A stretch of 64,000 nt of DNA, taken from positions 124,001-188,000 of the forward strand of contig NZ_STGI01000002.1 of the NCBI RefSeq assembly GCF_004804275.1, in the 5' to 3' direction. The stretch is from Herbaspirillum sp. ST 5-3. GTDB lineage: Bacteria; Pseudomonadota; Gammaproteobacteria; Burkholderiales; Burkholderiaceae_D. Both the position numbers and the translations under genes were made by a program. Below the pieces are notes generated by a model. It did no database searches, was not told where the DNA came from, and saw nothing but the letters and a program-made list of their open reading frames with translations. Shown here piece by piece: positions 1-64,000 of this stretch. Each line of letters begins with the position of its first letter. The first letter of the stretch is position 1.

Positions 1-1134
1 GAGAAAATCGTCCAGCGTCGGCGTGACGGATTGCGGCTCCAGTCCGAAGATGCGGAACAACTCGTCCGAACATTTCATTTCGCCGGTTTGCGCATTGATT
101 TCCCAGCTGCCGAGATGGCCGAGCTTTTGCGCGACGGTCAATACCTGCTGTGCCTGCCACAGGTCCTCTTCGGCCCGCTCCCGCGCGGCGATGTCTTCGG
201 TCAGGCGCGCGTTGATCGCTGACAGCTCGGCGGTGCGCGCCACCACCAGACTCTGGATGTGGCTGGCACGGGAAGCCTGGACGTGCATCCAGAGTCCGAT
301 CATGGCGCTGAACAAGACGCCGGCAAGCATGGTCAGCTCGGAGCCGAGCGTGCCGGGAGAAAACGGCGTGGCCTGGGACGAGATCGTGAGATGCCACGGC
401 GCACCGGCGGCATCGAAGCTTCGCGAGACAAGCATTTGCTTGCGCTGCAGGAGAGGCGGAAACAGGTCATCCATGACCTTGTCCTTGTTCATGTCCTTGC
501 GGTAGGAGATCAAGTCACCGTCGTTGGCGAAGACATGCGCATGGACGTTAATCCCGAGCTCCGGAGTCTGCGGCAGGGAGGCCGACAGAAGAGCGCTGGA
601 AACGAGCTCGTCGACATCCACCACGGCCGTGGTATGGCCGAGCACCATGCGGTTGTTCCTGGTGGGCTTGTTGCTCAGTACGGGCAGTGTTACGTTAAAA
701 ACCCGGTGGCGGTTTGTTTCGCCGACGCGCTGAAATCCGCGAGATGAGAACGTCGAGGGCGCGGCCTTGACGCGCGGCACTGCCTGGTACGCCGGCCAGT
801 TGTGTCCGTCGGCTAGCGGCGCGGTGCTGAGGTTCTCGATATGCGGATAGCGTTTGAAGATCGGTTGCAGGAAGCTCTCGAATTGCTTTTCGTTCATCGG
901 CCCGAAGATTTCAAGCGTGTGGTTGATGAGCTCCAACTCATGCATGACGTCTTCAAGCTCGTTGCGGATGGCGGCGACATGCGCGTCGGCACGCTGCTCC
1001 AGCTTGAAATGCTCGAACCTTTCCTCGTAAGCGCGAATGCGGATGGATAGTGAGGTGGTCGCGGCAAGGCACACCGCGAACGTGAGGATCGGCGCGACGG
1101 ACTTGTATGCTCGAAGGCGATGAAAATGGTACAT
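1..1134 (-). CDS. CHASE-domain membrane sensor with PAS domain (3' end outside window)
   Basis: Reads leftward and runs off the window edge, so the C-terminal output domain is not visible. The first 378 codons show an N-terminal membrane segment (about residues 10-28), a periplasmic region of about 250 residues with the character of a CHASE sensor domain, a second membrane segment near residue 270 (LTMLAGVLFSAMIGLWM), a short coiled-coil linker rich in Ala/Arg/Glu, and the start of a PAS domain (GHLGSWEINAQTGEM). Proteins of this layout end in a histidine kinase or a GGDEF/EAL module; which one cannot be told here. The ATG at 1134 is in frame with a GTG two codons upstream. CHASE domains sense small extracellular ligands; the ligand is unknown. 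Confidence 0.8.
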   Translation of the reverse strand, partial: MYHFHRLRAYKSVAPILTFAVCLAATTSLSIRIRAYEERFEHFKLEQRADAHVAAIRNELEDVMHELELINHTLEIFGPMNEKQFESFLQPIFKRYPHIENLSTAPLADGHNWPAYQAVPRVKAAPSTFSSRGFQRVGETNRHRVFNVTLPVLSNKPTRNNRMVLGHTTAVVDVDELVSSALLSASLPQTPELGINVHAHVFANDGDLISYRKDMNKDKVMDDLFPPLLQRKQMLVSRSFDAAGAPWHLTISSQATPFSPGTLGSELTMLAGVLFSAMIGLWMHVQASRASHIQSLVVARTAELSAINARLTEDIAARERAEEDLWQAQQVLTVAQKLGHLGSWEINAQTGEMKCSDELFRIFGLEPQSVTPTLDDFL

Positions 1135-1547
1135 ATGCACCGGGAACCAGGTTATCCAGTCCGATCCTCGCACCCGCAACGCCTCGGCCGGGTGATCCGG
1201 AAAGTTGGGGGATAGAGAATCGTGGGACGGGTGTGCACAGCGAATTTCGGCGCGCTGCCCTGCAAGTTGCCGCGGAGGATTTCGCTGTCTTCCACCCGCC
1301 TCCGCGGTGCTTCATCCTGCAATTGATCGGGATGGACTGCGGTCAAGGTCCGTGCGGCGGATGTCGGCCCGTCGGAAAGCTTCACGCCTCCGATGATGCC
1401 TTGCAACCAATCTACTATCGACCTATGCAGGACAATCGTCAATCCCATGGAGGCGGGAAGAATTTGGATTACTTTTATTTGCTTGACTCAGGTCAATTTG
1501 CAGCATGCGCGAGGCCGCATTCGCAACAGCATGCAGGCGTCGCGGCT
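1135..1547. other. Intergenic region, no gene seen
   Basis: About 410 bases lie between the start of the leftward sensor gene and the end of the leftward N-formylglutamate amidohydrolase gene. It should hold the sensor promoter. I see no convincing coding sequence, RNA gene or clear terminator. Confidence 0.5.
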
Positions 1548-2288
1548 TTATCTGGCGGTCGCGGTCTCCAGTCTGTTGCGCGCTGCCGAGCTTCGCAGCG
1601 TGTCGATGATAATGCGGCGCAGTTGCCGCCAGTGTTCGCCGGGCTGGCGTACATGCTTCTGATTGATTTCCAGCTCGATGCCGAGATAGCTCGCTTCCTC
1701 GAAGCGCCGCCGCAGGTAAACCGTGAAACCGTCGGCCGTACCGGTGTAGGGGTAGTTCAGCCGCGTCTTGAGTGCATGGGCCGCGCTTCGCAGCGCGTTT
1801 TTCCAGCGCTGGCACAGCTCCGCTTCGGCTCGCCGCGCCGGGTCGTACAGCAGCCCGAGGTCGGCGTTGCGTACCTCGCCGTTGAGTTCCGGCGTGAAGC
1901 TGTGACAGGAGATGTGAATCACGCGTGCGCCGCCGGCGACCGCTTGCGCGATCTGCGTCTCGGCCTTGGTGCGGTAGGGGCGGTAATAGCGCTGGAAGAT
2001 TTCTTCGCGGATGTCGGCCGGGGCAGGGCGCGTCGCTTCGGAAAACAGCTTGGGGTGGCTGGGCGAGCGGTTGAGATCGATCAGCAGGCGGCTGATGGTT
2101 GACACCAGCAGAGGCGCCGACAAGGCCTGCGACAATTCGCGCGCCACGCGCAGCGCGCCGACGTCATAACCGCGATGCGTGCGCAGCAATTCCTCGCGAC
2201 CGCGAAAGAAATCTCGATAGCGCGACGGAATGCGATTGCCGCCATGCTCGCACGTGACGAAGAAGAAGTCCGGCGTGGTGGATGTCAT
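1548..2288 (-). CDS. N-formylglutamate amidohydrolase family protein
   Basis: A 246-residue protein of the N-formylglutamate amidohydrolase (HutG-type, FGase) family, metal-dependent hydrolases that cleave an amide bond on a glutamate derivative. Visible family motifs are CEHGGNRIP near residue 14, the Arg-rich LLIDLNRSPSHP segment, and HISCHSFTPELNG in the middle, which carry the expected metal and substrate residues. The start at 2288 gives the normal family N-terminus (MTSTTPDFFFVTCEHGG); an in-frame extension upstream has no family character. No histidine-utilisation genes are near. It lies 163 bases downstream of a GCS2-type ligase in the same direction, so a role in processing an amide-linked product of that cluster is more likely than histidine breakdown (inference). 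Confidence 0.85.
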   Translation of the reverse strand: MTSTTPDFFFVTCEHGGNRIPSRYRDFFRGREELLRTHRGYDVGALRVARELSQALSAPLLVSTISRLLIDLNRSPSHPKLFSEATRPAPADIREEIFQRYYRPYRTKAETQIAQAVAGGARVIHISCHSFTPELNGEVRNADLGLLYDPARRAEAELCQRWKNALRSAAHALKTRLNYPYTGTADGFTVYLRRRFEEASYLGIELEINQKHVRQPGEHWRQLRRIIIDTLRSSAARNRLETATAR

Positions 2289-2451
2289 CGCGGGTTCGAG
2301 TTGATCGGTCCGGTCTGGTACAGTCTCTGGCAAGCAAGACGATATGTCGTCCACGGGAGATACGGAAGGCGCGGAAAAAATCGGGCACAGGCTCTTTCCG
2401 TGTCTTCCGTGGGCCGGGTAATGGAATGATGCAAGCACCCTGCGTATTGCA

Positions 2452-3732
2452 TCAGCCCCCCTCGACAAACATTCTCCCCTCCTGCAGGCAATCGCACAGG
2501 CGAGCGTACACGGCCTGCAAGTGTTTCCGCGAAAAATCGCCACCCACTGCGCGCAGTATCCGACGTGCCAGCGGGCCGTGCTCGATCATGACCTGCAAGG
2601 GCTCTTGCCACCGGCCCGACTGCCCGGTATCGTCCTCCATCATGCGGCCGACCAGGAAGCGCCACAGATCGTTCGCGCTGGCGTTGCGCTCGGGGAAGTC
2701 GAGCAGCCGCAGGTAGGCATCATTGCGGATGATCGTGGCATCGGCATCGCGGATGCAGTCATGCAGAATCGCCGCCAGCGCCGCGGTCGGCATTTCCTGC
2801 TGCGCCACCAGTACGTCGTCGCCGGCCTGATACAGGCGTCGTACCGCATCGGTGCTTGCCGCCGCGACCGCGAGATCGGCCTGCGGGCACTCTTGCGTAT
2901 CGACAACACGGATTTCGATCGCGTTGCGTTCGAAGCGCGCAATTGCGCCGCGCGAGTTCAGCCATTCTTCCTGCAAGACGTGTTCCGGATCGAGCGCCGC
3001 GATATCGCGGTACATCGGCGCCAGAATGCGCTGCTCGTATCCCGCGCGGTGGGTGACGGTTTCCGGCACCACCATCCCCGTGATCGAGGGAATGGTTCGC
3101 GCATTGTCGGCATACACATGCATGCGGTAATCGCACCAGCCGGTACGGCGCCCTTCGGCAATCGGCGAGCTGGCCGCCAGCGCTGGCAGAATGGGCAGTA
3201 CCAGGCGAATGGCGGCGTGCAGGCGCGCGAACTCGTCGTCGCCGGCGAAAGGCAAGTTGATATGCATGCTCTGCAGATTTGCCCAACCATGACTCTTGCT
3301 GTCGAAAATGCGGTCGTAGGCGCGGTAGATCGCGTCATTGTCATGCGGCCAGATATGCGTCTCGGTGAGCGGGTCCATCCATGGGTGCATCGCGCCGGGC
3401 ATCAATTGCGCGTCCATGGCCGCCAGGCGCGCGTTGATGGCGCGCACCTCGGCTTGAAAGGCATCGGGCAGCGACGATAGCGACGCGGCAGGGCGCCGGT
3501 TCTTGATTTCGATGACATGCATCACCAGCTCATTGGACCAGCCGAGCGCGCCACGCCGCACTTCATTCACGACCCTGCCTTCGCCCTCCGACCCTTCGCG
3601 TAACAAGCGGTCGGCAATCGGCCGCACATCCAGGCCGTCACGCTGCACGATCATGTATTCCAGTTCAATGCCGACTCCGGTGAAGGCATGCAGCAGGGGC
3701 GGATCCGCTTCCTGTATCGTTTCCTGCATCAT
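2452..3732 (-). CDS. Carboxylate-amine ligase, GCS2 / YbdK-like family
   Basis: A 426-residue member of the glutamate-cysteine ligase family 2 fold (GCS2), enzymes that join a carboxylate to an amine using ATP. The N-terminal signature is seen as GVGIELEYMIVQRDG, and the core has the NLQSMHINLPFAGDDEFARLHAAIR stretch in several blocks (QSMHINLPF, ARLHAAIRLVLP) typical of COG2170-like proteins. The family usually runs 370-430 residues, so this one is complete. Its ATG overlaps the stop codon of the upstream RimK-like ligase (ATGA junction), which indicates translational coupling. Substrates cannot be read from sequence: the family includes weak glutamate-cysteine ligases and many amidoligases of unknown product. 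True gamma-glutamylcysteine synthesis for glutathione is possible but less likely given the partners. Confidence 0.85.
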   Translation of the reverse strand: MMQETIQEADPPLLHAFTGVGIELEYMIVQRDGLDVRPIADRLLREGSEGEGRVVNEVRRGALGWSNELVMHVIEIKNRRPAASLSSLPDAFQAEVRAINARLAAMDAQLMPGAMHPWMDPLTETHIWPHDNDAIYRAYDRIFDSKSHGWANLQSMHINLPFAGDDEFARLHAAIRLVLPILPALAASSPIAEGRRTGWCDYRMHVYADNARTIPSITGMVVPETVTHRAGYEQRILAPMYRDIAALDPEHVLQEEWLNSRGAIARFERNAIEIRVVDTQECPQADLAVAAASTDAVRRLYQAGDDVLVAQQEMPTAALAAILHDCIRDADATIIRNDAYLRLLDFPERNASANDLWRFLVGRMMEDDTGQSGRWQEPLQVMIEHGPLARRILRAVGGDFSRKHLQAVYARLCDCLQEGRMFVEGG

Positions 3733-5198
3733 GGCGCAACACTCCCTTTGCGTTCCTCGATGCGTTTTCGGAAAACGCCCATGACTTCGCGGTACAGCGC
3801 ATCGGACAGCACCGCATCCTCATTGCCGGCATCGACATTCGGGTTGTCGTTGATTTCGATAACGTAGTTCTGGACGCCGACCTGCTTCAGGTCCACGCCG
3901 TAGAAGCCATCGCCCATCAGGTTGGCAGCCTGCACCGCGATCTTCACCACATCGTCCGGCACTTCGCCGACCGACAACGCCTCGGTCTTGCCTTCGCTCA
4001 TGCGCTGGTGTTCATGCTTGATGATCTGCCAGTGACCGGGCGCCATGTAATATTTGCAGACGAAGAGCGGGCGCTGGTCGAGCACGCCGATGCGCCAGTC
4101 GAAGTCAGTCGGCAGGTATTCCTGCGCCAGCACCAGTTCCGACTCTTTCAGCAATTCATTCACCTTCACCAGCAATTCCTGCTCCGACTCGATTTTCAAA
4201 ACGCCGGATGAAAACGCGCCATCGGGTTGCTTCAGGATGCAGGGCAACCCGAGCGTGGACACGATCTGGTCGACATTGCCCTTGTGTACCACCAGCGTTT
4301 TCGGCGTGGGGATGTGATGCCGGGTCAGCAATTCGTTCAGGTAAATCTTGTTGGTGCAACGCAGGATCGATTCGGGATCGTCGATGACCACCATGCCGGC
4401 GTCGGCCGCCTGGCGCGACAGCTGGTAAGTGTAGTGGTCGACGTTGGTGGTGTCGCGGATGAAGAGCGCGTCGAAGTCGGTTACGCGGCGCGCGTCCTTC
4501 GGCGTGATCAGCTCCGCGTGCATGCCGAGCAATTCGGCCGCTTCCAGGAATTTGCGCAGCGCTTCCGGGTTCGACGGCAGCTCCTTGCGCTGCGGATCGT
4601 ACAGGATCGCCAGCGAGGCCTGCTTGCTGGGCGACGCATTGCTGCGGATCTTTTGTTCCTTGAGGTAATCGATCGCCGCCTGCATCGCGCATGGCTGATG
4701 GTGCAATGGAATATCGCGCACGCTGCCCGGGTAAATGCTGCACAGGTGCCAGTGCTCGTTGGCGCGTTCGAAGCGTGCATGCAAGACGGGCGTGCGCAGC
4801 AGCTTGAACAACTGTTCGCTCAGATGCTGATGGTGCTGGTCGGCATCGCGTCCGAAATAGATGTTCAGGTCAGCGAAGTCATCCGACACGCGCGAAAACG
4901 AGCAGTCAATCAGGTCATCGAGCTTTTCCGTGATGTCCTGTACCAGGCTGTCCGATTGCAGATCCTTCATCGCCTGCGCATCCGGCAGCGGCTGATGACC
5001 GCGCGCTTCGGCAAGGAGAGATACGTAATAGCCCTGGCTTTGGTAGCGATAGGTGTTGCAGAGGTTGAAGACTTTGGTGGTGGTGCTGGTATCCCCGTAG
5101 GCGGGGTCCATCAAGTAGGTTTGTGCAGGTATCACTGTGACACCGGGTATGTCGAAAGGCCAATCTTGCTGTTGACTTACGACGAAGAGGATGTTCAT
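3729..5198 (-). CDS. RimK-like ATP-grasp ligase with N-terminal RLAN-type domain
   Basis: A 489-residue protein. The first ~200 residues (MNILFVVSQQQDWPF onward) match the N-terminal extension found in long RimK-family proteins. The last ~290 form an ATP-grasp ligase: ITPKDARRVTDFDALFIRDTT, the nucleotide-binding stretch LPCILKQPDGAFSSGV, LAQEYLPTDFDWRIGVLD and the metal-binding end YVIEINDNPNVDAGNEDAV. RimK-type enzymes add amino acids, often glutamate, to a carboxyl group on a small molecule or a protein tail. The start at 5198 has an AGGAAG ribosome site and overlaps the stop of the C39-like gene by ATGA. Ligase, peptidase and second ligase are therefore made together. Target unknown. Confidence 0.87.
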   Translation of the reverse strand: MNILFVVSQQQDWPFDIPGVTVIPAQTYLMDPAYGDTSTTTKVFNLCNTYRYQSQGYYVSLLAEARGHQPLPDAQAMKDLQSDSLVQDITEKLDDLIDCSFSRVSDDFADLNIYFGRDADQHHQHLSEQLFKLLRTPVLHARFERANEHWHLCSIYPGSVRDIPLHHQPCAMQAAIDYLKEQKIRSNASPSKQASLAILYDPQRKELPSNPEALRKFLEAAELLGMHAELITPKDARRVTDFDALFIRDTTNVDHYTYQLSRQAADAGMVVIDDPESILRCTNKIYLNELLTRHHIPTPKTLVVHKGNVDQIVSTLGLPCILKQPDGAFSSGVLKIESEQELLVKVNELLKESELVLAQEYLPTDFDWRIGVLDQRPLFVCKYYMAPGHWQIIKHEHQRMSEGKTEALSVGEVPDDVVKIAVQAANLMGDGFYGVDLKQVGVQNYVIEINDNPNVDAGNEDAVLSDALYREVMGVFRKRIEERKGSVAP

Positions 5199-5926
5199 GG
5201 TACTTCCTGTCGCGGCGGACACCGCGGATGGATGATTAACAGATTCGCGTCATGCGTCACAATGCCGAGCAGCACCGCACCGATAACCCGGTCGACACTC
5301 AGCCAGTACTCGTGCGTGCTGGCGTAAGGATTGAGTTGATAGGGATCGACCACCAGCACCTTGCGGTGGATCTTGTCGTAACCAGCCATCACGACAAAGT
5401 GCCCGGAAGGCAGGCCGCGTACGTCGTCGGGCACATCATCCGGCCCGAATTCGCGCGGCGTGCGGTACAGAAAAGTCGAGCTGAGCCCGGTGATGATGGG
5501 CAGGCCGCGGCGCAGGATGCTTCGGATCAAGGTATGCGAGAGATCGAGCAGGCGCAGGCGGCCGCCGAGGCTGAGGAATTCCAGATAGCCGGTGGTGGCA
5601 TGCTGCAGGCGATAGTCCATCTTGATTTCGCGCTGCCGGCGCAGGCGGTCGGCGATGTCCACGCCATGTGCGAACCAGGTCGGATCGAATACCCCGAGGT
5701 TATAAGTGTAAATCGTTGCCTTGTATCCCCTGCGCAAGGCATCGCAAGCGAGAAATACGGCGAAGGTGCCGCCATGCTCCAGCTTGCCGGTGCGTCCGAT
5801 CACATGGTCGAGCGATTCCTGATCGCCCCAGTAGCGGTAGATCGCTTGCAGGCAAGTCGGCCCGCATGTGGTCTCGTCCGGTTGCGGAAGAATCTTGACG
5901 GGCAGCTGCAATATGGCTTGGGTCAC
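5195..5926 (-). CDS. C39-like cysteine peptidase-fold protein
   Basis: A 243-residue protein (GTG start at 5926) with papain-like C39 features: a Gln followed by the nucleophile in QPDETTCGPTCL (Cys about residue 21), a His in SGHFVVMAGYD and an Asp in VLVVDPYQLNP, the order of the C39 Cys-His-Asp triad. There is no transmembrane or ABC domain, so it is not a bacteriocin exporter. It heads the cluster and overlaps the RimK-like ligase by four bases. It may cleave a peptide or reverse the bond made by the ligases. The start is uncertain: upstream codons lead into the inverted-repeat element, and the chosen GTG has only a weak ribosome site. No signal peptide is seen, so a cytoplasmic place is likely. 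Confidence 0.75.
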   Translation of the reverse strand: MTQAILQLPVKILPQPDETTCGPTCLQAIYRYWGDQESLDHVIGRTGKLEHGGTFAVFLACDALRRGYKATIYTYNLGVFDPTWFAHGVDIADRLRRQREIKMDYRLQHATTGYLEFLSLGGRLRLLDLSHTLIRSILRRGLPIITGLSSTFLYRTPREFGPDDVPDDVRGLPSGHFVVMAGYDKIHRKVLVVDPYQLNPYASTHEYWLSVDRVIGAVLLGIVTHDANLLIIHPRCPPRQEVP

Positions 5927-6368
5927 GGCGGAGCGTATTCGTGAAATCGCTTGGTTGTATATGCCTGTTTTGCGGCACGGAGCCTGACAGGCTGTTGAAA
6001 AACTACTGCGCGGGCCGATCCTGGGGCCTGCAAACTGTACGCGTACGCTCCTCGACCCCAATCTCGCCCCGCTCGCTACGTTTTTCAACAGCCTGTTAAA
6101 GCATTTTCGGTGCCAGATTGTCGAGTGTGCCGGACAAACATGCATTTCAGCAGGAAACCGTTTTTATGACTCGCATCGCCTTGTAAAAGTTTCCACTGCG
6201 TGCATCTCTTTCCCTGCGTCGCATTCCCTGTGTGCAGCTTGTACAAGTGCTCGAAACGGACGGGCATGGATGATGCATGGGAAGCAAAGGACACTTGGGT
6301 TCAATGCCCACGCTTGCCCGTCGCAAACAGGGACAGGCGCGTGGTGCCCGCTTCAGGAGCTTATCGAC
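5927..6368. other. Intergenic region holding a MITE-like inverted repeat
   Basis: About 440 bases between the leftward C39-like gene and a rightward secreted protein gene. It contains the inverted-repeat element listed separately and must hold both divergent promoters. No other coding sequence is convincing. Confidence 0.55.
5987..6096. repeat. MITE-like element with 17-bp terminal inverted repeats
   Basis: The 17-base arm ACAGGCTGTTGAAAAAC at 5987-6003 is repeated perfectly in reverse complement at 6080-6096. The ~75 bases between contain a GTACGCGTAC palindrome and no open frame for a transposase. The size (about 110 bases) and perfect ends fit a non-autonomous miniature transposable element or a large REP-like palindrome. 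No clear target-site duplication is seen outside the arms. Confidence 0.6.
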
Positions 6369-7190
6369 ATGAAAACGACATTTGGTTTACTGGTAGCGCT
6401 TGCCCTGAGTTCGCCGATGGCGCTCGCGCAGGGCACGCCGCCCGCGCAAATCCCTCCGGGAACACCGGCCCAATCCGACCTCGGCATGCCTTCGCAGCCG
6501 GGAATCACTTCGCCGTCCACGTCGGGCACGTCCGGACCGGCCACCGAAAGCGAGTCGGGCGGTTCCGTCGCCAATCCCGTGGGCAGCTCGAACGCCACTT
6601 CCGGCGCGTCCGGCACAGCGCCGGTCAATCATGCCGGCAGCAGCACGGACATTTCCTCCGGCGGACCCAATCCGATGCAGTCGGAAGCGGGCATGGAGCT
6701 GGCTCCGGCGCCGCCCGTCACAGCGCGGCTGCAACCGGTCGTGCAGAACGACGTGACCTACCTGTGCGGCGGCGTCGGCGAGGAAGAAGTGAGCTACATG
6801 AAAAACGAAGCGAAGGGCTATGACCTGATGCTGACCTTCGCGGCCAAGAGCGGCGCCTACCTGGCGGACGTCAAGGTCGATATCAAGGATGCGAAGGGCG
6901 AATCGGTGTTGCAGGCATCCTGCGATTCGCCGATCCTCCTGGTCGATCTGCCCAGGAGCGGCACCTACCGCGTGCATGCGGACGCCGCCGGCTATGCCTT
7001 GAACAAGACAGTGAAAGTGGCGGCGGCACGCAAGAAAGGACAGCACCTCGCTTCCGCGGTCCTGGTCTGGCCGCAGCGCGTAGCGGAAGCGGAGGGAACG
7101 GCAACCACGTCCAGCGGAAGCGGCGCCAGCGATAACGCGGGCAAAAGCGGCGGCGCGACCGGCACTTCCGATAGCGGCAGTGCGCGCTGA
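6369..7190 (+). CDS. Secreted protein with low-complexity N-terminal region, function unknown
   Basis: A 273-residue protein with a clear Sec signal peptide (MKTTFGLLVALALSSPMALAQ). Residues ~22-115 are low complexity, rich in Pro, Gly, Ser and Thr. A folded region of about 120 residues follows (TYLCGGVGEEEVSYM to ASAVLVWPQ) that contains two Cys and a pattern of beta strands similar in feel to carboxypeptidase-regulatory-like or transthyretin-like folds (DVKVDIKDAKGESVLQ, GTYRVHADAAGY). The tail is again Ser/Gly rich. It is probably a periplasmic or surface protein. The next gene starts two bases after its stop, so the two are likely co-transcribed. I do not recognise a named family. Confidence 0.75.
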   Translation: MKTTFGLLVALALSSPMALAQGTPPAQIPPGTPAQSDLGMPSQPGITSPSTSGTSGPATESESGGSVANPVGSSNATSGASGTAPVNHAGSSTDISSGGPNPMQSEAGMELAPAPPVTARLQPVVQNDVTYLCGGVGEEEVSYMKNEAKGYDLMLTFAAKSGAYLADVKVDIKDAKGESVLQASCDSPILLVDLPRSGTYRVHADAAGYALNKTVKVAAARKKGQHLASAVLVWPQRVAEAEGTATTSSGSGASDNAGKSGGATGTSDSGSAR

Positions 7191-7192
7191 CC

Positions 7193-8392
7193 GTGACGAC
7201 CAGCATGGACCCGCAGCCCGGCGTGTTGCGCGCAACGGGCCGCAGAATCGAAGCGCATGAGGGCGGGACGTCCTCGCCAACCACAGCAAGCACAGCAACG
7301 GCCGACGCCGCGCGCCCGGACATGCCGGCGCTCGCGGTGCAGGCGCAGCAGGAGTTCAGCGATTCGCAGTTCTTTCGGCGCACGGTGCTGGTCGGCAGCC
7401 TGACCATCTTCACCGGGCTGGTGCTGGCACTGATCTGGTTCGCCAGCGACGTGTTCCTCGTGCTGTTTGCCGGCATCCTGACGGCGGTGCTGCTGCGCGC
7501 GCCGACCAACTGGCTGACGCAGCACACGCCCATCAGCGAACGCCTTGCGCTGTCCTTGTCGATCGCCGCGCTTGCCTGCGTGATTGTTCTGCTGGGCTAT
7601 CTGTTCGCGGTGCCGATCGCCGAGCAGATCGGGCAACTGGTCGAGACCCTGCCGCGCGCGCTGGTGCGCATGCGCCAGTGGGTGCGGCATTACGACTGGG
7701 CCAAGCCGCTGCAACCGCTGGTGACGGAACTGGCGCACACCAAGCTCGACGTGCAATTGCTGGGGAGGGCCAGCGGGCTGATCAGCTCCACCGTTTCCGC
7801 CATCGTGGGCGGCGTGGTAGCGCTGTTCATCGGCATCTACATGGCGGCGCAGCCGCGCCTCTATCAGCGCGGCTTCATGCACCTGCTGCCGCGCAAGGCC
7901 CGGCCGCGCGCGTATGAAGTCCTGGATGAAATCGGGGTGGTGCTGCGCTGGTGGCTGGTCGGCAGGATGGTGACCATGCTGATGGTCGGCGTCGCCGGCG
8001 GCATCGGCTTGTGGTGGCTGGACGTGCCGCTCGCATTTACCCTCGGGGTACTGAGCGGCCTGCTGGAATTCATTCCGTATATCGGACCGATCATGGCATC
8101 CATTCCGCCCTTGCTGGTGGCCTTCAATGTCGACCCCGACCTCGCGTTCTACGTGCTGCTTCTGTATGTCGCCATCCAGGCCGCGGAAAACTATCTGCTC
8201 ACGCCGCTGGTGGAACAGCGCGCCGTGTCGCTGCCGCCTGCGCTGGTGATCTTCGCGACCTTGCTGCTGGCCGCGCTCTCCGGCCCGCTTGGCGTGGTCC
8301 TCGCATCACCTCTCACGGCAACCTGCATCGTCGCGGTGAAACTGCTCTACGTGGAAGACGTGGTGGAGCAACCCGCGCCGACTGCGCACTGA
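7193..8392 (+). CDS. AI-2E family transporter (PerM/TqsA-like membrane protein)
   Basis: A 399-residue polytopic membrane protein of the AI-2 exporter / PerM superfamily. After a hydrophilic N-terminus of ~60 residues come paired membrane segments (VLVGSLTIFTGLVLALIWF, VFLVLFAGILTAVLL), a cytoplasmic amphipathic region, and the conserved C-terminal block with LEFIPYIGPIMASIPPLLVA and the AALSGPLGVVLASPL motif. The family exports small molecules or ions, and only some members move autoinducer-2. The GTG at 7193 is two bases from the previous stop; an ATG at 7205 is an alternative start. A hairpin terminator follows. Confidence 0.85.
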   Translation: MTTSMDPQPGVLRATGRRIEAHEGGTSSPTTASTATADAARPDMPALAVQAQQEFSDSQFFRRTVLVGSLTIFTGLVLALIWFASDVFLVLFAGILTAVLLRAPTNWLTQHTPISERLALSLSIAALACVIVLLGYLFAVPIAEQIGQLVETLPRALVRMRQWVRHYDWAKPLQPLVTELAHTKLDVQLLGRASGLISSTVSAIVGGVVALFIGIYMAAQPRLYQRGFMHLLPRKARPRAYEVLDEIGVVLRWWLVGRMVTMLMVGVAGGIGLWWLDVPLAFTLGVLSGLLEFIPYIGPIMASIPPLLVAFNVDPDLAFYVLLLYVAIQAAENYLLTPLVEQRAVSLPPALVIFATLLLAALSGPLGVVLASPLTATCIVAVKLLYVEDVVEQPAPTAH

Positions 8393-8396
8393 GAAA

Positions 8397-8426
8397 AAAA
8401 CAGGCCGGTATCGGCCGGCCTGTTCA
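8397..8426 (-). terminator. Rho-independent terminator shared by convergent genes
   Basis: The stem AACAGGCCG / CGGCCTGTT is flanked on the plus side by an A-run that becomes a U-run on the minus strand, so it terminates the leftward entericidin gene best and may serve the rightward AI-2E gene too. Confidence 0.75.
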
Positions 8427-8452
8427 GTCTTGCTGCCTGGTTTGCCGCTCTG

Positions 8453-8590
8453 CTACTTCGCCCTTTCCGCAGCGCCTTGCACTTTCTCGCCGCCGCGCTC
8501 CACATCCTTGCCGAAGCCAGACATCGTGTTGCAAGCAGTCAACCCAATCGTGAACAGCAGGATACCGACTACGGAAATAATTCTTTTCAT
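8453..8590 (-). CDS. Entericidin family small lipoprotein
   Basis: A 45-residue lipoprotein precursor. The signal peptide MKRIISVVGILLFTIGLTAC ends in a lipobox (LTAC), and the short mature part contains TMSGFGKDVERGGEKVQGAAE, the hallmark of entericidin A/B. In enteric bacteria these peptides form a toxin/antidote pair of envelope lipoproteins raised in stationary phase; here only one copy is seen. The start at 8590 has a good AGGAAA ribosome site. It lies downstream of three YqjD/YqjE/YqjK-like genes in the same direction, a common stress-gene neighbourhood. Confidence 0.88.
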   Translation of the reverse strand: MKRIISVVGILLFTIGLTACNTMSGFGKDVERGGEKVQGAAERAK

Positions 8591-8671
8591 GGTTTTTCCT
8601 TTCAAGTGATTGAACAGAACGACGTTCCTCCTAACAAGTGCAACGAACATGCCAGCCCGCAGCATGCCAAG

Positions 8672-9100
8672 TCAATGTGGCGGATGACTGCCGCGCGCCT
8701 GCGTGAAGGCGCCTACCAGCGTCAGCAGCTTTCCGATCATGTCGAGGTGCGATTCACTGGGCGTCGACAGGGTGCCGACCGTCGCGGCGCCTTGCGAAAC
8801 GGTGCGCATGATGCGTCGCGGCCCGATCGCCACCACGGCGGCGACGCCCAGCGCGACCAGAAACGGATGCTCGGTCACCGTGCGCATCAGAGTGCTGCGC
8901 GGAAAGCGCGAGGGCTCGGGCTTCTGCGCATGTTGATACACGGTCAGGCCGGATCCCGTATGCGCGATGCGTTCCACACGCGCCGCATCCGCGGTATTGA
9001 GATCGGTGCCTTCGATTAACATGCGTCGATACGTTTCCCGACGCATCTGCATGCGGTCCAGGATCGATTGCTTTTCCGCTTCAAGAGAACTCAGGCTCAT
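8672..9100 (-). CDS. YqjK-like small membrane-associated protein
   Basis: A 142-residue protein. The first half is helical and charged (SLEAEKQSILDRMQMRRETYRRML), and the second half carries one hydrophobic segment (HPFLVALGVAAVVAIGP) followed by a short tail. This resembles YqjK-type proteins encoded with YqjD and YqjE. It overlaps the upstream YqjE-like gene by four bases (ATGA), so the two are translationally coupled. The molecular role is not known; the family is tied to the inner membrane and stationary-phase stress. Confidence 0.65.
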   Translation of the reverse strand: MSLSSLEAEKQSILDRMQMRRETYRRMLIEGTDLNTADAARVERIAHTGSGLTVYQHAQKPEPSRFPRSTLMRTVTEHPFLVALGVAAVVAIGPRRIMRTVSQGAATVGTLSTPSESHLDMIGKLLTLVGAFTQARGSHPPH

Positions 9101-9465
9101 AGGCTTTCCTTGATGACGTCGAGATCGTGCTGCAATTCGTTGCGGAAGGTGTTGCCCAGCGGCGGCGAGCGGAAATGCTTCAGACACAGATTGAAGGCGA
9201 TTCCGGCAATGCCGCCATACAAGAGGACCACGAACCACGCGGCCAGCGTCCGGTACTCGCTGCTCCAGAAACTGATAATGATTGCCAGGCCCAGGAAGAT
9301 CGTCGCCAGCAAGGTGAAGAGAAGCGCGACCGTGAACCCGGCAATGCGAAATGCGATCTGCTGTTCGCGGATCTTGATCTCCACGCGCAGCAGATCCAGG
9401 TAATCGCCGATCCGATCCAGGGTGATGATGTAAAGCTGCTTGGATTTGTGAAGGGCTGCAAACAT
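9097..9465 (-). CDS. YqjE / phage-holin superfamily III-like membrane protein
   Basis: A 122-residue protein with two closely spaced membrane segments (IAGFTVALLFTLLATIFLGLAIIISF in parts, then LAAWFVVLLYGGIAGIAF), an N-terminal helical region beginning MFAALHKSKQLYII and a basic, helical tail. This is the layout of YqjE (holin superfamily III fold, not a phage protein). It is the middle gene of a yqjD-yqjE-yqjK-like set on the minus strand. A role in membrane integrity or ribosome anchoring during stress is a family-level idea only. Confidence 0.8.
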   Translation of the reverse strand: MFAALHKSKQLYIITLDRIGDYLDLLRVEIKIREQQIAFRIAGFTVALLFTLLATIFLGLAIIISFWSSEYRTLAAWFVVLLYGGIAGIAFNLCLKHFRSPPLGNTFRNELQHDLDVIKESL

Positions 9466-9526
9466 GGCGATCTTTCCTATGCGAGTTCAGGAAGCCGGCT
9501 CACTGCGGCGGCGAGGCGGCCAACAA

Positions 9527-9563
9527 CAGCGCGATGCGACGCCTTGAGGCGTGCATCGCGCTG
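9527..9563. repeat. Strong stem-loop between yqjD-like and yqjE-like genes
   Basis: The arms CAGCGCGATGCGACGCC and GGCGTGCATCGCGCTG pair with one bulged base around a four-base loop. No U-run follows on either strand, so it is more likely an mRNA processing or stabilising hairpin, or a REP-like unit, than a terminator. Confidence 0.55.
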
Positions 9564-9580
9564 CATCCCGGAGCCCGGGC

Positions 9581-9994
9581 TTAGCTGCGCTTGAGCAGCA
9601 GGCCCAGCAACAGTCCTGCGCCGGCCGCCACGGCCATCGACTGCATCGGCTTGTCCTTGACATATTCCGTCGTGGTTTCGACGCCGCGATTGAGCTGCTG
9701 CGTCGCCTGGCTGGCGATCCCCTTGGCCGCATAGCGCACGGAGCTGAACTTCGCCATCAATTGCGCGTGCGCTTGCGTCAGCTCTTCATCCGACAGGCTC
9801 GCCGCGCGATTGACCAGCGAGTCGAGGTCGTTCTTCAGGTTCGTCAATTCGCTGCGCAGCGAAGCGGTCGTGCGCTGGGTCGTGCCCCGCGTTTCGCTGT
9901 AGGTGCCTCTGGTCGTGCCTGTGGTACCTGTCGTGCCGACCGTCGCCTTGTCGCTGCCATTGCCGGACGTAGGGGTCGTGATGTTTGGTTCCAT
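9581..9994 (-). CDS. ElaB/YqjD/DUF883 family membrane-anchored protein
   Basis: A 137-residue protein with a Thr/Gly-rich N-terminus (residues ~5-45), a long helical central region (LRSELTNLKNDLDSLVNRA) and a C-terminal membrane anchor MQSMAVAAGAGLLLGLLLKRS preceded by VKDKP. This is the standard DUF883 layout. E. coli members bind ribosomes at the inner membrane in stationary phase. The start at 9994 follows a good GGAG-type ribosome site. The next gene, YqjE-like, begins 115 bases downstream past a strong hairpin. Confidence 0.87.
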   Translation of the reverse strand: MEPNITTPTSGNGSDKATVGTTGTTGTTRGTYSETRGTTQRTTASLRSELTNLKNDLDSLVNRAASLSDEELTQAHAQLMAKFSSVRYAAKGIASQATQQLNRGVETTTEYVKDKPMQSMAVAAGAGLLLGLLLKRS

Positions 9995-10467
9995 GAATCG
10001 CTCCTTGATGAGGTTAAACAGGACTGAATAACGATGAAGAAAACATGCATCGTCATCGCTGTGCCAACACCGCAATGAATCTCACTACGGCGAACATACT
10101 GAGTGCGGAAACGTGTTTCGCACTTCCAGCTTCGCCAGTTGCCGCCGCGACCTTGATTGCGAGCATAAAAACAGGTCGGCGCGGGAAGCCCCCGGCCTCC
10201 TTTTTCCGGCTGGTGGAGAAGTGCACAGCAATCCGTGTGCCATGAAACTGCGCAGCCGTTTGGGCCGAAAGCGATGGGGGAATTGCCGCAACGCGTGTAA
10301 GGGAGAAAAAAATGCCGCAATTTTTGTACACGTTGCATGTAATTATTGCAACGAGATGACATGACTGAAACAGCACAGGGCCATGCAAAATTCTTGCGAA
10401 ATAGTGCTGCATGGAAACATAATCCTTGAAGTGCAATTCCTTCCCCTCCAGTCACAGAAAGGACGTC
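9995..10467. other. Intergenic region between divergent yqjD-like and pilU genes
   Basis: About 470 bases. It contains a small inverted repeat (GTGCGGAAAC/GTTTCGCAC near 10104-10124) and a longer-spaced pair CCATGC...GCATGG at 10381-10413 just upstream of pilU. The part from 10310 to 10430 is AT-richer and likely holds the pilU promoter. No gene is convincing. Confidence 0.5.
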
Positions 10468-11649
10468 ATGTCTTCCAACTTCGGCCCCGATGAAGCGCGC
10501 GCCTACATGCATCAACTTCTGAAGGTGATGTTTCAGCAGGGCGGCTCGGATCTGTTCATCTCCGCGGACTTCCCGCCCAGCATGAAGCACCAGGGCGCGA
10601 TGAAGGCGCTCAGCCAGCAGAAGCTGACCGGCGACATCACGAAAAAGCTGGCGCTGGCACTGATGAACGACAAGCAGCGGCAGGAATTCGAAACCGAGCT
10701 GGAATGCAATTTCGCGATTTCGCTGCCCAACGTGTGCCGCTTCCGCGTCAACGTCTTTGTGCAGCAACAGCAGACCGGCATGGTGATCCGCACCATCGCC
10801 GCCGAAATCCCCAGCTTCGAAAAACTGCAGTTGCCCGACACGCTCAAGGACGTGATCATGACCAAGCGCGGACTCGTGCTGGTCGTCGGCGGCACCGGCT
10901 CCGGCAAATCGACCACGCTGGCGGCGATGATCGATCACCGCAACGCCAACTCCTCCGGTCACATCATCACCGTCGAAGATCCGGTCGAATATGTGCACAA
11001 GAACAAGTCCTGCCTGATCACGCATCGCGAGGTCGGCGTCGATACGCTCTCATGGCATCACGCGCTCAAGAACACGCTGCGCCAGGCGCCCGACGTGATC
11101 CTGATCGGCGAGATCCGCGATACGGAAACCATGGAGCATGCAATCGCCTTCGCCGAAACCGGCCACCTCTGCCTCGGTACGCTGCACGCGAACAACGCCA
11201 ACCAGACCATCGACCGCATCATCAACTTCTTCCCGGAAGAGAGGCGCAACCAGTTGCTGGGCGACCTCTCGTCCAACCTGCGCGCCATCGTTTCGCAACG
11301 CCTGGTGCGCACCGAAGACGGCAAGGGCCGACGCGCCGCAATCGAAATCCTGCTCAACACGCCGACCATCGCCGAACAGATTCTCAAAGGCCAGTTCCAC
11401 GCGATCAAGGAAACCATGGCCAAATCCAGGGAACTCGGCATGCGCACCTTCGACCAGGCCTTGTTCGACCTGTACAACGCGGGGCATATCAGTTACGACG
11501 AAGCCATCCGCAATGCGGATTCGGCGAATGAGCTGCGCCTGCAGATCAAGCTGCGCGGCGAGCGCGGACGGCAGGGCGGCGCCGAAACGGGCGGCCTGAA
11601 TCTGGCGATCGACGAGGAGAAGGTCGAGGAGGTAGAGGAGAAGAAGTAG
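10468..11649 (+). CDS. pilU: Type IV pilus retraction ATPase, PilT/PilU family
   Basis: A 393-residue secretion-type AAA ATPase. The Walker A motif GGTGSGKST is at residues 141-149, followed by the Asp box (ITVEDPVEYVH), Walker B region (APDVILIGEIRDTETM) and His box (GHLCLGTLHANNANQTIDRI). The PEERRNQLLGDLSSNLRAIVSQRL stretch, in the pieces FFPEERRNQLL and LRAIVSQRLV, is usual in PilT/PilU. The length and Glu/Lys-rich tail fit PilU rather than the shorter PilT, and pilT is not adjacent here. The enzyme works at the inner-membrane base of type IV pili and helps retraction. Start at 10468 has an AGAAAGGA ribosome site. Confidence 0.88.
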   Translation: MSSNFGPDEARAYMHQLLKVMFQQGGSDLFISADFPPSMKHQGAMKALSQQKLTGDITKKLALALMNDKQRQEFETELECNFAISLPNVCRFRVNVFVQQQQTGMVIRTIAAEIPSFEKLQLPDTLKDVIMTKRGLVLVVGGTGSGKSTTLAAMIDHRNANSSGHIITVEDPVEYVHKNKSCLITHREVGVDTLSWHHALKNTLRQAPDVILIGEIRDTETMEHAIAFAETGHLCLGTLHANNANQTIDRIINFFPEERRNQLLGDLSSNLRAIVSQRLVRTEDGKGRRAAIEILLNTPTIAEQILKGQFHAIKETMAKSRELGMRTFDQALFDLYNAGHISYDEAIRNADSANELRLQIKLRGERGRQGGAETGGLNLAIDEEKVEEVEEKK

Positions 11650-11863
11650 CCGGCGTGTGCGGCGTGCGGGGAGTGCACGAATGGGCGCCTGGAACGGGTT
11701 GCGCCCAGATAGAAGTGCGTCCAGAAGTAGGAGGTGCTGAGGTGGTCGAAGAATTCGCCGCAGGCACTGGCACGAGCTGCTGCGGCTGCCGGCCTGCGAG
11801 CGCAGGCCGTCGTGGGAGAAAAAAGACGGCACGCTCAGTGCCGCCTTGTGCATGGAAGGACGG

Positions 11864-12229
11864 TTACTGAAGCATTTTCGACAACTCGCCGCTCGCGATG
11901 AGCCGCTGCAAATCACTGGCTCCGCCGATCAGCACACCCCGAACGAATACCATCGGGAAGGTCTGCCATCCGGTCCACATCTTCAACGCGGCACGACGAC
12001 GCCATTCGGACAGGTAGCTGCCGTATTCGAGATAGGTGTACGGCACCTTGGCCGCATCCAGCATGGCACGCGCCTTGCGCGGAAACGGATTCTGCGCCAT
12101 GCCGACCACGACAACCGGATTGGACGCAATCGCCGCCTTGACTTCAGCAACGATGTCCGCATTGTCGCTGGCGACCTTGGCGCGGATGGCCGAATGGATG
12201 TGTGCTTCATCGAGAATGCTTCTGCTCAT
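11864..12229 (-). CDS. Glutaredoxin-fold protein lacking any cysteine
   Basis: A 121-residue protein aligned by eye with monothiol glutaredoxins: the first strand VVVVGM, an active-site loop AQNPFPRKARAML, the WTGWQTFPMVFVRG segment with the cis-Pro motif TFP, and GGASDLQRLIASGEL for glutathione binding. Where working glutaredoxins carry CGFS or CPYC there is no cysteine, and the whole protein contains none. It cannot do thiol-disulfide exchange by the normal route. It may bind glutathione or an iron-sulfur partner without redox chemistry. A convergent gene (pilU) lies 214 bases away. Start at 12229 chosen from the fold boundary. Confidence 0.8.
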   Translation of the reverse strand: MSRSILDEAHIHSAIRAKVASDNADIVAEVKAAIASNPVVVVGMAQNPFPRKARAMLDAAKVPYTYLEYGSYLSEWRRRAALKMWTGWQTFPMVFVRGVLIGGASDLQRLIASGELSKMLQ

Positions 12230-12679
12230 CGTGGCTCCATGTTGTCGAAATTGAACATGATATCCCGCTTTTTGACTGGCGCCGCGGTCTCTCGCGGCAG
12301 GGGCATGCACCGGGGCATGATTGCCGGCGTGATCCTCGAGTTGCTCGTGACGCACTTTTCGTCGCTACTCGTGCCGCAACTCTGTTGCGTCGCTGACATA
12401 CGCGACGCCGATTCAAGTCTTCTCGCGGGTTTATATGAAACGTGTGCGGCAAGCAGTTTCGGGCGCTGCATCCGCACGCACACAGTAAAGCTGAATGATT
12501 GCCGCCACGTCCGCTTGAGGCCGGTCAAGCCGGAATACTCCATGTCTTCTAGCATGGGGAGGACGTGCTGACCGCATCGCTTGGTCTGCACACTCTCGTG
12601 ATCGCGTGGCGCGATATGGTCGCACATGCTCCCCGATCGCTGCAGCGTTCAAACCAGCGTCTCATCCGGATCGTTTGGT
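12230..12679. other. Intergenic region, no gene supported
   Basis: About 450 bases between divergent genes. Several open frames exist on both strands but none has a ribosome site, signal peptide or recognisable fold. The stretch 12360-12500 is more AT-rich and may carry promoters. Confidence 0.4.
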
Positions 12680-13363
12680 ATGCCGTCTTCACAGCGTCGT
12701 GCTGTCACTTGCGCCCTTGCCGGATTTCTCGCCGCGGGATTGGTCGTTACGGCATCGGCCCTTGCGAAGACGGTGAAATGCAGGGACGCGCCGGTACGCG
12801 TTGAATCATCCAGCAGCAGGGATGCCGCCAGCGCTTGCCAGGGTGCCCGCAATGCCATCAAATTCCTGTCGTCGCAAGGACTCGACATCCCGCCGAGTAT
12901 TTCAATCAAGGTGGTGCAGGCGATGCCCGAGGGTGTGCCGAGATCGGCGCTCGGCGCATATTCAAGAGATGAGCGGAAGGTCTATGTCCTCGGCTATGCC
13001 GCCCTCCGAAGAATGCGCAACACCTTCAAGATTCCCTTCGACGCGTCGCTCTACCGGGCGGTCACATCCCACGAAGTGGCCCACGCCATCGCTTTCCATA
13101 ACTTCAAGGAGCAGCCCACGCTTCTGGGGCAGGAGTACATCGCGTTCGTGACATTCTTCTCCACGATCTCGCCGGCGCAGCGCGAACAGATCCTCTGGCG
13201 CTACGACTACGACGCCCACTGGCAGCTGTACGCGATCATCCTGTACATCACCGACTCGCTGGAATTCGGGGCACATGCCTACTGGCATTTTCTGATGCCG
13301 GAAAATGGCCAGCGCTTTTTCCAGAAGATTCTTGCCGGCGAAGCCTTGAGTCTGGAGGAATGA
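12680..13363 (+). CDS. Exported HEXXH-motif protein, putative zinc metallopeptidase-like
   Basis: A 227-residue protein with an N-terminal signal peptide (AVTCALAGFLAAGLVVTASALA) and a zinc-peptidase type motif HEVAH at residues 131-135 inside the helix VTSHEVAHAIAFHNF. A second conserved-looking acidic stretch, LGQEYIAFVTFF, could supply the third metal ligand. Two Cys in the first 55 mature residues could form a disulfide. The family is not one I can name with certainty; it looks like an uncharacterised DUF of envelope proteases. Start at 12680 gives the signal peptide directly; its ribosome site is weak. Peptidase activity is inferred from the motif only. Confidence 0.65.
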   Translation: MPSSQRRAVTCALAGFLAAGLVVTASALAKTVKCRDAPVRVESSSSRDAASACQGARNAIKFLSSQGLDIPPSISIKVVQAMPEGVPRSALGAYSRDERKVYVLGYAALRRMRNTFKIPFDASLYRAVTSHEVAHAIAFHNFKEQPTLLGQEYIAFVTFFSTISPAQREQILWRYDYDAHWQLYAIILYITDSLEFGAHAYWHFLMPENGQRFFQKILAGEALSLEE

Positions 13364-13529
13364 TGTGTGTGTGGATCGCGGAGCGTCAGGGCGGATATCC
13401 TGGCCGCAGGAATCGGCAGCCTGAGAGATGCTGATCAAGCTCAACTCGCTCAGGCTGGGGACGGCCTATCTTGATAAGTGGTTCCTCATCATAGGTAACC
13501 GGCTTTCACCCAACTTCCAGGAGTTGCAA

Positions 13530-13958
13530 ATGAAAAAAGCGATAAAGGCGTGCCTGATTGTTGTTGGATTGGCGATCAGCAGCGGAGCTGTCTTTGCACA
13601 ACAACAGAAAACAGACCTTGGCAAGCAGGAGTACAACGCAAACTGCGCAAGCTGTCATGGTTTGGGCGGCAAGGGTGATGGTCCGATGGCGGGGCAACTG
13701 CGCACGGCGCCGTCGGACCTGACGCAACTCGCCAAGAAGAATCGCGGTGTCTTGCCGGTCTCCCGACTGTATGAAGTGATTGAAGGCAGCAATGTTCCGA
13801 GCCACGGTACGCGGGAGATGCCTGTTTGGGGCAGGGAATTCCGGGTAGAGGATGCGGAGTATTACAAGGAAGCGCGCGGCAGCTATGATGCTGCAGCGCT
13901 GGTTCGCGCCCGCGTCCTGATGCTGGTCGAATACCTCGATCGCATTCAAGCGCGCTGA
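13530..13958 (+). CDS. Periplasmic monohaem cytochrome c
   Basis: A 142-residue exported cytochrome. The signal peptide MKKAIKACLIVVGLAISSGAVFA is followed by one haem site CASCHG, then GGKGDGPMAG, and a probable distal ligand Met in REMPVWGREF. Size and motif order are those of class I c-type cytochromes that pass electrons in the periplasm. The partner is not visible: no oxidase or dehydrogenase is adjacent. The start at 13530 has a CAGGAG ribosome site eight bases upstream. Confidence 0.88.
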   Translation: MKKAIKACLIVVGLAISSGAVFAQQQKTDLGKQEYNANCASCHGLGGKGDGPMAGQLRTAPSDLTQLAKKNRGVLPVSRLYEVIEGSNVPSHGTREMPVWGREFRVEDAEYYKEARGSYDAAALVRARVLMLVEYLDRIQAR

Positions 13959-14019
13959 CGCGCGGGTGTCCGCAGGACGGCATCACGAGTGAAGAAGACC
14001 GGTTGATGCCACACGCGCA

Positions 14020-14622
14020 TCAACGGGGAAACCATTGCCACAGGCTTTGGTCGAAGCGATCCCATTGTCCGTCGGGACGCTCACGGCTCTCGTAGTTGTA
14101 CGGCGCCTTGTCCCAGCAATGTATTGCGCTGTCCAGGTTGTCCAGCGCAAGGGTGCCGGCCGTGGTTTCCACCAGCAGCAAGGCATGGGGGCACATGAAT
14201 GCCTTGTGATAGACGACCGCCATGGACATCGACGCGCGCGGCAGCCCCCATGCCACCAGCCGTCTCCTTTTTTCCAGAGCAAAGTCCTCGCAATCCCCAT
14301 GACCCGACACGGGATAGCTCCATTCCTCTTCATTTCCCTGCCATTCGGGATCGTCTGCGAAGCGGATTTCGGCATTCACTTCGCGGTTCGTCTTTGTCAG
14401 CGCCTGCAGGATGCGGACGTTCAACTCAATGACGCTCTCGCCCGCCATGTCGCATTGCCCGGGATGTGATTGACAGAACGCGTCGTAAGCAGCAGGGCGC
14501 GGCGCGACGCGCTCCACGGGCAGATCCAGCCGCGCGCAGGCGCCGAGCACCTCGACAGCCATGTTCGGTACGGCCCCGCTGCTGATCATGGCGACGAGCA
14601 GGACCGCAAGAAGCAGTAGCAT
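14020..14622 (-). CDS. Transglutaminase-like cysteine protease (BTLCP / LapG-like)
   Basis: A 200-residue protein with an N-terminal membrane or signal segment (MLLLLAVLLVAMISSGA) and the catalytic set of bacterial transglutaminase-like cysteine proteinases: Cys in SGHGDCEDFALEKR, His in MCPHALLLVET and Asp in TLALDNLDS. LapG, the best known member, is a periplasmic protease that cuts a large surface adhesin when cyclic-di-GMP is low. No lapD-like receptor or adhesin is adjacent, so the substrate is unknown. It ends the leftward run PRTase - this gene, with three bases between the coding sequences. Confidence 0.82.
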   Translation of the reverse strand: MLLLLAVLLVAMISSGAVPNMAVEVLGACARLDLPVERVAPRPAAYDAFCQSHPGQCDMAGESVIELNVRILQALTKTNREVNAEIRFADDPEWQGNEEEWSYPVSGHGDCEDFALEKRRRLVAWGLPRASMSMAVVYHKAFMCPHALLLVETTAGTLALDNLDSAIHCWDKAPYNYESRERPDGQWDRFDQSLWQWFPR

Positions 14623-14625
14623 GCC

Positions 14626-15444
14626 TTACCGATGCCGGTGTTCCACATCCGGCAGCGACGAATCGGGCGGCCTGCGGTCGCGCACCGAGTCGGGCGGAAT
14701 CGCATCGATCTCCGAGCCTGCACCCAGTTCCTCCACCGGTCCATGGGGCGAAATGCTTTCCTCGTCTTCTTCATTCACCCGATATTGGGTGGCATAACTC
14801 AGCAGCTCGACGACTTCCTCATCGCTCGTTTGATCGAAGTTCTCGTAGTACAGGCTGATCGCACGGAAATAAGGTGGCGTTTGCAGGCAGATGCCTTCAT
14901 CCACGCCCGGTATGTTGCGCATGCTGTCGAGCGTCTCCTGCGGCGCCACCGGCACAGCGAACACGAGTTTCGCCAAGCCCGCCGTCGTCAATGCCGCCAG
15001 CGCCGTCTTCAGGGTGCCGCCCGTGGCGACGCCGTCATCCACCACGATCACGGTGCGCCCCTCGACCCGCACCGGCTGGCGCGCACCGCAATACAGCGCG
15101 CGGCGGCGTTCAATCTCTTTCATCTGGCGTTCGCGCTCCGCTTCGATATAGCCCGGGGGCGGGTTCACCATGCGCACCACGTCCTCGTTCATCACGCATT
15201 GCGGATGCTCGCCATCCACCACTGCGCCAAGACCGAGTTCGGCATGCCAGGGCGCGCCGATCTTGCGCACCAGCAGAACGTCCAGCGGCGCATCGAGCGC
15301 ACGCGCCACTTCATAAGCCACCGGAACGCCACCGCGCGGAAGACCCAGCACGACCGGCCGCAAATCCTTCAGATGCATCAAGGCTTGCGCCAGCCTCCTT
15401 CCTGCATCGTGCCGGTCCTTGAACAGGAAGGGGTCAGATTCCAT
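14626..15444 (-). CDS. Type I phosphoribosyltransferase family protein
   Basis: A 272-residue protein with a type I phosphoribosyltransferase core: LPRGGVPVAYEVARAL near the N-terminus, and the PRPP-binding loop TVIVVDDGVATGGTLKTAL. The last ~40 residues are an acidic, disordered tail (NEEDEESISPHGP). Proteins of this kind are often encoded with, or fused to, a dienelactone-hydrolase-like domain, as here, and their true substrate is not settled. The ATG at 15444 is preceded by GGAGG at a six-base distance. The gene overlaps the end of the upstream hydrolase gene by 11 bases. Confidence 0.85.
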   Translation of the reverse strand: MESDPFLFKDRHDAGRRLAQALMHLKDLRPVVLGLPRGGVPVAYEVARALDAPLDVLLVRKIGAPWHAELGLGAVVDGEHPQCVMNEDVVRMVNPPPGYIEAERERQMKEIERRRALYCGARQPVRVEGRTVIVVDDGVATGGTLKTALAALTTAGLAKLVFAVPVAPQETLDSMRNIPGVDEGICLQTPPYFRAISLYYENFDQTSDEEVVELLSYATQYRVNEEDEESISPHGPVEELGAGSEIDAIPPDSVRDRRPPDSSLPDVEHRHR

Positions 15445-16114
15445 AATCATCCTCCGTGGAGTTCGGCGCCGGGACAAGATGTTGGACAAACCAGTCCGCC
15501 GCAAGCTTCGTCACCTGATCTAGGGTGCCCGGCTCTTCGAACAGATGCGTTGCACCCGGCACGATGACCAGCTCCTTCTCCGCATGCATCTGCGCCATCG
15601 CCTCGCGATTGAGCTCAATCACTGTCGTATCGAGGCCACCGACAATCAACAGGGTTGGCGCTTGCACCTTCGCAAGCGCGCTGCCGGCCAGGTCAGGACG
15701 TCCGCCGCGTGAGACGACGGCGGCGATGGCGACTTCCGGATGTGCGGCGGCAACCAGCGCGGCTCCGGCGCCAGTGCTCGCCCCGAAATAGCCGATCGGC
15801 AAAGCCCCGATTTCCGCTTGTTGCTTTGCCCAGCGCGTCGCCTCCAGCAAGCGGGATGCGAGAAGCGGAATATCGAATACCTTGGCGCGGTTGTCTTCTT
15901 CGTCAGGGCGCAGGAGATCGAGCAGCAGCGTCGCCATTCCAGCGCGCCGCAATCCCTCGGCGACCTGATTGTTGCGTGGACTGAAACGGCCGCTGCCGCT
16001 GCCATGCGCAAAGATGATCAGGCCTTGCGACGTATCATCGACGCCGAGCAAGCCTTCCAGATCGTTCGGTGCAATGCGAACCGCTTGCACCTTGCCAACA
16101 TTCGACGCTCTCAT
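15434..16114 (-). CDS. Dienelactone hydrolase family alpha/beta hydrolase
   Basis: A 226-residue alpha/beta hydrolase. The nucleophile elbow is seen as GYFGASTGAGAAL, the acid in IVGGLDTTVIELN and the His in VPGATHLFEEPGT. The oxyanion region is LIIFAHGSGSGRFSPRN. The start at 16114 is preceded by GGGAGGTGGTC. The phosphoribosyltransferase gene begins inside its last codons, so the two products are coupled; in other bacteria they may occur as one fused polypeptide. The substrate is not known and classical dienelactone hydrolysis is unlikely. Confidence 0.85.
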   Translation of the reverse strand: MRASNVGKVQAVRIAPNDLEGLLGVDDTSQGLIIFAHGSGSGRFSPRNNQVAEGLRRAGMATLLLDLLRPDEEDNRAKVFDIPLLASRLLEATRWAKQQAEIGALPIGYFGASTGAGAALVAAAHPEVAIAAVVSRGGRPDLAGSALAKVQAPTLLIVGGLDTTVIELNREAMAQMHAEKELVIVPGATHLFEEPGTLDQVTKLAADWFVQHLVPAPNSTEDDYGI

Positions 16115-16483
16115 GACCACCTCCCCATATGTCATCGAAGTGTGTCTGCGAATATGCAGGCTGTATGTACAAGCTATACCCTCGACCACCCCCATGCAAG
16201 CCCATTCAGCCTTGCGCGGACGTATCCGGACGACGAAACTATCCAGGATCAAATCGAACGAATCATCTGCACAAAAATTACGAAAGGAGATTGCATGCAC
16301 GCAAATCGGATCGCGGAACGACTCTCCAGCGCGGCAAGGTCCATCGACAACGCATCGCTTGCCGGTCAGCCGAGAGCAGCCGGCTAGAGAAAGGAAAGCG
16401 ATGACAAATCATCTTCACGCAGGATAGCTCACCTCATCTCATGAAGAATAGCCGACAGCCCGTGTGCATGGCTCCGCTCGCGC
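16115..16483. other. Intergenic region upstream of the hydrolase-PRTase operon
   Basis: About 370 bases between two leftward genes. It must hold the promoter of the hydrolase-phosphoribosyltransferase operon and the end of the DUF2383 transcript. A short GC hairpin (GCCGG...CCGGC, 16362-16385) is the only structure noticed. No gene is supported. Confidence 0.4.
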
Positions 16484-16930
16484 TCAGCCTTCTTTGGTGC
16501 GCGCGGATGTCAGTTCGCGCTTGGCCGACTCTGCATGTTCGCAGATCCGGCGGAGCATCGACTGCGTTCCCGCGGGCAGTGTGTGCCGCAGCGCTTCCTG
16601 CGTCGCCGCAACGAGCTTTTCCTCTGCATCCGGTCGCTCCTCGATGAACGTGGCTTGCGCATCGCCGGACAGGATGGCCTTGATGCCGGTCAGCATCTGA
16701 CCCAGCAGCTCGCGGTCTGGATCGGGCTGTTTTGGCAGGTCATCGAGCATGCGAATATGCGCAGCGAGTTCGATGGCGAGTTGCCGGCGCTCTTCTGCAA
16801 GACGCGCGAACACCAGCGCCAGCGAAGCCGCCTCGATTTTCTCCGCGGCACCTGCATACGAGCCGGCCGTCTCGAAGCATAAGGTTTCCACCGTACCGAC
16901 CGCCACCTGGCGGTCATCTCTGAGCAGCAT
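16484..16930 (-). CDS. PA2169 / DUF2383 family four-helix-bundle protein
   Basis: A 148-residue, almost wholly helical protein. It has the features of DUF2383: Cys and Gly in LCFETAGSYAGAAEKI, then LAEERRQLAIELAAHIRML, a ferritin-like helix pattern, and the Glu-rich helix ATFIEERPDAEEKLVAATQEALR. Members form ferritin-like bundles and are common in stress-related gene groups; the function is unknown. Its start overlaps the end of the upstream lipid kinase gene by 17 bases, so the two are co-expressed. Confidence 0.8.
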   Translation of the reverse strand: MLLRDDRQVAVGTVETLCFETAGSYAGAAEKIEAASLALVFARLAEERRQLAIELAAHIRMLDDLPKQPDPDRELLGQMLTGIKAILSGDAQATFIEERPDAEEKLVAATQEALRHTLPAGTQSMLRRICEHAESAKRELTSARTKEG

Positions 16931-17831
16931 GAGGTATCTCCTGTTGATCGTCGAAGTAGCAAGAGGGTACGAATACGTTCACCGCGCCTGGCACGATGCT
17001 GAATGAGGCCGGGGTGTGTGTCACCGCTTCGCCGTCCGCAGTCACAAGCATCGTCCTGCGTGTTCTTATTTCAATGTGCGTTCCCTGCGCGATATCGACC
17101 GGATGGTGATCCTTGAAGCGGCCGGCATGCAAGGCGGGCACAAGCCGGATCAATTCCCACAGCTTCAGCGGTTCGATGCTGTACAGCGAAAAGCGCCGAT
17201 TATCGATGCTCGCCGTGGGCGCCACGGTCATGCCGCCGCCGTAATGGCGCCCGTTGCCGATGGCGATCTGTATGGAGCGCACTCGCAGGCAGCGCTGGTC
17301 GCACACAATATCGGCGTGAAAGGGGCGAAAGGACCGAAACGCCTTGAACAAGCTGTACGCATAGCTGAATATGCCGAGACGACGCTTGAGCTCTGGAGAG
17401 AGAAGTTGCTTCACCTCTACGCCCAGGCCGATATGCGCGACATTGAAGAAGTAGTGTCCGTTCACGCATCCGAGGTCGATCCGGTGGAGGATCCCGTCCT
17501 GGATGATGTCGCATGCCTGTGCCGGGTCGGTCGGAATGTTCAGCGTCCTCGCCAGATCGTTTGCCGTGCCTAACGGCAGCACGCCAAGCGGCAAATGCGT
17601 TTCCATCAATGCCGGCGCCGCTGCATTCAGCGAGCCGTCGCCGCCTCCGACAACGACACAGTCGACGCTGTTCGCATGCGAGCGAATCAGCATCGGAATT
17701 TCATCAGGCATGTCCGGCATGAACGGGCGGATGTGCATGCCGCCGGCCCGCAAGCGTTCCACGAAAGCGTCGATATCGGCCGTGCCGTTCCGGCTCTTGC
17801 GATTGACAATGAGTAAGACTCGTTTTGGCAC
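16914..17831 (-). CDS. Diacylglycerol kinase-like lipid kinase (YegS family)
   Basis: A 305-residue protein of the diacylglycerol/sphingosine kinase fold. The nucleotide motif VVGGGDGSLNAA, the LPLGTANDLARTL segment and the GNGRHYGGGMTVAP loop are clear family marks. It likely phosphorylates a membrane lipid such as diacylglycerol or phosphatidylglycerol at the cytoplasmic face. The gene is followed by the overlapping DUF2383 gene. The region upstream holds a perfect 15-base inverted repeat. Confidence 0.87.
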   Translation of the reverse strand: MPKRVLLIVNRKSRNGTADIDAFVERLRAGGMHIRPFMPDMPDEIPMLIRSHANSVDCVVVGGGDGSLNAAAPALMETHLPLGVLPLGTANDLARTLNIPTDPAQACDIIQDGILHRIDLGCVNGHYFFNVAHIGLGVEVKQLLSPELKRRLGIFSYAYSLFKAFRSFRPFHADIVCDQRCLRVRSIQIAIGNGRHYGGGMTVAPTASIDNRRFSLYSIEPLKLWELIRLVPALHAGRFKDHHPVDIAQGTHIEIRTRRTMLVTADGEAVTHTPASFSIVPGAVNVFVPSCYFDDQQEIPHAAQR

Positions 17832-18217
17832 TTCACCTCCGTCACGTTCCGCGCTTCATGTCTGCATTGGTGAAGATCGCAGATCTCGGCGGACGCAACG
17901 CGGCCGAGATCTGCGATACCCCAAAGTCTTTCGAGAGCGGCGTGCGTGTATTGCGCATGCGCGCAACCGTTTCGGCAATCGAACAAGCCGGCGCCGCAGT
18001 GACTGCGGCACGCGGACATGTTCCTCCGTAAATGTTTCAGCAAGCACCATGGCCGTCCTCCGTGCAAGAAATGACAAGGCGGGACTGGACACTATTCCTT
18101 GCGAAAAACCATCCAGCATGCGATGCAGCTTTCATGCCCGTTTGACCCACGTTCTCGATTTGACAGCCGGCATCAGGCATTGGATGATGCTGAGACACTT
18201 GCACAAAGGAAGGTCAC
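17832..18217. other. Intergenic region between lipid kinase and response regulator genes
   Basis: About 390 bases with divergent promoters expected. It contains the 15-base inverted repeat listed separately and a GC-rich region up to 18030, then AT-richer sequence up to the response regulator. No open frame is convincing. Confidence 0.45.
17876..17917. repeat. Perfect 15-bp inverted repeat upstream of lipid kinase gene
   Basis: ATCGCAGATCTCGGC at 17876-17890 is matched exactly by its reverse complement at 17903-17917, with a 12-base loop. It sits 45 bases upstream of the lipid kinase start, in the 5' untranslated region on the minus strand. It could be a regulator-binding site or an mRNA hairpin. 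There is no U-run. Confidence 0.6.
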
Positions 18218-18883
18218 ATGCGGCTCTTGCTGGCTGAGGATGAAAAAGAGTTGGCGAACTGGCTATGCCGTGCACTGAAGCAGAACGGCTATATCGTGGA
18301 TTGGGTGGACGACGGCCGGCTGGTCGAGTCGAGCGTGCGCCAGGTCCGGTATGACGCATTGATTCTCGATCTCGGGCTGCCCGGCATCGACGGCCATGCC
18401 GTGCTCGCGCGCCTGCGCGAAAGCGACGCGCGCCTGCCGGTCCTGATCCTGACCGCGCGCGATTCGTTGATGGAGCGCGTCAGCACGCTGAAGATGGGTG
18501 CCGATGATTTCATGGCCAAGCCCTTCTCGGTGGACGAACTGGAAGCGCGCCTCACGGCGCTGATCCGCCGCGCGCGCGGTAGCGAACATCCTCGCATGAC
18601 CTGCGGCCCGCTTTCCTACGACGCGCTCAAGCGCCAGTTCACGCTGTACGATGCGCCGCTGGCGCTGTCCAAGCGCGAACATGCACTGCTGTATGCGCTG
18701 CTCCAGTGCAGCGGAGAGCCATTGTCGAAGAAGGATATCTACGACAAGGTGTTCGAAGACGACGTCGATGCCGCACCGGAAGCCGTCGAGGTGCTGATCT
18801 ACCGCGTGCGCAAGAAGCTGGAGGGCAGCCCCTTGCACATCGTCACCCTGCGCGGCCTCGGCTACCTGCTGGAATTGCGCTGA
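18218..18883 (+). CDS. tctD: OmpR-family response regulator, TctD-like
   Basis: A 221-residue two-domain regulator. The receiver domain has the acidic pocket (LLLAEDEKE), the phospho-accepting Asp 51 in ALILDLGLPG and the Lys in MAKPFSVDE. The C-terminal winged helix has EVLIYRVRKKLEG and IVTLRGLGYLLEL. An AAGGAAGG ribosome site precedes the start. The stop overlaps the start of the kinase gene (TGATG). TctD-type regulators usually control tricarboxylate uptake; no tctCBA transporter is adjacent, so the regulon here is unknown. QseB is the alternative name for close relatives. Confidence 0.85.
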   Translation: MRLLLAEDEKELANWLCRALKQNGYIVDWVDDGRLVESSVRQVRYDALILDLGLPGIDGHAVLARLRESDARLPVLILTARDSLMERVSTLKMGADDFMAKPFSVDELEARLTALIRRARGSEHPRMTCGPLSYDALKRQFTLYDAPLALSKREHALLYALLQCSGEPLSKKDIYDKVFEDDVDAAPEAVEVLIYRVRKKLEGSPLHIVTLRGLGYLLELR

Positions 18884-20283
18884 TGTGGAAGAACCTGCTG
18901 TTCCGCTGGAGCCTCCGACGCACCGTGCTCACCCTGCTGGTGCCGGCACTGTCCGCGATCGGCGCGATCGAATTGTGGGCAGCCTATCGCAGCGCGGTGG
19001 ACGCCGCCAATTCCGCATACGACCGCTCGCTGCTGGGCGCGATCAAGGCGATCGACAGCAATATCTCCACCGCATCGGGTGGCGTGGCGGTCGAGCTGCC
19101 TTACACCATGCTCGAATTCTTTTCATTGACGGCTTCCGGCGAGGTCTTCTTCCGTGTCGCCACGGAAGACGGTTTGATCGAAGTCGGCAACCCCGAAATC
19201 CCGATCCCGAAAGCCGCGCTGAAGACGCGTGTGCCGCAGTTCTACGATGCCGAATACTATGGCGACAAGGTAAGGGTGGGCGCTTATGCGCGCGAACTCG
19301 ATCGGCCGCTGTCCAACGCGAAAAAGCGCCAGCGCATCGTGATCCAGGTCGCCGAAACCCTGAACTCGCGCGCCGCATTCATCCAGCAGCTCGTATTGCA
19401 GGCGGCGCGCCGTGACTTCCTGCTGCTGTTCGCCGCCGGCGGCCTGCTGGCGATCGTATTGAATCTCACATTGCGACCTCTCGGGCGTCTGCGCGACGAA
19501 GTCGCGGCACGTTCGCCGATGGACGTGACGCCGATCGACACGGCCTCCGTGCCGGCCGACGTGCAGCCGCTGGTGGAGGCAATCAATCAGCACATGCTGC
19601 GCAATCAGCAGATGATGGAGGCGCGCCGACGCTTCGTGGACGATGCTTCGCACCAGTTGCGCACGCCGCTGGCCACCTTGCGCACGCAGCTCGACTACGC
19701 CTTGCGCGAGAACGATCCGGACAACGTGAAGCATGCGCTGGAAGCGCTGTCGCGGCAGGTGGATGACGCCACCTATCGCACCAACCAGATGCTGGCGCTG
19801 GCACGTGCCGATACGGCCGAGCTTACGCTGTCGAAGCTCGATCTGTGCGAGGTCGCGCAGCAAGTCGCCCGCGAAGTGGTGCTGCCGGCCCGCGAAAAGA
19901 AGATCGACCTCGAATATGACGGCCCCGACGCGCCGGTGTGGGTGTTCGGTCATGCCGGTCTGTTGCGCGAAGCCGCGCTGAATCTGTTGCATAACGCGAT
20001 TCGATTCGCACCCGAGTACGGGCATGTTTCGCTGCGCCTGAGCGAGGCCGACGGCTATGCGCGCATCGCCGTGACCGATAACGGCCCCGGCATCCCGACC
20101 GAGCAATTGCCGCGCATGGGCGAACGCTTCTTCCGTGCGAGCAACACGCAGTCCGCCGGTTCCGGCCTCGGGCTGGCGATTGCACGCGCCGTTGCTGAAC
20201 GCTGCGGCGGTACAGTTTCCATCGGAAATGTGACAAGCGGAAGCGGTTGCGTGGCAAACCTGGCGCTACCGCTTGCTGCGTAG
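18883..20283 (+). CDS. tctE: Sensor histidine kinase, TctE-like
   Basis: A 466-residue membrane kinase. Two membrane segments (residues ~15-33 and ~178-195) enclose a periplasmic sensor of about 145 residues like the TctE N-terminal domain. HisKA carries the phospho-accepting His 257 in DDASHQLRTPLATL. The ATPase domain shows the N box (LLHNAIRFAPEYG), G1 (VTDNGPGIP) and G2 (AGSGLGLAIARAVAE). The start codon overlaps the regulator stop codon, so the pair is one operon. The signal is unknown; citrate-type carboxylates are a family-level guess. Confidence 0.87.
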   Translation: MWKNLLFRWSLRRTVLTLLVPALSAIGAIELWAAYRSAVDAANSAYDRSLLGAIKAIDSNISTASGGVAVELPYTMLEFFSLTASGEVFFRVATEDGLIEVGNPEIPIPKAALKTRVPQFYDAEYYGDKVRVGAYARELDRPLSNAKKRQRIVIQVAETLNSRAAFIQQLVLQAARRDFLLLFAAGGLLAIVLNLTLRPLGRLRDEVAARSPMDVTPIDTASVPADVQPLVEAINQHMLRNQQMMEARRRFVDDASHQLRTPLATLRTQLDYALRENDPDNVKHALEALSRQVDDATYRTNQMLALARADTAELTLSKLDLCEVAQQVAREVVLPAREKKIDLEYDGPDAPVWVFGHAGLLREAALNLLHNAIRFAPEYGHVSLRLSEADGYARIAVTDNGPGIPTEQLPRMGERFFRASNTQSAGSGLGLAIARAVAERCGGTVSIGNVTSGSGCVANLALPLAA

Positions 20284-20404
20284 TTTCCTCCTCGCATCAC
20301 ATCATTGACATCCGTCAACGGATCCGCTCCCGATGCTGATCCAGCGCAACAAGTCTCCAGTTGCCCGGTGTTGTAATCATCCTGAACAAGCGGGGAGGGG
20401 AGAG

Positions 20405-20512
20405 ATGGTCAACGCATTAATCTCGTTGTTGGGCGTCGTTACCGCCGGACTGATTACCGGCGTTTTCATTTCAGTGCTGCTGCAACTGGAAGACATCGAT
20501 CACGTGGAGTGA
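20405..20512 (+). CDS. Small single-span membrane protein (35 residues)
   Basis: A short frame, ATG at 20405 and TGA at 20510-20512, preceded by an unusually strong ribosome site (GGGGAGGGGAG). The product has one hydrophobic helix (ISLLGVVTAGLITGVFISVLL) and an acidic tail ending EDIDHVE. It starts 121 bases after the sensor kinase stop. Its closeness to the kinase could mean that it tunes the kinase, as some small membrane proteins do, but this is inference. Nothing contradicts translation: frame, ribosome site and helix fit together. Confidence 0.6.
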   Translation: MVNALISLLGVVTAGLITGVFISVLLQLEDIDHVE

Positions 20513-20744
20513 ATTACCCATGGGAATGAAATTTCTTCGGATGTATCCGCGCAAACCTGTCGAGCAGGGACGCGTCTACGCCGCCGTCGCACGTGGGATT
20601 CTTGATGTGCTCGCTTTGGATGCGCGCCGGCAGGCACGGTTTCTAGGTTACGCCGCGACAAGCCATGCATCGCCATCTGCGCTGGTGTCTTCCAGGACGA
20701 GGGATTCAGCCGCGCCCAGTCACTGATCCTTTTCAGCCACCGAC

Positions 20745-20945
20745 TTACCAGCCAAGCCCGATTCCGGCGCCGCCACCACTGTGTCCACCCCAACTGCCGA
20801 TGCCGACCCCGATATGCACGCCCGCTCCCGGATAAGTGGGCTCATCCTGAACGCCGCCTTGTGCGGTCCCGTTTGCGCCGCCTGAAGTTGAGGCGCATCC
20901 TGCCAGCAATAACAGGGTCAGCAGGGAAAGATATGCGTATTTCAT
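20745..20945 (-). CDS. Small glycine-rich lipoprotein
   Basis: A 66-residue precursor with a lipoprotein signal (KYAYLSLLTLLLLAGC) and a short mature part rich in Gly and Ser that ends in a Gly-aliphatic repeat (VHIGVGIGSWGGHSGGGAGIG). It should be anchored by lipid to the outer or inner membrane. The mature peptide is too short for an enzyme; it could be structural or stress-linked. I do not recognise a named family. Confidence 0.65.
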   Translation of the reverse strand: MKYAYLSLLTLLLLAGCASTSGGANGTAQGGVQDEPTYPGAGVHIGVGIGSWGGHSGGGAGIGLGW

Positions 20946-21018
20946 CAATGCTCTCGCGTGGAAAGTCAGACTTATTAGACGCTGTTGTTTCCGGCAGGTT
21001 CGTGCGCACAGGTTTGAA

Positions 21019-21468
21019 GTGGACGCAGTAATCTTCATCGGCATCCCGGGATCCGGCAAGACGACGTTTTACCGCCGGCGTTTTTTCGACACGCATCTCC
21101 GAATCAGCCTCGATATGCTGAAGACTCGGCATCGCGAGCGTCTGCTTGTCGAGGCCTGCGTCGCCGCCAGGCAAGGCTTTGTGGTGGACAACACCAATGT
21201 GTTGCGCATGGAACGGGCAGAGTACATTCGTCGCGCCCGTCCTGCCGGATTCCGCATTCACGGCTACTTCTTCGCGCCCGACGTGCATCGCGCCATTGCG
21301 TGGAACGAGCAGCGCAGCGGCAAGGCCCGGATCCCGCTGAAAGGATTGCTCGGCGCCTTGAAACGCATGGAGCGGCCATGCCTGGAAGAAGGCTTCGACT
21401 ACCTGTATCAAGTCGAGTTGGATCCCCAGGGAGAGTTCGTCGTGGCCGCCATGCTTGCTCCTGCCTGA
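21019..21468 (+). CDS. AAA_33-type P-loop kinase-like ATPase
   Basis: A 149-residue P-loop protein. Walker A is GIPGSGKTTF near residues 8-17, and there is an RISLDM motif followed by VDNTNVLRMERAEYI, the layout of T4 polynucleotide-kinase-like and related small-molecule kinases. The start is a GTG at 21019, set by the closeness of Walker A to the N-terminus; its ribosome site is weak. The likely role is phosphorylation of a nucleoside, sugar or RNA end, not determinable here. Confidence 0.75.
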   Translation: MDAVIFIGIPGSGKTTFYRRRFFDTHLRISLDMLKTRHRERLLVEACVAARQGFVVDNTNVLRMERAEYIRRARPAGFRIHGYFFAPDVHRAIAWNEQRSGKARIPLKGLLGALKRMERPCLEEGFDYLYQVELDPQGEFVVAAMLAPA

Positions 21469-21497
21469 CATGAAGCCAGGACAGGACGGTACGAGTG

Positions 21498-21929
21498 TCA
21501 GCGGCCGACCACGTCGCCCTTCAGGCTGCCCAGCAGGTGCAGAACCTCATTTTTCTCGACCGAAGGTACGCTGAATTTATCGAGCACCTTGACGGTGTCT
21601 TCCGCCAGCGCGTCGAAATCCGCCGCGCTCAGCTTCATTCCCGTGTGCGCGGCACGCATGTCCTTGCCGCGATAGGTGCAGGGGCCGCCGCTGGCCTGGC
21701 ACAGGAAATCGAGCAACTGGCTGCCGAAGACTTCCGGCTTGGTATGCACAAAGCGCGCGTTGATTCGCGAGTCTGCCGCGACCACCGTCCACAGCTCATT
21801 CACCACGGCATTCAAGGCATTCAAGCCGCCCAGGCGATCGAAAAGAGATTTGCCGCTGTCCGCGGCGGCACTGGTGGCGAAAGAAATGGCAAGCGCGCCG
21901 ATGGCGATGCAGCGAGAGAGTCGATTCAT
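21498..21929 (-). CDS. Exported group 1 truncated haemoglobin
   Basis: A 143-residue protein with a Sec signal peptide (RCIAIGALAISFATSAAAD) and a truncated globin fold: SLFDRLGGLNALNAVVNELW, then INARFVHTKPEVF, and the proximal His in MRAAHTGMKLS. Group 1 truncated globins bind oxygen or nitric oxide. Most lack a signal peptide, so export to the periplasm is notable. It lies next to a Tat-exported superoxide-reductase-like gene in the same direction, pointing to periplasmic detoxification of reactive oxygen or nitrogen species. Confidence 0.83.
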   Translation of the reverse strand: MNRLSRCIAIGALAISFATSAAADSGKSLFDRLGGLNALNAVVNELWTVVAADSRINARFVHTKPEVFGSQLLDFLCQASGGPCTYRGKDMRAAHTGMKLSAADFDALAEDTVKVLDKFSVPSVEKNEVLHLLGSLKGDVVGR

Positions 21930-21994
21930 GAAAAATCCGTTGTGAAAGGGAAGAAAAACAGATGACTGTGATATCCGTAATGGACTGGCCGAAC

Positions 21995-22462
21995 TCAAAC
22001 CATGAGGCGGTTGCCCCACTTGCCATGCAAATTGCAGGAAGACACAGCCAGCAGCGCATCGCCCGACTTGAGCCGCTGCACGAAGGCCACGGTCGGCAAT
22101 GAGGCCTCGGCTTGCGCCTGGTTCATGGTGTGTTCCGCGACCAGTTCGCCGTTTAGATAAAGCGCAATGCCGAAGATCTGATGGTCCCGAGTGGCTTCAT
22201 GCCGGGCTTGCACCGTGACCTTGTAAAATTCGCCGGGCGGCGTCTTGCCAAAGGCAACGCCGGTGCTTTCCAGCTTTTCCAGCGCAAGCAAAGGCGTATG
22301 TGCTGCCTCCGCTCCCGCTTGCAGCTTCGTCGGGTCCTTCGCGAATTTCACATCCTGGATGTTTTCCGCCAGTGCGGAGCGCGACAGCGTTGAACCGACT
22401 GCCGCCACTGCGGCCCCGGCTAGTGCGCTTTTCACAAACGAACGTCGAACATGGTCTTGCAT
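21995..22462 (-). CDS. Tat-exported desulfoferrodoxin / superoxide-reductase-like protein
   Basis: A 155-residue protein with a twin-arginine signal (RRSFVKSALAGAA) and a superoxide reductase iron-centre fold. The expected four-His, one-Cys ligand set is visible: His 55 (EAAHTPLL), His 88 (QARHEA), His 94 (RDHQIFGIALYL), Cys 143 and His 146 (SSCNLHGKW). The Glu that precedes the first His in many enzymes (EKH) is Ala here. There is no desulforedoxin domain, so it is the one-iron type. In anaerobes these enzymes reduce superoxide to peroxide; a periplasmic copy in a presumably aerobic bacterium is less usual. A related sulfur-oxidation role cannot be excluded. Confidence 0.8.
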   Translation of the reverse strand: MQDHVRRSFVKSALAGAAVAAVGSTLSRSALAENIQDVKFAKDPTKLQAGAEAAHTPLLALEKLESTGVAFGKTPPGEFYKVTVQARHEATRDHQIFGIALYLNGELVAEHTMNQAQAEASLPTVAFVQRLKSGDALLAVSSCNLHGKWGNRLMV

Positions 22463-22628
22463 GGCTTGTTCCTGTTGGGTGAGTGAGAGGACCGACGCAT
22501 GTTAGTGGGGCACATGTTGCTTGTATGTAACCAAAGTTACAGAGCTGCCGAAGCCCGGTTTCACACGGAGATGAACACATCGGAATTGGCGCTGAGTTGC
22601 GCCACGGCAAATTTCTCGATAAATTTGC

Positions 22629-22672
22629 TTGACACCTAAACGATAATCGTTATCATCTGCGTTATTGATAAC
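22629..22672 (+). promoter_or_regulatory. Sigma-70 promoter with overlapping Fur box
   Basis: A -35 TTGACA (22629-22634) and -10 TATCAT (22651-22656) with 16-base spacing lie upstream of the iron uptake operon. Between and over them is the palindrome GATAATCGTTATC (22642-22654), a strong match to a Fur box. A second palindrome, GTTATTGATAAC (22661-22672), follows. Repression by iron-loaded Fur is expected. Confidence 0.82.
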
Positions 22673-22691
22673 AATTCTCGTTTAACACCAA

Positions 22692-23018
22692 ATGAATATT
22701 CGCCACGCTCTCTTCGCCACGCTCATCGCACTGCCGGTTTTCGCTTTTGCCGCTGACAACGAAATCAGCCTTGTCATCAAGGACCACCGTTTTACGCCGT
22801 CTGAAGTGAAGGTCCCCGCAGGGAAGAAGGTCAAGCTTGTGGTCGATAATCAGGACGCCACGCCCGAAGAATTCGAAAGCCACGACCTGAACCGCGAGAA
22901 GGTTATCGCCGGCCGCTCGAAAGCCAGCATTTTCATCGGCCCGCTCAAGCCAGGCCGTTACACCTTCGTCGGCGAGTTCAATGAAGCGACCGCCAAGGGC
23001 GTCGTGATCGCGGAGTAA
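22692..23018 (+). CDS. Periplasmic cupredoxin-domain iron uptake protein (EfeO N-domain/P19-partner-like)
   Basis: A 108-residue exported protein: signal peptide NIRHALFATLIALPVFAFA, then a cupredoxin fold with EISLVIKDHRFTPSEVKVPAG, TPEEFESHDLNREKVI and a C-terminal beta hairpin GRYTFVGEFNEATAKG. The FESHDL segment is typical of the cupredoxin domain of EfeO-type iron proteins, here as a stand-alone protein. It likely binds and oxidises ferrous iron for the permease encoded six bases downstream. It is controlled by the Fur-box promoter upstream. Confidence 0.85.
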   Translation: MNIRHALFATLIALPVFAFAADNEISLVIKDHRFTPSEVKVPAGKKVKLVVDNQDATPEEFESHDLNREKVIAGRSKASIFIGPLKPGRYTFVGEFNEATAKGVVIAE

Positions 23019-23024
23019 ACCATC

Positions 23025-23861
23025 GTGTTCGGATCAGCCATCATTGTTTTTCGCGAGACGCTCGAAGCGGCGCTGCTCATCGGCATCATCGCCGCCTCGA
23101 CCCGGGGACTCGATTATCGCAACCGCTGGCTCGGCATTGGCATCGCTGCCGGCATGATTGGTTCGCTGATCGTTGCGTGGCTGACCGAATCGATTGCCGA
23201 CATGTTCGAAGGCAACGGCCAGGAAATTTTCAAGGCGGTCGTGCTTGGCATCGCCGTCGTCATGATCGGCTGGCACAACATCTGGATGGCATCGCATGGC
23301 AAGGAAATGGCGGCGAGGGCCAAGAACGTCGGCAATGCCATCCGCAGCGGCCAGCAGGAACTCTCGGCCATTGCCATCGCGATTGCACTGACCGTGCTTC
23401 GCGAAGGATCGGAAGCCGCACTCTTCCTGCAAGGCATGCTGGCCAGCACCACGGACGGTGCCGGCTCCGTGGTAATGGGCGGCCTGCTCGGCATGATCGC
23501 GGGCGCCTCGATCGGCATGATCACGTATTTCGGTTTGCTGCGCATCCCGCTCAGCCGCTTCTTCTCCGTTACCGGCACGCTGCTGTTGCTCCTGGCCGCG
23601 GGCCTGGCCAGCCAGATGGCGAAGTTCCTGATCCAGGCTGATCTGCTACCGTCGCTCGCATCGCCGCTGTGGGATACTTCCTGGATCCTGCCCGTCACGT
23701 CCAACCTCGGTTCGGCCCTCGCCATCCTGCTCGGCTATGAAGACAAACCCACCGGCATGCAAGCCATTTTCTATTTCGCCACACTTGCCTGTATTTACAT
23801 CGGTGCTTCCTGGACGCACCGCAACGCCACACCTTCCTCACAAAAACTGAAATCCGCATGA
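23025..23861 (+). CDS. efeU: FTR1-family iron permease (EfeU-like)
   Basis: A 278-residue polytopic membrane protein with about seven membrane segments and two REXXE iron motifs: RETLE at residues 10-14 and REGSE at 126-130, both inside helices as in EfeU and yeast Ftr1p. It moves iron across the inner membrane after oxidation by a partner protein. The start is GTG at 23025, six bases after the cupredoxin stop. Its stop overlaps the next start by four bases, so the three genes form one operon. Confidence 0.9.
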   Translation: MFGSAIIVFRETLEAALLIGIIAASTRGLDYRNRWLGIGIAAGMIGSLIVAWLTESIADMFEGNGQEIFKAVVLGIAVVMIGWHNIWMASHGKEMAARAKNVGNAIRSGQQELSAIAIAIALTVLREGSEAALFLQGMLASTTDGAGSVVMGGLLGMIAGASIGMITYFGLLRIPLSRFFSVTGTLLLLLAAGLASQMAKFLIQADLLPSLASPLWDTSWILPVTSNLGSALAILLGYEDKPTGMQAIFYFATLACIYIGASWTHRNATPSSQKLKSA

Positions 23862-24607
23862 AAAACACGATGAAAAAGATCGGCGCTGCGAGCGCCGTGA
23901 TAGCGCTCGTCCTGAGCGCGCAGAATGCCCTCGCAGGCCCGGCAGATTACGTCTATACGCCGACGGTCGAATACGGCGAACGTGAAATCGACTTCAAGGC
24001 CGGCACCGCGAAAGTCACCGACGAAGCGCGTGAAAGCGCGGCCTCGATCGGCTTCGGCTATGGCGCAACGGAACACTGGTTCACCGAGCTGTACGTCAAG
24101 TACAAGCGCGAGAACGGCAGCGGCACCTTCTTCGATGCCTATGAATGGGAAAACAAGTTCCAGCTCAGCGAACCGGGCCAGCTCCCGGTCGATATCGGCT
24201 TCATTACGGAAATCGAACGCCCGCAAGACCACAGTGAAGGCTGGGAAGTGAAGTTCGGTCCGCTGTTCCAGAAAGAGTTCGGCAAGACCCAGCTCAACCT
24301 GAACATCCTGTTCGAACGGAACTATCGCGCCGCCGAAGCCAACCCGATGCGCCTTGGCTACCAATGGCAAGCCAAATATCGCTGGACCCCACAATTCGAG
24401 TTCGGCGCCCAGGGCTTCGGCGATGTCGGCAAATGGGACCATTTCGCCCCGCGCGCCGAGCAATCCCACATCTTCGGCCCGGCCATCTTCGGCAAGATCG
24501 CGCTCGGTGGACGGCAGGCGATCAAGTACAACGTAGCGTACCTGATTGACGCCAATGACGAAAAGCACAGCAATACTTTCCGCACGCAAGTCGAGTACGA
24601 ATTCTGA
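23858..24607 (+). CDS. Outer membrane beta-barrel-like protein of the iron uptake operon
   Basis: A 249-residue exported protein (signal MKKIGAASAVIALVLSAQNALA) with alternating aromatic and polar residues (VEYGEREIDFKAG, IGFGYGATEHWFTELYVKYK) and a C-terminal phenylalanine (QVEYEF), the pattern of an outer membrane barrel of about ten strands. It overlaps the permease gene by ATGA and is followed by a terminator, so it belongs to the Fur-controlled operon. It may let iron or an iron chelate cross the outer membrane; this is inference from context. Confidence 0.75.
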   Translation: MKNTMKKIGAASAVIALVLSAQNALAGPADYVYTPTVEYGEREIDFKAGTAKVTDEARESAASIGFGYGATEHWFTELYVKYKRENGSGTFFDAYEWENKFQLSEPGQLPVDIGFITEIERPQDHSEGWEVKFGPLFQKEFGKTQLNLNILFERNYRAAEANPMRLGYQWQAKYRWTPQFEFGAQGFGDVGKWDHFAPRAEQSHIFGPAIFGKIALGGRQAIKYNVAYLIDANDEKHSNTFRTQVEYEF

Positions 24608-24634
24608 AAACGCTGGAAAGCTGCTCTGAAATGC

Positions 24635-24668
24635 AAAAAGCCCGGTTCGATGAACCGGGCTTTTTTCT
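24635..24668 (+). terminator. Rho-independent terminator of the iron uptake operon
   Basis: AAAAAGCCCGGTTC and GAACCGGGCTTTTT form a perfect stem around a short loop, followed by a U-run, 30 bases after the operon's last stop codon. Confidence 0.9.
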
Positions 24669-24676
24669 TTATCCTT

Positions 24677-24753
24677 TGGGGTGGCCGATGGGACTCGAAC
24701 CCACGACGACAGGAATCACAATCCTGGACTCTACCAACTGAGCTACGGCCACC
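24677..24753 (-). tRNA. tRNA-His (GTG)
   Basis: The minus strand reads GGTGGCCGTAGCTCAG at the 5' end with the extra G(-1), an anticodon loop TTGTGAT, a T-arm GTGGGTTCGAGTCCCAT and a CCA end encoded at 24677-24679. The acceptor stem pairs fully. The anticodon GTG reads histidine codons. Confidence 0.95.
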
Positions 24754-24833
24754 ATTGAGAATCTTTGCTCGATCGCACATCGAGCAAGCCGGTAATTATA
24801 CAAACTTCAGCGCAAACTGGCAAATGCCGTCAT

Positions 24834-25676
24834 TCAAACACTGGCGGCAATTTGCATGATGGCAGGATTAAGGCCAAGCAATTTCGAAAACGCACCCGAC
24901 AGCGCGGTTCCGCTGCCGGTGGTGAATCCTGCCACTGACCCCGCGCCTTCGCTGCGCAGAAGACCGCGTTCGGTCAGCAGGCGCACCAACTGGCGCGCGA
25001 TCGGCTCGCCGGTATCGACGATACTGACCGGAACGGGACTGATGCGGCCGACGATGTCCTCGATCAGGGGGCGGACGAACGGGTAATGCGTGCAGCCGAG
25101 CACCAGCGTATCCGCGCCTTCCGCGATCAGCGGTTCGATGTAGCTGCGCAGCAGTTGCGCCGTGGCGGCGGACTGCAGTTCGCCTTTTTCCACCTGATCG
25201 GCAAGACCGATGCAGGGTTGCGGCAGGAAGCGGACCTTGCTTGCGGCGCCGATCTGCTCGTGCAGCAGCTTGAATTTTTCGCTCGCTAGCGTGCGCTTGG
25301 TGGCCAGCACTCCGACTGTCCCGCTTTTCGTCAATGCGGCGGCCGGTTTCAGGCCTGGTTCGACGCCGACCACGGGTAGCGAAGGGTAGCGCGCGCGCAG
25401 CGCCTTGATCGCGGCGGCCGTTGCGGTGTTGCACGCGACCACCAGTGCCTTGACTTCGTACTGCATCAGAAATTCCGCGATCGCCAGCGAGCGTTCCACG
25501 ATCTCTTCTTCCGGCCTGCCCCCATAAGGCGCAAAGCCGGAATCGGCGAAATACAGCAAGTCTTCGCTGGGCAGGCAGGCACGGATGTGTTTGAGTACCG
25601 ACAGGCCGCCAATGCCGGAGTCGAAAACGCCTATCGGCGCAGTGTTGCGCTGCGAAGTGTCAGACGGATCAGGCAT
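24834..25676 (-). CDS. murI: Glutamate racemase
   Basis: A 280-residue racemase that makes D-glutamate for peptidoglycan. The two catalytic cysteines are seen in VVACNTATAAA and VLGCTHYPFV, and the N-terminal signature is GVFDSGIGGLSVLKHI. Other blocks are YFADSGFAPYG and GVEPGLKPA. The ATG at 25676 was chosen over a TTG five codons upstream. A short MarR gene lies 42 bases upstream on the same strand. Confidence 0.93.
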   Translation of the reverse strand: MPDPSDTSQRNTAPIGVFDSGIGGLSVLKHIRACLPSEDLLYFADSGFAPYGGRPEEEIVERSLAIAEFLMQYEVKALVVACNTATAAAIKALRARYPSLPVVGVEPGLKPAAALTKSGTVGVLATKRTLASEKFKLLHEQIGAASKVRFLPQPCIGLADQVEKGELQSAATAQLLRSYIEPLIAEGADTLVLGCTHYPFVRPLIEDIVGRISPVPVSIVDTGEPIARQLVRLLTERGLLRSEGAGSVAGFTTGSGTALSGAFSKLLGLNPAIMQIAASV

Positions 25677-25718
25677 GAAAAAACAAGGCAATGTGGATGG
25701 ATGACGCGAAGGTCATGC

Positions 25719-26165
25719 TCAGCCTACGTAAAAGTCGGAATGGGTCGGGAATTGCTCGAAGGGCGAGGTCAGCACGCGTTGCAATTCGGTTACCTGGTCA
25801 TGGTGCATCATGACCAGTCTCCTCACCAGTTCCTCACCCTTGGGCAACAGGTAGACCTCGACGCAGCGCTTGTCGTCGCGCCCGGGGCGGCGGCCCACCA
25901 GTCCTGCCTTCTCGCAGCGCGAGGTGAGCGCCACCACGCCGTGGTGATGGGCTTGCAGCCGCTCCGCGAGTTCGGCGATGGTCGCCCATTCCCGACCGGG
26001 ATAGCCCTTGATTTGCAGAAGCAGCAGGTATTGCAGGGGAGTAATTCCTTGGGATTGCGTAAGCTCTTCACTGAATCTGAGGAAGCGCCTCAGCCGATAG
26101 CGGAAATCGGCAAGCCCTTCGTAATCCAATTTGCTGGGTGGGGAAGACAGTGGCGATTCAGACAT
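25719..26165 (-). CDS. MarR-family transcriptional regulator
   Basis: A 148-residue winged-helix repressor. The recognition region reads ITPLQYLLLLQIKG, WATIAELAERLQAHHHGVVALTSRCEKAGLV and the wing GRRPGRDDKRCVEVYL (seen as separate blocks). Cys residues occur at the recognition-helix end and in the wing and might sense oxidants. Divergent from it lie a YIP1 membrane gene and an AhpD-like gene. A strong palindrome of MarR type lies between them, so it probably represses that pair and possibly itself. Confidence 0.87.
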   Translation of the reverse strand: MSESPLSSPPSKLDYEGLADFRYRLRRFLRFSEELTQSQGITPLQYLLLLQIKGYPGREWATIAELAERLQAHHHGVVALTSRCEKAGLVGRRPGRDDKRCVEVYLLPKGEELVRRLVMMHHDQVTELQRVLTSPFEQFPTHSDFYVG

Positions 26166-26284
26166 CAGAGCTCGGTGCAAAGTGGGTTTATAAAGGGATG
26201 ATATACGATGAAAGCCTTATTTCGGGCAACTGTAAGAACGAAGGGCAAGATTGCCGTCGGCATTTCACTGTAGACTTTTCTGTG

Positions 26285-26307
26285 TTTGTATCATAGAGTG
26301 ATACAAA
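26285..26307. promoter_or_regulatory. Candidate MarR operator
   Basis: TTTGTATCA, five bases, TGATACAAA: a perfect 9-base inverted repeat between the divergent MarR and YIP1 genes, with the size and spacing of MarR-family operators. Confidence 0.65.
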
Positions 26308-26441
26308 TCTTGATGCCTTGATGCGGTAGAGCTGTACCCTGTTAGGCTGGTGTTGGACATGCGCGTGAAGTTCCCAGGGAAAGCAGTGGCAAGACGCGCA
26401 AGGCGGACCGCGAATTTCCTCGGTTGAAAGGAAGAGTTGAG

Positions 26442-27011
26442 ATGAATTTTCTTAAATTGGTAAAGATGCCGTTCTCCTTCCATGAAGGATGGGACCAGCT
26501 CGACACGACGCACGCCTCGGTGGTGCGGATCTTCCTGCAACTGGTCCTGCCGCTGTCTCTGCTTCCGCCGGCGATGCTGCTTTACGCCGGCTCGCATCAT
26601 GCTTCGGCCTACATGATCAATGTCGCCCCGACCCGCTGGGAAGCGGTGGCGGCGGTGTTCTTTATCGCGGAGCTGATTACGGTTCCCCTGATGGGCATTC
26701 TGCTCAAGCAAATCGCATCGACCTATCAGATTGTCACGGACTCCCGGCGCAGCTTTCTGCTCGCAGCCGTGACGGCCATTCCGATGTTCCTGTCCAGCGT
26801 CGGACTGGCGATCCCGAACATGTGGGGCATGATCAGCGTGATCGTTCTTGGCCTGCTGCTTGCCGCCAGCGTCTTGTATCACGGCACCTTCTACATACTG
26901 AAACTGGAAGATCCGAGCGGGGCCGAGGTGCTGAGCGCCGAAGCCTTTGCTTCCGGCGCGCTGGTCTGGGCGCTCCTGTGCGCCTTCGTCTTGTTGCCAT
27001 TAATGAATTGA
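26442..27011 (+). CDS. YIP1 family membrane protein
   Basis: A 189-residue protein with five or six membrane segments (LVLPLSLLPPAMLLYAG, AAVFFIAELITVPLMGILL, AAVTAIPMFLSSVGLA, GMISVIVLGLLLAASVLYH, ALVWALLCAFVLLPL). The loop beginning PFSFHEGWDQL is typical of bacterial YIP1-domain proteins. No function is known. The ribosome site GGAAGAG is seven bases before the start. It is followed in the same direction by an AhpD-like gene and preceded by a MarR-type operator. Confidence 0.78.
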   Translation: MNFLKLVKMPFSFHEGWDQLDTTHASVVRIFLQLVLPLSLLPPAMLLYAGSHHASAYMINVAPTRWEAVAAVFFIAELITVPLMGILLKQIASTYQIVTDSRRSFLLAAVTAIPMFLSSVGLAIPNMWGMISVIVLGLLLAASVLYHGTFYILKLEDPSGAEVLSAEAFASGALVWALLCAFVLLPLMN

Positions 27012-27061
27012 CTCACGGCGAGACGAGCAAGACAATACCGTTAATCGAAAGGATTCCCTTC

Positions 27062-27415
27062 ATGGATCACCCCATGTATCCCGACGTGTCGCGCGAAATT
27101 TCGCAAAAGCGACGTGAGCTGGCGCCTGAAATCTACGGCGCCTTTCGCACATTCAGCCAGCGCGTATTCGCGGATGGCGCCTTGCCCTCCAAAACCAAGG
27201 AATTGATTGCCGTTGCCGTGGCGCATGTGACTCAGTGTCCGTACTGCATTCGCGGCCATACCGAACTCGCGCTGAAGAAGGGCGCAACCGAACAGGAAAT
27301 CATGGAAGCGATCTGGGTCGCATCCGAAATGCGTGCCGGCGGCGCCTTTGCGCATTCTGCGGTGGCTATCGACGCCATGCATCAGGCGCACGCGAAAAAT
27401 CCTGAACAGACGTGA
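27062..27415 (+). CDS. Carboxymuconolactone decarboxylase / AhpD-like protein
   Basis: A 117-residue all-helical protein with the AhpD-type redox site CPYCIRGHTELALKKGA (Cys-X-X-Cys followed by a His). It matches the small alkylhydroperoxidase-like members of the carboxymuconolactone decarboxylase family rather than the decarboxylase itself. It likely reduces peroxides or thiol adducts. Placed 50 bases after the YIP1 gene and under a likely MarR operator, it fits a redox-sensing module. Confidence 0.85.
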   Translation: MDHPMYPDVSREISQKRRELAPEIYGAFRTFSQRVFADGALPSKTKELIAVAVAHVTQCPYCIRGHTELALKKGATEQEIMEAIWVASEMRAGGAFAHSAVAIDAMHQAHAKNPEQT

Positions 27416-27470
27416 TGAAGGAGGTTTAAAGGAGGGTGAGGAGACAGTGAGAAAGAGTGAGACGTAAATA

Positions 27471-27510
27471 AAAAGAGGGGGCACGGCAACGTGACCCCCT
27501 CATTATTTTG
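27471..27510. terminator. Bidirectional Rho-independent terminator
   Basis: GAGGGGGCACG and CGTGACCCCCTC form a stem with A-rich and T-rich flanks on either side, between the convergent AhpD-like and fumarase genes. Confidence 0.88.
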
Positions 27511-27522
27511 GGCCTTGCCCGA

Positions 27523-29061
27523 TCAGCCTGCCGTCACGGGGATCGTGCCGAACTTGCCCGTTGCAATACGCTCCTGCCATTCCTTCGGACCGGTGTTGTG
27601 CACCGAAATGCCATTGGAATCGACGGCTACCGTCACCGGCATGTCCTTCACTTCAAACTCGTAGATCGCTTCCATGCCGAGGTCGGCAAAACCGAGCACC
27701 TTGGCACTCTTGATCGCCTTCGATACCAGGTAGGCTGCGCCGCCGACCGCCATCAGGTAAGCCGACTTGTGGTTCTTGATCGATTCGATCGCAACCGGGC
27801 CGCGCTCGGACTTGCCGATCATGGCGATCAGGCCGGTTTTCTCCAGCATCATGTCGGTGAACTTGTCCATGCGGGTAGCCGTCGTCGGGCCCGCCGGACC
27901 GACCACTTCGTCGCGCACCGGATCGACCGGGCCGACGTAGTAAATGACGCGATTGGTGAAGTCCACCGGCAGCTTCTCGCCCTTGGCCAGCATGTCCTGG
28001 ATGCGCTTGTGTGCGGCGTCGCGACCGGTGAGCATCTTGCCATTCAGGAGCAGGGTCTGGCCCGGCTTCCAGGACGCGACTTCTTCCTTCGTCAGCGTGT
28101 CCAGGTCGATGCGCTTGGACTTCTCGGTATCGGCGGTCCAGTGCACGTTCGGCCACAGGTCGAGCGAGGGCGGATCGATGTAGGCGGGGCCGGAACCGTC
28201 GAGTACGAAGTGCGCGTGGCGGGTCGCAGCACAGTTCGGAATCATTGCCACCGGCTTGGAAGCCGCATGCGTCGGATGCATGTTGATCTTCACGTCCAGC
28301 ACGGTGGTCAGACCACCCAGGCCTTGCGCGCCGATGCCCAATGCGTTGATCTTGTCGCACAGCTCGATGCGCAGTTCTTCCAGCTTGTTCTGCGGGCCAC
28401 GCTGTTTCAGCTCGTACATGTCGATGTCATCCATCAAGGACTGCTTGGCCATCAGCATGGCTTTTTCCGCCGTGCCGCCAATGCCGATACCCAGCATGCC
28501 GGGCGGGCACCATCCCGCGCCCATGGTCGGCACGGTCTTCAGCACCCAGTCCACCAGCGAATCGGAGGGGTTGAGCATCACGAACTTGGTCTTGTTCTCG
28601 GAACCGCCGCCCTTGGCTGCGACTTGCACTTCCACGGTATTGCCCGGCACGAGTTCCATGTGGATAACGGCTGGCGTGTTGTCCCTGGTGTTCTTGCGCT
28701 CGAATTGCGGGTCGGTCACGACCGACGCGCGCAGCACGTTATCCGGATTGAGATAGCCGCGGCGCACACCTTCGTTCACTGCATCGGTAATCGAGCCCTT
28801 GAAGCCCTCGAAGCGCACATCCATGCCGATCTTCAGGAACACATTGACGATACCGGTGTCTTGACAGATAGGACGCTTGCCTTCGGCGCACATGCGGGAG
28901 TTGGTCAGGATCTGTGCGATCGCGTCCTTCGCCGCAGGGCTCTTTTCCGCTTCATACGCGCGTGCCAGATGCTGGATGAAGTCCACCGGATGGTAGTAGC
29001 TGATGTACTGCAGCGCGGCGGCGACGGATTCGATCAGATCTTCTTGCTTGATGATGGTCAT
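27523..29061 (-). CDS. Class I fumarate hydratase (iron-sulfur)
   Basis: A 512-residue fused class I fumarase, converting fumarate to malate in the TCA cycle. Cluster cysteines are likely those in GKRPICQDTGIVN (Cys 66), AMIPNCAATRHAH and GAGWCPPGM. The N-terminal alpha and C-terminal beta parts are joined; the beta part shows GKMLTGRDAAHKRI and VGPAGPTTATRMD. The size and motif set are those of FumA-type enzymes. These are oxygen-labile because of the 4Fe-4S cluster. Confidence 0.92.
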   Translation of the reverse strand: MTIIKQEDLIESVAAALQYISYYHPVDFIQHLARAYEAEKSPAAKDAIAQILTNSRMCAEGKRPICQDTGIVNVFLKIGMDVRFEGFKGSITDAVNEGVRRGYLNPDNVLRASVVTDPQFERKNTRDNTPAVIHMELVPGNTVEVQVAAKGGGSENKTKFVMLNPSDSLVDWVLKTVPTMGAGWCPPGMLGIGIGGTAEKAMLMAKQSLMDDIDMYELKQRGPQNKLEELRIELCDKINALGIGAQGLGGLTTVLDVKINMHPTHAASKPVAMIPNCAATRHAHFVLDGSGPAYIDPPSLDLWPNVHWTADTEKSKRIDLDTLTKEEVASWKPGQTLLLNGKMLTGRDAAHKRIQDMLAKGEKLPVDFTNRVIYYVGPVDPVRDEVVGPAGPTTATRMDKFTDMMLEKTGLIAMIGKSERGPVAIESIKNHKSAYLMAVGGAAYLVSKAIKSAKVLGFADLGMEAIYEFEVKDMPVTVAVDSNGISVHNTGPKEWQERIATGKFGTIPVTAG

Positions 29062-29076
29062 GATGTCTGCTCAGGG

Positions 29077-29700
29077 TCAGTGGGAATTCTTGGCGCTTTC
29101 GGGAGGTGGCGCCATTAGTCGATCGCACATGGCGATTGCCATGGCGGACAACAGGAAAGTGATATGGATGCCGGTCTGCGCGATCAGCGTCTTCGCGTCA
29201 TAAGCGCCGGCGTTGATGAATGTCTTCAACAGATGGATGGACGAGATGCCGATGATTGCGGTCGCCAGCTTCACCTTCAGCACGGACGCATTCACATGCG
29301 ACAGCCATTCGGGTTGATCGGGATGGCTCTCCAGATTCATGCGCGAAACAAAAGTCTCGTATCCGCCGACGATCACCATGATCAGCAGGTTGGAAATCAT
29401 CACCACATCGATCAATCCGAGTACGACCAGCATGATCGTGGTCTCGGTCAATTTGGTCGGCCTGGAAGCGCCGTCGATCGTCACCGCATTGAGGACATGC
29501 TCGAGTGCAGCTTGATTCCCCATCGCGGCCCCGATGAGATCTATCAGTTCGACCCAGAAATGATAGACATACACGCCTTGGGCCAGGATCAGGCCGAGAT
29601 ACAACGGAAGCTGCAGCCACCGGCTCATGAAAATCAGGTTGGGCAGCGGGCGGATCGGGCGGTTGGCCCTGGTCGAGATATCGTTGTCGCTGGAGCGCAT
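29077..29700 (-). CDS. YqhA / UPF0114 family membrane protein (TIGR00645-like)
   Basis: A 207-residue membrane protein with four hydrophobic segments (RWLQLPLYLGLILAQGVYVY, TTIMLVVLGLIDVVMISNLLIM in blocks, LATAIIGISSIHLL, IHITFLLSAMAIAMCD). The block DVVMISNLLIMVIVGGYETFVS is the YqhA hallmark. Function is unknown. It sits 15 bases upstream of the fumarase start on the same strand, so they may be co-transcribed. Confidence 0.85.
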   Translation of the reverse strand: MRSSDNDISTRANRPIRPLPNLIFMSRWLQLPLYLGLILAQGVYVYHFWVELIDLIGAAMGNQAALEHVLNAVTIDGASRPTKLTETTIMLVVLGLIDVVMISNLLIMVIVGGYETFVSRMNLESHPDQPEWLSHVNASVLKVKLATAIIGISSIHLLKTFINAGAYDAKTLIAQTGIHITFLLSAMAIAMCDRLMAPPPESAKNSH

Positions 29701-29903
29701 GTCGCGAGGAAATTGGACAAAAATCAAACCCTCCCATTTTACACGCGCCAGCGCTTTCGCTCTCGGGTTTCGTGCGATGCAACAAAGACAAGCCCGCTGC
29801 GAAATCTCAAAAGTGAATATGCAAGACAGTCTATAAACGCATGAACGCTTCGGAGCTGAAAATCAGACCTTTGTATGCCTCCATAAGCTTGTCTCAAACA
29901 TAT

Positions 29904-29937
29904 GTGTAAGGCTTGAGTAAGTGTAAAAGCTTACCTT
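29904..29937 (+). promoter_or_regulatory. Candidate regulator site upstream of acs
   Basis: Two copies of a GTGTAA-(1-2)-GCTT pattern begin at 29904 and 29921, 17 bases apart. The second lies within an inverted repeat GTAAG-N8-CTTAC (29917-29934). It is in the expected promoter zone of the acetyl-CoA synthetase gene. No known consensus is claimed. Confidence 0.35.
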
Positions 29938-29970
29938 CGCAACAATTCAACGTTAGTGCGGGAGACCATC

Positions 29971-31953
29971 ATGTCCGATATCGAAACCCTAAAACAAGAA
30001 AGTCGCATCTTCAATCCACCGGAAGCGTTTGTTAAGAACGCCACCATTTCCGGCATGGAGCAATACAAGGCGATGTGCGCGGCAGCCGAACGCGATTACG
30101 AAGGATTCTGGGCGCAACTGGCGCGCGAGAACGTGCAGTGGCACAAGCCGTTCACCAAGACCCTGAACGAATCGGAAGCGCCGTTCTACAAGTGGTTCGA
30201 AGACGGCCAGCTCAATGTCTCCTACAACTGCCTCGACCGCAATCTGCAAAACGGCAACGCCGGCAAGACCGCCGTCATTTTCGAAGCGGACGACGGCAAG
30301 GTCACGAAGGTCACCTATCAGGAACTGCATGACAAGGTCTGCCAGTTCGCCAACGGCCTGAAATCGCTCGGCATCAAGAAAGGCGACCGCGTTGTCGTCT
30401 ACATGCCGATGTCGGTCGAAGGCATCGCCGCCATGCAAGCCTGTGCCCGTATCGGCGCGACCCACTCCGTGGTGTTCGGCGGTTTCTCCGCCAAGTCGCT
30501 GCAGGAGCGCATCATCGATGCCGGCGCGGTCGCGGTCATTACCGCAGACGAACAAGTGCGTGGCGGCAAGCACCTGCCCCTGAAGGCGATCGTGGATGAA
30601 GCGATCGACATGGGCGGCTGCGACACGCTGAAGAACGTGATCGTGTACAAGCGCACCGGCGCCAACATCAATTTCGTCGCCGGCCGCGACCTCTGGCTGC
30701 AAGACGTGCTCGCCAACCAGGCTGCCACTTGCGAGCCGGAATGGGTCGACGCCGAGCATCCGCTGTTCATTCTCTACACCTCGGGTTCGACCGGCAAGCC
30801 GAAGGGCGTGCAGCATTCTTCCGGCGGCTACCTGCTGTGGGCGATGCTCACCATGAAGTGGACCTTCGACATCAAGCCGACTGACGTGTTCTGGTGTACG
30901 GCCGACATCGGCTGGGTCACCGGCCACACCTACATCGCCTACGGCCCGCTGGCGGTAGGCGCCACGCAGATCGTGTTCGAAGGCGTGCCGACTTATCCGA
31001 ACGCCGGCCGCTTCTGGGACATGATCCAGAAGCACAAGACCACCATTTTCTACACCGCGCCGACCGCGATCCGTTCGCTGATCAAGGCCGCCGAAGCGGA
31101 TCCGGCCGTGCATCCGACCAAGTACGACCTGTCCAGCCTGCGCCTGCTCGGCTCCGTGGGCGAACCGATCAATCCGGAAGCCTGGATGTGGTACTACAAG
31201 AACGTCGGCCGCGAGAACTGCCCGATCGCCGATACCTTCTGGCAGACCGAAACCGGCGGTCACATGATCACTCCGCTGCCGGGCGTCACGCCAATGGTCC
31301 CGGGTTCCTGCACGCTGCCGCTGCCTGGCATCATGACTGCGGTGGTTGATGAAACCGGTCACGACCTGCCGTGGGGGCAGGGCGGCATTCTGGTCGTGAA
31401 GCGCCCATGGCCGGCCATGATCCGCACCATCTGGGGCGACCCGGAGCGCTTCAAGAAGAGCTATTTCCCCGAAGAGCTGGGCGGAAAGACCTACCTCGCC
31501 GGCGACGGCGCAGTGCGCAACGAAAAGACCGGTTACTTCACCATCACCGGCCGCATCGACGACGTGCTGAACGTCTCAGGTCATCGCATGGGCACGATGG
31601 AAATCGAATCCGCGCTGGTGGCCAACCCGATCGTCGCCGAAGCCGCCGTGGTCGGCAAGCCGGACGAGACCACCGGCGAATCCATCTGCGCCTTCGTGGT
31701 GCTGAAGCGCGCCCGTCCGACCGGCGACGAAGCCAAGCAGATTGCCAAGGAATTGCGCGACTGGGTTGCCAAGGAAATCGGCCCGATCGCCAAGCCGAAG
31801 GAAATCCGTTTCGGCGACAACCTGCCGAAGACGCGTTCCGGCAAGATCATGCGCCGCCTGCTGCGCGTGCTTGCCAAGGGCGAGCAGATCACGCAAGACG
31901 TATCCACGCTGGAAAACCCGGCAATCCTGGAACAACTGAAACAGGCGCAATAA
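29971..31953 (+). CDS. acs: Acetyl-CoA synthetase
   Basis: A 660-residue AMP-forming ligase that makes acetyl-CoA from acetate, ATP and CoA. Motifs: adenylation P-loop [13 protein letters not shown], the [10 protein letters not shown] block, [13 protein letters not shown], and the C-terminal domain with the acetylation-site lysine in [11 protein letters not shown]. The start at 29971 has GGGAGA upstream; an in-frame GTG 15 bases earlier is less likely. A terminator follows. It stands alone under its own promoter. Confidence 0.95.
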
Positions 31954-31985
31954 GCGCAAACGCCAAAAGAGCGAGGAGACTAAAA

Positions 31986-32023
31986 GACCGGTGCGGCCAC
32001 AAGCTGCACCGGTTTCTTTTTGG
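31986..32023 (+). terminator. Rho-independent terminator of acs
   Basis: ACCGGTGCGGC and GCTGCACCGGT form a stem with a five-base loop, followed by TTTCTTTTT, shortly after the acs stop codon. Confidence 0.87.
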
Positions 32024-32110
32024 AACTTTTCCCTGGGCAAACTGAAAAGCTGCAATAACTCGAAAGACTTTGCTATAATCTTGGGCTTCGCGCTAGCGAA
32101 CCAGAATCCA

Positions 32111-32201
32111 GGAGAGATGGATGAGCGGTTTAAGTCGCACGCCTGGAAAGCGTGTATAGGTTAATAGCCTATCGGGGGTTCGAATCCCCCTCTCTCCGCC
32201 A
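32111..32201 (+). tRNA. tRNA-Ser (GGA)
   Basis: GGAGAGATGGATGAGCGG opens a class II tRNA with anticodon loop CTGGAAA, a long variable arm (TATAGGTTAATAGCCTATC), a T-arm GGGGGTTCGAATCCCCC and acceptor end TCTCTCCG plus CCA. The anticodon GGA reads serine. It is the likely integration site of the adjacent element. Confidence 0.95.
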
Positions 32202-32232
32202 AAATGTCGTTCAAAGAAGTTCAGGCAGGATC

Positions 32233-32273
32233 AAAAACCCGCATTAAACCAAGTGTTTATGCGGGTTTTTTGT
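32233..32273 (+). terminator. Rho-independent terminator after tRNA-Ser
   Basis: AAAAACCCGCAT and ATGCGGGTTTTTT pair around a loop and end in a U-run. It terminates the tRNA-Ser transcript. Confidence 0.85.
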
Positions 32274-32294
32274 TTCTGGAGCGTTTTTAACGTG

Positions 32295-32388
32295 CATTGA
32301 CATCCAGTAATTTTGGGGGCACGCTTGGGGGCATATTTGGTGCCCCCAAAACAGGATGCCCCCAAAATGCCTAAACTCGTTACCCCGC
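32295..32388 (+). repeat. Integrase control region, copy A of a diverged direct repeat
   Basis: Contains two GGGGGCA tracts and two GCCCCC tracts (TTTTGGGGGCACGCT..., ...GGTGCCCCCAAAA, GATGCCCCCAAAA) and the first codons of the broken integrase. The G and C tracts can pair with one another. It matches a decayed copy at 43347-43441 in the same orientation over almost its whole length. Confidence 0.75.
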
Positions 32389-32489
32389 TGACCGATGTTC
32401 AGGTTAAAAACGCCAAGCCCAAGGACAAGCCCTATAAGCTTTTTGACTGCGGCGGCCCGTCGAATGGGGTAAGGTTGGCATTGAAATGA
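32367..32489 (+). pseudogene. Truncated phage/island tyrosine integrase (N-terminal fragment)
   Basis: The frame from ATG 32367 gives MPKLVTPLTDVQVKNAKPKD followed by KPYKLFDCGG, the classic N-terminus of the DUF4102 arm-binding domain of tyrosine recombinases of the P4 type, then goes out of register and stops at 32489 after 40 codons. The full family is about 400 residues, so over 90 per cent is missing. Placement 165 bases after the tRNA-Ser 3' end, in the same direction, is the normal position of an integrase beside its tRNA attachment site. Confidence 0.85.
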
Positions 32490-32880
32490 CCGCTTTTTTG
32501 CCAACCTGTTGCCGTTCATCTCGCCTATACCCTTGGCTGTTTTTTCAAACTGACAGTATGTCAATCGGGGTCGACTTGACGTGCAGTTGCGCTGCGTTCG
32601 AGACAATATGCGCCGGTTCGAGCAACCAGATGCCTTGTAAACTCAAATCCATTTCTCGGTAATTCGTGCGCATCGGTCAGTCGTTCCGTGGCGCGACGTT
32701 GGTACAGCTTAAAAATATCAAAGACGACATGCAAGTCGCTGCACCGACTGCCGCATTGATGGCCGGTGCTGTCGCAGGCCGACGCAAAACGAACGAGGCA
32801 AAGCAGGTTTTATCCGTATCGCCTTGCCCCCGCCATGCCGGCGCCCATATTGAATTGCGTGGACCCGGCGCGCCTGTCGT

Positions 32881-33888
32881 CTATTTGCGCTGCTTTTCCA
32901 CCTCGGACTGCAGATCCTTGATCAGCTTGGCATGCCCGTCGTTGGCAAACTTATACATTGCCTGGCGGGTGGTTTCCTGCATGCGTTCGATTTCCTTGTC
33001 GCTGACAACGGTGACCTGCATTCCCTTGGATTTCAGGAAGTCGATCGCCTTTGCCGATGCCTCGCGCGTGTCCTTGCGCTCGAAGTCGCGCGCGGCAAAG
33101 GCAGAGTCCTGGACCGCCTTGCGCTCGTCGGCGTTCAGGCCGTCCCACCACTTCTTGCTGGCAAGGACGATCCACGGACTGTAGACGTGCTTGGTCAGCG
33201 ACAGGTATTTTTGCACTTCATAGAACTTGCTCGACTGGATGGTCGTGACCGGGTTTTCCTGGCCGTCAACAGTACCGGTCTCCATCGCGGTGAATAATTC
33301 GGAGAACGCAAGCGGGACGGCGTTTGCGCCGAAGCCCTTGAACATGTCGATGTAGACCGGGTTCTGCATCACGCGCAGCTTGATGCCCTTCAGGTCTTCC
33401 ATCTTCGTGATCGGGTGCTTGGAGTTTGTCAGGTTGCGGAAACCATTCTCCCAGTAGACGAGGCCGACCAGGCCTTTTTCCTGCAGCTTCGCCATCAACG
33501 CCTGGCCGAAGGGGCCATCCAGGATGGCATCGGCTTCCTTCTCGTTGCGGAACACGAAAGGCAAATCATAGACGCCGAAGTCGCTGACGATGCCGACCAG
33601 CGTCGCGGTCGATCCTACCATCATTTCCTGCGCACCACCGATCAGCGCGTTCTGCATCTGAATATCGCTGCCGAGGCTGGCATTGCCGAAGCCCTTCATG
33701 CGTATCTTGTTGCCGGTACGTTTGGCGAGATCGTCGGCGAAGAATTTCGCAGCGCGGCCCTGGTTGCTGTCCTCGGCGAGGCCGTAGCCGAAACGGATGA
33801 TGCGCGGCTGGAAATCCGCTGCCAGCGCCGCGGTGGCGGCACTTGCGACAGCGATAGCGAGAACGAGTTTCTTGAAAATGTGATTCAT
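32881..33888 (-). CDS. dctP: TRAP transporter solute-binding protein (DctP family)
   Basis: A 335-residue periplasmic protein. The signal peptide is NHIFKKLVLAIAVASAATAALA. Family blocks include IIRFGYGLAEDSNQGRAA, the arginine-bearing LKGIKLRVMQNPVYIDMFKG, and FSELFTAMETGTVDGQENPVTTI, where the TVDGQENP motif is diagnostic. It captures a carboxylate or sugar acid and delivers it to the membrane subunits. It is the last gene of a gluconokinase-dctQ-dctM-dctP operon, so gluconate or a related sugar acid is the likely ligand. Confidence 0.92.
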   Translation of the reverse strand: MNHIFKKLVLAIAVASAATAALAADFQPRIIRFGYGLAEDSNQGRAAKFFADDLAKRTGNKIRMKGFGNASLGSDIQMQNALIGGAQEMMVGSTATLVGIVSDFGVYDLPFVFRNEKEADAILDGPFGQALMAKLQEKGLVGLVYWENGFRNLTNSKHPITKMEDLKGIKLRVMQNPVYIDMFKGFGANAVPLAFSELFTAMETGTVDGQENPVTTIQSSKFYEVQKYLSLTKHVYSPWIVLASKKWWDGLNADERKAVQDSAFAARDFERKDTREASAKAIDFLKSKGMQVTVVSDKEIERMQETTRQAMYKFANDGHAKLIKDLQSEVEKQRK

Positions 33889-33915
33889 GACTCCTCCAGG
33901 TGTTGTAGGCAAGGG

Positions 33916-35193
33916 TTAGCGGAACCAGTGCAGGGGCACGGTGATGATTCCGGGGAAAACGATGAACAGCGCAATGAGCAGGATGTAGGTGAGCAGGAAA
34001 GGCCAGATGCCCTTCGTCGCGCTCTCCAGCGATATCTTCGCGACGCCGCAGACCACGTTCAGCACAGTGCAGACCGGCGGGTGGATCAGGCCCAGCGTGC
34101 CGACCAGCACAAACATCACGCCGAAATAAGTCGGATCGATGCCCGCCTTGACCGCCAGCGGCATCAGTACCGGCCCCATCACGAGGATGGTGGGCGTGAG
34201 ATCCATCACCGTGCCGACCGCCAGGAGCAGCAGCATGATCGCGGCCATCAGCACACGCGGATCCTTCATCAGCGGTCCGAGGAAATCGGTGACCATGGCC
34301 GGCAAGTCGGCGAGCGTGACCATATAGGAGGAAACCAGCGCGCCGGCGCACAGGAACATCACGGTGCTGGTGGTGCGCGCAGCGTCGACCAGCAGGCGGC
34401 GAAGGTCACGAAACTTCACTTCGCGGTAGATGAAAAGCGCGACGAACAGCGAATACACCGCTGCTACGACCGCCGCTTCAGTGGGCGTGAAGATGCCGCC
34501 GCGCAGTCCGCCGAGGATGATCACCGGCAGCATCAGCGCCCAGACACCATCGACCAGCGCCCTGCGGCGCTCATCCCATCCGGCCTTCGGCTGAGGCGTG
34601 ACATCCATCTTGCGCGCCAGCATGAACCACACCGCGATCAGCGCCACGCCCATCAGCACGCCGGGCACGATACCGGCCAGGAACAGGTTGCTGATGGAGG
34701 TGTTCGTCGTTACGCCGAAGATGATGAAAGGCATGGATGGCGGGATGATGGGCGCGATGATGCCGCCGGAAGCGATCAGTCCGGCGGAGCGCGGCACCGC
34801 ATAGCCATGGTCGCGCATCATCGGGATCAACAGTGTGGCAAGCGCTGCGGTATCGGCGATGGCAGAGCCGGAAAGGCTGGCCAGCAGTACCGAGGCGGCA
34901 ATGGTCACATAACCGAGGCCACCCCTGATATGCCCGACGAAGCCGACGGCGAGGTTGATGATGCGCTTCGAAATACCGCCCGCATTCATCAGTTCGCCGG
35001 CGAGGATGAAGAACGGCACCGCCATCAGCGGGAAGTTGTCGGCGCCGGAGAGCAGGTTCTGCGCAACCAGCTGCGCATCGAAAAAGTCGATGTGGATCAT
35101 CAGCACTACGCCCGTCAGGAGCAGGGCGAAAGCGATCGGCATGCCGAGCGCCATCAGCAGCGTGAGCGAGCCGAGGAATACGGTGAGCGTCAT
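33916..35193 (-). CDS. dctM: TRAP transporter large permease subunit (DctM family)
   Basis: A 425-residue membrane protein with about twelve segments. Typical TRAP-L blocks: GMPIAFALLLTGVVLM, MAVPFFILAGELMNAGGISKRI, GLIASGGIIAPIIPPSMPFIIFG and GLIHPPVCTVLNVVCGVAK. It couples substrate uptake to sodium flow at the inner membrane. Its start overlaps the end of dctQ by four bases. Confidence 0.93.
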   Translation of the reverse strand: MTLTVFLGSLTLLMALGMPIAFALLLTGVVLMIHIDFFDAQLVAQNLLSGADNFPLMAVPFFILAGELMNAGGISKRIINLAVGFVGHIRGGLGYVTIAASVLLASLSGSAIADTAALATLLIPMMRDHGYAVPRSAGLIASGGIIAPIIPPSMPFIIFGVTTNTSISNLFLAGIVPGVLMGVALIAVWFMLARKMDVTPQPKAGWDERRRALVDGVWALMLPVIILGGLRGGIFTPTEAAVVAAVYSLFVALFIYREVKFRDLRRLLVDAARTTSTVMFLCAGALVSSYMVTLADLPAMVTDFLGPLMKDPRVLMAAIMLLLLAVGTVMDLTPTILVMGPVLMPLAVKAGIDPTYFGVMFVLVGTLGLIHPPVCTVLNVVCGVAKISLESATKGIWPFLLTYILLIALFIVFPGIITVPLHWFR

Positions 35194-35768
35194 TTCGTTA
35201 CCTTTTGTTCGTAGACGGTTTCTGCAGTGGCGCCGTGGGTGCCGGGGTGTACGTCATGCGCCTGCAGCATCGCCGAGGGCGCATTGCCGGGCACAATCGC
35301 GTCCGGATGGCCGATGACGATCCGCCAGAGGTTTGCCAGCACGATGAGCATCATCGATGCGGCGCAGAGCAGGCCCGACGACGCCATGAATGCAGTGGGG
35401 TAGCCGAGCACCGTCGAGAACGTGTGCAGGCCGATCAGTGTCTGCGTCCAGCTGCCGTAGAGGAAAAGCCAGAGGCCGTAGAGCATCAGCAGGTGGCTGA
35501 TGACGGCGCAGGCCTTGCGCGCCGGCTTCGGCAGCCGCGCCTGTACCAGCTCCACGCCGAGATGGGCGTTCCTGCGCAGCGCGAGAATGGCACCGAGGAA
35601 GATGAGCCAGACGAACATCAGGCGGGAAATCTCTTCCGCCGCCGCGATGCCGGTGTTGAACACATAGCGCAGGACGACGTTGCCGAACACGCAGGCAGCC
35701 ATCACTGCCAGCGCCACGGCCATCAGTCCTTCGACCAGCGATTCGAGTCTTGATACGAGTTGTTTCAT
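35190..35768 (-). CDS. dctQ: TRAP transporter small permease subunit (DctQ family)
   Basis: A 192-residue protein with four membrane segments. Family blocks: EGLMAVALAVMAACVFGNVVLRYVF, EEISRLMFVWLIFLGA, and ALRRNAHLGVELVQARLP. The start at 35768 has an AGGAGA ribosome site. It is coupled with dctM by ATGA overlap. The C-terminal tail of about 35 residues is longer than usual and hydrophilic. Confidence 0.9.
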   Translation of the reverse strand: MKQLVSRLESLVEGLMAVALAVMAACVFGNVVLRYVFNTGIAAAEEISRLMFVWLIFLGAILALRRNAHLGVELVQARLPKPARKACAVISHLLMLYGLWLFLYGSWTQTLIGLHTFSTVLGYPTAFMASSGLLCAASMMLIVLANLWRIVIGHPDAIVPGNAPSAMLQAHDVHPGTHGATAETVYEQKVTK

Positions 35769-35791
35769 TGCTGTCTCCTGGATGTCCGCCG

Positions 35792-36364
35792 TCATGCTTT
35801 GCCGTGATGATCGAGGACGCGCTGCACGATGTCGTCCGGCACGAGCCTGATGTCAAGTTCCATGCCGGCTTCGCCGCCGGCCAGCGGTTCGAGGTCGCGC
35901 AGTTGGCTGTCGAGCAGCGACACCGGCATGAAATGGTTGGGCCGGGCTCGCATCCGCTCTTCGATCAGACCGCGGTCGCCCGTCAGGTGGATAAAGATGA
36001 GCCCGGGATCGCTTTGGCGAAGCAGGTCACGGTAGCTACGCTTGAGCGCAGAACATGACAGCACCAGGCCGCGCGATTCTTCGTGCGCGGCGGCGATCTC
36101 CGTGCCGAGGGTCCGCAGCCAGTCGCGGCGGTCGTCGTCATTGAGCGGTATGCCTGCTGCCATCTTCTCGACGTTGTGCCGGGAGTGATAGCGGTCGCCT
36201 TCGACATGGGGATAACCCAGCCGCTCCGCCAGCCGCGCGCCAATCTCGCTCTTGCCGCAGCCGCTGACGCCCATCACGACATAGCGCCTCGCATTGCCGC
36301 TTTTTTCCCACGTCGTTTCCTTGAGTCTTTCTTTCACATTCAGCTTTCTTGTTAGCGCTAACAT
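35792..36364 (-). CDS. gntK: Gluconokinase (GntK-type)
   Basis: A kinase of up to 190 residues that phosphorylates gluconate to 6-phosphogluconate. The P-loop is VMGVSGCGKSEIG, with further blocks VEGDRYHSRHNVEKMAAGIPLNDDDRRDWL and CSALKRSYRDLLR (parts shown). The true start is uncertain: the ATG at 36364 lies inside a LacI-type operator, so the GTG at 36337 may be used. The kinase heads the TRAP operon, which suggests that the imported acid is gluconate or a similar aldonate. Confidence 0.88.
   Translation of the reverse strand: MLALTRKLNVKERLKETTWEKSGNARRYVVMGVSGCGKSEIGARLAERLGYPHVEGDRYHSRHNVEKMAAGIPLNDDDRRDWLRTLGTEIAAAHEESRGLVLSCSALKRSYRDLLRQSDPGLIFIHLTGDRGLIEERMRARPNHFMPVSLLDSQLRDLEPLAGGEAGMELDIRLVPDDIVQRVLDHHGKA
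36351..36362. promoter_or_regulatory. LacI-family operator upstream of gntK operon
   Basis: GTTAGCGCTAAC is a perfect 12-base palindrome with the central TAGCGCTA. It overlaps the earliest possible gntK start codon, so a bound repressor would block transcription or initiation. A related site lies beside the regulator gene. Confidence 0.75.
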
Positions 36365-36435
36365 TTATGCAAAGTTTAACGCCTGTTCCAGACATGTAAA
36401 GAAAAATCGATTGTGCTTTGCAGCAGAAATGGGCG

Positions 36436-37467
36436 TCAGGTGCTTTCGCGCGCCATCAGCGTGTAACCGAGGTCGATTCTGCGGTGTTCCGGCCTCTCTC
36501 CCTCGATCAGCCGCTTGAGCAGGCTTGCTGATTCGTAGCCGATCCGGTAACGCGGAGTGGCAATGGTTGTGACGGACGGGTTCATCCATGCCGATGCCGG
36601 CAGGTCATTGAATCCGCAGATTGCCAGTTTGCGGGGAATCGCGATGCCGCGCCGCTGGCACTGGTAGATCGCGCCGTAGGCAAGGTCATCGTTGCAGCAG
36701 AACACGGCGTCGCAATCGGGGGCAACCGCAAGCAGGCGCCCAACCAGTTCGGCGCCGAGCGCGATCGTCGACGGATCGGGCACCAGGATTTCCCGGCGTG
36801 CGTCGTACAGTCCTGCCTCGCGTAGCGCGTGGCGATAGCCCTCGGCGCGCTTGATGGTACGTTCGTCGAGTTGCGACGCGATGAAGCCGATGCGTCGGTA
36901 GCCCTTTTCCAGCAGGTGACGCGTAATGGTGGCGCCCGCGTCGAATTGCGAAAGCCCGACTGAATACCGATCCGGATCGTCGGAGAGGTCCATCATCGAC
37001 ACGGTCGGAACGCGGGAGGCGGCCAGCATCTGGCGCACCTTGTCGCTCTGCGTCAGTCCGGTCAGGATCACACCATCCGGATTGGACTGCAGGTGGATGT
37101 TGACGAGCTTTTCCTCCTCCGCGTCGGAATAGCGCGTATTGCCGATCAGCACCTGGTAGCCCTCCGCGTCCACCGCATCCTGGATGCCGGCAAGCACGTC
37201 GGTGAAGACTGCGTTCGAAAGCGAAGGGATCAACACTGCGATCACATGCGACCGTGCCGAAGCAAGTGAGCGAGCGGCACGGTTCGGCACGTAGCCAAGG
37301 GTTGCGATCGCCTTTTCGATTTGGGTGCGCAGCTCAGGCGTGACGAGTTCTGGCCGCGTGATGGCCCGCGAGGCAGTCATGGTGGAAACACCAACTGCGC
37401 GCGCGACATCCGCCAGTGTGACGCGTTGGTGTGAGCGGCCGCGTTGAGGGCTGTTGGACTTGGGCAT
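36436..37467 (-). CDS. LacI-family transcriptional regulator (GntR-like) of the gluconate module
   Basis: A 343-residue repressor. The N-terminal helix-turn-helix reads RVTLADVARAVGVSTMTASRAI, with the hinge helix YVPNRAARSLAS. The effector domain begins HVIAVLIPSLSNAVFTDVLAG. Start at 37467 gives MPKSNSPQ; an earlier frame extends six residues. It is transcribed toward gntK, 71 bases upstream. Palindromes with TAGCGCTA lie beside both genes, so it likely represses itself and the gntK-TRAP operon until a sugar acid binds. Confidence 0.9.
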   Translation of the reverse strand: MPKSNSPQRGRSHQRVTLADVARAVGVSTMTASRAITRPELVTPELRTQIEKAIATLGYVPNRAARSLASARSHVIAVLIPSLSNAVFTDVLAGIQDAVDAEGYQVLIGNTRYSDAEEEKLVNIHLQSNPDGVILTGLTQSDKVRQMLAASRVPTVSMMDLSDDPDRYSVGLSQFDAGATITRHLLEKGYRRIGFIASQLDERTIKRAEGYRHALREAGLYDARREILVPDPSTIALGAELVGRLLAVAPDCDAVFCCNDDLAYGAIYQCQRRGIAIPRKLAICGFNDLPASAWMNPSVTTIATPRYRIGYESASLLKRLIEGERPEHRRIDLGYTLMAREST

Positions 37468-37833
37468 GTATCGAAGATAATGCAATTGATAGCGCTATCT
37501 ATGATAGCTGTGAATCATGCCTCCCGCGCAACAATTTTCCACGATCAGGGTTCGTGCCTTCAATGCAGAAAATGTCGACTCCAGCAGTGGGGGGGCATCA
37601 CGCACGTATGTCGGTACTTCCGTTTTCGGGGCATGCTTGAGAGAGCTTGTGCCGGAAATTCGGACGTTTTGCTTCGGATACTTTGGGGTGCGCTTAAGTC
37701 CTCAAGTTTCGAGGGTTGCCTGCTTTCCATTGAGGAGAGATATCAAGTGCTCGGAAATTCATCCTGCATGAGATCAGAGAACCCATGCGGAGAAATTCCG
37801 TATGGGTTCTGTCGCTCGCGATGACCTTTTGGT
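37468..37833. other. Intergenic region between regulator and phoX
   Basis: About 370 bases. It has the LacI operator near 37488, and a long hairpin (AGAACCCAT...ATGGGTTCT, 37778-37810) just after the phoX stop. That hairpin lacks a U-run on either side. No gene is convincing. Confidence 0.5.
37488..37499. promoter_or_regulatory. LacI-family operator upstream of the regulator gene
   Basis: GATAGCGCTATC is a perfect 12-base palindrome that shares TAGCGCTA with the site at gntK. It lies 20 bases upstream of the regulator start and suggests autoregulation. Confidence 0.72.
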
Positions 37834-39795
37834 TTATCCCAAGGTCGGCAACCCGGTCAGGTAACCGACGGCAGCACCTTGCAGATTGCGATAGTTCTGC
37901 TTTTCGAGCGGGTCTAGCGTTGCATAGACCTTCGAATGCAGACCTCCGGTGACGTTGCCGCTTGCATCCCTGGTCAGTTCCCAATCACCGGGGTGCTGGA
38001 AGTTGCTCATGATGTAGGCGAAGCCGTTGATGTCGTCCACTGCGTGCAGGCCTGTCGATTCGGCGCCGGCCGGGCACGACATCACGCGCGAAAGAAGCTT
38101 CGTGTCCACGTTGTAGGCCCACAGGAAGTTGTTGACATGCAGTCCGCTGTCTTCGCCGATGAAGAGTGTGCGCAGCTTCTCTGAAAACTTGATGTTGTCC
38201 GGATTGGCGATCTTGTCCGGATTGGCAAGATTGCCGATCGCATCAGGCCCTGCGAGATCTTCGCCAAGCAGGATCGCAGCCATGTCCACCGGCACCCATT
38301 GGCTGTCGATCGCCGCGCCGGTATCGTCGGTCTGCCCGCCCTTCAAGTTCAGCGCATAGATGGCGCCGGCGTTCGGGCCTTGCACCGAGATGCCGCCCGA
38401 GCCGTTTTTCATTGCCGCCTGTATGTAGCTCATCGCCAGATAGGCGATCTTGTCTCGTGCATTGACGGTGGTGCCTTCCATCTTGGTGAAACCCAGGCTG
38501 CCGCCCTTGAATGCGGCATAGCGATGGGTTTCGAGGAAGGCGGCGGCTTTTTCCTTGCCCGGCATGAATTTGACCCAGTTGCTCTTGCCGCTGAACGCAA
38601 TCCTCGTGTAGCTCGCATCCGAAGGATCCGCGGTCTTGACGTCAACGATGTCGGCAGCGCTCAGGGTATCGGCCAATGTCTTGATTTCGGCGCTGGTCGC
38701 CTTGCCCAATCTGATCCAGCCGAGATCGGCCGAGCCGCCGTTTTCGGCAGTCTTTTGATTCCACTTCGCGACATACAAGGTGCCGCTGCTCAGATCACGG
38801 GCAGCGTCTGCGATGAACATGAACAGGCCGCCGTTGGTGGCGTCGTCGCCCATCAGCACGGTGCGTTCATCAGGCATGACCTGCACCAGCTCGTGCGAGA
38901 TTCGCCCCAGGCAATAGTGTTTCCTGATGCTGCCGGTGCCGTCGGGATTGACGGTCACCTCCGGCAGATGCCCGTAGTGATACGGGTTTGCCCTGGTCGG
39001 GTCGCCGTACAGATTTTGGCTGAATGCCTGGAATTGCGCGTTCGTCGCGATCGCAGTCGCATCCGGTTCATACTCTTCGCTGGAGAGATGGGTATTCCAC
39101 GGGGAGCGGCTTGCGCCACAGGTGATCCACAGGCCATGGACCGCGCTGGTGTCAACGTTTGAGTACTTCACCAGACTGAGTCTGCCGGTCGCCTTGTTCT
39201 GATCCAGTGTCAGCACGGCGATCGGCGATGGCAGTCGGCCGTACATCGAGTTGCCGGCTGCGTCGCGGCTGGTGTATTCGAACTGCACGACGGCAAACAC
39301 CGTGTTGCCGCTGACGCCTGCGACTGTGGGATTGGAAAGGGTCAGCAGGGACGATCCGTCAGGGCAGTCCGAATAGAACTGCGGATTGCCAGCGGCCGAT
39401 TTGTCCGCGATCGGCTGATTGTTGATGTCATAGTAGCCGCCACTCAGTGTTGTTCCGCCCGCCCCGTTCGGCACTTGCCCGCCAGTGATGAAAAACGCCT
39501 CATACGCCAGCGCATAATTTTGCTTCGTGCCGTCGCTGTAGCTTGCCGTCAAGCTTGAGGCAACGGTGGTTGTTGCCATTGCGGCGGCATTTGCCAATGT
39601 TGGCGCTGGCATGGCGTTGAACGTCGCCGCGCTGAACGTCACAGAAGCAAGATTTGTCGATGCGATGGCTGCCGAGCTACCGCCACAGGCAGCCAGGAGA
39701 AAGGAAGTCCCACTGCCAGCCGCAAGCGGCAAGAGCGGAGCACCGGACAATGCTTTGAGAATGCGGCGACGTGAAAGATCGAGAGACTCGCTCAT
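37834..39795 (-). CDS. phoX: PhoX-family alkaline phosphatase (DUF839)
   Basis: A 653-residue exported protein. The Tat signal LSRRRILKALSGAPLLPLAA is followed by LLAACGG, which could be a lipobox. PhoX-type blocks include ALAYEAFFITGGQVP, HGLWITCGASRSPWNTHLSSEEYEPD, NPYHYGHLPEVTVNPDG and ELVQVMPDERTVLMGDDATNGGLFMFI (shown in pieces). PhoX enzymes need calcium and iron and cut phosphate from organic esters in the periplasm. The start at 39795 was chosen from the Tat signal. It is divergent from pstS, and both face candidate Pho boxes. Confidence 0.88.
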   Translation of the reverse strand: MSESLDLSRRRILKALSGAPLLPLAAGSGTSFLLAACGGSSAAIASTNLASVTFSAATFNAMPAPTLANAAAMATTTVASSLTASYSDGTKQNYALAYEAFFITGGQVPNGAGGTTLSGGYYDINNQPIADKSAAGNPQFYSDCPDGSSLLTLSNPTVAGVSGNTVFAVVQFEYTSRDAAGNSMYGRLPSPIAVLTLDQNKATGRLSLVKYSNVDTSAVHGLWITCGASRSPWNTHLSSEEYEPDATAIATNAQFQAFSQNLYGDPTRANPYHYGHLPEVTVNPDGTGSIRKHYCLGRISHELVQVMPDERTVLMGDDATNGGLFMFIADAARDLSSGTLYVAKWNQKTAENGGSADLGWIRLGKATSAEIKTLADTLSAADIVDVKTADPSDASYTRIAFSGKSNWVKFMPGKEKAAAFLETHRYAAFKGGSLGFTKMEGTTVNARDKIAYLAMSYIQAAMKNGSGGISVQGPNAGAIYALNLKGGQTDDTGAAIDSQWVPVDMAAILLGEDLAGPDAIGNLANPDKIANPDNIKFSEKLRTLFIGEDSGLHVNNFLWAYNVDTKLLSRVMSCPAGAESTGLHAVDDINGFAYIMSNFQHPGDWELTRDASGNVTGGLHSKVYATLDPLEKQNYRNLQGAAVGYLTGLPTLG

Positions 39796-39945
39796 CGTTT
39801 TTTTCCTTTGTTTGTTTGTCGGTGAAGGCATGCGAGCTGCCCGCTCGTTATGCGGCAAGCAGCATTCAGCGTGCATTTCAAGCATCAGAAACGAGCGCAC
39901 CAGATTGTCCGGATGCGGCTCGCGTAAAAATGATAGTCAGCCACT

Positions 39946-39963
39946 GTGACGGGAGAGTGACAT
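39946..39963 (-). promoter_or_regulatory. Candidate Pho box facing phoX
   Basis: On the minus strand ATGTCACTCTCCCGTCAC shows two GTCA half-sites with an 11-base period, as in PhoB boxes (CTGTCAT-N4-CTGTCAC). It is about 150 bases upstream of the phoX start. Confidence 0.55.
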
Positions 39964-40149
39964 CATCGCCTGGTCAGCGCGTGGCGCCTGCATGGTGGCA
40001 GTGGAGGGCGAGGTGCGTGACCAAGGCGTTCCTGATAACGCGGAGCTTGACCTCGCGCCGTCGAACTTTCTATCACGCCGCGCAACGAATTCGCGTTGCT
40101 GCGGATTGCGGAATATCGATGCCGCATTCAATCGGATCTTGTTTCTACC

Positions 40150-40167
40150 GCGTCACCAGCTTGTCAT
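40150..40167 (+). promoter_or_regulatory. Candidate Pho box facing pstS
   Basis: GCGTCACCAGCTTGTCAT has two GTCA half-sites with an 11-base period, 59 bases upstream of the pstS start. It is a weaker match than the phoX site. Confidence 0.5.
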
Positions 40168-40225
40168 ATTCACTCGCTAGAGTGGAGATCTTTCCACTCG
40201 TATATTTTTTTAAGGAGTTCTGCGA

Positions 40226-41263
40226 ATGAATGTGCTTTTCAAATCCACCCTTGCCGCTTTCGGAGTGGCGCTGACATTGTCGAATGCTGTCGCCGCCGAC
40301 ATTACCGGCGCGGGTGCCACCTTTCCTTATCCGATCTATGCAAAATGGGCTGCTACCTATAAAAGCGCAAGCGGCACTGGACTGAACTACCAGTCGATCG
40401 GCTCGGGTGGCGGCATCAAGCAGATCAAGGCAAAGACGGTGGATTTCGGTGCATCAGACATGCCCTTGCACGCCGAGGATCTTGAGAAAGACGGCTTGAT
40501 GCAGTTCCCCGCGATCATGGGCGGGGTTGTCCCGGTAGTGAACCTGGAAGGTGTCAAACCGGGACAGCTAAAATTGACGGGGCGTGTCATTGCAGATATT
40601 TACCTGGGCAAGATCACCAAGTGGGTTCACCCCGATATCGTCGCGCTTAATCCTGGCGTAAAGCTGCCGACCGATGACATCGCGGTGGTCCATCGCGCCG
40701 ATGGTTCTGGCACATCCTTTCTGTGGACTGACTTCCTGAGCAAATCAAGCATTGACTTCAAGAGCACTGTCGGCTCGGGCACCGCAGTGAAATGGCCGGT
40801 TGGCGTAGGCGGGAAAGGCAACGAAGGCGTGGCGGCGAACGTTCAACGGATCAAGGCATCGATCGGCTATGTTGAATACGCGTACGCAAAGAAAAACAAT
40901 ATGCAGCATACGCAATTGCAGAATCTGGATGGCCAGTTTGTGCAACCGGACGACGCGACATTCAAGGCCGCCGCTGCCGGCGCTGAGTGGACGAAGACGC
41001 CGGGCTTCGCGGTTGTGTTGACGAATCAGCCTGGCAAGGCCAGCTGGCCGATTACTGGCGCATCCTTCATTCTGATGCACAAGGCGCAAGCGGATGCGAC
41101 GAAGGCGAAAGAAGCGCTCAAGTTCTTCGATTGGGCATACAAGAATGGTGGCGCAATGGCTGCGGAGCTCGACTATGTTGCGATGCCGACGGCCGTGGTC
41201 AAGCTGGTGGAAGATGCGTGGAAATCGCAGCTCAAAGACCAGGCTGGCAAAGCGATCTGGTAA
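40226..41263 (+). CDS. pstS: Phosphate-binding periplasmic protein PstS
   Basis: A 345-residue exported phosphate receptor. The signal peptide is KSTLAAFGVALTLSNAVAA, then ITGAGATFPYPIYAKW, YQSIGSGGGIKQIKAKTVDFGASDMPL and HRADGSGTSFLWTDFL, the phosphate-binding loops of PstS (shown in pieces). An AAGGAG ribosome site precedes the start. No pstC, pstA or pstB follows; a terminator ends the transcript 22 bases after the stop. It may act with a transporter encoded elsewhere. Confidence 0.93.
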   Translation: MNVLFKSTLAAFGVALTLSNAVAADITGAGATFPYPIYAKWAATYKSASGTGLNYQSIGSGGGIKQIKAKTVDFGASDMPLHAEDLEKDGLMQFPAIMGGVVPVVNLEGVKPGQLKLTGRVIADIYLGKITKWVHPDIVALNPGVKLPTDDIAVVHRADGSGTSFLWTDFLSKSSIDFKSTVGSGTAVKWPVGVGGKGNEGVAANVQRIKASIGYVEYAYAKKNNMQHTQLQNLDGQFVQPDDATFKAAAAGAEWTKTPGFAVVLTNQPGKASWPITGASFILMHKAQADATKAKEALKFFDWAYKNGGAMAAELDYVAMPTAVVKLVEDAWKSQLKDQAGKAIW

Positions 41264-41285
41264 TCCAGTACCTCCTTGATGCAAG

Positions 41286-41321
41286 CGTCTTCCTGCGGTC
41301 CCGGTCGCAGGAAGACGTTTT
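41286..41321 (+). terminator. Rho-independent terminator of pstS
   Basis: CGTCTTCCTGCG and CGCAGGAAGACG form a perfect 12-base stem with an eight-base loop, followed by TTTT. Confidence 0.88.
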
Positions 41322-41767
41322 CCATTTCCCATGCGACGAGAAACCGTCCGGTTCTTGAACGTCCGATGAAGATGATCTTCTGCGTCCTGCGCAAGGTCAC
41401 GTCGCGGTAACAATGCGCATGTATGATCTCTTCCAACTGCTGTACATGCAAACGATATGCATGACGGCAGGCAGGTACGCCACCAGGTCCGCACAGAAGC
41501 GGGGTGGTGTACCGACCACCCCACCGCCGCCAGCCCGCGTTCTTGAATGAATGCATCTCTCACATGCAATGACGACATGTTCTGATGTTCCGCGTCGGGA
41601 GCATCGGGTCACATGAGGATGGATCTTTGATCTGGACGAAGCAGGTGTCTGGCGTTCAAACTTCGATTCCGTATCAGCCGGTGCCTCGGATACTGGCATC
41701 CGTCTCAACGTTCCGATAGCGCCATTGCGAATGGCATTCTTATAAAAAGGTGTGCGGCGACTTGCAT

Positions 41768-41805
41768 GAAAAAAGGCGCGCCGTTTTGAACAGCGCGCCT
41801 TTTGT
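41768..41805 (-). terminator. Rho-independent terminator of the porin gene
   Basis: AAAAGGCGCGC and GCGCGCCTTTT pair; on the minus strand the stem is followed by a run of U. It lies 30 bases after the porin stop codon. Confidence 0.85.
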
Positions 41806-41834
41806 CCTCGCAGCGGGCGCATGCCCGCGGCAAC

Positions 41835-42914
41835 TTAGAAGCGGTGGCGGACACCGACCATGAAGGTTGAGGGATCAGCGCCTGCGGACGCTGCACCGTT
41901 CAATGTGGCGCCCGCGTCATTCGTGGTGCGTGCATACATGGCGTACAGGTTCGTGCGCTTGGACAGGTTGTGGAGGTAGCCCAGTGCGATCTGATTGGCG
42001 TCGCGGCTGGTACCGCCGGTGCCGGCGATATCGTCGCGACGCAGGATGTACGACGCCAGGATCGTGCCTGCGCCAACCGGTGCGCTAACGCCGATCATTG
42101 CGTCATCACGATCAAGATTGGTTACGCCTGCGGCGCTTTCGCCCTTGGAACGGGAATACGCGGCATGCAGTTTCGCGACGCCGAAATCATAGGTGCCGCC
42201 CAGCATGGTGGTTTTCGCGTCGCCAGCCGGGGTTGCCGGAAACGCGGTCGCGGTACCGCCGCCAAGCAGGTTTTGCTTGTGATAAGCGACGACGATGTTG
42301 AGCGGGCCGTTGGCGTAGCCGCCCGACACACCGATTTGACGGCCGGCCGAATTGTCACCTGCGATCTCGCCGAAGCTGTACGCAAGCTGGCCGGAGAAGC
42401 CGCCGATATTCGCAGTCGTATAGTTCAGCGTATTGTCAGTGCGTTCGCCATGCACATTGAATACGTTGGCAGCATTGCCCGCACCCCCGAGGCCAAAGGG
42501 ATCGATGCTTTCGAGGGCGACGCGAATGGGGGCGTACTGGCGGCCGAGCTTGATGGCGCCAAAACCGCCGGACAGGCCGACGAACGCCTGGCGACCAAAC
42601 AGCCGAGTCAGTGCCGGCGTGCTCGCGCTGGCGGCAATGCCTTGGCCCAGCGAGCCATCGTCAATATTGAATCCGGTTTCCAAGGTGAAGAGGGCGGACA
42701 GGCCGCCGCCGAGGTCTTCGCTGCCTTTGAAGCCGATGCGGCTGCCGGACTGCAGGCCACTGTCGAGGCCCCAGGTCTTGCTGTTCGTCGATGCACCGTT
42801 GTCGCGATAGCGAATGCCTGCATCGGCGACGCCATAAATCGTCACGTTTGTCTGCGCCGAAGCGGCGCCTGCGAATACACCAAATACAGCAATGGCGAGA
42901 AGCGATTTTTTCAT
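41835..42914 (-). CDS. Gram-negative trimeric porin (Burkholderiales type)
   Basis: A 359-residue porin. The signal is KKSLLAIAVFGVFAGAASA, followed by QTNVTIYGVADAGIRYRD, GSRIGFKGSEDLGGGLSALFTLETGF and FGRQAFVGLSGGFGAIKLGRQYAP (in pieces), and the C-terminal GVRHRF ending in Phe. It forms a 16-strand outer-membrane channel for small solutes. It stands alone between terminators, next to pstS and phoX, so a link to phosphate starvation is possible but no Pho box was seen upstream. Confidence 0.92.
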   Translation of the reverse strand: MKKSLLAIAVFGVFAGAASAQTNVTIYGVADAGIRYRDNGASTNSKTWGLDSGLQSGSRIGFKGSEDLGGGLSALFTLETGFNIDDGSLGQGIAASASTPALTRLFGRQAFVGLSGGFGAIKLGRQYAPIRVALESIDPFGLGGAGNAANVFNVHGERTDNTLNYTTANIGGFSGQLAYSFGEIAGDNSAGRQIGVSGGYANGPLNIVVAYHKQNLLGGGTATAFPATPAGDAKTTMLGGTYDFGVAKLHAAYSRSKGESAAGVTNLDRDDAMIGVSAPVGAGTILASYILRRDDIAGTGGTSRDANQIALGYLHNLSKRTNLYAMYARTTNDAGATLNGAASAGADPSTFMVGVRHRF

Positions 42915-43727
42915 TGTTGAGTTTCCCAGGTAGATACGGTTTCTTTGACGCCTACAAGTTAATGGCAACTAAATAGACAGGCAGGATTCTGCGCAGAGGA
43001 AATTACCGCGTGATGACAAATCGTGTGGCGTTGCTTCAACCGGACTGTGGCGATATGCACAAAAAACCCGCTTGCCTTTCGGCATCGGGTCGACTTGATC
43101 TTCCGGGGGATTGAGATAACGATATGGACGCGAACGAAAAATGACGTGGTGATGACGTATGCTTCGGATCTCTTGCGCGATAGCTTTTTGGCGTTCAGCG
43201 TTCGCGGTATATAAGCACCAGTGGCGCCGGCACGACGGCAACGATCGGCTCCCACCGCCAAGCTGCGAGAGGCAGTATTTCAAGCGGGGCGGCGTAGTGT
43301 GTAGTGCCCAGGATTCCTGTGGAAGGCGATTCCCCTTTCTTGCTTCCATTGACATTCGGAAATTTTGAAGGCACGCTTAGCGGCATATTTTCACGGTCCC
43401 AAATCAGGACGTTACAAAGATGCAAAGACTCGTTATACCGCAAGCGTACGTGCACATAAGATGCCTGGAGGCAATGCGCAGTCCATGTAAGCTCGAGATC
43501 CGATACAGATCGCTCGTCGGGTGGCCGCGCAACGATTGCGGCGCTTGAAAACGCTCCCGCAAATATGTTCACGCTCAACATGGTTCTCGATGAGCACGCG
43601 GACAGGCTGCGTGTTCGGCCGCCCGCAGCCGCCCTGGAAAAGGGGCCTGGATGGAAAGCGGAGTTTGATGTTTGCGTTATGTAATCGGATACATGACGCA
43701 TGTAAAAAGACAATCCTGAGGCGGTCA
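42915..43727. other. Porin promoter region and eroded mobile-element boundary
   Basis: About 810 bases between a leftward porin and a rightward glycosyltransferase. From 42915 to 43200 it should hold the porin promoter. At 43347-43441 it holds the decayed integrase-start copy. The rest has no convincing gene. Confidence 0.5.
43347..43441 (+). repeat. Decayed integrase start, copy B of a diverged direct repeat
   Basis: CATTGACATTCGGAAATTTT aligns to CATTGACATCCAGTAATTTT of copy A without gaps, then GGCACGCTTAGCGGCATATTT to its partner, and GATGCAAAGACTCGTTATAC to the start-codon region AATGCCTAAACTCGTTACCC. The G and C tracts of copy A are broken by substitutions here. It is 11.05 kb downstream in the same orientation and no integrase frame survives. 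Confidence 0.7.
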
Positions 43728-44735
43728 ATGAAGACAAGTATGGAATTCAGCACCAGGACGCAGTTGCTTTCGGTAGTCGTTCCTTGCTTTAACGAGGAGG
43801 AGGTAATCGGAGAAACGACGAAGCGGCTGAGGCTGTTCTGCGCTGAATTGCAGGACCTCGATGTCGAACTGATTTTTGTCGATGACGGCAGTCGTGATCG
43901 CACACGCCAACTATTGAAGGGCTTCGCGTTGGAAGATCCGCGCATCAAGATAATTGGTTTTGCGCGAAATTTTGGCCATCAGATCGCCGTAACTGCAGGT
44001 ATCGACGCCGCCAAGGGAGATGCGGTCGTCCTCATTGATGCTGATCTGCAAGATCCGCCCGAGGTTATTCACGAGATGGTAGCCAAATGGCGAGAGGGCT
44101 TTGATGTGGTCTACGGCACCCGCACGGAACGACTGGGGGAATCGGCCTTCAAGCGGGCGACCGCCCGCGGCTTCTATCGGGTGCTCAATCGCCTGTCCGA
44201 CATTCCCATCCCACTGGACACCGGAGACTTCCGCCTGATGAGTCGCGATGTCGTTGATACGCTCCGGGCGATGCCGGAAAGGGATCGTTTCATACGGGGG
44301 ATGGTGAGCTGGGTTGGATTCAAGCAGATTGCTTTGCCCTACAAGAGAGGAGAGCGCTTTGCCGGAGAGAGCAAATACCCATTAAGAAAAATGCTGCGCT
44401 TCGCCACGGACGGCATCCTGTCATTTTCGACAAAGCCGCTCCAGATATCGGTTGCGATGGGGATGTTTTCCGCCTCTCTTGCGCTTCTTGGCATCTTCTA
44501 TGTGCTGTTTCTGCGCTTATTCACCAGCATTTGGGTGGAGGGCTGGACCGCCATCATGATCGCTGTCCTGTTCATGGGCGGTGTGCAGCTGATCAGTGTC
44601 GGCATTCTTGGTGAATATGTCGGCCGCATCTACAACGAAATTAAGAATCGTCCGCTTTACGTTGTGCAGGAGTATCTGGGTTTTGAAAAGAGCGGGCCAG
44701 CCATGTCCCGCAGTCCTGTCATGGTCAACCGATGA
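43728..44735 (+). CDS. Family 2 glycosyltransferase, GtrB/DPM1-like
   Basis: A 335-residue membrane-bound glycosyltransferase. The GT-A fold shows SVVVPCFNEEEVIGETTKRL, ELIFVDDGSRDRT and VVLIDADLQDPPEVIHEMV with the metal-binding Asp residues, plus the acceptor region TGDFRLMSRDVVDTLRAMPERDRFIRGMVSW (shown in pieces). Two C-terminal membrane helices (LALLGIFYVLFLRLF, AIMIAVLFMGGVQLISVGIL) anchor it. Such enzymes move a sugar from a nucleotide donor to undecaprenyl phosphate. It overlaps the next gene by four bases and heads a four-gene operon. Confidence 0.9.
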   Translation: MKTSMEFSTRTQLLSVVVPCFNEEEVIGETTKRLRLFCAELQDLDVELIFVDDGSRDRTRQLLKGFALEDPRIKIIGFARNFGHQIAVTAGIDAAKGDAVVLIDADLQDPPEVIHEMVAKWREGFDVVYGTRTERLGESAFKRATARGFYRVLNRLSDIPIPLDTGDFRLMSRDVVDTLRAMPERDRFIRGMVSWVGFKQIALPYKRGERFAGESKYPLRKMLRFATDGILSFSTKPLQISVAMGMFSASLALLGIFYVLFLRLFTSIWVEGWTAIMIAVLFMGGVQLISVGILGEYVGRIYNEIKNRPLYVVQEYLGFEKSGPAMSRSPVMVNR

Positions 44736-45718
44736 CTGTGAAGAAAACGATACGCCTGGCACTCGGGATGTTGCTTGCGGGATTGTTCGTTTGGCTGGTC
44801 TTCCGCCAGATCAGTCTGGAAGAAGTCAAGAAGGCCTTCAAAAACGCAAATCTGTTTCTGGTAATGGCGGCACTAGGGGCATTTTTTGTTGGCTACTCAT
44901 GCCGAATTGCGCGCTGGAGACTGATGCTGGAACAGGATAATCCACGCTTGCGCTGGAGCGATTGTGCCGGCCCGTTAATGGCGAGTGTCGCAGCGAACAA
45001 CATATTGCCTTTCAGAGCGGGCGATCTGTTGCGCGCCTTTGGTTTTAACCAGCGACTGAATATCAGTGCCGCCACTTCGGTCACGACCTTGTTCGTTGAA
45101 CGTCTTCTCGATTTGCTCATGGTTGCCACACTATTGGGGGCGGTGGTTACCTGTTTTGGCATGGACTCCTCGCGATTCATCGGTGTCGGTGGAGTCGCAC
45201 TGCTGGCAGGCGCGGCAGTTATCTTGTTCGTCCTGCTGTTTCCAACATTTTTTGTGTCGCCGGCTATGGCGATGGCGAAAGTGATGGTCCGGATCGCGCC
45301 CAATGCCGGGCACAAAATCTTCGACCAGGTCAACAAAGCTTTTGCGGCGCTGCAGTACATGGCCGGGGGGGCGACCATGGCAAAGCTGGTTTTATGGTCG
45401 TTGCTGGCATGGATTGCCGAAGGCGGCGTGTTCTGGTTTGCCGCACTGGCATTGCCAGCTGTTCTTTCCCCCATTGCTGCTTGGCTCGCTCTTCCGGTCG
45501 GCACGCTGGCTACTGTTATTCCAAGCACCCCCGGGTATGTCGGGACATTTGATTTTTTCACCGTGAGCGCCATGACAGCGCTCGGCAACTCAGTGGCGGC
45601 TGCAACAGGGTATGCACTTCTTGTGCATGCCCTGCTTTGGATTCCGCCAACAGTCGTCGGCGGGCTGTACTTGTTGCAGCACCCGATAAGACCAGGTGAC
45701 AAATCGAAGGAAGCATGA
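44732..45718 (+). CDS. UPF0104 / lysylphosphatidylglycerol synthase-like flippase family membrane protein
   Basis: A 328-residue polytopic protein of the AglD2/UPF0104 membrane family. Blocks: SCRIARWRLML, NILPFRAGDLLRAF, TTLFVERLLDLLMVATLLG, and TVIPSTPGYVGTFDFF near the C-terminus. Members are thought to flip or transfer lipid-linked material. It overlaps the genes on both sides by four bases, so the operon is tightly coupled. It probably moves the glycolipid made by its neighbours across the inner membrane (inference). Confidence 0.83.
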   Translation: MTVKKTIRLALGMLLAGLFVWLVFRQISLEEVKKAFKNANLFLVMAALGAFFVGYSCRIARWRLMLEQDNPRLRWSDCAGPLMASVAANNILPFRAGDLLRAFGFNQRLNISAATSVTTLFVERLLDLLMVATLLGAVVTCFGMDSSRFIGVGGVALLAGAAVILFVLLFPTFFVSPAMAMAKVMVRIAPNAGHKIFDQVNKAFAALQYMAGGATMAKLVLWSLLAWIAEGGVFWFAALALPAVLSPIAAWLALPVGTLATVIPSTPGYVGTFDFFTVSAMTALGNSVAAATGYALLVHALLWIPPTVVGGLYLLQHPIRPGDKSKEA

Positions 45719-47049
45719 GGATGAGTTTGTCTCACAAGACCCAGGTGACGATAGTCGGTGGCGGCTTTACTGGTTTGGCCGCAGCCTATGAATTGGTCAA
45801 AAAGGGTATCCAGGTCACGGTTCTTGAGGCTGAGCCGGAACTAGGCGGACTGGCTGCCGCTTTCGAGGTGGGAGGGGAAAAGCTCGATCGCTTCTACCAT
45901 CACTGGTTTACAAATGACCTTGAAGTCATGGGTTTGATAGATGAGCTCGGACTGAACGATCGTGTTGAAATCAGTCCGACCAATACCGGCGTCTATTACG
46001 CGAACAATATCTTTCGGCTTTCCACCCCGTGGGATCTCCTGAATTTCACGCCACTCAGTTTTTGCGATCGAATTCGTTTAGGTTTGCTGGCGTTGCGCGC
46101 ACGTCGAGTCACGGATTGGAAGTCTCTCGAAAGCAAGACCGCGCATGAGTGGCTGCGTGAACTTGGCGGTGAAGAGGTGTACAGGGTGGTGTGGCAGCCG
46201 TTGTTGAAAGGGAAATTCGGCCCGTATGCCGAGGAAGTTTCGGCGGTCTGGTTCTGGAACAAGCTCAAACTACGGGGTGGCAGTCGTGGCAAAGGCGGCG
46301 AAGAGCGTCTTGCCTATTTCAAGGGGGGCTTCGTCGCATTGGCTGAGGCAATCGCGGGCAAAATACGGGAATTGGGTGGCCGTATTGAAGTCTCTGCACC
46401 CGTGCTAAATATCGGATTGTCGGATGGGAAATGGACGATCACGACAAGCAAAGGAGATGTTTCATCTGAACGCGTCATCGCTACGACCGCATTGCCGCTT
46501 GTGGCCGGCATGATCGGAGGCTGGGCCAGCAGCGACTATATCGAACGTCTTGAACGTATTCGATACATTGGAAATGTTTGCCTGATTCTTGAACTCGACC
46601 GGCCGCTATCCAAGACCTATTGGTTGAATGTGAACGACCCGAGCTTTCCGTTTGTCGGCGTCATTGAACATACCAATTTTGAACGCCCGGAGACCTATGG
46701 CGGGCGACATATCGTCTACCTCTCAAAATATCTGCCACACACGGATCATCTGTATTCCATGAGTTCTGACGAATTCCTTGAATACGCGCTTCCATTTCTA
46801 AAAAAAATGTTTCCGTCGGTGGAGCGTAGCTGGATCCAAAAATATCACTTATGGCGCGCTCGATGGTCGCAGCCAGTTGTCGAAAGACATTACAGCGGCC
46901 TCATTCCAGATGAAAAAGGCCATGAAGCCGGTTTTTACATCTGTTCGATGGCACAAATCTACCCTGAAGACCGAGGGACAAACTACGCCATTCGTGGTGG
47001 CGTCGATATCGCGCGAAAAGTGTGGTCTTCTTTTGAAACGAGGAAATGA
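45715..47049 (+). CDS. FAD-dependent oxidoreductase (protoporphyrinogen-oxidase-like / amine-oxidase fold)
   Basis: A 444-residue flavoprotein. The N-terminal Rossmann motif is VTIVGGGFTGLAAAYELVKKG with the acidic end VLEAEPELGG. A His-rich block (FYHHWFTNDLEVMGLIDELG) is characteristic of family members found in surface-glycan clusters. No signal peptide is seen. It may alter a lipid, sugar or desaturate a carotenoid- or isoprenoid-like carrier; the substrate is unknown. Starts at 45715 or 45721, the latter with better spacing from GGAAG. Confidence 0.82.
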   Translation: MRMSLSHKTQVTIVGGGFTGLAAAYELVKKGIQVTVLEAEPELGGLAAAFEVGGEKLDRFYHHWFTNDLEVMGLIDELGLNDRVEISPTNTGVYYANNIFRLSTPWDLLNFTPLSFCDRIRLGLLALRARRVTDWKSLESKTAHEWLRELGGEEVYRVVWQPLLKGKFGPYAEEVSAVWFWNKLKLRGGSRGKGGEERLAYFKGGFVALAEAIAGKIRELGGRIEVSAPVLNIGLSDGKWTITTSKGDVSSERVIATTALPLVAGMIGGWASSDYIERLERIRYIGNVCLILELDRPLSKTYWLNVNDPSFPFVGVIEHTNFERPETYGGRHIVYLSKYLPHTDHLYSMSSDEFLEYALPFLKKMFPSVERSWIQKYHLWRARWSQPVVERHYSGLIPDEKGHEAGFYICSMAQIYPEDRGTNYAIRGGVDIARKVWSSFETRK

Positions 47050-47050
47050 C

Positions 47051-48223
47051 ATGGCAATTCAATTCCGCGAGCACAGAGGTAACTCGCTCGCAATTGTTTG
47101 TGTGGTTATTACACTTGGCATAGTCCTCAGGTTATGGGCCGCTTTGCGGGGACACAACTTCGATGTCGATTCGTACAGAATTGTTGCGGATATTGTTGCT
47201 GCGGGCGGCAATGTGTACGCCGAAACGCGTCGGTATAACTATGGGCCGATCTGGTTTCATATTCTTCATTACCTAGACGTTATCCCTTGGCCGGGCGTCG
47301 ATGCATTGACATCATTGCGGATCAAAGTCGCTGAATTTTTGACGGTAGTTGATTTGTGTATTTATTTTTTCCTGCTCAGGCGTTATTCGAATGCCGTTGC
47401 TGCCCTGTTTTTCCTTAATCCGATATCGGTATTGATCACAGGTTACCACAGCCAGTTCGATAACCTAGCCGTCTTGTTGGCCTTGATAGCGGTGGCAGAC
47501 TATCATGAAGAAAAAGGCGTTGGTGTGCGGCTTTCCTGTTTGATTGGTATTGGATTATCTCTGTCCGTCAAACACTTACTATTTGTATTCCCCCTATGGA
47601 TGGCGTTCAGGGAGCGGATTTGGTCGAGACGCCTATTTGTCTTGCTAGTGCCTTACCTGGTATTCATGTCGGGCTTCGTGTTTTATCTCCCCCAAGGATT
47701 GCAGGGGATCATCAGTAATGTGTTTTTGTACAAATCGTTTGACAATGCCCCGTTCTGGGCAATTTTTGCACCCAGCGTTGTTTTTAATGCTTTTCCCAAA
47801 ATAGACTTGTTCATTAGTGCATTGGCATTGCTTGGGATATGGGCTCGTCAAAAGTCACCGCTTGAAAGCCTTCATCTTTACCTGATATCGCTGGTGACTT
47901 TTTCATCGGCCATCGCCAATCAATATCTGTCCATTCCGACAGCATCGATCGCGGTTTTCTGGAATTGGGCTTATGCCTTGTACTCGCTCGTCGGAGGGCT
48001 GTATTTGACAGTTGAAGGTAATGGATTGCACCTGGAATATGTTCGTAACCTTTTGCATTGGAACGGAAGCACCGGCTACCACTGGCTTATTTTCTTGCTC
48101 GCGATTGGGTTGTTATTCACTGTCCTTGGCAAACAAAGGGCGGGCACCTATTTCAGAAACTGTGTTGGTTTCATGCGATCGCGGATTCAGGAAGCGAGAG
48201 TCCAGATCAACGCTCCCTGGTGA
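47051..48223 (+). CDS. Polytopic membrane protein, glycosyltransferase GT-C-like
   Basis: A 390-residue protein with about nine membrane segments. The first loop contains DVDSYRIVADIVAAGGNVY and NYGPIWFHILHYLD, like GT-C glycosyltransferases that use polyprenyl-linked sugars, where Asp residues after the first helix are catalytic. LNPISVLITGYHSQFDNLAV and GLSLSVKHLLFVFPLW are also typical of GT87/ALG-type proteins. The gene has a GAGGAAATGAC ribosome site and is the last of the operon. Its base composition looks lower in GC than the neighbours. Confidence 0.75.
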   Translation: MAIQFREHRGNSLAIVCVVITLGIVLRLWAALRGHNFDVDSYRIVADIVAAGGNVYAETRRYNYGPIWFHILHYLDVIPWPGVDALTSLRIKVAEFLTVVDLCIYFFLLRRYSNAVAALFFLNPISVLITGYHSQFDNLAVLLALIAVADYHEEKGVGVRLSCLIGIGLSLSVKHLLFVFPLWMAFRERIWSRRLFVLLVPYLVFMSGFVFYLPQGLQGIISNVFLYKSFDNAPFWAIFAPSVVFNAFPKIDLFISALALLGIWARQKSPLESLHLYLISLVTFSSAIANQYLSIPTASIAVFWNWAYALYSLVGGLYLTVEGNGLHLEYVRNLLHWNGSTGYHWLIFLLAIGLLFTVLGKQRAGTYFRNCVGFMRSRIQEARVQINAPW

Positions 48224-48280
48224 GTTCATCGATTCTCTCGATCATTGCAACCACATGTTCTACTGGAAAGGCAGAGATTA

Positions 48281-48526
48281 GTGCGTTCATCAAGATCCCG
48301 AAATGAGCCAAGCAAAAAAGTATGCTGCCCTTCTTGTGGTCAGAAGGCGGGCGTGCCTCTGGTATGGGGCGATCCGGATGAAGAAACCTGGGCGGCTTAT
48401 CAGCGTGGCGAATTGATCTTGGCCGGCTGCATGATCAAGCCAGTTGGCGGGGCGGCCCCTGACTATGCTTGTTTGAACTGCTGCCATCGATGGATATCGC
48501 AAGACGATTTTCTGGAACGCTCCTAG
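48281..48526 (+). CDS. Small zinc-ribbon-like protein
   Basis: An 81-residue protein (GTG at 48281; a TTG 36 bases earlier is an alternative). Two cysteine pairs, CCPSCG near the N-terminus and CLNCCHRW near the C-terminus, fit a zinc ribbon. The middle part reads VWGDPDEETWAAYQRGELILAGCMI, a pattern seen in small hypothetical bacterial proteins. No function is known. It lies 57 bases downstream of the glycan operon and could be the last gene of it. Confidence 0.65.
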   Translation: MRSSRSRNEPSKKVCCPSCGQKAGVPLVWGDPDEETWAAYQRGELILAGCMIKPVGGAAPDYACLNCCHRWISQDDFLERS

Positions 48527-48853
48527 GCTGATACAGCAGCTGCTGCAGATACAGGTGGCGGTTCGACAGGACGCATCGATGGACATAAAAAAGCCCGCGA
48601 ACCATGCGGCTGCGGGCAAGACTTTCATCAGTAGGGAGGGAACTGACGGAGCCACTTTACTCGGATGGCCGTCGTCTCTCTGCAACAATTACAACTGTTT
48701 ACCTCGAACACACTACGATACATTCGGCTACCTGCTGACAGATGCCCGGATGCTGGCCGGGCACATCAAGTGCGACCGCTGACCAGACTAGAATTGGGAG
48801 TGAACGGTTACAGTACCCGCGGGAACTCCCTGAGCCAGGCTGAAGGAGCCATC
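48527..48853. other. Intergenic region with a minus-strand terminator
   Basis: About 330 bases. It contains a 12-base palindrome CAGCAGCTGCTG (48534-48545), a minus-strand terminator (48583-48613), and a hairpin TGCCCGG...CCGGGCA (48743-48763). No convincing coding sequence. A small leftward RNA is possible. Confidence 0.45.
48583..48613 (-). terminator. Minus-strand Rho-independent terminator with no upstream gene
   Basis: The minus strand reads GCCCGC...GCGGGC followed by TTTTTT. No leftward gene ends here, which leaves a leftward non-coding RNA or a lost gene as explanations. Confidence 0.55.
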
Positions 48854-50326
48854 ATGCTGCACGACGAATTGCTCGAATCGATCAGCTTGCACCAATTGCT
48901 CCCTTCGTCGCTCGCGCCATGGCGACCGCTGCTTGCCGATGGCATGACGTTCTTTCTCGGGCATTTGCCGGCCCATCGACAGGAAGAAATATTGGCGCAC
49001 CAGTTGGCGCTCCCTGCGCGCGCCGATGCACCGATTCGTCTGGCGACCCTGCTTGTGCAGTGCCCCACGCTGCATAAGCTGGGACAGGTGCTGGCGCGCA
49101 ACCGACAGCTTCCCGAGGAAATACGGCACCAGTTGCAAAAGCTGGAGTCGATGCCGCCCACCACGCCAATGGAGTCGGTGCTGACCCGGCTTCACGATGA
49201 ACTGTCCGATGATCCGCCGGTGGACGTTGCGCAAGATGCCCTGGCCGAGGGGAGCGTCGCGGTGATTGTGCCATTCACCTACAGGGAAAACGGGCAAGTG
49301 CGTGACGGCGTTTTCAAGGTGCTCAAGCCGGGGATCGAGGAGAAGTTCGACGATGAGATCGCCGTGTGGGGTGCATTGGGAACGTTTCTGGAAGAGCGTG
49401 GCCGGAATTTGGGCCTGCCCGCCCTGGATTATCGGCATACGCTCGACAGCGTGCGCGAACTGCTGACCAATGAAATCCACCTACGGGTTGAGCAGCACAA
49501 CATGCGAGCGGCGAGAGCATTCTACGCGCACGATCCGCGCATCCTTGTACCACGCCTGCTGCCGTGGTGCACGCCGCGAGTGACCGCGATGGAACGGATT
49601 TTCGGTGTAAAAGTGACCGACGCACGGCTATCCAGGCTGCGCCGCGCGGACCTGGCGTCGACCCTTGTTTCCTCCTTGGTGGGGCAGCCGTTCTGGAGTG
49701 TCGCGCAGTCAGCCATGTTTCACGCCGATCTCCATGCGGGAAACCTGTTCGCGACGGACGACGGCCGGCTGGCGGTCTTGGACTGGAGCCTGACGCTGCG
49801 TCTCTCGAAGGCTGACCGGGGCTTGCTTGTGTCCATCATCCTCGGAGGCTTGACGCTGGACGGCGAGCGCATTTGCAAGGCGGTGGCGGCACTCGGGACG
49901 ATCGCGGCGGATGATCCGATACTTGAGCGCGCGGTTGAGCGGGCACTCGACCGGGTAGCATTTCAAGGGCGCTTTCCGGGATTCGACTGGGTACTGGATT
50001 TCCTTGACGAGCTTGCGCTGGAGACTGCGACCGGGTTTCGGGAGGATTTTGTGCTGTTCCGGAAGACGTGGTTTTCGCTTTCCGACGTGATTGGTGACAT
50101 GGTGGGCGCATATTCGCCCGACATTCCCTTGCTGATGGCAGGGCTGACCCGATTTATCGCCGAATTGCCCGAGCGATTGTTTGCCCGCCCCGAGTCGACC
50201 TGCTATTCGACGCATCTCTCCAACGCTGACATGATGCAGGCCAGCGCTTCGGCATGCCTGATTCCCGGGCGCTACTGGGCAAGATGCTGGCAGGGCCTCG
50301 TGCCGCGCGAGTTCTCCCCGGAATGA
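48854..50326 (+). CDS. ABC1/UbiB-family atypical kinase-like protein
   Basis: A 490-residue protein of the ABC1/ADCK/UbiB kinase-like fold. The KxGQ motif is at residues 75-78 (LHKLGQVLARNRQLPEEI), followed by an unusual Ala/Val-rich nucleotide loop (LAEGSVAVIVPFTY), the catalytic loop FHADLHAGNLF and the metal motif LDWSLTLRL, where DFG is replaced by DWS as usual in the family. The start has a GAAGGAGCC ribosome site. Not in a ubiquinone operon, so a role in ubiquinone synthesis is unproven. Some members act on lipid-derived substrates. Confidence 0.85.
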   Translation: MLHDELLESISLHQLLPSSLAPWRPLLADGMTFFLGHLPAHRQEEILAHQLALPARADAPIRLATLLVQCPTLHKLGQVLARNRQLPEEIRHQLQKLESMPPTTPMESVLTRLHDELSDDPPVDVAQDALAEGSVAVIVPFTYRENGQVRDGVFKVLKPGIEEKFDDEIAVWGALGTFLEERGRNLGLPALDYRHTLDSVRELLTNEIHLRVEQHNMRAARAFYAHDPRILVPRLLPWCTPRVTAMERIFGVKVTDARLSRLRRADLASTLVSSLVGQPFWSVAQSAMFHADLHAGNLFATDDGRLAVLDWSLTLRLSKADRGLLVSIILGGLTLDGERICKAVAALGTIAADDPILERAVERALDRVAFQGRFPGFDWVLDFLDELALETATGFREDFVLFRKTWFSLSDVIGDMVGAYSPDIPLLMAGLTRFIAELPERLFARPESTCYSTHLSNADMMQASASACLIPGRYWARCWQGLVPREFSPE

Positions 50327-50344
50327 TGCAGGCCGCGCCTGAAT

Positions 50345-51400
50345 TCAGTCAACGTCTTCGACCTTCCAGTGCACACGGCGCGAGCGAAGCGCGAATCGCG
50401 CCCGGTAGGCATGCGGGGTCATCCCGGTCTCGGCACGGAACAGTCGTCGGAAGGAGGCTGCATCGGAATAACCGCAGGCGAGGGCGATGGTGTGCACCGT
50501 CTGCAAGGTGACTTCAAGCAGCATTTTTGCTCGTTCGACCCGAAGCTTGTGCAGGTAGTCGAGCGGGCTCATGCCCGTCACTTCCTGAAAGTGACGCAAC
50601 AAGGTTCGCTCGCTCGTCGCCGCCGCTTCCGCCAGCGCGGCAAGGCGATAGGGTTCGTCGATATGCGTACTGAGCCATTGCGTCGCCCGATACACCGGGC
50701 TGTCGGAAGTTTTCTGCGACCAGTTCTTTCGCGAGATGTCCCGGATGGAGGCTTGGCGCTCATGCTGATAGCAGAGGAGATTGGCGCATGCTTGCGCGAG
50801 ATCGGTATCGAGCAGGTGATCAAGGATGGCGAGCATCATGTCCGTCTGTGCATCGATGGCCACGCTGACGAAGACCTTGCGATGCATTGCCACACGGTCG
50901 GTACCGGAGAAGTCGAGGCCCGGATAGGTCCGTGCAAACCAGCTTTGAAACGCCCAGGGCGCACATATCCGCTCGCCGCTCAAGAGCCCAAGTCTGGCGG
51001 CGAAGGCGAGCCCGGTGAATACCGTCGCGACCCAACCGCCGGCGGTCGCATGTTGATGGAGCATTTCCAGGGCCTGGGGATTGGCGTCGGTGATTTCTCC
51101 GAGGTGCGGATTGTTGTGGCAGTGAATAGCGGGAACCAGCATCAAGGTCTGTTCAGGCCTTGGCTGGTCGGTCTCGTCGCGCGGTTCTTCGCAGGGCACG
51201 CCTGGCAGCTTCACGGGATTGCCATCGGGAGAAACAATCTGCCAGGAGACCGGACTCGGTTGCTTCGGATGCTGCAGCCGGTAAATCATCGATGCCGTCT
51301 TCAGGACATCACGCGCGTTCAGCAATGTCCCGTGCATCGCATCGGGAAGCCAGAGCAGCTTGACGTGAAGACGGCCCGCCGAAGAATCGAGTGATTTCAT
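50345..51400 (-). CDS. GlxA-type AraC regulator with DJ-1/PfpI-like domain
   Basis: A 351-residue regulator. The N-terminal ~190 residues form a class I glutamine-amidotransferase-like (DJ-1/PfpI) domain, with VATVFTGLAFAARLGLLSG, where the usual catalytic Cys is replaced by a Thr. The C-terminus carries two helix-turn-helix motifs of AraC type (LAALAEAAATSERTLLRHFQEVTGMSPLDYLHKL and IALACGYSDAASFRRLFRAETGMTPHAYR, shown in pieces). It is divergent from the first MmgE/PrpD gene, so it probably controls that gene. The ligand is unknown. Confidence 0.88.
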   Translation of the reverse strand: MKSLDSSAGRLHVKLLWLPDAMHGTLLNARDVLKTASMIYRLQHPKQPSPVSWQIVSPDGNPVKLPGVPCEEPRDETDQPRPEQTLMLVPAIHCHNNPHLGEITDANPQALEMLHQHATAGGWVATVFTGLAFAARLGLLSGERICAPWAFQSWFARTYPGLDFSGTDRVAMHRKVFVSVAIDAQTDMMLAILDHLLDTDLAQACANLLCYQHERQASIRDISRKNWSQKTSDSPVYRATQWLSTHIDEPYRLAALAEAAATSERTLLRHFQEVTGMSPLDYLHKLRVERAKMLLEVTLQTVHTIALACGYSDAASFRRLFRAETGMTPHAYRARFALRSRRVHWKVEDVD

Positions 51401-51609
51401 GTTGCTAATATTGGCAGTGTGACACCGGCTTGGCAAGCACTTGCGTCTGCCTGCGGCGGGCCGTATCGAAAGCGAATCGATATACCGCGACCGGGCTATT
51501 CCGGATCGGAATGGGCGGCGGTACCTATATTCATTTTGCAAGCCTTGCCACGCTGGCGATAATGCCTTTCCAGATCTGTCGGCGAACGAACAGTCAACAA
51601 GGAGACATC

Positions 51610-53022
51610 ATGACAAGCGACCCACAACGCATCCGGCTGACTCGGCGACTTGCGAACTTTTGCGCCGACCAGGCCTTGCATGCACGCTTTCCGTCCTCTG
51701 CCATCCTGACCGCCGAACTCGCCATTGCCGACACCGTCGCCTGCATTCTTGCTGCCGTCGATGATCCCGCCGTCGTCAAGCTCGGGCATACGATACCCGA
51801 CGAACCCTCCGGCCCGTCCAGAAGATCAAACTCGGTTCGCCACGCGTTCCCGGTCTCGGCACGCGATGCAGCCGCGGTCAACGGCTGCGCCGCCCACGCG
51901 CTGGACTTTGACGACAACGTCCTGCCAGCGGTTATCCACTCCAGCGCCATTCTGGTCCCCGCCCTGTTCGCACTGGCCGACGAAATCCATGCGTCGGGCG
52001 CCGACATCGTGCGGGCGTTCATCGTCGGGATGGAGGTCAACGCGCAGATCGGCAGACTCGTCAATCCGAGACATCATGAATCGGGGTGGCACACGATCTC
52101 GACCATCGGGCTCATCGGCGCGGCTGCGGCTTGCGCCGCATTGATGAAACTCGACAGCGACCAGGTCGGACATGCGATGAGCCTCGCCTTCAGCAAGGCC
52201 AGCGGCAGCAAGCTTCAGTTCGGATCGGAAGCCAAACCGATGCAATGCGGATTCTCGGCAGAAGGAGGCGTTTGGGCCGCGCAACTGGCGCGGCAGGGGT
52301 TCGAGGGGAACCGGGAAGTGTTGCAGGGAAAATGGTCTTTTCAGGATTTGTACGCGGGTTGTCGTAGCGACGATATATTCGAGCCGGTGATGTTTCCGGA
52401 CGCGCCGCTTGCCATTGACGAATATCCGCCGGTTGCCAAGCTCTATCCGTGTTGCGGGTCGGCGCATCTTGGCATCGGCGCGCTGCTTGAGCTGCGCGAC
52501 AAGCACCGAATTGCCTTGCAGGACATCGAGCGGATCGATGTTCACATGCAAAAAGTAATGACGGAAAATGTGCGGTACAAGGTGCCGCTCGATGAAAAAG
52601 AGGCTCGCTTCAGCATGCCGTATTGCGCAGCCATTTCGCTGGTGTATGGCATTCCGCGCTTGTCCCATTTCACACCGGAAGCCGTATCGCGGCCCGAACC
52701 CATGGTGGCCCGGCTCATGCCGCTGGTGCATACCGTCGTGCGCGATCCTACTGCCGAGACGCGCAAGCTGCCGTTTGGCGGAGATTGCTGCGTCGAGATC
52801 CGCATGAAGAACGGCGAGGTATTGAAACAGATCGCCGAATGCCCGAAGGGCTGTACCGACAATCCGCTCACCGCGGAAGAGCGGCGTATCAAGTTCCTCG
52901 ACTGCGCGGCTACGCGGCTGGAGGAAGCCCGGGCGGCGCAATTGTATTCCAGCGTTGGGACGCTGTTCCGCACTGAGTCGATTGCCGGTGTAACGTCGGC
53001 ATTGAGGATGCTGCGCTCGTAG
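51610..53022 (+). CDS. MmgE/PrpD family protein, copy 1
   Basis: A 470-residue protein of the MmgE/PrpD fold, whose best known members dehydrate 2-methylcitrate or act on related tricarboxylates. Family blocks: ELAIADTVACILA, DAAAVNGCAAHALDFDDN (with acidic residues 99, 101 and 102), and the Gly-rich YPCCGSAHLGIGALLEL block. The start at 51610 has an AAGGAGAC ribosome site. It is preceded by the divergent GlxA-type regulator and followed, after 600 bases, by an ABC importer. It is strongly similar to the paralog at 60405. It could process an imported tricarboxylate or related acid. Confidence 0.88.
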   Translation: MTSDPQRIRLTRRLANFCADQALHARFPSSAILTAELAIADTVACILAAVDDPAVVKLGHTIPDEPSGPSRRSNSVRHAFPVSARDAAAVNGCAAHALDFDDNVLPAVIHSSAILVPALFALADEIHASGADIVRAFIVGMEVNAQIGRLVNPRHHESGWHTISTIGLIGAAAACAALMKLDSDQVGHAMSLAFSKASGSKLQFGSEAKPMQCGFSAEGGVWAAQLARQGFEGNREVLQGKWSFQDLYAGCRSDDIFEPVMFPDAPLAIDEYPPVAKLYPCCGSAHLGIGALLELRDKHRIALQDIERIDVHMQKVMTENVRYKVPLDEKEARFSMPYCAAISLVYGIPRLSHFTPEAVSRPEPMVARLMPLVHTVVRDPTAETRKLPFGGDCCVEIRMKNGEVLKQIAECPKGCTDNPLTAEERRIKFLDCAATRLEEARAAQLYSSVGTLFRTESIAGVTSALRMLRS

Positions 53023-53640
53023 CTTGCAGTTGCGGCGTCTCTGCCGCATCGTGCCTGCAGGATGAAGAGCAAAAACAAACCGTGCTCTTTACCCTGCAAG
53101 CAATTCAATCCAAAACCCCATCAGAATTCTTCCCTCCTGTCTCTGGCGAAGCGCAGCTTTTGCGCTCCCATCCCCGTTCCAAAACGTCTCTTCCAGTGTC
53201 CTTGGCGCAGCCGGCATGCAGTGCCGCGCCGGCGGAGCGTGGACGCGTTCACCATGTGCAGTTGCAGCAATTTTGCGGCGGTTCCGGCACCAATGATGGC
53301 GGAATAGGCATTCATGAAAAAAATTTCCCGGGATTAGAATCCGTCTCACTGAATCACAAAAAAACAAGGAGACGTGTTGGATTGCGGCGTTCCGGGTTCG
53401 AAACCGGACTGCTTGCTGTTGCCGGCTTGTTCTGCGCAATTACCGGTGTTGATCCAACGAAGTGGCGCGCACGAGTGAGGAAACGAACTCAAGGATCAGC
53501 GTCAGATCGTCCACGAGACGAATGCAAGCCTGCAGCAGTTGCTGCCCTCTCGTCCCCTTGTGCAAAAGGTTCGTTTGAACCTGCAAGCACCTATGGCAAC
53601 GCATAGGCTCCGATGATGTACATCATGGATGGGAGAAACA
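53023..53640. other. Intergenic region upstream of the ABC importer
   Basis: About 620 bases. The last 50 contain two palindromes (listed). The rest has open frames without ribosome sites or known folds. It should contain the importer promoter. Confidence 0.45.
53591..53626. promoter_or_regulatory. Pair of palindromes upstream of the ABC importer
   Basis: CTATG-N6-CATAG (53591-53606) and the perfect 14-base palindrome ATGATGTACATCAT (53613-53626), 15 bases before the binding-protein start. Either may be a regulator site, for example for the LysR or GlxA-type protein nearby. Confidence 0.45.
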
Positions 53641-55233
53641 ATGAAACTCACTCGTGTCGCGCACCACTTCAAGCGTTTCGCCGCTGCGGCTGGTCTTGCT
53701 GCAATCTGCATGGCCGCGCATGCCGAAGATTTTTCACTGGCGATCAGTTCGCCGCCAACTTCGATGGACCCGCATTTTCATGCCAATACGCCCAACTATG
53801 TGGTGTCGGCACACATGTTCGAAGCGCTCGTCAAAATGAACGAGGATAGTACGCCCGTCCCAGGACTGGCCGAATCCTGGAAACCGATCAATGACGTAAC
53901 CTGGGAGTTCAAGTTGCGCAAGGGGGTGAAGTTCCACGACGGTTCCGAACTCACCGCGCAGGATGTAGCCTGGTCGCTGGATCGGCCGGCGACCATGGTG
54001 AACAGCCCGGGAAAATATGACATATTCACGCGATCGATCGCGTCCAAGAAAATCGTCGATCCGTACACGATCCGGCTGACGACGCACGAGCCGTATCCTT
54101 TGCTTCCGCGCGATCTGGCGGCTGTGGTCATTGTGTCGAAGAAAGCCACGGAAGGGCTCAAGTCCGAGGACTTTGCAAACGGCAAGGGAATGATCGGGAC
54201 CGGGCCGTTCAAGTTCGTCCGTTATCTGCGCAACGATCGCGTCGAGATGGAGCGAAACGATCACTACTGGGGGCCCAAGCCTGCGTGGGATAAGGTCTCG
54301 CTCCGCTTCATTTCGAATAACGCGACCCGTCTCGCCGCGCTGTTGGCCGGGGATGTCCAGGCGATCGAGGCCGTGCCGACCGCGGACTTGCCGAAGGTGC
54401 GCGAGAACAGCAATCTGCAACTCTATTCAAAGGTATCGCATCGGCTGATTTACGTCTTCATGGACTCCGCGCGCGACAAGTCACCGTACGTCACCGATGC
54501 CAACGGCAAGATCCTGGAGCACAATCCCTTGAAGGATCGCCGGGTGCGGGCTGCGCTCAGCATGGGCATCAACCGCGAAGCGATACGAGACCGAGTCATG
54601 CAAGGCATGGCGGTCCCGGCAAGCAATCTTGTGCCGATTCGGTTCTTTGGATACAACCCTGCGATCAAGGAAACCAGGTACGACCCGCAAGGCGCCAAGA
54701 AGCTGCTGGCGGAGGCGGGTTATCCGAATGGCTTCGACCTGACTTTGCACACGCCGAACAACCGCTACGTCAATGACGAAAAGATTGCGCAGACCATCGC
54801 ACAGATGTGGGCGAAGATCGGCGTCAATACTCGTGTCGAATCGCAGCCGGTCGCGGTATTCGTGGCGCAGTCTTCACCCAAGAAGAATAGCTACTCGGCA
54901 GGTCTGTTCGGATGGGGAGCGGCCACCGGAGAGTCGTCGTCTTCTCTGCGTGCGATTGCGGCCTGCTACAACAGCGAAAAAGGCATGGGAAGCTCCAACC
55001 GGGGGCCGTATTGCAATCCCAAGGTAGACGCAGTTCTGGAAAAGGCGCTGTACACCATGGACGACGGTGAGCGCCTGAAGCTGTTGCAGGAAGCGACTGC
55101 GGTCCTGACCGACGATGTCGGTGTGATTCCGATTCATCATCAGGTCACGACATGGGCCACGCGCAAGGGTATTGGCTTCACTCCGCGCACGGATGAAACG
55201 AGCTTTGCGCAGGATTTCCATCCGCTGCATTAA
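53641..55233 (+). CDS. Oligopeptide/dipeptide-type ABC importer solute-binding protein
   Basis: A 530-residue periplasmic binding protein of family 5 (DppA/OppA type). The signal peptide is KRFAAAAGLAAICMAAHAE, then FSLAISSPPTSMDPHFHANTP, the VTWEFKLRKGVKFHDGSELTAQDVAWSL block typical of the family, and RRVRAALSMGINREAIRDRVMQG (shown in pieces). It heads a five-gene import operon. Ligands of this family include peptides, nickel, sugars and opines, so the substrate cannot be given; the context of PrpD and amidohydrolase genes suggests an amide- or acid-bearing compound. Confidence 0.9.
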   Translation: MKLTRVAHHFKRFAAAAGLAAICMAAHAEDFSLAISSPPTSMDPHFHANTPNYVVSAHMFEALVKMNEDSTPVPGLAESWKPINDVTWEFKLRKGVKFHDGSELTAQDVAWSLDRPATMVNSPGKYDIFTRSIASKKIVDPYTIRLTTHEPYPLLPRDLAAVVIVSKKATEGLKSEDFANGKGMIGTGPFKFVRYLRNDRVEMERNDHYWGPKPAWDKVSLRFISNNATRLAALLAGDVQAIEAVPTADLPKVRENSNLQLYSKVSHRLIYVFMDSARDKSPYVTDANGKILEHNPLKDRRVRAALSMGINREAIRDRVMQGMAVPASNLVPIRFFGYNPAIKETRYDPQGAKKLLAEAGYPNGFDLTLHTPNNRYVNDEKIAQTIAQMWAKIGVNTRVESQPVAVFVAQSSPKKNSYSAGLFGWGAATGESSSSLRAIAACYNSEKGMGSSNRGPYCNPKVDAVLEKALYTMDDGERLKLLQEATAVLTDDVGVIPIHHQVTTWATRKGIGFTPRTDETSFAQDFHPLH

Positions 55234-55290
55234 CTTTGCCTGCCGTTCGTCCGGCAGTGGCCGGGCGAACGCTGAATTGATCGGATTGCC

Positions 55291-56268
55291 ATGCTTGTAT
55301 TTATCATTCGCCGCTTATTGCAAAGCATCGTCGTGCTGGCAGTTGTCTCGCTGCTGGTGTTCGTCGGCGTGTACGCCATCGGCAACCCGGTGGAAATTTT
55401 GATTCATCCGGACGCTACGCAGGTCGAACGCGAAGCCATGATCGCTGCGATGGGCCTGGACAAGCCGGTGTGGATGCAGTATCTCGTATTCGTCGCCAAT
55501 GCCTTGCGCGGCGACCTGGGGAACTCCTTTGTCTATGCGTCGCCGGCGATCTCGCTCATTCTGGAGCGCATGCCGGCCACGCTGGAACTGGCCGTCGCCG
55601 CGATTCTGATCTCGGTCGTCATCGGAATACCGCTCGGCCTGTGGGCCGGATTGCGGCCGAATCGACTCGTCGGGCGCGGCATCATGTTGTTCTCGATTCT
55701 CGGCTTTTCCCTTCCCACGTTCTGGGTCGGGCTCATGTTCATCATGGTTTTCTCGGTGCAGCTCGGCTGGCTGCCTTCCAGTGGACGCGGCCCGACCACG
55801 CTGCTGCTCGGGCTGCCCGTAAGCTTCCTGTCGTGGGAAGGCATTCGGCATCTGATCATGCCGGCGACCAATCTGGCGCTCTTCAATATCGCCATGGTGA
55901 TCCGCCTCACGCGGGCGGGAACGCAGGAGGCGCTATTGCAGGACTACGTGAAGTTTGCACGGGCAAAAGGCCTTTCGGAGATCCGGATCATCGGCGTGCA
56001 TGTCTTGAAGAACATCATGGTTCCGATCGTCACGGTGCTGGGTTTGCAGTTCGGTGCGATCATCGCTTTCGCCATCGTGACGGAATCGATCTTTGCATGG
56101 CCCGGCATGGGAAAACTGATCATCGATTCGATCATGATGCTGGACCGCCCGGTCATTGTGGCCTATCTGATGTTGATCGTCGTGTTTTTCGTGCTGATCA
56201 ACCTGGCCGTCGATATCGCCTACTCGCTGCTTGACCCACGCGTCCGGCTCACGGAAGCAAAAGGATGA
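55291..56268 (+). CDS. ABC importer permease, DppB/OppB type
   Basis: A 325-residue permease with six membrane segments. It starts MLVFIIRRLLQSIVVLAVVSL as usual for DppB, and shows the VYASPAISLILERMPATLELA block and the EAA-type loop YVKFARAKGLSEIRIIGVHVLKN. It pairs with the DppC-type permease encoded next. The ribosome site is weak; the start is fixed by the conserved N-terminus. Confidence 0.92.
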   Translation: MLVFIIRRLLQSIVVLAVVSLLVFVGVYAIGNPVEILIHPDATQVEREAMIAAMGLDKPVWMQYLVFVANALRGDLGNSFVYASPAISLILERMPATLELAVAAILISVVIGIPLGLWAGLRPNRLVGRGIMLFSILGFSLPTFWVGLMFIMVFSVQLGWLPSSGRGPTTLLLGLPVSFLSWEGIRHLIMPATNLALFNIAMVIRLTRAGTQEALLQDYVKFARAKGLSEIRIIGVHVLKNIMVPIVTVLGLQFGAIIAFAIVTESIFAWPGMGKLIIDSIMMLDRPVIVAYLMLIVVFFVLINLAVDIAYSLLDPRVRLTEAKG

Positions 56269-56270
56269 AC

Positions 56271-57170
56271 ATGAAACCAGCAACTCTGGCCCCCGAAACG
56301 CCGTTCCAGCGATTCAGGAGGGACTTCTTCGCCAGCACCACGGCGACCATCGGATTGATCGTGCTGGGCCTGATCATTATCGTCGCCGTGTGCGCGCCGC
56401 TGATCGCGCCGCAAAACCCCTATGACTTGATGAAGCTTGACATCATGGACTCCCGCCTCACACCGGGAACGCCGTCCGCCGACGGGGCGATGCGCTACGT
56501 ATTGGGAACGGACGAGCAGGGGAGGGATATCCTGTCGGCCATCATGTACGGGCTGCGCACATCCGTCTTGGTGGGTGTGAGCAGTACCGTGATTGCGCTC
56601 GGTATCGGTCTGGGTCTCGGTCTCGCCGCAGGCTATGCCGGCGGCCGGGTCGAATCCCTGATCATGCGAATCGTGGATATCCAGTTGTCGTTTCCGCCGA
56701 TTCTGCTGGCGCTCATCCTGCTGGCGACGAGCGGCCCCGGCGTCGGAAAAATCATCATCGCGCTGGTCGCGGTGCAGTGGGCCTATTATGCGCGGACCGC
56801 GCGCAGCGCGGCGCTGGTGGAGCGAAGGAAAGAGTATATCGAGGCGGCCATGGCGCTGGGGCTCTCTTCGCGGCGCGTCGTGTTCCGGCATCTGCTACCG
56901 AACTGCCTGCCGCCCTTGATTGTCATCGCCGCACTCCAGGTGGCACATGCCATCTCGCTCGAATCCACGCTGTCATTCCTCGGCATGGGGCTGCCGGTCA
57001 CGGAGCCGTCGCTGGGACTGCTCATTGCAAACGGATTCCAGTACCTGCTGTCCGGGAAATACTGGATCAGCCTGTTTCCGGGCCTTGCGCTGCTTTTCAC
57101 GATCGTTGCCATCAACGTCGTCGCGGACCAGCTTCGGGATGTCCTCAATCCCCGGCTGCAGACTCAATAG
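56271..57170 (+). CDS. ABC importer permease, DppC/OppC type
   Basis: A 299-residue permease. It has a hydrophilic N-terminus, then TATIGLIVLGLIIIVAVCAPLIAP, the conserved LGTDEQGRDILSAIMYGLRTSVLVG block, and the EAA-loop YIEAAMALGLSSRRVVFRHLLPN. The start at 56271 has AAAGGA at a six-base distance; an ATG at 56265 overlaps the previous stop but has no spacing. It forms the channel with the DppB-type subunit. Confidence 0.92.
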   Translation: MKPATLAPETPFQRFRRDFFASTTATIGLIVLGLIIIVAVCAPLIAPQNPYDLMKLDIMDSRLTPGTPSADGAMRYVLGTDEQGRDILSAIMYGLRTSVLVGVSSTVIALGIGLGLGLAAGYAGGRVESLIMRIVDIQLSFPPILLALILLATSGPGVGKIIIALVAVQWAYYARTARSAALVERRKEYIEAAMALGLSSRRVVFRHLLPNCLPPLIVIAALQVAHAISLESTLSFLGMGLPVTEPSLGLLIANGFQYLLSGKYWISLFPGLALLFTIVAINVVADQLRDVLNPRLQTQ

Positions 57171-57182
57171 GGAGCAGTCGAC

Positions 57183-58163
57183 ATGAGCACAACCGTATTG
57201 AAAGTCGAGAACCTGCGCACCCACTTCTTTTCCCGGGCGGGTGTCGTCAAGGCCGTCGATGGCGTCTCGTTTCAGGTGGGCGCGGGCGAAGTGGTCGGCC
57301 TGGTCGGGGAATCCGGATCCGGCAAGTCGATCACCGGATATTCCATCATGGGACTGGTGTCCGAGCCGGGAAAAATCGTCGGCGGCAGCATCCGTTTCAT
57401 GGGCAAGGAATTGCGCGGACTGTCGCAGTCGCAGATGCGCGCGATTCGCGGCAAGGACATCGCGATGATCTTCCAGGACCCGATGATGACCTTGAACCCG
57501 GTGCTGCGCATCGACACGCAAATGATCGAAGCCATCGCCGCACACAGCAAGGTCGGGGCGAAGCGTGCACGCGAGCTGGCGCGCGACGCGCTGGCCCGCG
57601 TCGGCATCCCCTCGCCAGATGAGCGGCTGCTGGCCTATCCGCACCAGTTCTCCGGCGGCATGCGTCAACGGGTGGCCATCGCGATTGCCTTGCTGAACAA
57701 TCCGAAGCTGATCATCTGCGACGAGCCGACCACGGCGCTCGATGTGACCATACAGAGCCAGATTCTGTGCGAAATGCAATCGCTCTGCCGCGAGTCGGGT
57801 ACCGCGCTGATCTGGGTGACGCACGACCTTTCCGTGGTCGCCGGGCTGGCGGATTCGTTATGCGTCATGTATGCCGGCAAGATCGTCGAAAGCGGAAACA
57901 CCGCCGACGTGCTCGACCGCGCCATGCATCCTTACACCCGAGGCCTGATCGGTTCGATTCCGGCCTTGAACCAGCGCGGTCGAATGCTGAGGCAAATTCC
58001 CGGCGTGACGCCATCCCTGCTCAATCTCGGCGCGGGATGTGCGTTCCGCGAACGCTGCGAGCACGCGTCGCCGGCGTGCACGCAAGACCCGCCGCTGAGC
58101 AGCGTGCTTCGGCATTCGCTCCGATGCTTTCACCCCCTATCCGAAGTCGAGGCAGTGCAATGA
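57183..58163 (+). CDS. ABC importer ATPase, DppD/OppD type
   Basis: A 326-residue ATPase. Walker A is VGESGSGKSITGYS, the Q-loop is AMIFQDPMMTLNP, the signature is FSGGMRQRVAIAIALL and Walker B is LIICDEPTTALDVT. The C-terminal oligopeptide-type domain has a Cys set (GAGCAFRERCEHASPACTQDPP) that in this family may hold an iron-sulfur cluster. The stop overlaps the next start by four bases. Confidence 0.93.
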   Translation: MSTTVLKVENLRTHFFSRAGVVKAVDGVSFQVGAGEVVGLVGESGSGKSITGYSIMGLVSEPGKIVGGSIRFMGKELRGLSQSQMRAIRGKDIAMIFQDPMMTLNPVLRIDTQMIEAIAAHSKVGAKRARELARDALARVGIPSPDERLLAYPHQFSGGMRQRVAIAIALLNNPKLIICDEPTTALDVTIQSQILCEMQSLCRESGTALIWVTHDLSVVAGLADSLCVMYAGKIVESGNTADVLDRAMHPYTRGLIGSIPALNQRGRMLRQIPGVTPSLLNLGAGCAFRERCEHASPACTQDPPLSSVLRHSLRCFHPLSEVEAVQ

Positions 58164-59221
58164 GTATCCAGTACCTTGCGGGGGAAGCGCCGCGGCCGAT
58201 CCTGAGCGTGAAGACCGTCGGCAAGAAATTCATCAAGCCGCTCGATGTCGCCGCCAAGATGGCGAACCTGTTCGGCGCCGGATTGAAAGAGGAAGTCGTG
58301 CATGCGGTCGACAGCGTGACGCTCGACATACGTGCAGGCGAAGTCGTCGGCCTGGTGGGCGAATCCGGTTGCGGCAAGTCCACGCTCGGCCGCATGGTCG
58401 TCGGCTTGCATGGATTGAGCTCGGGCACGCGCTTCTGGAAGGGGCGGGACATCGACCAGATGGATGCCGCGCAAAAGCGCGCGACGCGACTGGCAATCCA
58501 GATGATCTTTCAGGACCCTTATGCGTCCCTGAATCCGCGCATGCGGGTGCAGGATATCGTTGGCGAGGCACCGGTCGTCCACGGCCTGGTCGAGCGGGCC
58601 ATGCAAAAGGAATATGTAGAAGAGAAGCTGAAGCTGGTGGGGCTGGACCCGCTGATGATCCGCCGCTTTCCGCACCAGTTTTCCGGCGGCCAGCGCGCTC
58701 GCGTGGGCATTGCGCGCGCACTGGCGGTGAATCCCGAATTCCTGGTGTGCGATGAGGCGGTGGCCGCACTCGACGTATCGATCCAGGCGCAGGTGCTGAA
58801 CCTGTTCGTCTCGCTGCGCGACATGCTGAACCTGACCTATCTGTTCATCAGCCATGATCTGAGCGTCGTGCGCCATCTTTCCGACCGGGTCGTCATCATG
58901 TACCTCGGCCGCGTCGTCGAAGTGGCCGCGACGGACGAGATTTTCTCGCGGGCGAATCATCCCTATACGCAAGCCTTGCTCGCGTCGGCGCCCGAAATGA
59001 CCGTCAGAAAAAAGGTGTTCGCAGCGGTGCGCGGCGAAATTCCATCGCCCTTGAATCCGCCGTCCGGTTGCCATTTTCATCCGCGCTGCCCGCACGCGAT
59101 GGATCGTTGCAAGAGCGAGCGGCCGGAATTGGTCGAGATCGCGCCGCTGCATTTCTCAGCCTGTCATCTGGAGCAAGGCGCGGCACGAGCCATCACGCCG
59201 CTGCAGGCTGCAGCAAGATGA
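58160..59221 (+). CDS. ABC importer ATPase, DppF/OppF type
   Basis: A 353-residue ATPase. Walker A is VGESGCGKSTLGRM, the signature is FSGGQRARVGIARAL and Walker B is EFLVCDEAVAALDVS. The C-terminal Cys-rich block is PPSGCHFHPRCPHAMDRC. It has a longer N-terminal insertion (residues ~15-50) than E. coli DppF. With the previous ATPase it powers the importer. The ATG at 58160 overlaps the previous stop. Confidence 0.93.
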   Translation: MSIQYLAGEAPRPILSVKTVGKKFIKPLDVAAKMANLFGAGLKEEVVHAVDSVTLDIRAGEVVGLVGESGCGKSTLGRMVVGLHGLSSGTRFWKGRDIDQMDAAQKRATRLAIQMIFQDPYASLNPRMRVQDIVGEAPVVHGLVERAMQKEYVEEKLKLVGLDPLMIRRFPHQFSGGQRARVGIARALAVNPEFLVCDEAVAALDVSIQAQVLNLFVSLRDMLNLTYLFISHDLSVVRHLSDRVVIMYLGRVVEVAATDEIFSRANHPYTQALLASAPEMTVRKKVFAAVRGEIPSPLNPPSGCHFHPRCPHAMDRCKSERPELVEIAPLHFSACHLEQGAARAITPLQAAAR

Positions 59222-59278
59222 ACTGAACAGGATATTTCAACCGGCAGGTTCAACATATCGATATCCGAGGGAACAGCA

Positions 59279-60169
59279 ATGCAGCTTTTGCCCCACTCCT
59301 TGACGGCTATCCGGGTGTTTGACGCGGTGGCGCGGCATGCTTCGTGCTCGCGTGCCGCCGACGAGCTTTTTCTAACCCAGAGCGCCGTCAGCAAGCAATT
59401 GCAGTCACTGGAAGACTACCTGGGCGTGAAACTGTTTACGCGCCTGCACCAGGGCGTCGCGCTGACCGACCCCGGTGCGGAGTACTGGCAGGCGGTGAAG
59501 CCCGCGCTCACCATTCTGGCCGACGCGACAGTCAAGGCGCGCATGCAGATGAATGACGACGCGACGATCCATCTAGGGCTGCCGGCGACGTTCGGACAGA
59601 AATGGCTGATTCAGCGCGTCGCGGAGTTCACGCGCCTGCATCCCGACATTACGGTTCAGTTCGCTCCTAAGCAAACGACGGCTTCCGCATCCGCGATCTT
59701 CTCTGCCGAGATTCGCGCCGGCCGCGGCGTATGGGAGGGCATGCACAGTCACTACCTGATGGGACGCGAGCTGTTCGCCGTGTGCAGTCCCGCCGTGGCG
59801 AGCGCGATAGGGACCAGGACGGCAGAGCAGCTCCTGAACTATCGATTGCTGGAGCATGTGCGTTTTCCGCAAATGTGGCACCGCTGGTTTGCCGCCAGGC
59901 GAGTATCCGCCCACGAAGGAAGAAACGCGCAGCGATACGAGCAGTTCTCAGTGATGATCTCGGCGCTGTCCGCAGGGATGGGAATCGGACTGATGCCGAG
60001 ATGCCTGATCGAACAGGAGATGGCGGATGGCACGCTCACTGCGTTGTTCGAGGAGCCATTGAAAACGGAATACGGGTATTACCTCACGTACCGGAAGGAT
60101 CAGTATCCGTCGACCGCGTTGAAGCGGTTTTCGGACTGGTTGCTGCAACTATGTGCGGCATCGGAATGA
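59279..60169 (+). CDS. LysR-family regulator (GcvA-like)
   Basis: A 296-residue regulator with the N-terminal LysR helix-turn-helix (AIRVFDAVARHASCSRAADELFLTQSAVSKQL, shown here as adjacent blocks AIRVFDAVARH and ADELFLTQSAVSKQL) and a C-terminal effector-binding domain. The ribosome site is GAGGGAAC. It follows the ATPase genes by 57 bases in the same direction and lies upstream of the second MmgE/PrpD gene, so it may be part of the operon and control it. Its coinducer is unknown. Confidence 0.88.
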   Translation: MQLLPHSLTAIRVFDAVARHASCSRAADELFLTQSAVSKQLQSLEDYLGVKLFTRLHQGVALTDPGAEYWQAVKPALTILADATVKARMQMNDDATIHLGLPATFGQKWLIQRVAEFTRLHPDITVQFAPKQTTASASAIFSAEIRAGRGVWEGMHSHYLMGRELFAVCSPAVASAIGTRTAEQLLNYRLLEHVRFPQMWHRWFAARRVSAHEGRNAQRYEQFSVMISALSAGMGIGLMPRCLIEQEMADGTLTALFEEPLKTEYGYYLTYRKDQYPSTALKRFSDWLLQLCAASE

Positions 60170-60210
60170 CGCGACATCGGTTTCCACGAATGCGTTCCTT
60201 GCCGGGTCAG

Positions 60211-60242
60211 AAAAAAGGCCCAAGCACAGGTGCCTGGGCCAA
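60211..60242 (-). terminator. Terminator-like hairpin, better on the minus strand
   Basis: GGCCCA...TGGGCC with a stem extended by AGCACAGGTGCC; an A-run on the left becomes a U-run on the minus strand. On the plus strand it lies 43 bases after the LysR gene without a U-run. No leftward gene ends here. Confidence 0.5.
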
Positions 60243-60404
60243 CGCGGGAGTTTTTACCCGTGGAGACATTGATGATTTGTCGCACAACGCTTCCAGCGGA
60301 GTGTTGCGCACCCGGCACCGTCTTGCAATCGACAAAATTTCGGTACGTCATTCCAAAGCGGCATACACCCGAACAACCTCACCATCCATCATTCATCATC
60401 CATC

Positions 60405-61829
60405 ATGAAGCGCGAGACACCACCGATTAATCTCACCAGGCTGCTGGCCGACTTCTGCGCGGATTACGCGCTGCATCATCAATTTCCGGAATCCGCCATC
60501 CGGCTCGCCGAACTCGCCATTGCCGACACCGCAGGCTGCATTCTCGCCGGGGTGAACGATCCGGCGGTCGTGAAGATCGGCGATACCATACCGGACGAGC
60601 AGTCCGGACGTTCGCGGCGGTCGAAATCGGTCCGGCACGCCTTCCCGGTGTCGGCGCGCGATGCCGCGGCGGTCAATGGCTGCGCGGCACATGCCCGCGA
60701 GCTTGACGACAACGTTCTGCCGGCGGCCATCCACTCGAGCGCTGTCCTGACACCGGCGTTGTTCGCGCTGGGAGAGGAGATCGGCGCCAGCGGGGCGGAT
60801 ATCGTGCGCGCCTTTATCGTCGGCAAGGAAGTCAACGCGCATATCGGCAATCTGGTCAACCCGACTCACTATGAATCGGGGTGGAACACCAACTCCACCA
60901 TCGGTGTCTTTGGCGCGGCAGCGGCCTGTGCAACGCTGCTGAAACTCAATAGCGGCCAGATCGTGCATGCGCTGAGCCTGGCCTTCAGCATGTCGAGCGG
61001 TGGCAGCCTCCAGTTCGGATCCGAGGCGAAACCGCTGCATTGCGGGATGGCCGCGGAATGGGGTATCTGGGCGGCGCGGCTGGCGCAAAAAGGCTTCGAG
61101 GGAAATACGGATGTATTGCAAGGAAAGTGGTCGTTCCAGGACCTGTACGCCGGCGGCAAGGGCTGTGTGCCGTATCACGCCGTCCTGTTTCCCGATGCGC
61201 CGCTGGCCATCGATGCGTATCCGCCGGTCGCCAAGCTTTACCCCTGCTGCGGATCATCGCATCTCGGCATCGACGCCATCAGGGCGCTGAGGGCAAGGCA
61301 AACGTTTTCGCTGGACGACATTGTGCGCGTCGATGTGCACATGTTGAAAATCATGAATGAGACCTTGCGTTACCGGATTCCGGCCAATGAAAAGGAAGCG
61401 CGGTTCAGCATGCCCTACTGCGCGGCCGTGACACTGGTCGACGGCATGCCGACGCTGGCGCACTTCACCCAGCGTGCGGTAACAGAACCCGAACCCGCCA
61501 TCGCACGGCTTTTGCCCTTGGTGCATACCCATGTCCGCGATCCGTCGCCCGAGGTGCTGGCCAAGAAACTGATTTTTCAAGGCGACTGTCTTGTCGAAGT
61601 CCACCTGCGCAGCGGCGAGGTCCTGAAGCAGATTGCCGAGCACCCCAAGGGATGCAAGGAAAATCCGCTCACGCCGGATGAACGTCGCGCCAAGTTTCTT
61701 GACTGCATAAGACTGCAATTGGATGAGGCAGGCGCGACGCAACTATATGGCGACCTTCTCGACCTCTTTCATCTGGAAGCGATCGACGGCATCACGTCGA
61801 GTTTCCGGGCAATGGCATTGATCTCGTAG
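60405..61829 (+). CDS. MmgE/PrpD family protein, copy 2
   Basis: A 474-residue paralog of the protein at 51610, in step with it without gaps for at least the first 100 residues (shared blocks SVRHAFPVSARDAAAVNGCAAHA, GFEGN, LQGKWSFQDLYAG, FPDAPLAID, YPPVAKLYPCCGS). At positions 98-100, where copy 1 has LDF, this copy has REL, so the first acidic residue of the ALDFDD block is Glu instead of Asp. The ATG follows a run of CATC/ATCA repeats. A weak ribosome site makes the start less sure. It probably acts on a substrate like that of copy 1 but may differ in activity. Confidence 0.87.
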   Translation: MKRETPPINLTRLLADFCADYALHHQFPESAIRLAELAIADTAGCILAGVNDPAVVKIGDTIPDEQSGRSRRSKSVRHAFPVSARDAAAVNGCAAHARELDDNVLPAAIHSSAVLTPALFALGEEIGASGADIVRAFIVGKEVNAHIGNLVNPTHYESGWNTNSTIGVFGAAAACATLLKLNSGQIVHALSLAFSMSSGGSLQFGSEAKPLHCGMAAEWGIWAARLAQKGFEGNTDVLQGKWSFQDLYAGGKGCVPYHAVLFPDAPLAIDAYPPVAKLYPCCGSSHLGIDAIRALRARQTFSLDDIVRVDVHMLKIMNETLRYRIPANEKEARFSMPYCAAVTLVDGMPTLAHFTQRAVTEPEPAIARLLPLVHTHVRDPSPEVLAKKLIFQGDCLVEVHLRSGEVLKQIAEHPKGCKENPLTPDERRAKFLDCIRLQLDEAGATQLYGDLLDLFHLEAIDGITSSFRAMALIS

Positions 61830-62051
61830 GCGGGCTTATTTGGGCATCCATTCCAATCAGGAATGAATAGTCGAAATTTAATCAATTGCGAATGCGCGTG
61901 GCGGCGGCGATAGTGAATTGCTCGAGGTGGCACGCGTTCTTCAACGCATGCCTTGTCGAGCGCCTGATTGCCAGCGGCCAGCGTATCCCGCCACCGAGAC
62001 AGCCAGTGCCGGCCGATCATTTTTCTGACAACCTCGACTGCATACCTGCCT

Positions 62052-63245
62052 ATGTTATTACTTGATCCGATCGTACAAAATCTGGCCGAGCTTCAACGCA
62101 TACGTCGTGACATACATGCCCATCCCGAGCTGTGTTACGAAGAGGAGCGAACGTCGAGGGTCGTCGTCGAGAAGCTGACTGAATGGGATATTCCGGTGAT
62201 TACCGGCATGGCCGGGACCGGCGTCGTCGGCGTCATCAGGAACGGACAATCGTCGCGCGCGGTCGGCCTGCGCGCGGACATGGATGCATTGCCGATGCAG
62301 GAGGCCAACGCATTTGCGCATGCATCGGTTCATCAGGGAAAGATGCATGCCTGCGGGCACGACGGGCACACCGCCATGCTGCTTGGCGCGGCGCAATATC
62401 TTGCGCGGCATCGAAACTTCGACGGCACGGTTTATCTGATTTTTCAGCCCGCGGAGGAAGGCGGCGGCGGCGCAAAGCGCATGATGGATGATGGACTCTT
62501 TCAGCAATGTCCGATGGAGGCCGTCTTCGGCATGCACAATCTTCCCGGCGCTCCGGTCGGAACCTTCGGTGTGAAGCACGGCCCGATGATGGCGTCGTCG
62601 AATCAATTCCAACTGCGCATTCAGGGCAAAGGCGCGCACGCCGCACAATCGCACAAGGCGATTGACCCGATTACGGTGGCGGTGCAGATTGCGCACGCCT
62701 GGCAGACGGTCATCACGCGCAACAAGGATCCGCTTCAGCCCGCGGTCATGTCGATTACCCAGATCAATGCGGGAAGCGCGTTCAATGTGATTCCCGATGA
62801 AGCGAACCTGCGGGGTACCGTACGCACTTTCCATCCGGGTGTGCTGGACCTGATCGAACATCGGATGCGCGTGATTGCCGAGCATACGGCCGCCGCGTTT
62901 GGCGCAACGGCGGAATTCAGCTTCGTGCGGAAGTATCCGTCGCTCATCAACCATGTGCAGGAGACCGAACTGGCGATCGAGGTCATGCGCTCGATCGTCG
63001 GCGAGGAAAGGGTCGACGTCAGGGATGAGCCGACGATGGGCTCCGAGGATTTCGCATTCATGCTTCAGGAAAAGCCCGGGTGTTACGTTTATATCGGCAA
63101 TGGAAACGGTGATAGCAGAGAGTCCGGCCATGGCGTAGGCCCCTGCGAGCTGCACAATCCGAGCTACGACTTCAATGATGCTCTGCTGCCGATCGGCGCC
63201 ACTTATTGGGTCAGGCTGGCGGAGAGATTTCTTGCTCAGGCCTGA
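62052..63245 (+). CDS. M20-family amidohydrolase (hippurate hydrolase-like)
   Basis: A 397-residue metal-dependent amidohydrolase/peptidase. The metal-binding blocks are HAHPELCYEEERTS, MHACGHDGHTAMLLGAAQYL, IFQPAEEGGGGAKRM, and the C-terminal TMGSEDFAFMLQEKPG. The set is typical of M20D enzymes that cleave N-acyl amino acids such as hippurate, indole-amino acid conjugates or N-acetyl compounds. Start at 62052 (MLLLDPI). It is likely the last enzyme of the import cluster and could release an amino acid and an acid from the imported conjugate. Confidence 0.9.
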   Translation: MLLLDPIVQNLAELQRIRRDIHAHPELCYEEERTSRVVVEKLTEWDIPVITGMAGTGVVGVIRNGQSSRAVGLRADMDALPMQEANAFAHASVHQGKMHACGHDGHTAMLLGAAQYLARHRNFDGTVYLIFQPAEEGGGGAKRMMDDGLFQQCPMEAVFGMHNLPGAPVGTFGVKHGPMMASSNQFQLRIQGKGAHAAQSHKAIDPITVAVQIAHAWQTVITRNKDPLQPAVMSITQINAGSAFNVIPDEANLRGTVRTFHPGVLDLIEHRMRVIAEHTAAAFGATAEFSFVRKYPSLINHVQETELAIEVMRSIVGEERVDVRDEPTMGSEDFAFMLQEKPGCYVYIGNGNGDSRESGHGVGPCELHNPSYDFNDALLPIGATYWVRLAERFLAQA

Positions 63246-63605
63246 GGCCAACGGCCCGGCGCTCAAGCATCGCGCTGGCGCCGGCGCCCACCCTGTTTGA
63301 ATCGCCATGACGGGCAAGTCGCGCACTGCTAGCGCGACGTTTAACACCTTCATCAATTCCAGGCCGACGCCGAACAGGCGCGCCACTCGCGCCATCATCC
63401 TTTCTGAAGAAAGCCGAGTTCTTGCAGGCGTCGTTCGAGCGGGGCTTGAACACAGGCTATTCCTTCACGGCATGGCCAAAGGAAATTTATTCGTTTGCCT
63501 GCAATTGTGCCTGCCCCGATAGTTTCGGTGCGCGCCGCTCTCTCCGGGTGTAAAGGTCCGGCGGAGCGATTTCATTTTATGTACAACTTCAGGGAGACGA
63601 AAACT
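63246..63605. other. Intergenic region upstream of a porin gene
   Basis: About 360 bases. It must hold the promoter of the next porin and the end of the import cluster transcript. No gene, terminator or clear operator was recognised. Confidence 0.4.
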
Positions 63606-64000
63606 TGAAAAAAACAATTCTAGCGCTGGCCATGCTCGGCGCATTCGCCGGTGCAGCCAATGCGCAAAGCAGCGTGACGGTCTACGGGTCCATCGATGCC
63701 GGGCTGCGCAGCCTGACGAACACGAACGCTGCCGGCGACAGCACCTTGACGATGAATTCATCCGGAACATACCGAACCAACCGCCTCGGATTCAAGGGAG
63801 TGGAAGACCTCGGCGGCGGACTGAATGCGCACTTCAAGCTGGAAAGCGGTTTCAACAACGGCACCGGCGCGCTGGTGGGTGATCTGTTCGCACGTACCGC
63901 GATGGTCGGCATCGGCGGTGATTGGGGCACGCTGGATCTGGGCCGCCAGTATTCGGTCACCTTCATCACCAATGCCGGCTTCGAACCCTTCTTCAACAGC
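63606..64000 (+). CDS. Gram-negative porin, N-terminal part (runs off window; TTG start)
   Basis: The first 131 codons of a second Burkholderiales porin. Its signal peptide is KKTILALAMLGAFAGAANA, then QSSVTVYGSIDAGLRSLTN, NRLGFKGVEDLGGGLNAHFKLESGF and TAMVGIGGDWGTLDLGRQYS (shown in pieces). The start codon is TTG at 63606, preceded by GGGAGACG; no ATG or GTG lies near at the right place. It follows the import cluster and may provide the outer membrane pore for the same substrate. Confidence 0.88.

Follow-up and report, generated by a model that had tools for sequence, protein, structure and literature searches.

In the RLAN/RimK-like systems with GNAT and DUF3335 partners (PF14401, PF11814), an ATP-grasp ligase is found beside an acyltransferase and a peptidase. 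Iyer et al. reportedly predicted this RLAN-ATP-grasp family, with GNAT and papain-like peptidase partners, in 2009. The NAGGN osmolyte pathway consists of a GNAT-ATP-grasp and a peptidase. GCS2, ATP-grasp and FGase domains are found in glutathione, ergothioneine and histidine-breakdown pathways, and GCS2 relatives with known function produce small gamma-glutamyl dipeptides. RimK-RimB and RloC-RloA are RimK-type ligase-protease pairs in which the protease is retropepsin-like, and their operons do not include GCS2 as described in the available part of the source (PMC12239564).

The locus compared here lies within a 64,000-nucleotide stretch of Herbaspirillum sp. ST 5-3 DNA (the window). Its features are as follows:

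5195..5926, minus strand: C39-like (papain-fold) cysteine peptidase (P0001, 243 aa, GTG start assumed)
5195..5198, minus strand: ATGA stop/start overlap from C39 to ligase, seen in the sequence
3729..5198, minus strand: RLAN domain and RimK-like ATP-grasp ligase (P0002, 489 aa)
3729..3732, minus strand: ATGA stop/start overlap from ligase to GCS2, seen in the sequence
2452..3732, minus strand: GCS2-family carboxylate-amine ligase (P0003, 426 aa)
1548..2288, minus strand: N-formylglutamate-amidohydrolase-fold enzyme (P0004, 246 aa, start assumed)

The four open reading frames that the original prediction placed at 1548-5926 are all present there on the minus strand, in the order C39, ligase, GCS2, amidohydrolase, and they match four Pfam families. 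Both overlaps of the proposed ATGA coupling are visible. The gap between GCS2 and the amidohydrolase is 163 bp with the amidohydrolase ATG assumed at 2288, or 118 bp if the codon-scored start at 2333 is used. By this layout, two amide-bond-forming and two bond-cutting enzymes appear to make up a compact four-gene operon.

The description of this cluster as a candidate undescribed amidoligase system goes too far at the family level, where RLAN ligases with GNAT-peptidase partners have reportedly been described. On the four-gene combination, no paper was found in the parts of the literature searched. The cassette has the same ligase family as the RLAN-GNAT-DUF3335 systems but differs from them in its separate ligase clade, in the absence of such a GNAT and in the addition of GCS2 and the amidohydrolase. 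Like RimK-RimB and RloC-RloA as described (PMC12239564), it combines a RimK-type ATP-grasp ligase with a peptidase, but this peptidase is papain-like and GCS2 is present. It shares with glutathione synthesis and phytochelatin synthase the proposed order of gamma-glutamyl ligase, ATP-grasp ligase and papain-fold gamma-glutamyl enzyme, whereas no cassette gene reaches a glutathione-pathway cut-off. The likeness to the NAGGN pathway is one of logic only (capping enzyme, ATP-grasp enzyme, peptidase).

The four genes behave as one unit, as originally predicted. In the class sample (n=274), 12 other genomes have a strong C39 match, and 10 of these hold all four genes together at a single locus. The order sample (n=349) also has 12 other matching genomes, 9 of them with the complete set at a single locus. 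The proposed neighbourhood search for co-occurrence of the four families finds them clustered at a single locus in 15 families within the class, own family included, and on sequence evidence the gene order is kept far beyond the genus. This one-locus recurrence is more than chance. In genome G696, the C39 and ligase genes are on contig C18 and the GCS2 and amidohydrolase genes are on C17, so both halves of the split unit are retained. The distribution is patchy; in the phylum sample (n=299) the unit is found in its own genome only. Every one of the 55 C39 loci also has the ligase, which makes the peptidase-ligase pairing the strictest of the unit. In one survey, 39 of 72 genomes were examined at the locus level (40 loci). 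Genomes G532, G542 and G651, from other surveys, are outside the locus-level analysis.

Between-protein distances for the four proteins agree with Spearman coefficients of 0.77 to 0.92 (47 loci, near-duplicates included). This agreement fits co-inheritance, but shared species ancestry gives the same result, and it is not counted as evidence.

The C39 protein matches PF13529 (3.6e-10) and PF03412 (1.3e-4). Residues Q15, C21, H176 and D194, which we take to be catalytic, are identical in all 55 aligned homologues. Its Pfam matches over the cut-off are peptidase families only. A C39 bacteriocin-exporter peptidase is rejected because the 243-aa protein has no fused ABC-transporter domain. The C39 model aligns with the phytochelatin synthase acyl-enzyme 2bu3 (Z 15.7, rmsd 3.1, 165 aligned), with the C39 peptidase 6mpz (Z 15.4, rmsd 2.1, 136 aligned) and with an isopeptidase (Z 14.4, rmsd 2.4, 149 aligned). 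These matches are a tie, and the fold does not separate phytochelatin synthase from the peptidases. The protein shows remote homology to DUF3335 (hhalign probability 96.6, E 5.1e-10) and has no match at 1e-5 in 72,556 plasmid records.

The ligase contains an RLAN domain (PF14401, 143.6 bits against a gathering score of 25, 4.8e-42) followed by an ATP-grasp domain (PF08443 RimK, 40.9 bits against 21, 2.3e-10), an architecture that assigns it to the RLAN/RimK-like ATP-grasp family. Residues K284, K323, D436, E448 and N450 are identical in 106 of 106 rows. Identity as the RimK alpha-L-glutamate ligase is rejected (TIGR00768, 79.3 vs 143.4 bits; PRK10446, 35.4 vs 331 bits). In fold, model residues 194-482 align with RimK over 272 residues (Z 28.0, rmsd 2.5), and RimK, LysX and ArgX are the closest to the ATP-grasp part among the matches listed.

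This ranking would fit a protein tag, the main rival to a small-molecule product. The RimK-like ligase would add amino acids to a protein C terminus or side chain, GCS2 would add a gamma-linked residue or amine, and the two hydrolases would remove the tag. The strict pairing of peptidase and ligase also fits, as does the documented RimK-RimB ligase/protease pairing (PMC12239564, available part). A conserved acceptor gene beside the unit, however, is not seen. The small dipeptides made by characterised GCS2 relatives also count against a tag, which we consider rather unlikely.

In 12 representative loci, no conserved small ORF is found in the 600 bp that precede C39 or in the 400 bp that follow the amidohydrolase. 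Small-ORF inter-family matches in these loci are at chance level (3 sense-sense, 3 antisense-antisense and 5 mixed). No LysW gene in the genome scores over the cut-off; the best candidate reaches 16 of 53.2 bits (E 0.07) and contains an internal stop. LysX/ArgX with a LysW carrier is therefore rejected. Neighbourhoods clustered from codon-scored gene calls contain no widely recurring fifth gene among the top 40 neighbour clusters. With no conserved small ORF, LysW or shared fifth gene, no dedicated protein or peptide acceptor is seen.

The same flanks bear on a graspetide-like tailoring of a ribosomal peptide, in which the ATP-grasp enzyme would form cross-links and the C39 peptidase would cut off the leader. 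C39 peptidases cut double-glycine leaders (PMC6363468) and ATP-grasp enzymes construct graspetides (PMC8939145), as the available parts of these sources describe, and PsnB is among the listed fold matches of the ligase model. The chance-level small ORFs and the lack of an ABC domain in the C39 protein nevertheless make this very improbable.

The GCS2 protein belongs to the GCS2 superfamily at the domain level (PF04107, 97 bits against a gathering score of 21, 1.7e-27). Its best NCBIfam score, 52.5 bits, lies far below the cut-off of 371. Identities as EgtA (31.3 vs a curated cut-off of 370.8 bits), gshA_cyano (25.5 vs 249.05 bits) and the YbdK carboxylate-amine ligase (TIGR02050, 48.6 vs 176.4 bits) are rejected, as is a glutathione synthase within the cassette (25.7 vs 299.05 bits). 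The GCS2 alignment profile has no matches among solved structures, and the single sequence has weak plant GCS matches, from 7e-4, over residues 155-235. On another contig, gshA (PF08886, 685.6 bits) and gshB (TIGR01380, 426.2 bits) adjoin, so ordinary glutathione synthesis does not depend on the cassette GCS2. The possibility raised with the original prediction, that GCS2 is ordinary glutathione synthesis, thus finds no backing in these scores.

The amidohydrolase matches PF05013 FGase (102.5 bits, 4.7e-29), and HutG N-formylglutamate deformylase is rejected (TIGR02017, 22.8 vs 278.75 bits). Residues E14, H15, H38 and R74 are identical in 47 of 47 sequences and H129 in 46 of 47. No amidohydrolase match is present in genome G545 or in genome G416 (86% complete), and the gene is absent from the stretch examined of G995. 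Its step can thus be dispensed with or replaced.

A chance grouping of housekeeping genes for glutathione, ergothioneine or histidine breakdown would account for the GCS2, ATP-grasp and FGase domains, which occur in those pathways. This is extremely unlikely given scores far below the curated GshA, EgtA, HutG and glutathione synthase cut-offs, the separate gshA-gshB pair and the recurrence of the four genes as a unit across genomes.

In the ligase tree, two clades are divided by a branch with SH-aLRT 100. The first contains all 38 cassette rows and one non-cassette row (L117), and the second contains the 50 remaining rows. The tree was reduced from 108 loci to 106 rows, and to 89 after removal of rows at least 90% identical; two loci with matches below 300 aa, judged by length to be L133 (contig end) and L105 (split frame), were left out. 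The tree, neighbour clustering and GNAT counts take in loci up to L139, with L143-L155 left out. The split into two clades with different partners is new in this analysis.

A GNAT neighbour is present in 50 of the 53 non-C39 ligase loci. A DUF3335 peptidase accompanies it in 34 of these 50, usually fused, and GNAT occurs without a peptidase in 16 of the 53. Neither GNAT nor DUF3335 is detected at the 55 C39 loci at E 1e-8 (with profiles made from 33 of those 53 non-C39 loci); by gene content the cassette falls outside the RLAN-GNAT/DUF3335 systems. An amine-acylating enzyme thus accompanies nearly every ligase, and where one clade has an acyltransferase, its counterpart in the other clade is an ATP-dependent amine ligase.

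Our preferred reading, held tentatively and at somewhat less than even probability, is that the four genes build and turn over a small capped amide (gamma-glutamyl-X-Y or similar) in the cytoplasm. GCS2, with ATP, would couple an amine to the carboxylate of glutamate or of a similar acid, which would yield gamma-glutamyl-X. The RLAN/RimK-like enzyme, also with ATP, would extend the carboxylate by a further amino acid or amine, in the manner of GshB and RimK. The C39-like peptidase would hydrolyse or transfer the new amide, as phytochelatin synthase acts on gamma-glutamyl peptides, and the amidohydrolase would set free N-acyl- or gamma-glutamyl-type glutamate and recycle the product. We infer the substrates, the step order, the cytoplasmic location and the small-molecule rather than protein acceptor.

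The gene unit, its conservation, the invariant putative catalytic residues, the two ligase clades and the separate glutathione genes all count in favour of a capped amide, as do the lack of a dedicated acceptor in the searches above and the match of the C39 model to phytochelatin synthase. Against it, the closest modelled ligase folds are RimK, LysX and ArgX, whose targets are proteins or carriers; the cassette can lose or replace its amidohydrolase step; the C39 fold match fits peptidases equally well; the 16 loci with GNAT alone leave the clade parallel incomplete; and the unit is patchy.

A bolder and doubtful extension of the capped-amide reading is that the product is a gamma-glutamyl peptide cofactor or osmolyte, a second one that is independent of glutathione, and that the sister clade makes an N-acyl-capped counterpart with GNAT replacing GCS2. 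If true, one conserved ligase core would serve two chemically different caps. The contrast in partners leads to a direct chemical prediction, an acyl cap in one clade and a gamma-glutamyl cap in the other. As a recurring and self-contained set of four enzymes whose putative active sites are invariant, the unit offers a practical way into a new metabolite or protein modification in many bacteria.

The four genes lie on one strand of the window (G000:C12:124001-188000), listed here in reading order:

5195..5926, minus strand, C39-like peptidase
3729..5198, minus strand, RLAN/RimK-like ATP-grasp ligase
2452..3732, minus strand, GCS2 ligase
1548..2288, minus strand, N-formylglutamate-amidohydrolase-fold enzyme (amidohydrolase)

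The original prediction described C39, ligase and GCS2 genes coupled by ATGA and followed by an amidohydrolase gene. All four genes are present, and on reading the sequence the ATGA overlaps couple the first three. The gap between GCS2 and the amidohydrolase is 163 bp, given an amidohydrolase start at 2288. No obvious signal peptide was seen by eye in any of the four proteins. A perfect 16-bp inverted repeat (window 5987-6096, arms 78 bp apart) precedes the C39 gene by about 60 bp, and its exact arm has no further copy elsewhere in the genome.

The GCS2 protein scores far under every GshA, EgtA and YbdK cut-off listed, and gshA (PF08886) and gshB are found side by side on contig C1. Ordinary glutathione synthesis, the alternative raised for this protein, is therefore not indicated. 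The amidohydrolase scores far under the HutG cut-off and the ligase far under those of RimK and glutathione synthase. No LysW is found over its cut-off in the genome.

A search for co-occurrence beyond the genus found all four genes at one locus in 15 families by label, including that of the window, though the distribution is patchy, because in the phylum sample (n=299) a C39 match is present only in the genome of the window. In the class sample, C39 homologues are present in 15 of 274 genomes, 13 of them strong (the genome of the window included) and two weak (G818 and G651). The ligase adjoins C39 in all 12 other strong genomes, and the cassette is complete in 10. In the remaining two, one locus (L133) is cut at a contig end and the other (L136, G696) contains C39 and ligase only, then a sensor kinase gene; the GCS2 and amidohydrolase genes of G696 sit near each other on a different contig (C17:20238-22288), roughly 20 kb in from the contig start. 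G818 (L139), the sole weak case examined, has none of the four genes at its locus. In the order sample, 13 of 349 genomes have a C39 match, again including that of the window; among the other 12, the ligase is adjacent in 11, GCS2 is present in 10 and the cassette is complete in nine. The G953 locus is cut at a contig end, with its ligase piece spread over two frames, and the 2.6 kb covered past GCS2 in G995 contains no amidohydrolase. G897 retains a remnant matching 32 C39 residues (L155, 3241-3360) and no other cassette gene. Two genomes of the same genus (G858 and G974) keep all four, and L155 is probably a case of cassette loss. A MAG contig labelled Planctomycetota (L046) carries C39, ligase and GCS2, then ends.

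Within the family of the window, the N-terminal domain of the ligase (RLAN, PF14401) is present in 34 of 195 genomes, at 35 loci; the following counts rest on 33 loci, the window being the 33rd. C39, ligase and GCS2 occur together at 27 of the 33, with the amidohydrolase at 24 of these 27. The amidohydrolase has no match genome-wide in G545 (L123) or in G416 (L112), a genome that is 86% complete, and the third locus without it (L111) is cut at a contig end. In L043 (Noviherbaspirillum aridicola) and in L118, it is displaced 2.2-2.4 kb past GCS2 (about 2.2 kb in L118). The cassette ligases of L112, L113 and L114 are short (about 395-412 aa), and their Pfam RLAN matches are confined to positions 3-67, 3-69 and 3-56 of 150; from sequence, the N-terminal domain seems shortened and the cassette retained. 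Five of the 33 loci are GNAT-type, with the ligase beside a GNAT acyltransferase, and one (L117) is of neither type.

In the ligase tree (89 sequences, built under LG+G4 with SH-aLRT as the sole support measure and drawn with a midpoint root), a branch with support of 100 separates all 38 cassette ligases and L117 from the 50 others. The named ligases closest to that of the window in this tree are from Noviherbaspirillum; the ligase of L032, a MAG labelled 'Proteobacteria bacterium', is nearer (90%). L117 (4046-5518, G452) encodes a second, divergent RLAN ligase inside the cassette clade (end branch 0.78) and adjoins an M17 aminopeptidase gene, without C39, GCS2 or GNAT nearby.

The two clades have different partners. 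The 53 non-C39 loci contain a fusion of GNAT to DUF3335 (C39-like, PF11814) in 33 cases, GNAT alone in 16, both as separate genes in one, DUF3335 only in one (contig-cut) and neither in two; the profiles were made from the 33 fused proteins, which match by construction. None of 55 C39 loci has a GNAT or DUF3335 match at E 1e-8, and with a looser profile L109 and L110 show a GNAT-like gene close to the cassette (about 1e-22). In a phylum sample of 398 genomes, RLAN is present in 72, that of the window included, and no C39, GCS2 or amidohydrolase of the cassette kind occurs within about 8 kb at 40 loci from 39 of these. Genome-wide, GCS2 matches in GNAT-type genomes are weak in two of 10 (3.8e-6 and 2.3e-5) and absent in eight; amidohydrolase matches are weak in one of six (G062, 5.7e-13, 32% identity) and absent in five. 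A distant relationship links the cassette C39 to DUF3335 (hhalign probability 96.6). At L105 (4220-5693, G446), the RLAN ligase is broken over three frames next to an intact GNAT-DUF3335 gene and is probably a pseudogene or an assembly error.

Putative catalytic positions are conserved in alignments that draw on two collections and contain near-duplicate loci. Peptidase Gln15, Cys21, His176 and Asp194, whose roles we take from papain-fold enzymes in general, are identical in 55 of 55 homologues. All 106 ligase rows, which come from both clades, share K284, K323, D436, E448 and N450. In the amidohydrolase, all 47 rows share E14, H15, H38 and R74, and 46 of the 47 have H129. Judged by this conservation, the cassette enzymes are predicted to be intact. 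The C39 model (pLDDT 78) is similar in fold to three enzymes that a comparison at this level does not separate: phytochelatin synthase as the glutathione acyl-enzyme (Z 15.7, 3.1 A over 165 residues), a C39 protease of the double-glycine kind (Z 15.4, 2.1 A over 136 residues) and the pseudomurein endoisopeptidase PeiR (Z 14.4, 2.4 A over 149 residues). Residues of about 194-482 in the ligase model (pLDDT 85.6) match RimK (Z 28.0), LysX (27.2) and ArgX (27.0).

Neighbouring genes were clustered from codon-scored gene calls at loci up to L139. Several flanking genes are common to loci within the family of the window, and single pairs of same-family loci share theirs. Among the 40 clusters listed, two bridge that family and one other, and no gene beyond the four turns up in several families. 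One of the two holds an epimerase-family gene from L106, L137 and 11 loci of the Noviherbaspirillum group, a grouping that may simply reflect the large size of this gene family; the other holds a 190-aa gene from L113 and L133. In L137 (6342-10305), a GNAT-nitrilase fusion and an amidase, both further amide-type enzymes, and an epimerase precede the cassette on the same strand. No conserved small ORF was found within 600 bp upstream of C39 or within 400 bp downstream of the amidohydrolase at 12 representative loci, and no C39 protein match among 72,556 plasmid records (1e-5).

A passage in PMC10318531, citing Iyer et al. 2009, describes DUF3335 as often fused to GNAT-family domains, themselves possible peptide ligases. 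No paper on the four-gene combination was found in the literature searched; Iyer et al. 2009, the likeliest to list the neighbourhood, lay outside it and may have mentioned the exact order.

An RLAN ligase and an adjoining amine-acylating enzyme, GNAT or GCS2, are nearly constant in both clades, and a papain-fold peptidase is also present in most loci. On the simplest reading, the product is probably a capped amide. The cap would be an acyl group added by GNAT or a gamma-glutamyl group added by GCS2, the ATP-grasp ligase would extend the capped molecule and the peptidase would cleave; the amidohydrolase, in the cassette clade only, would serve in recovery. GCS2 enzymes of known function produce small gamma-glutamyl amides. 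Because of these products, and because no acceptor is seen nearby, a small molecule is modestly favoured over a protein tag.
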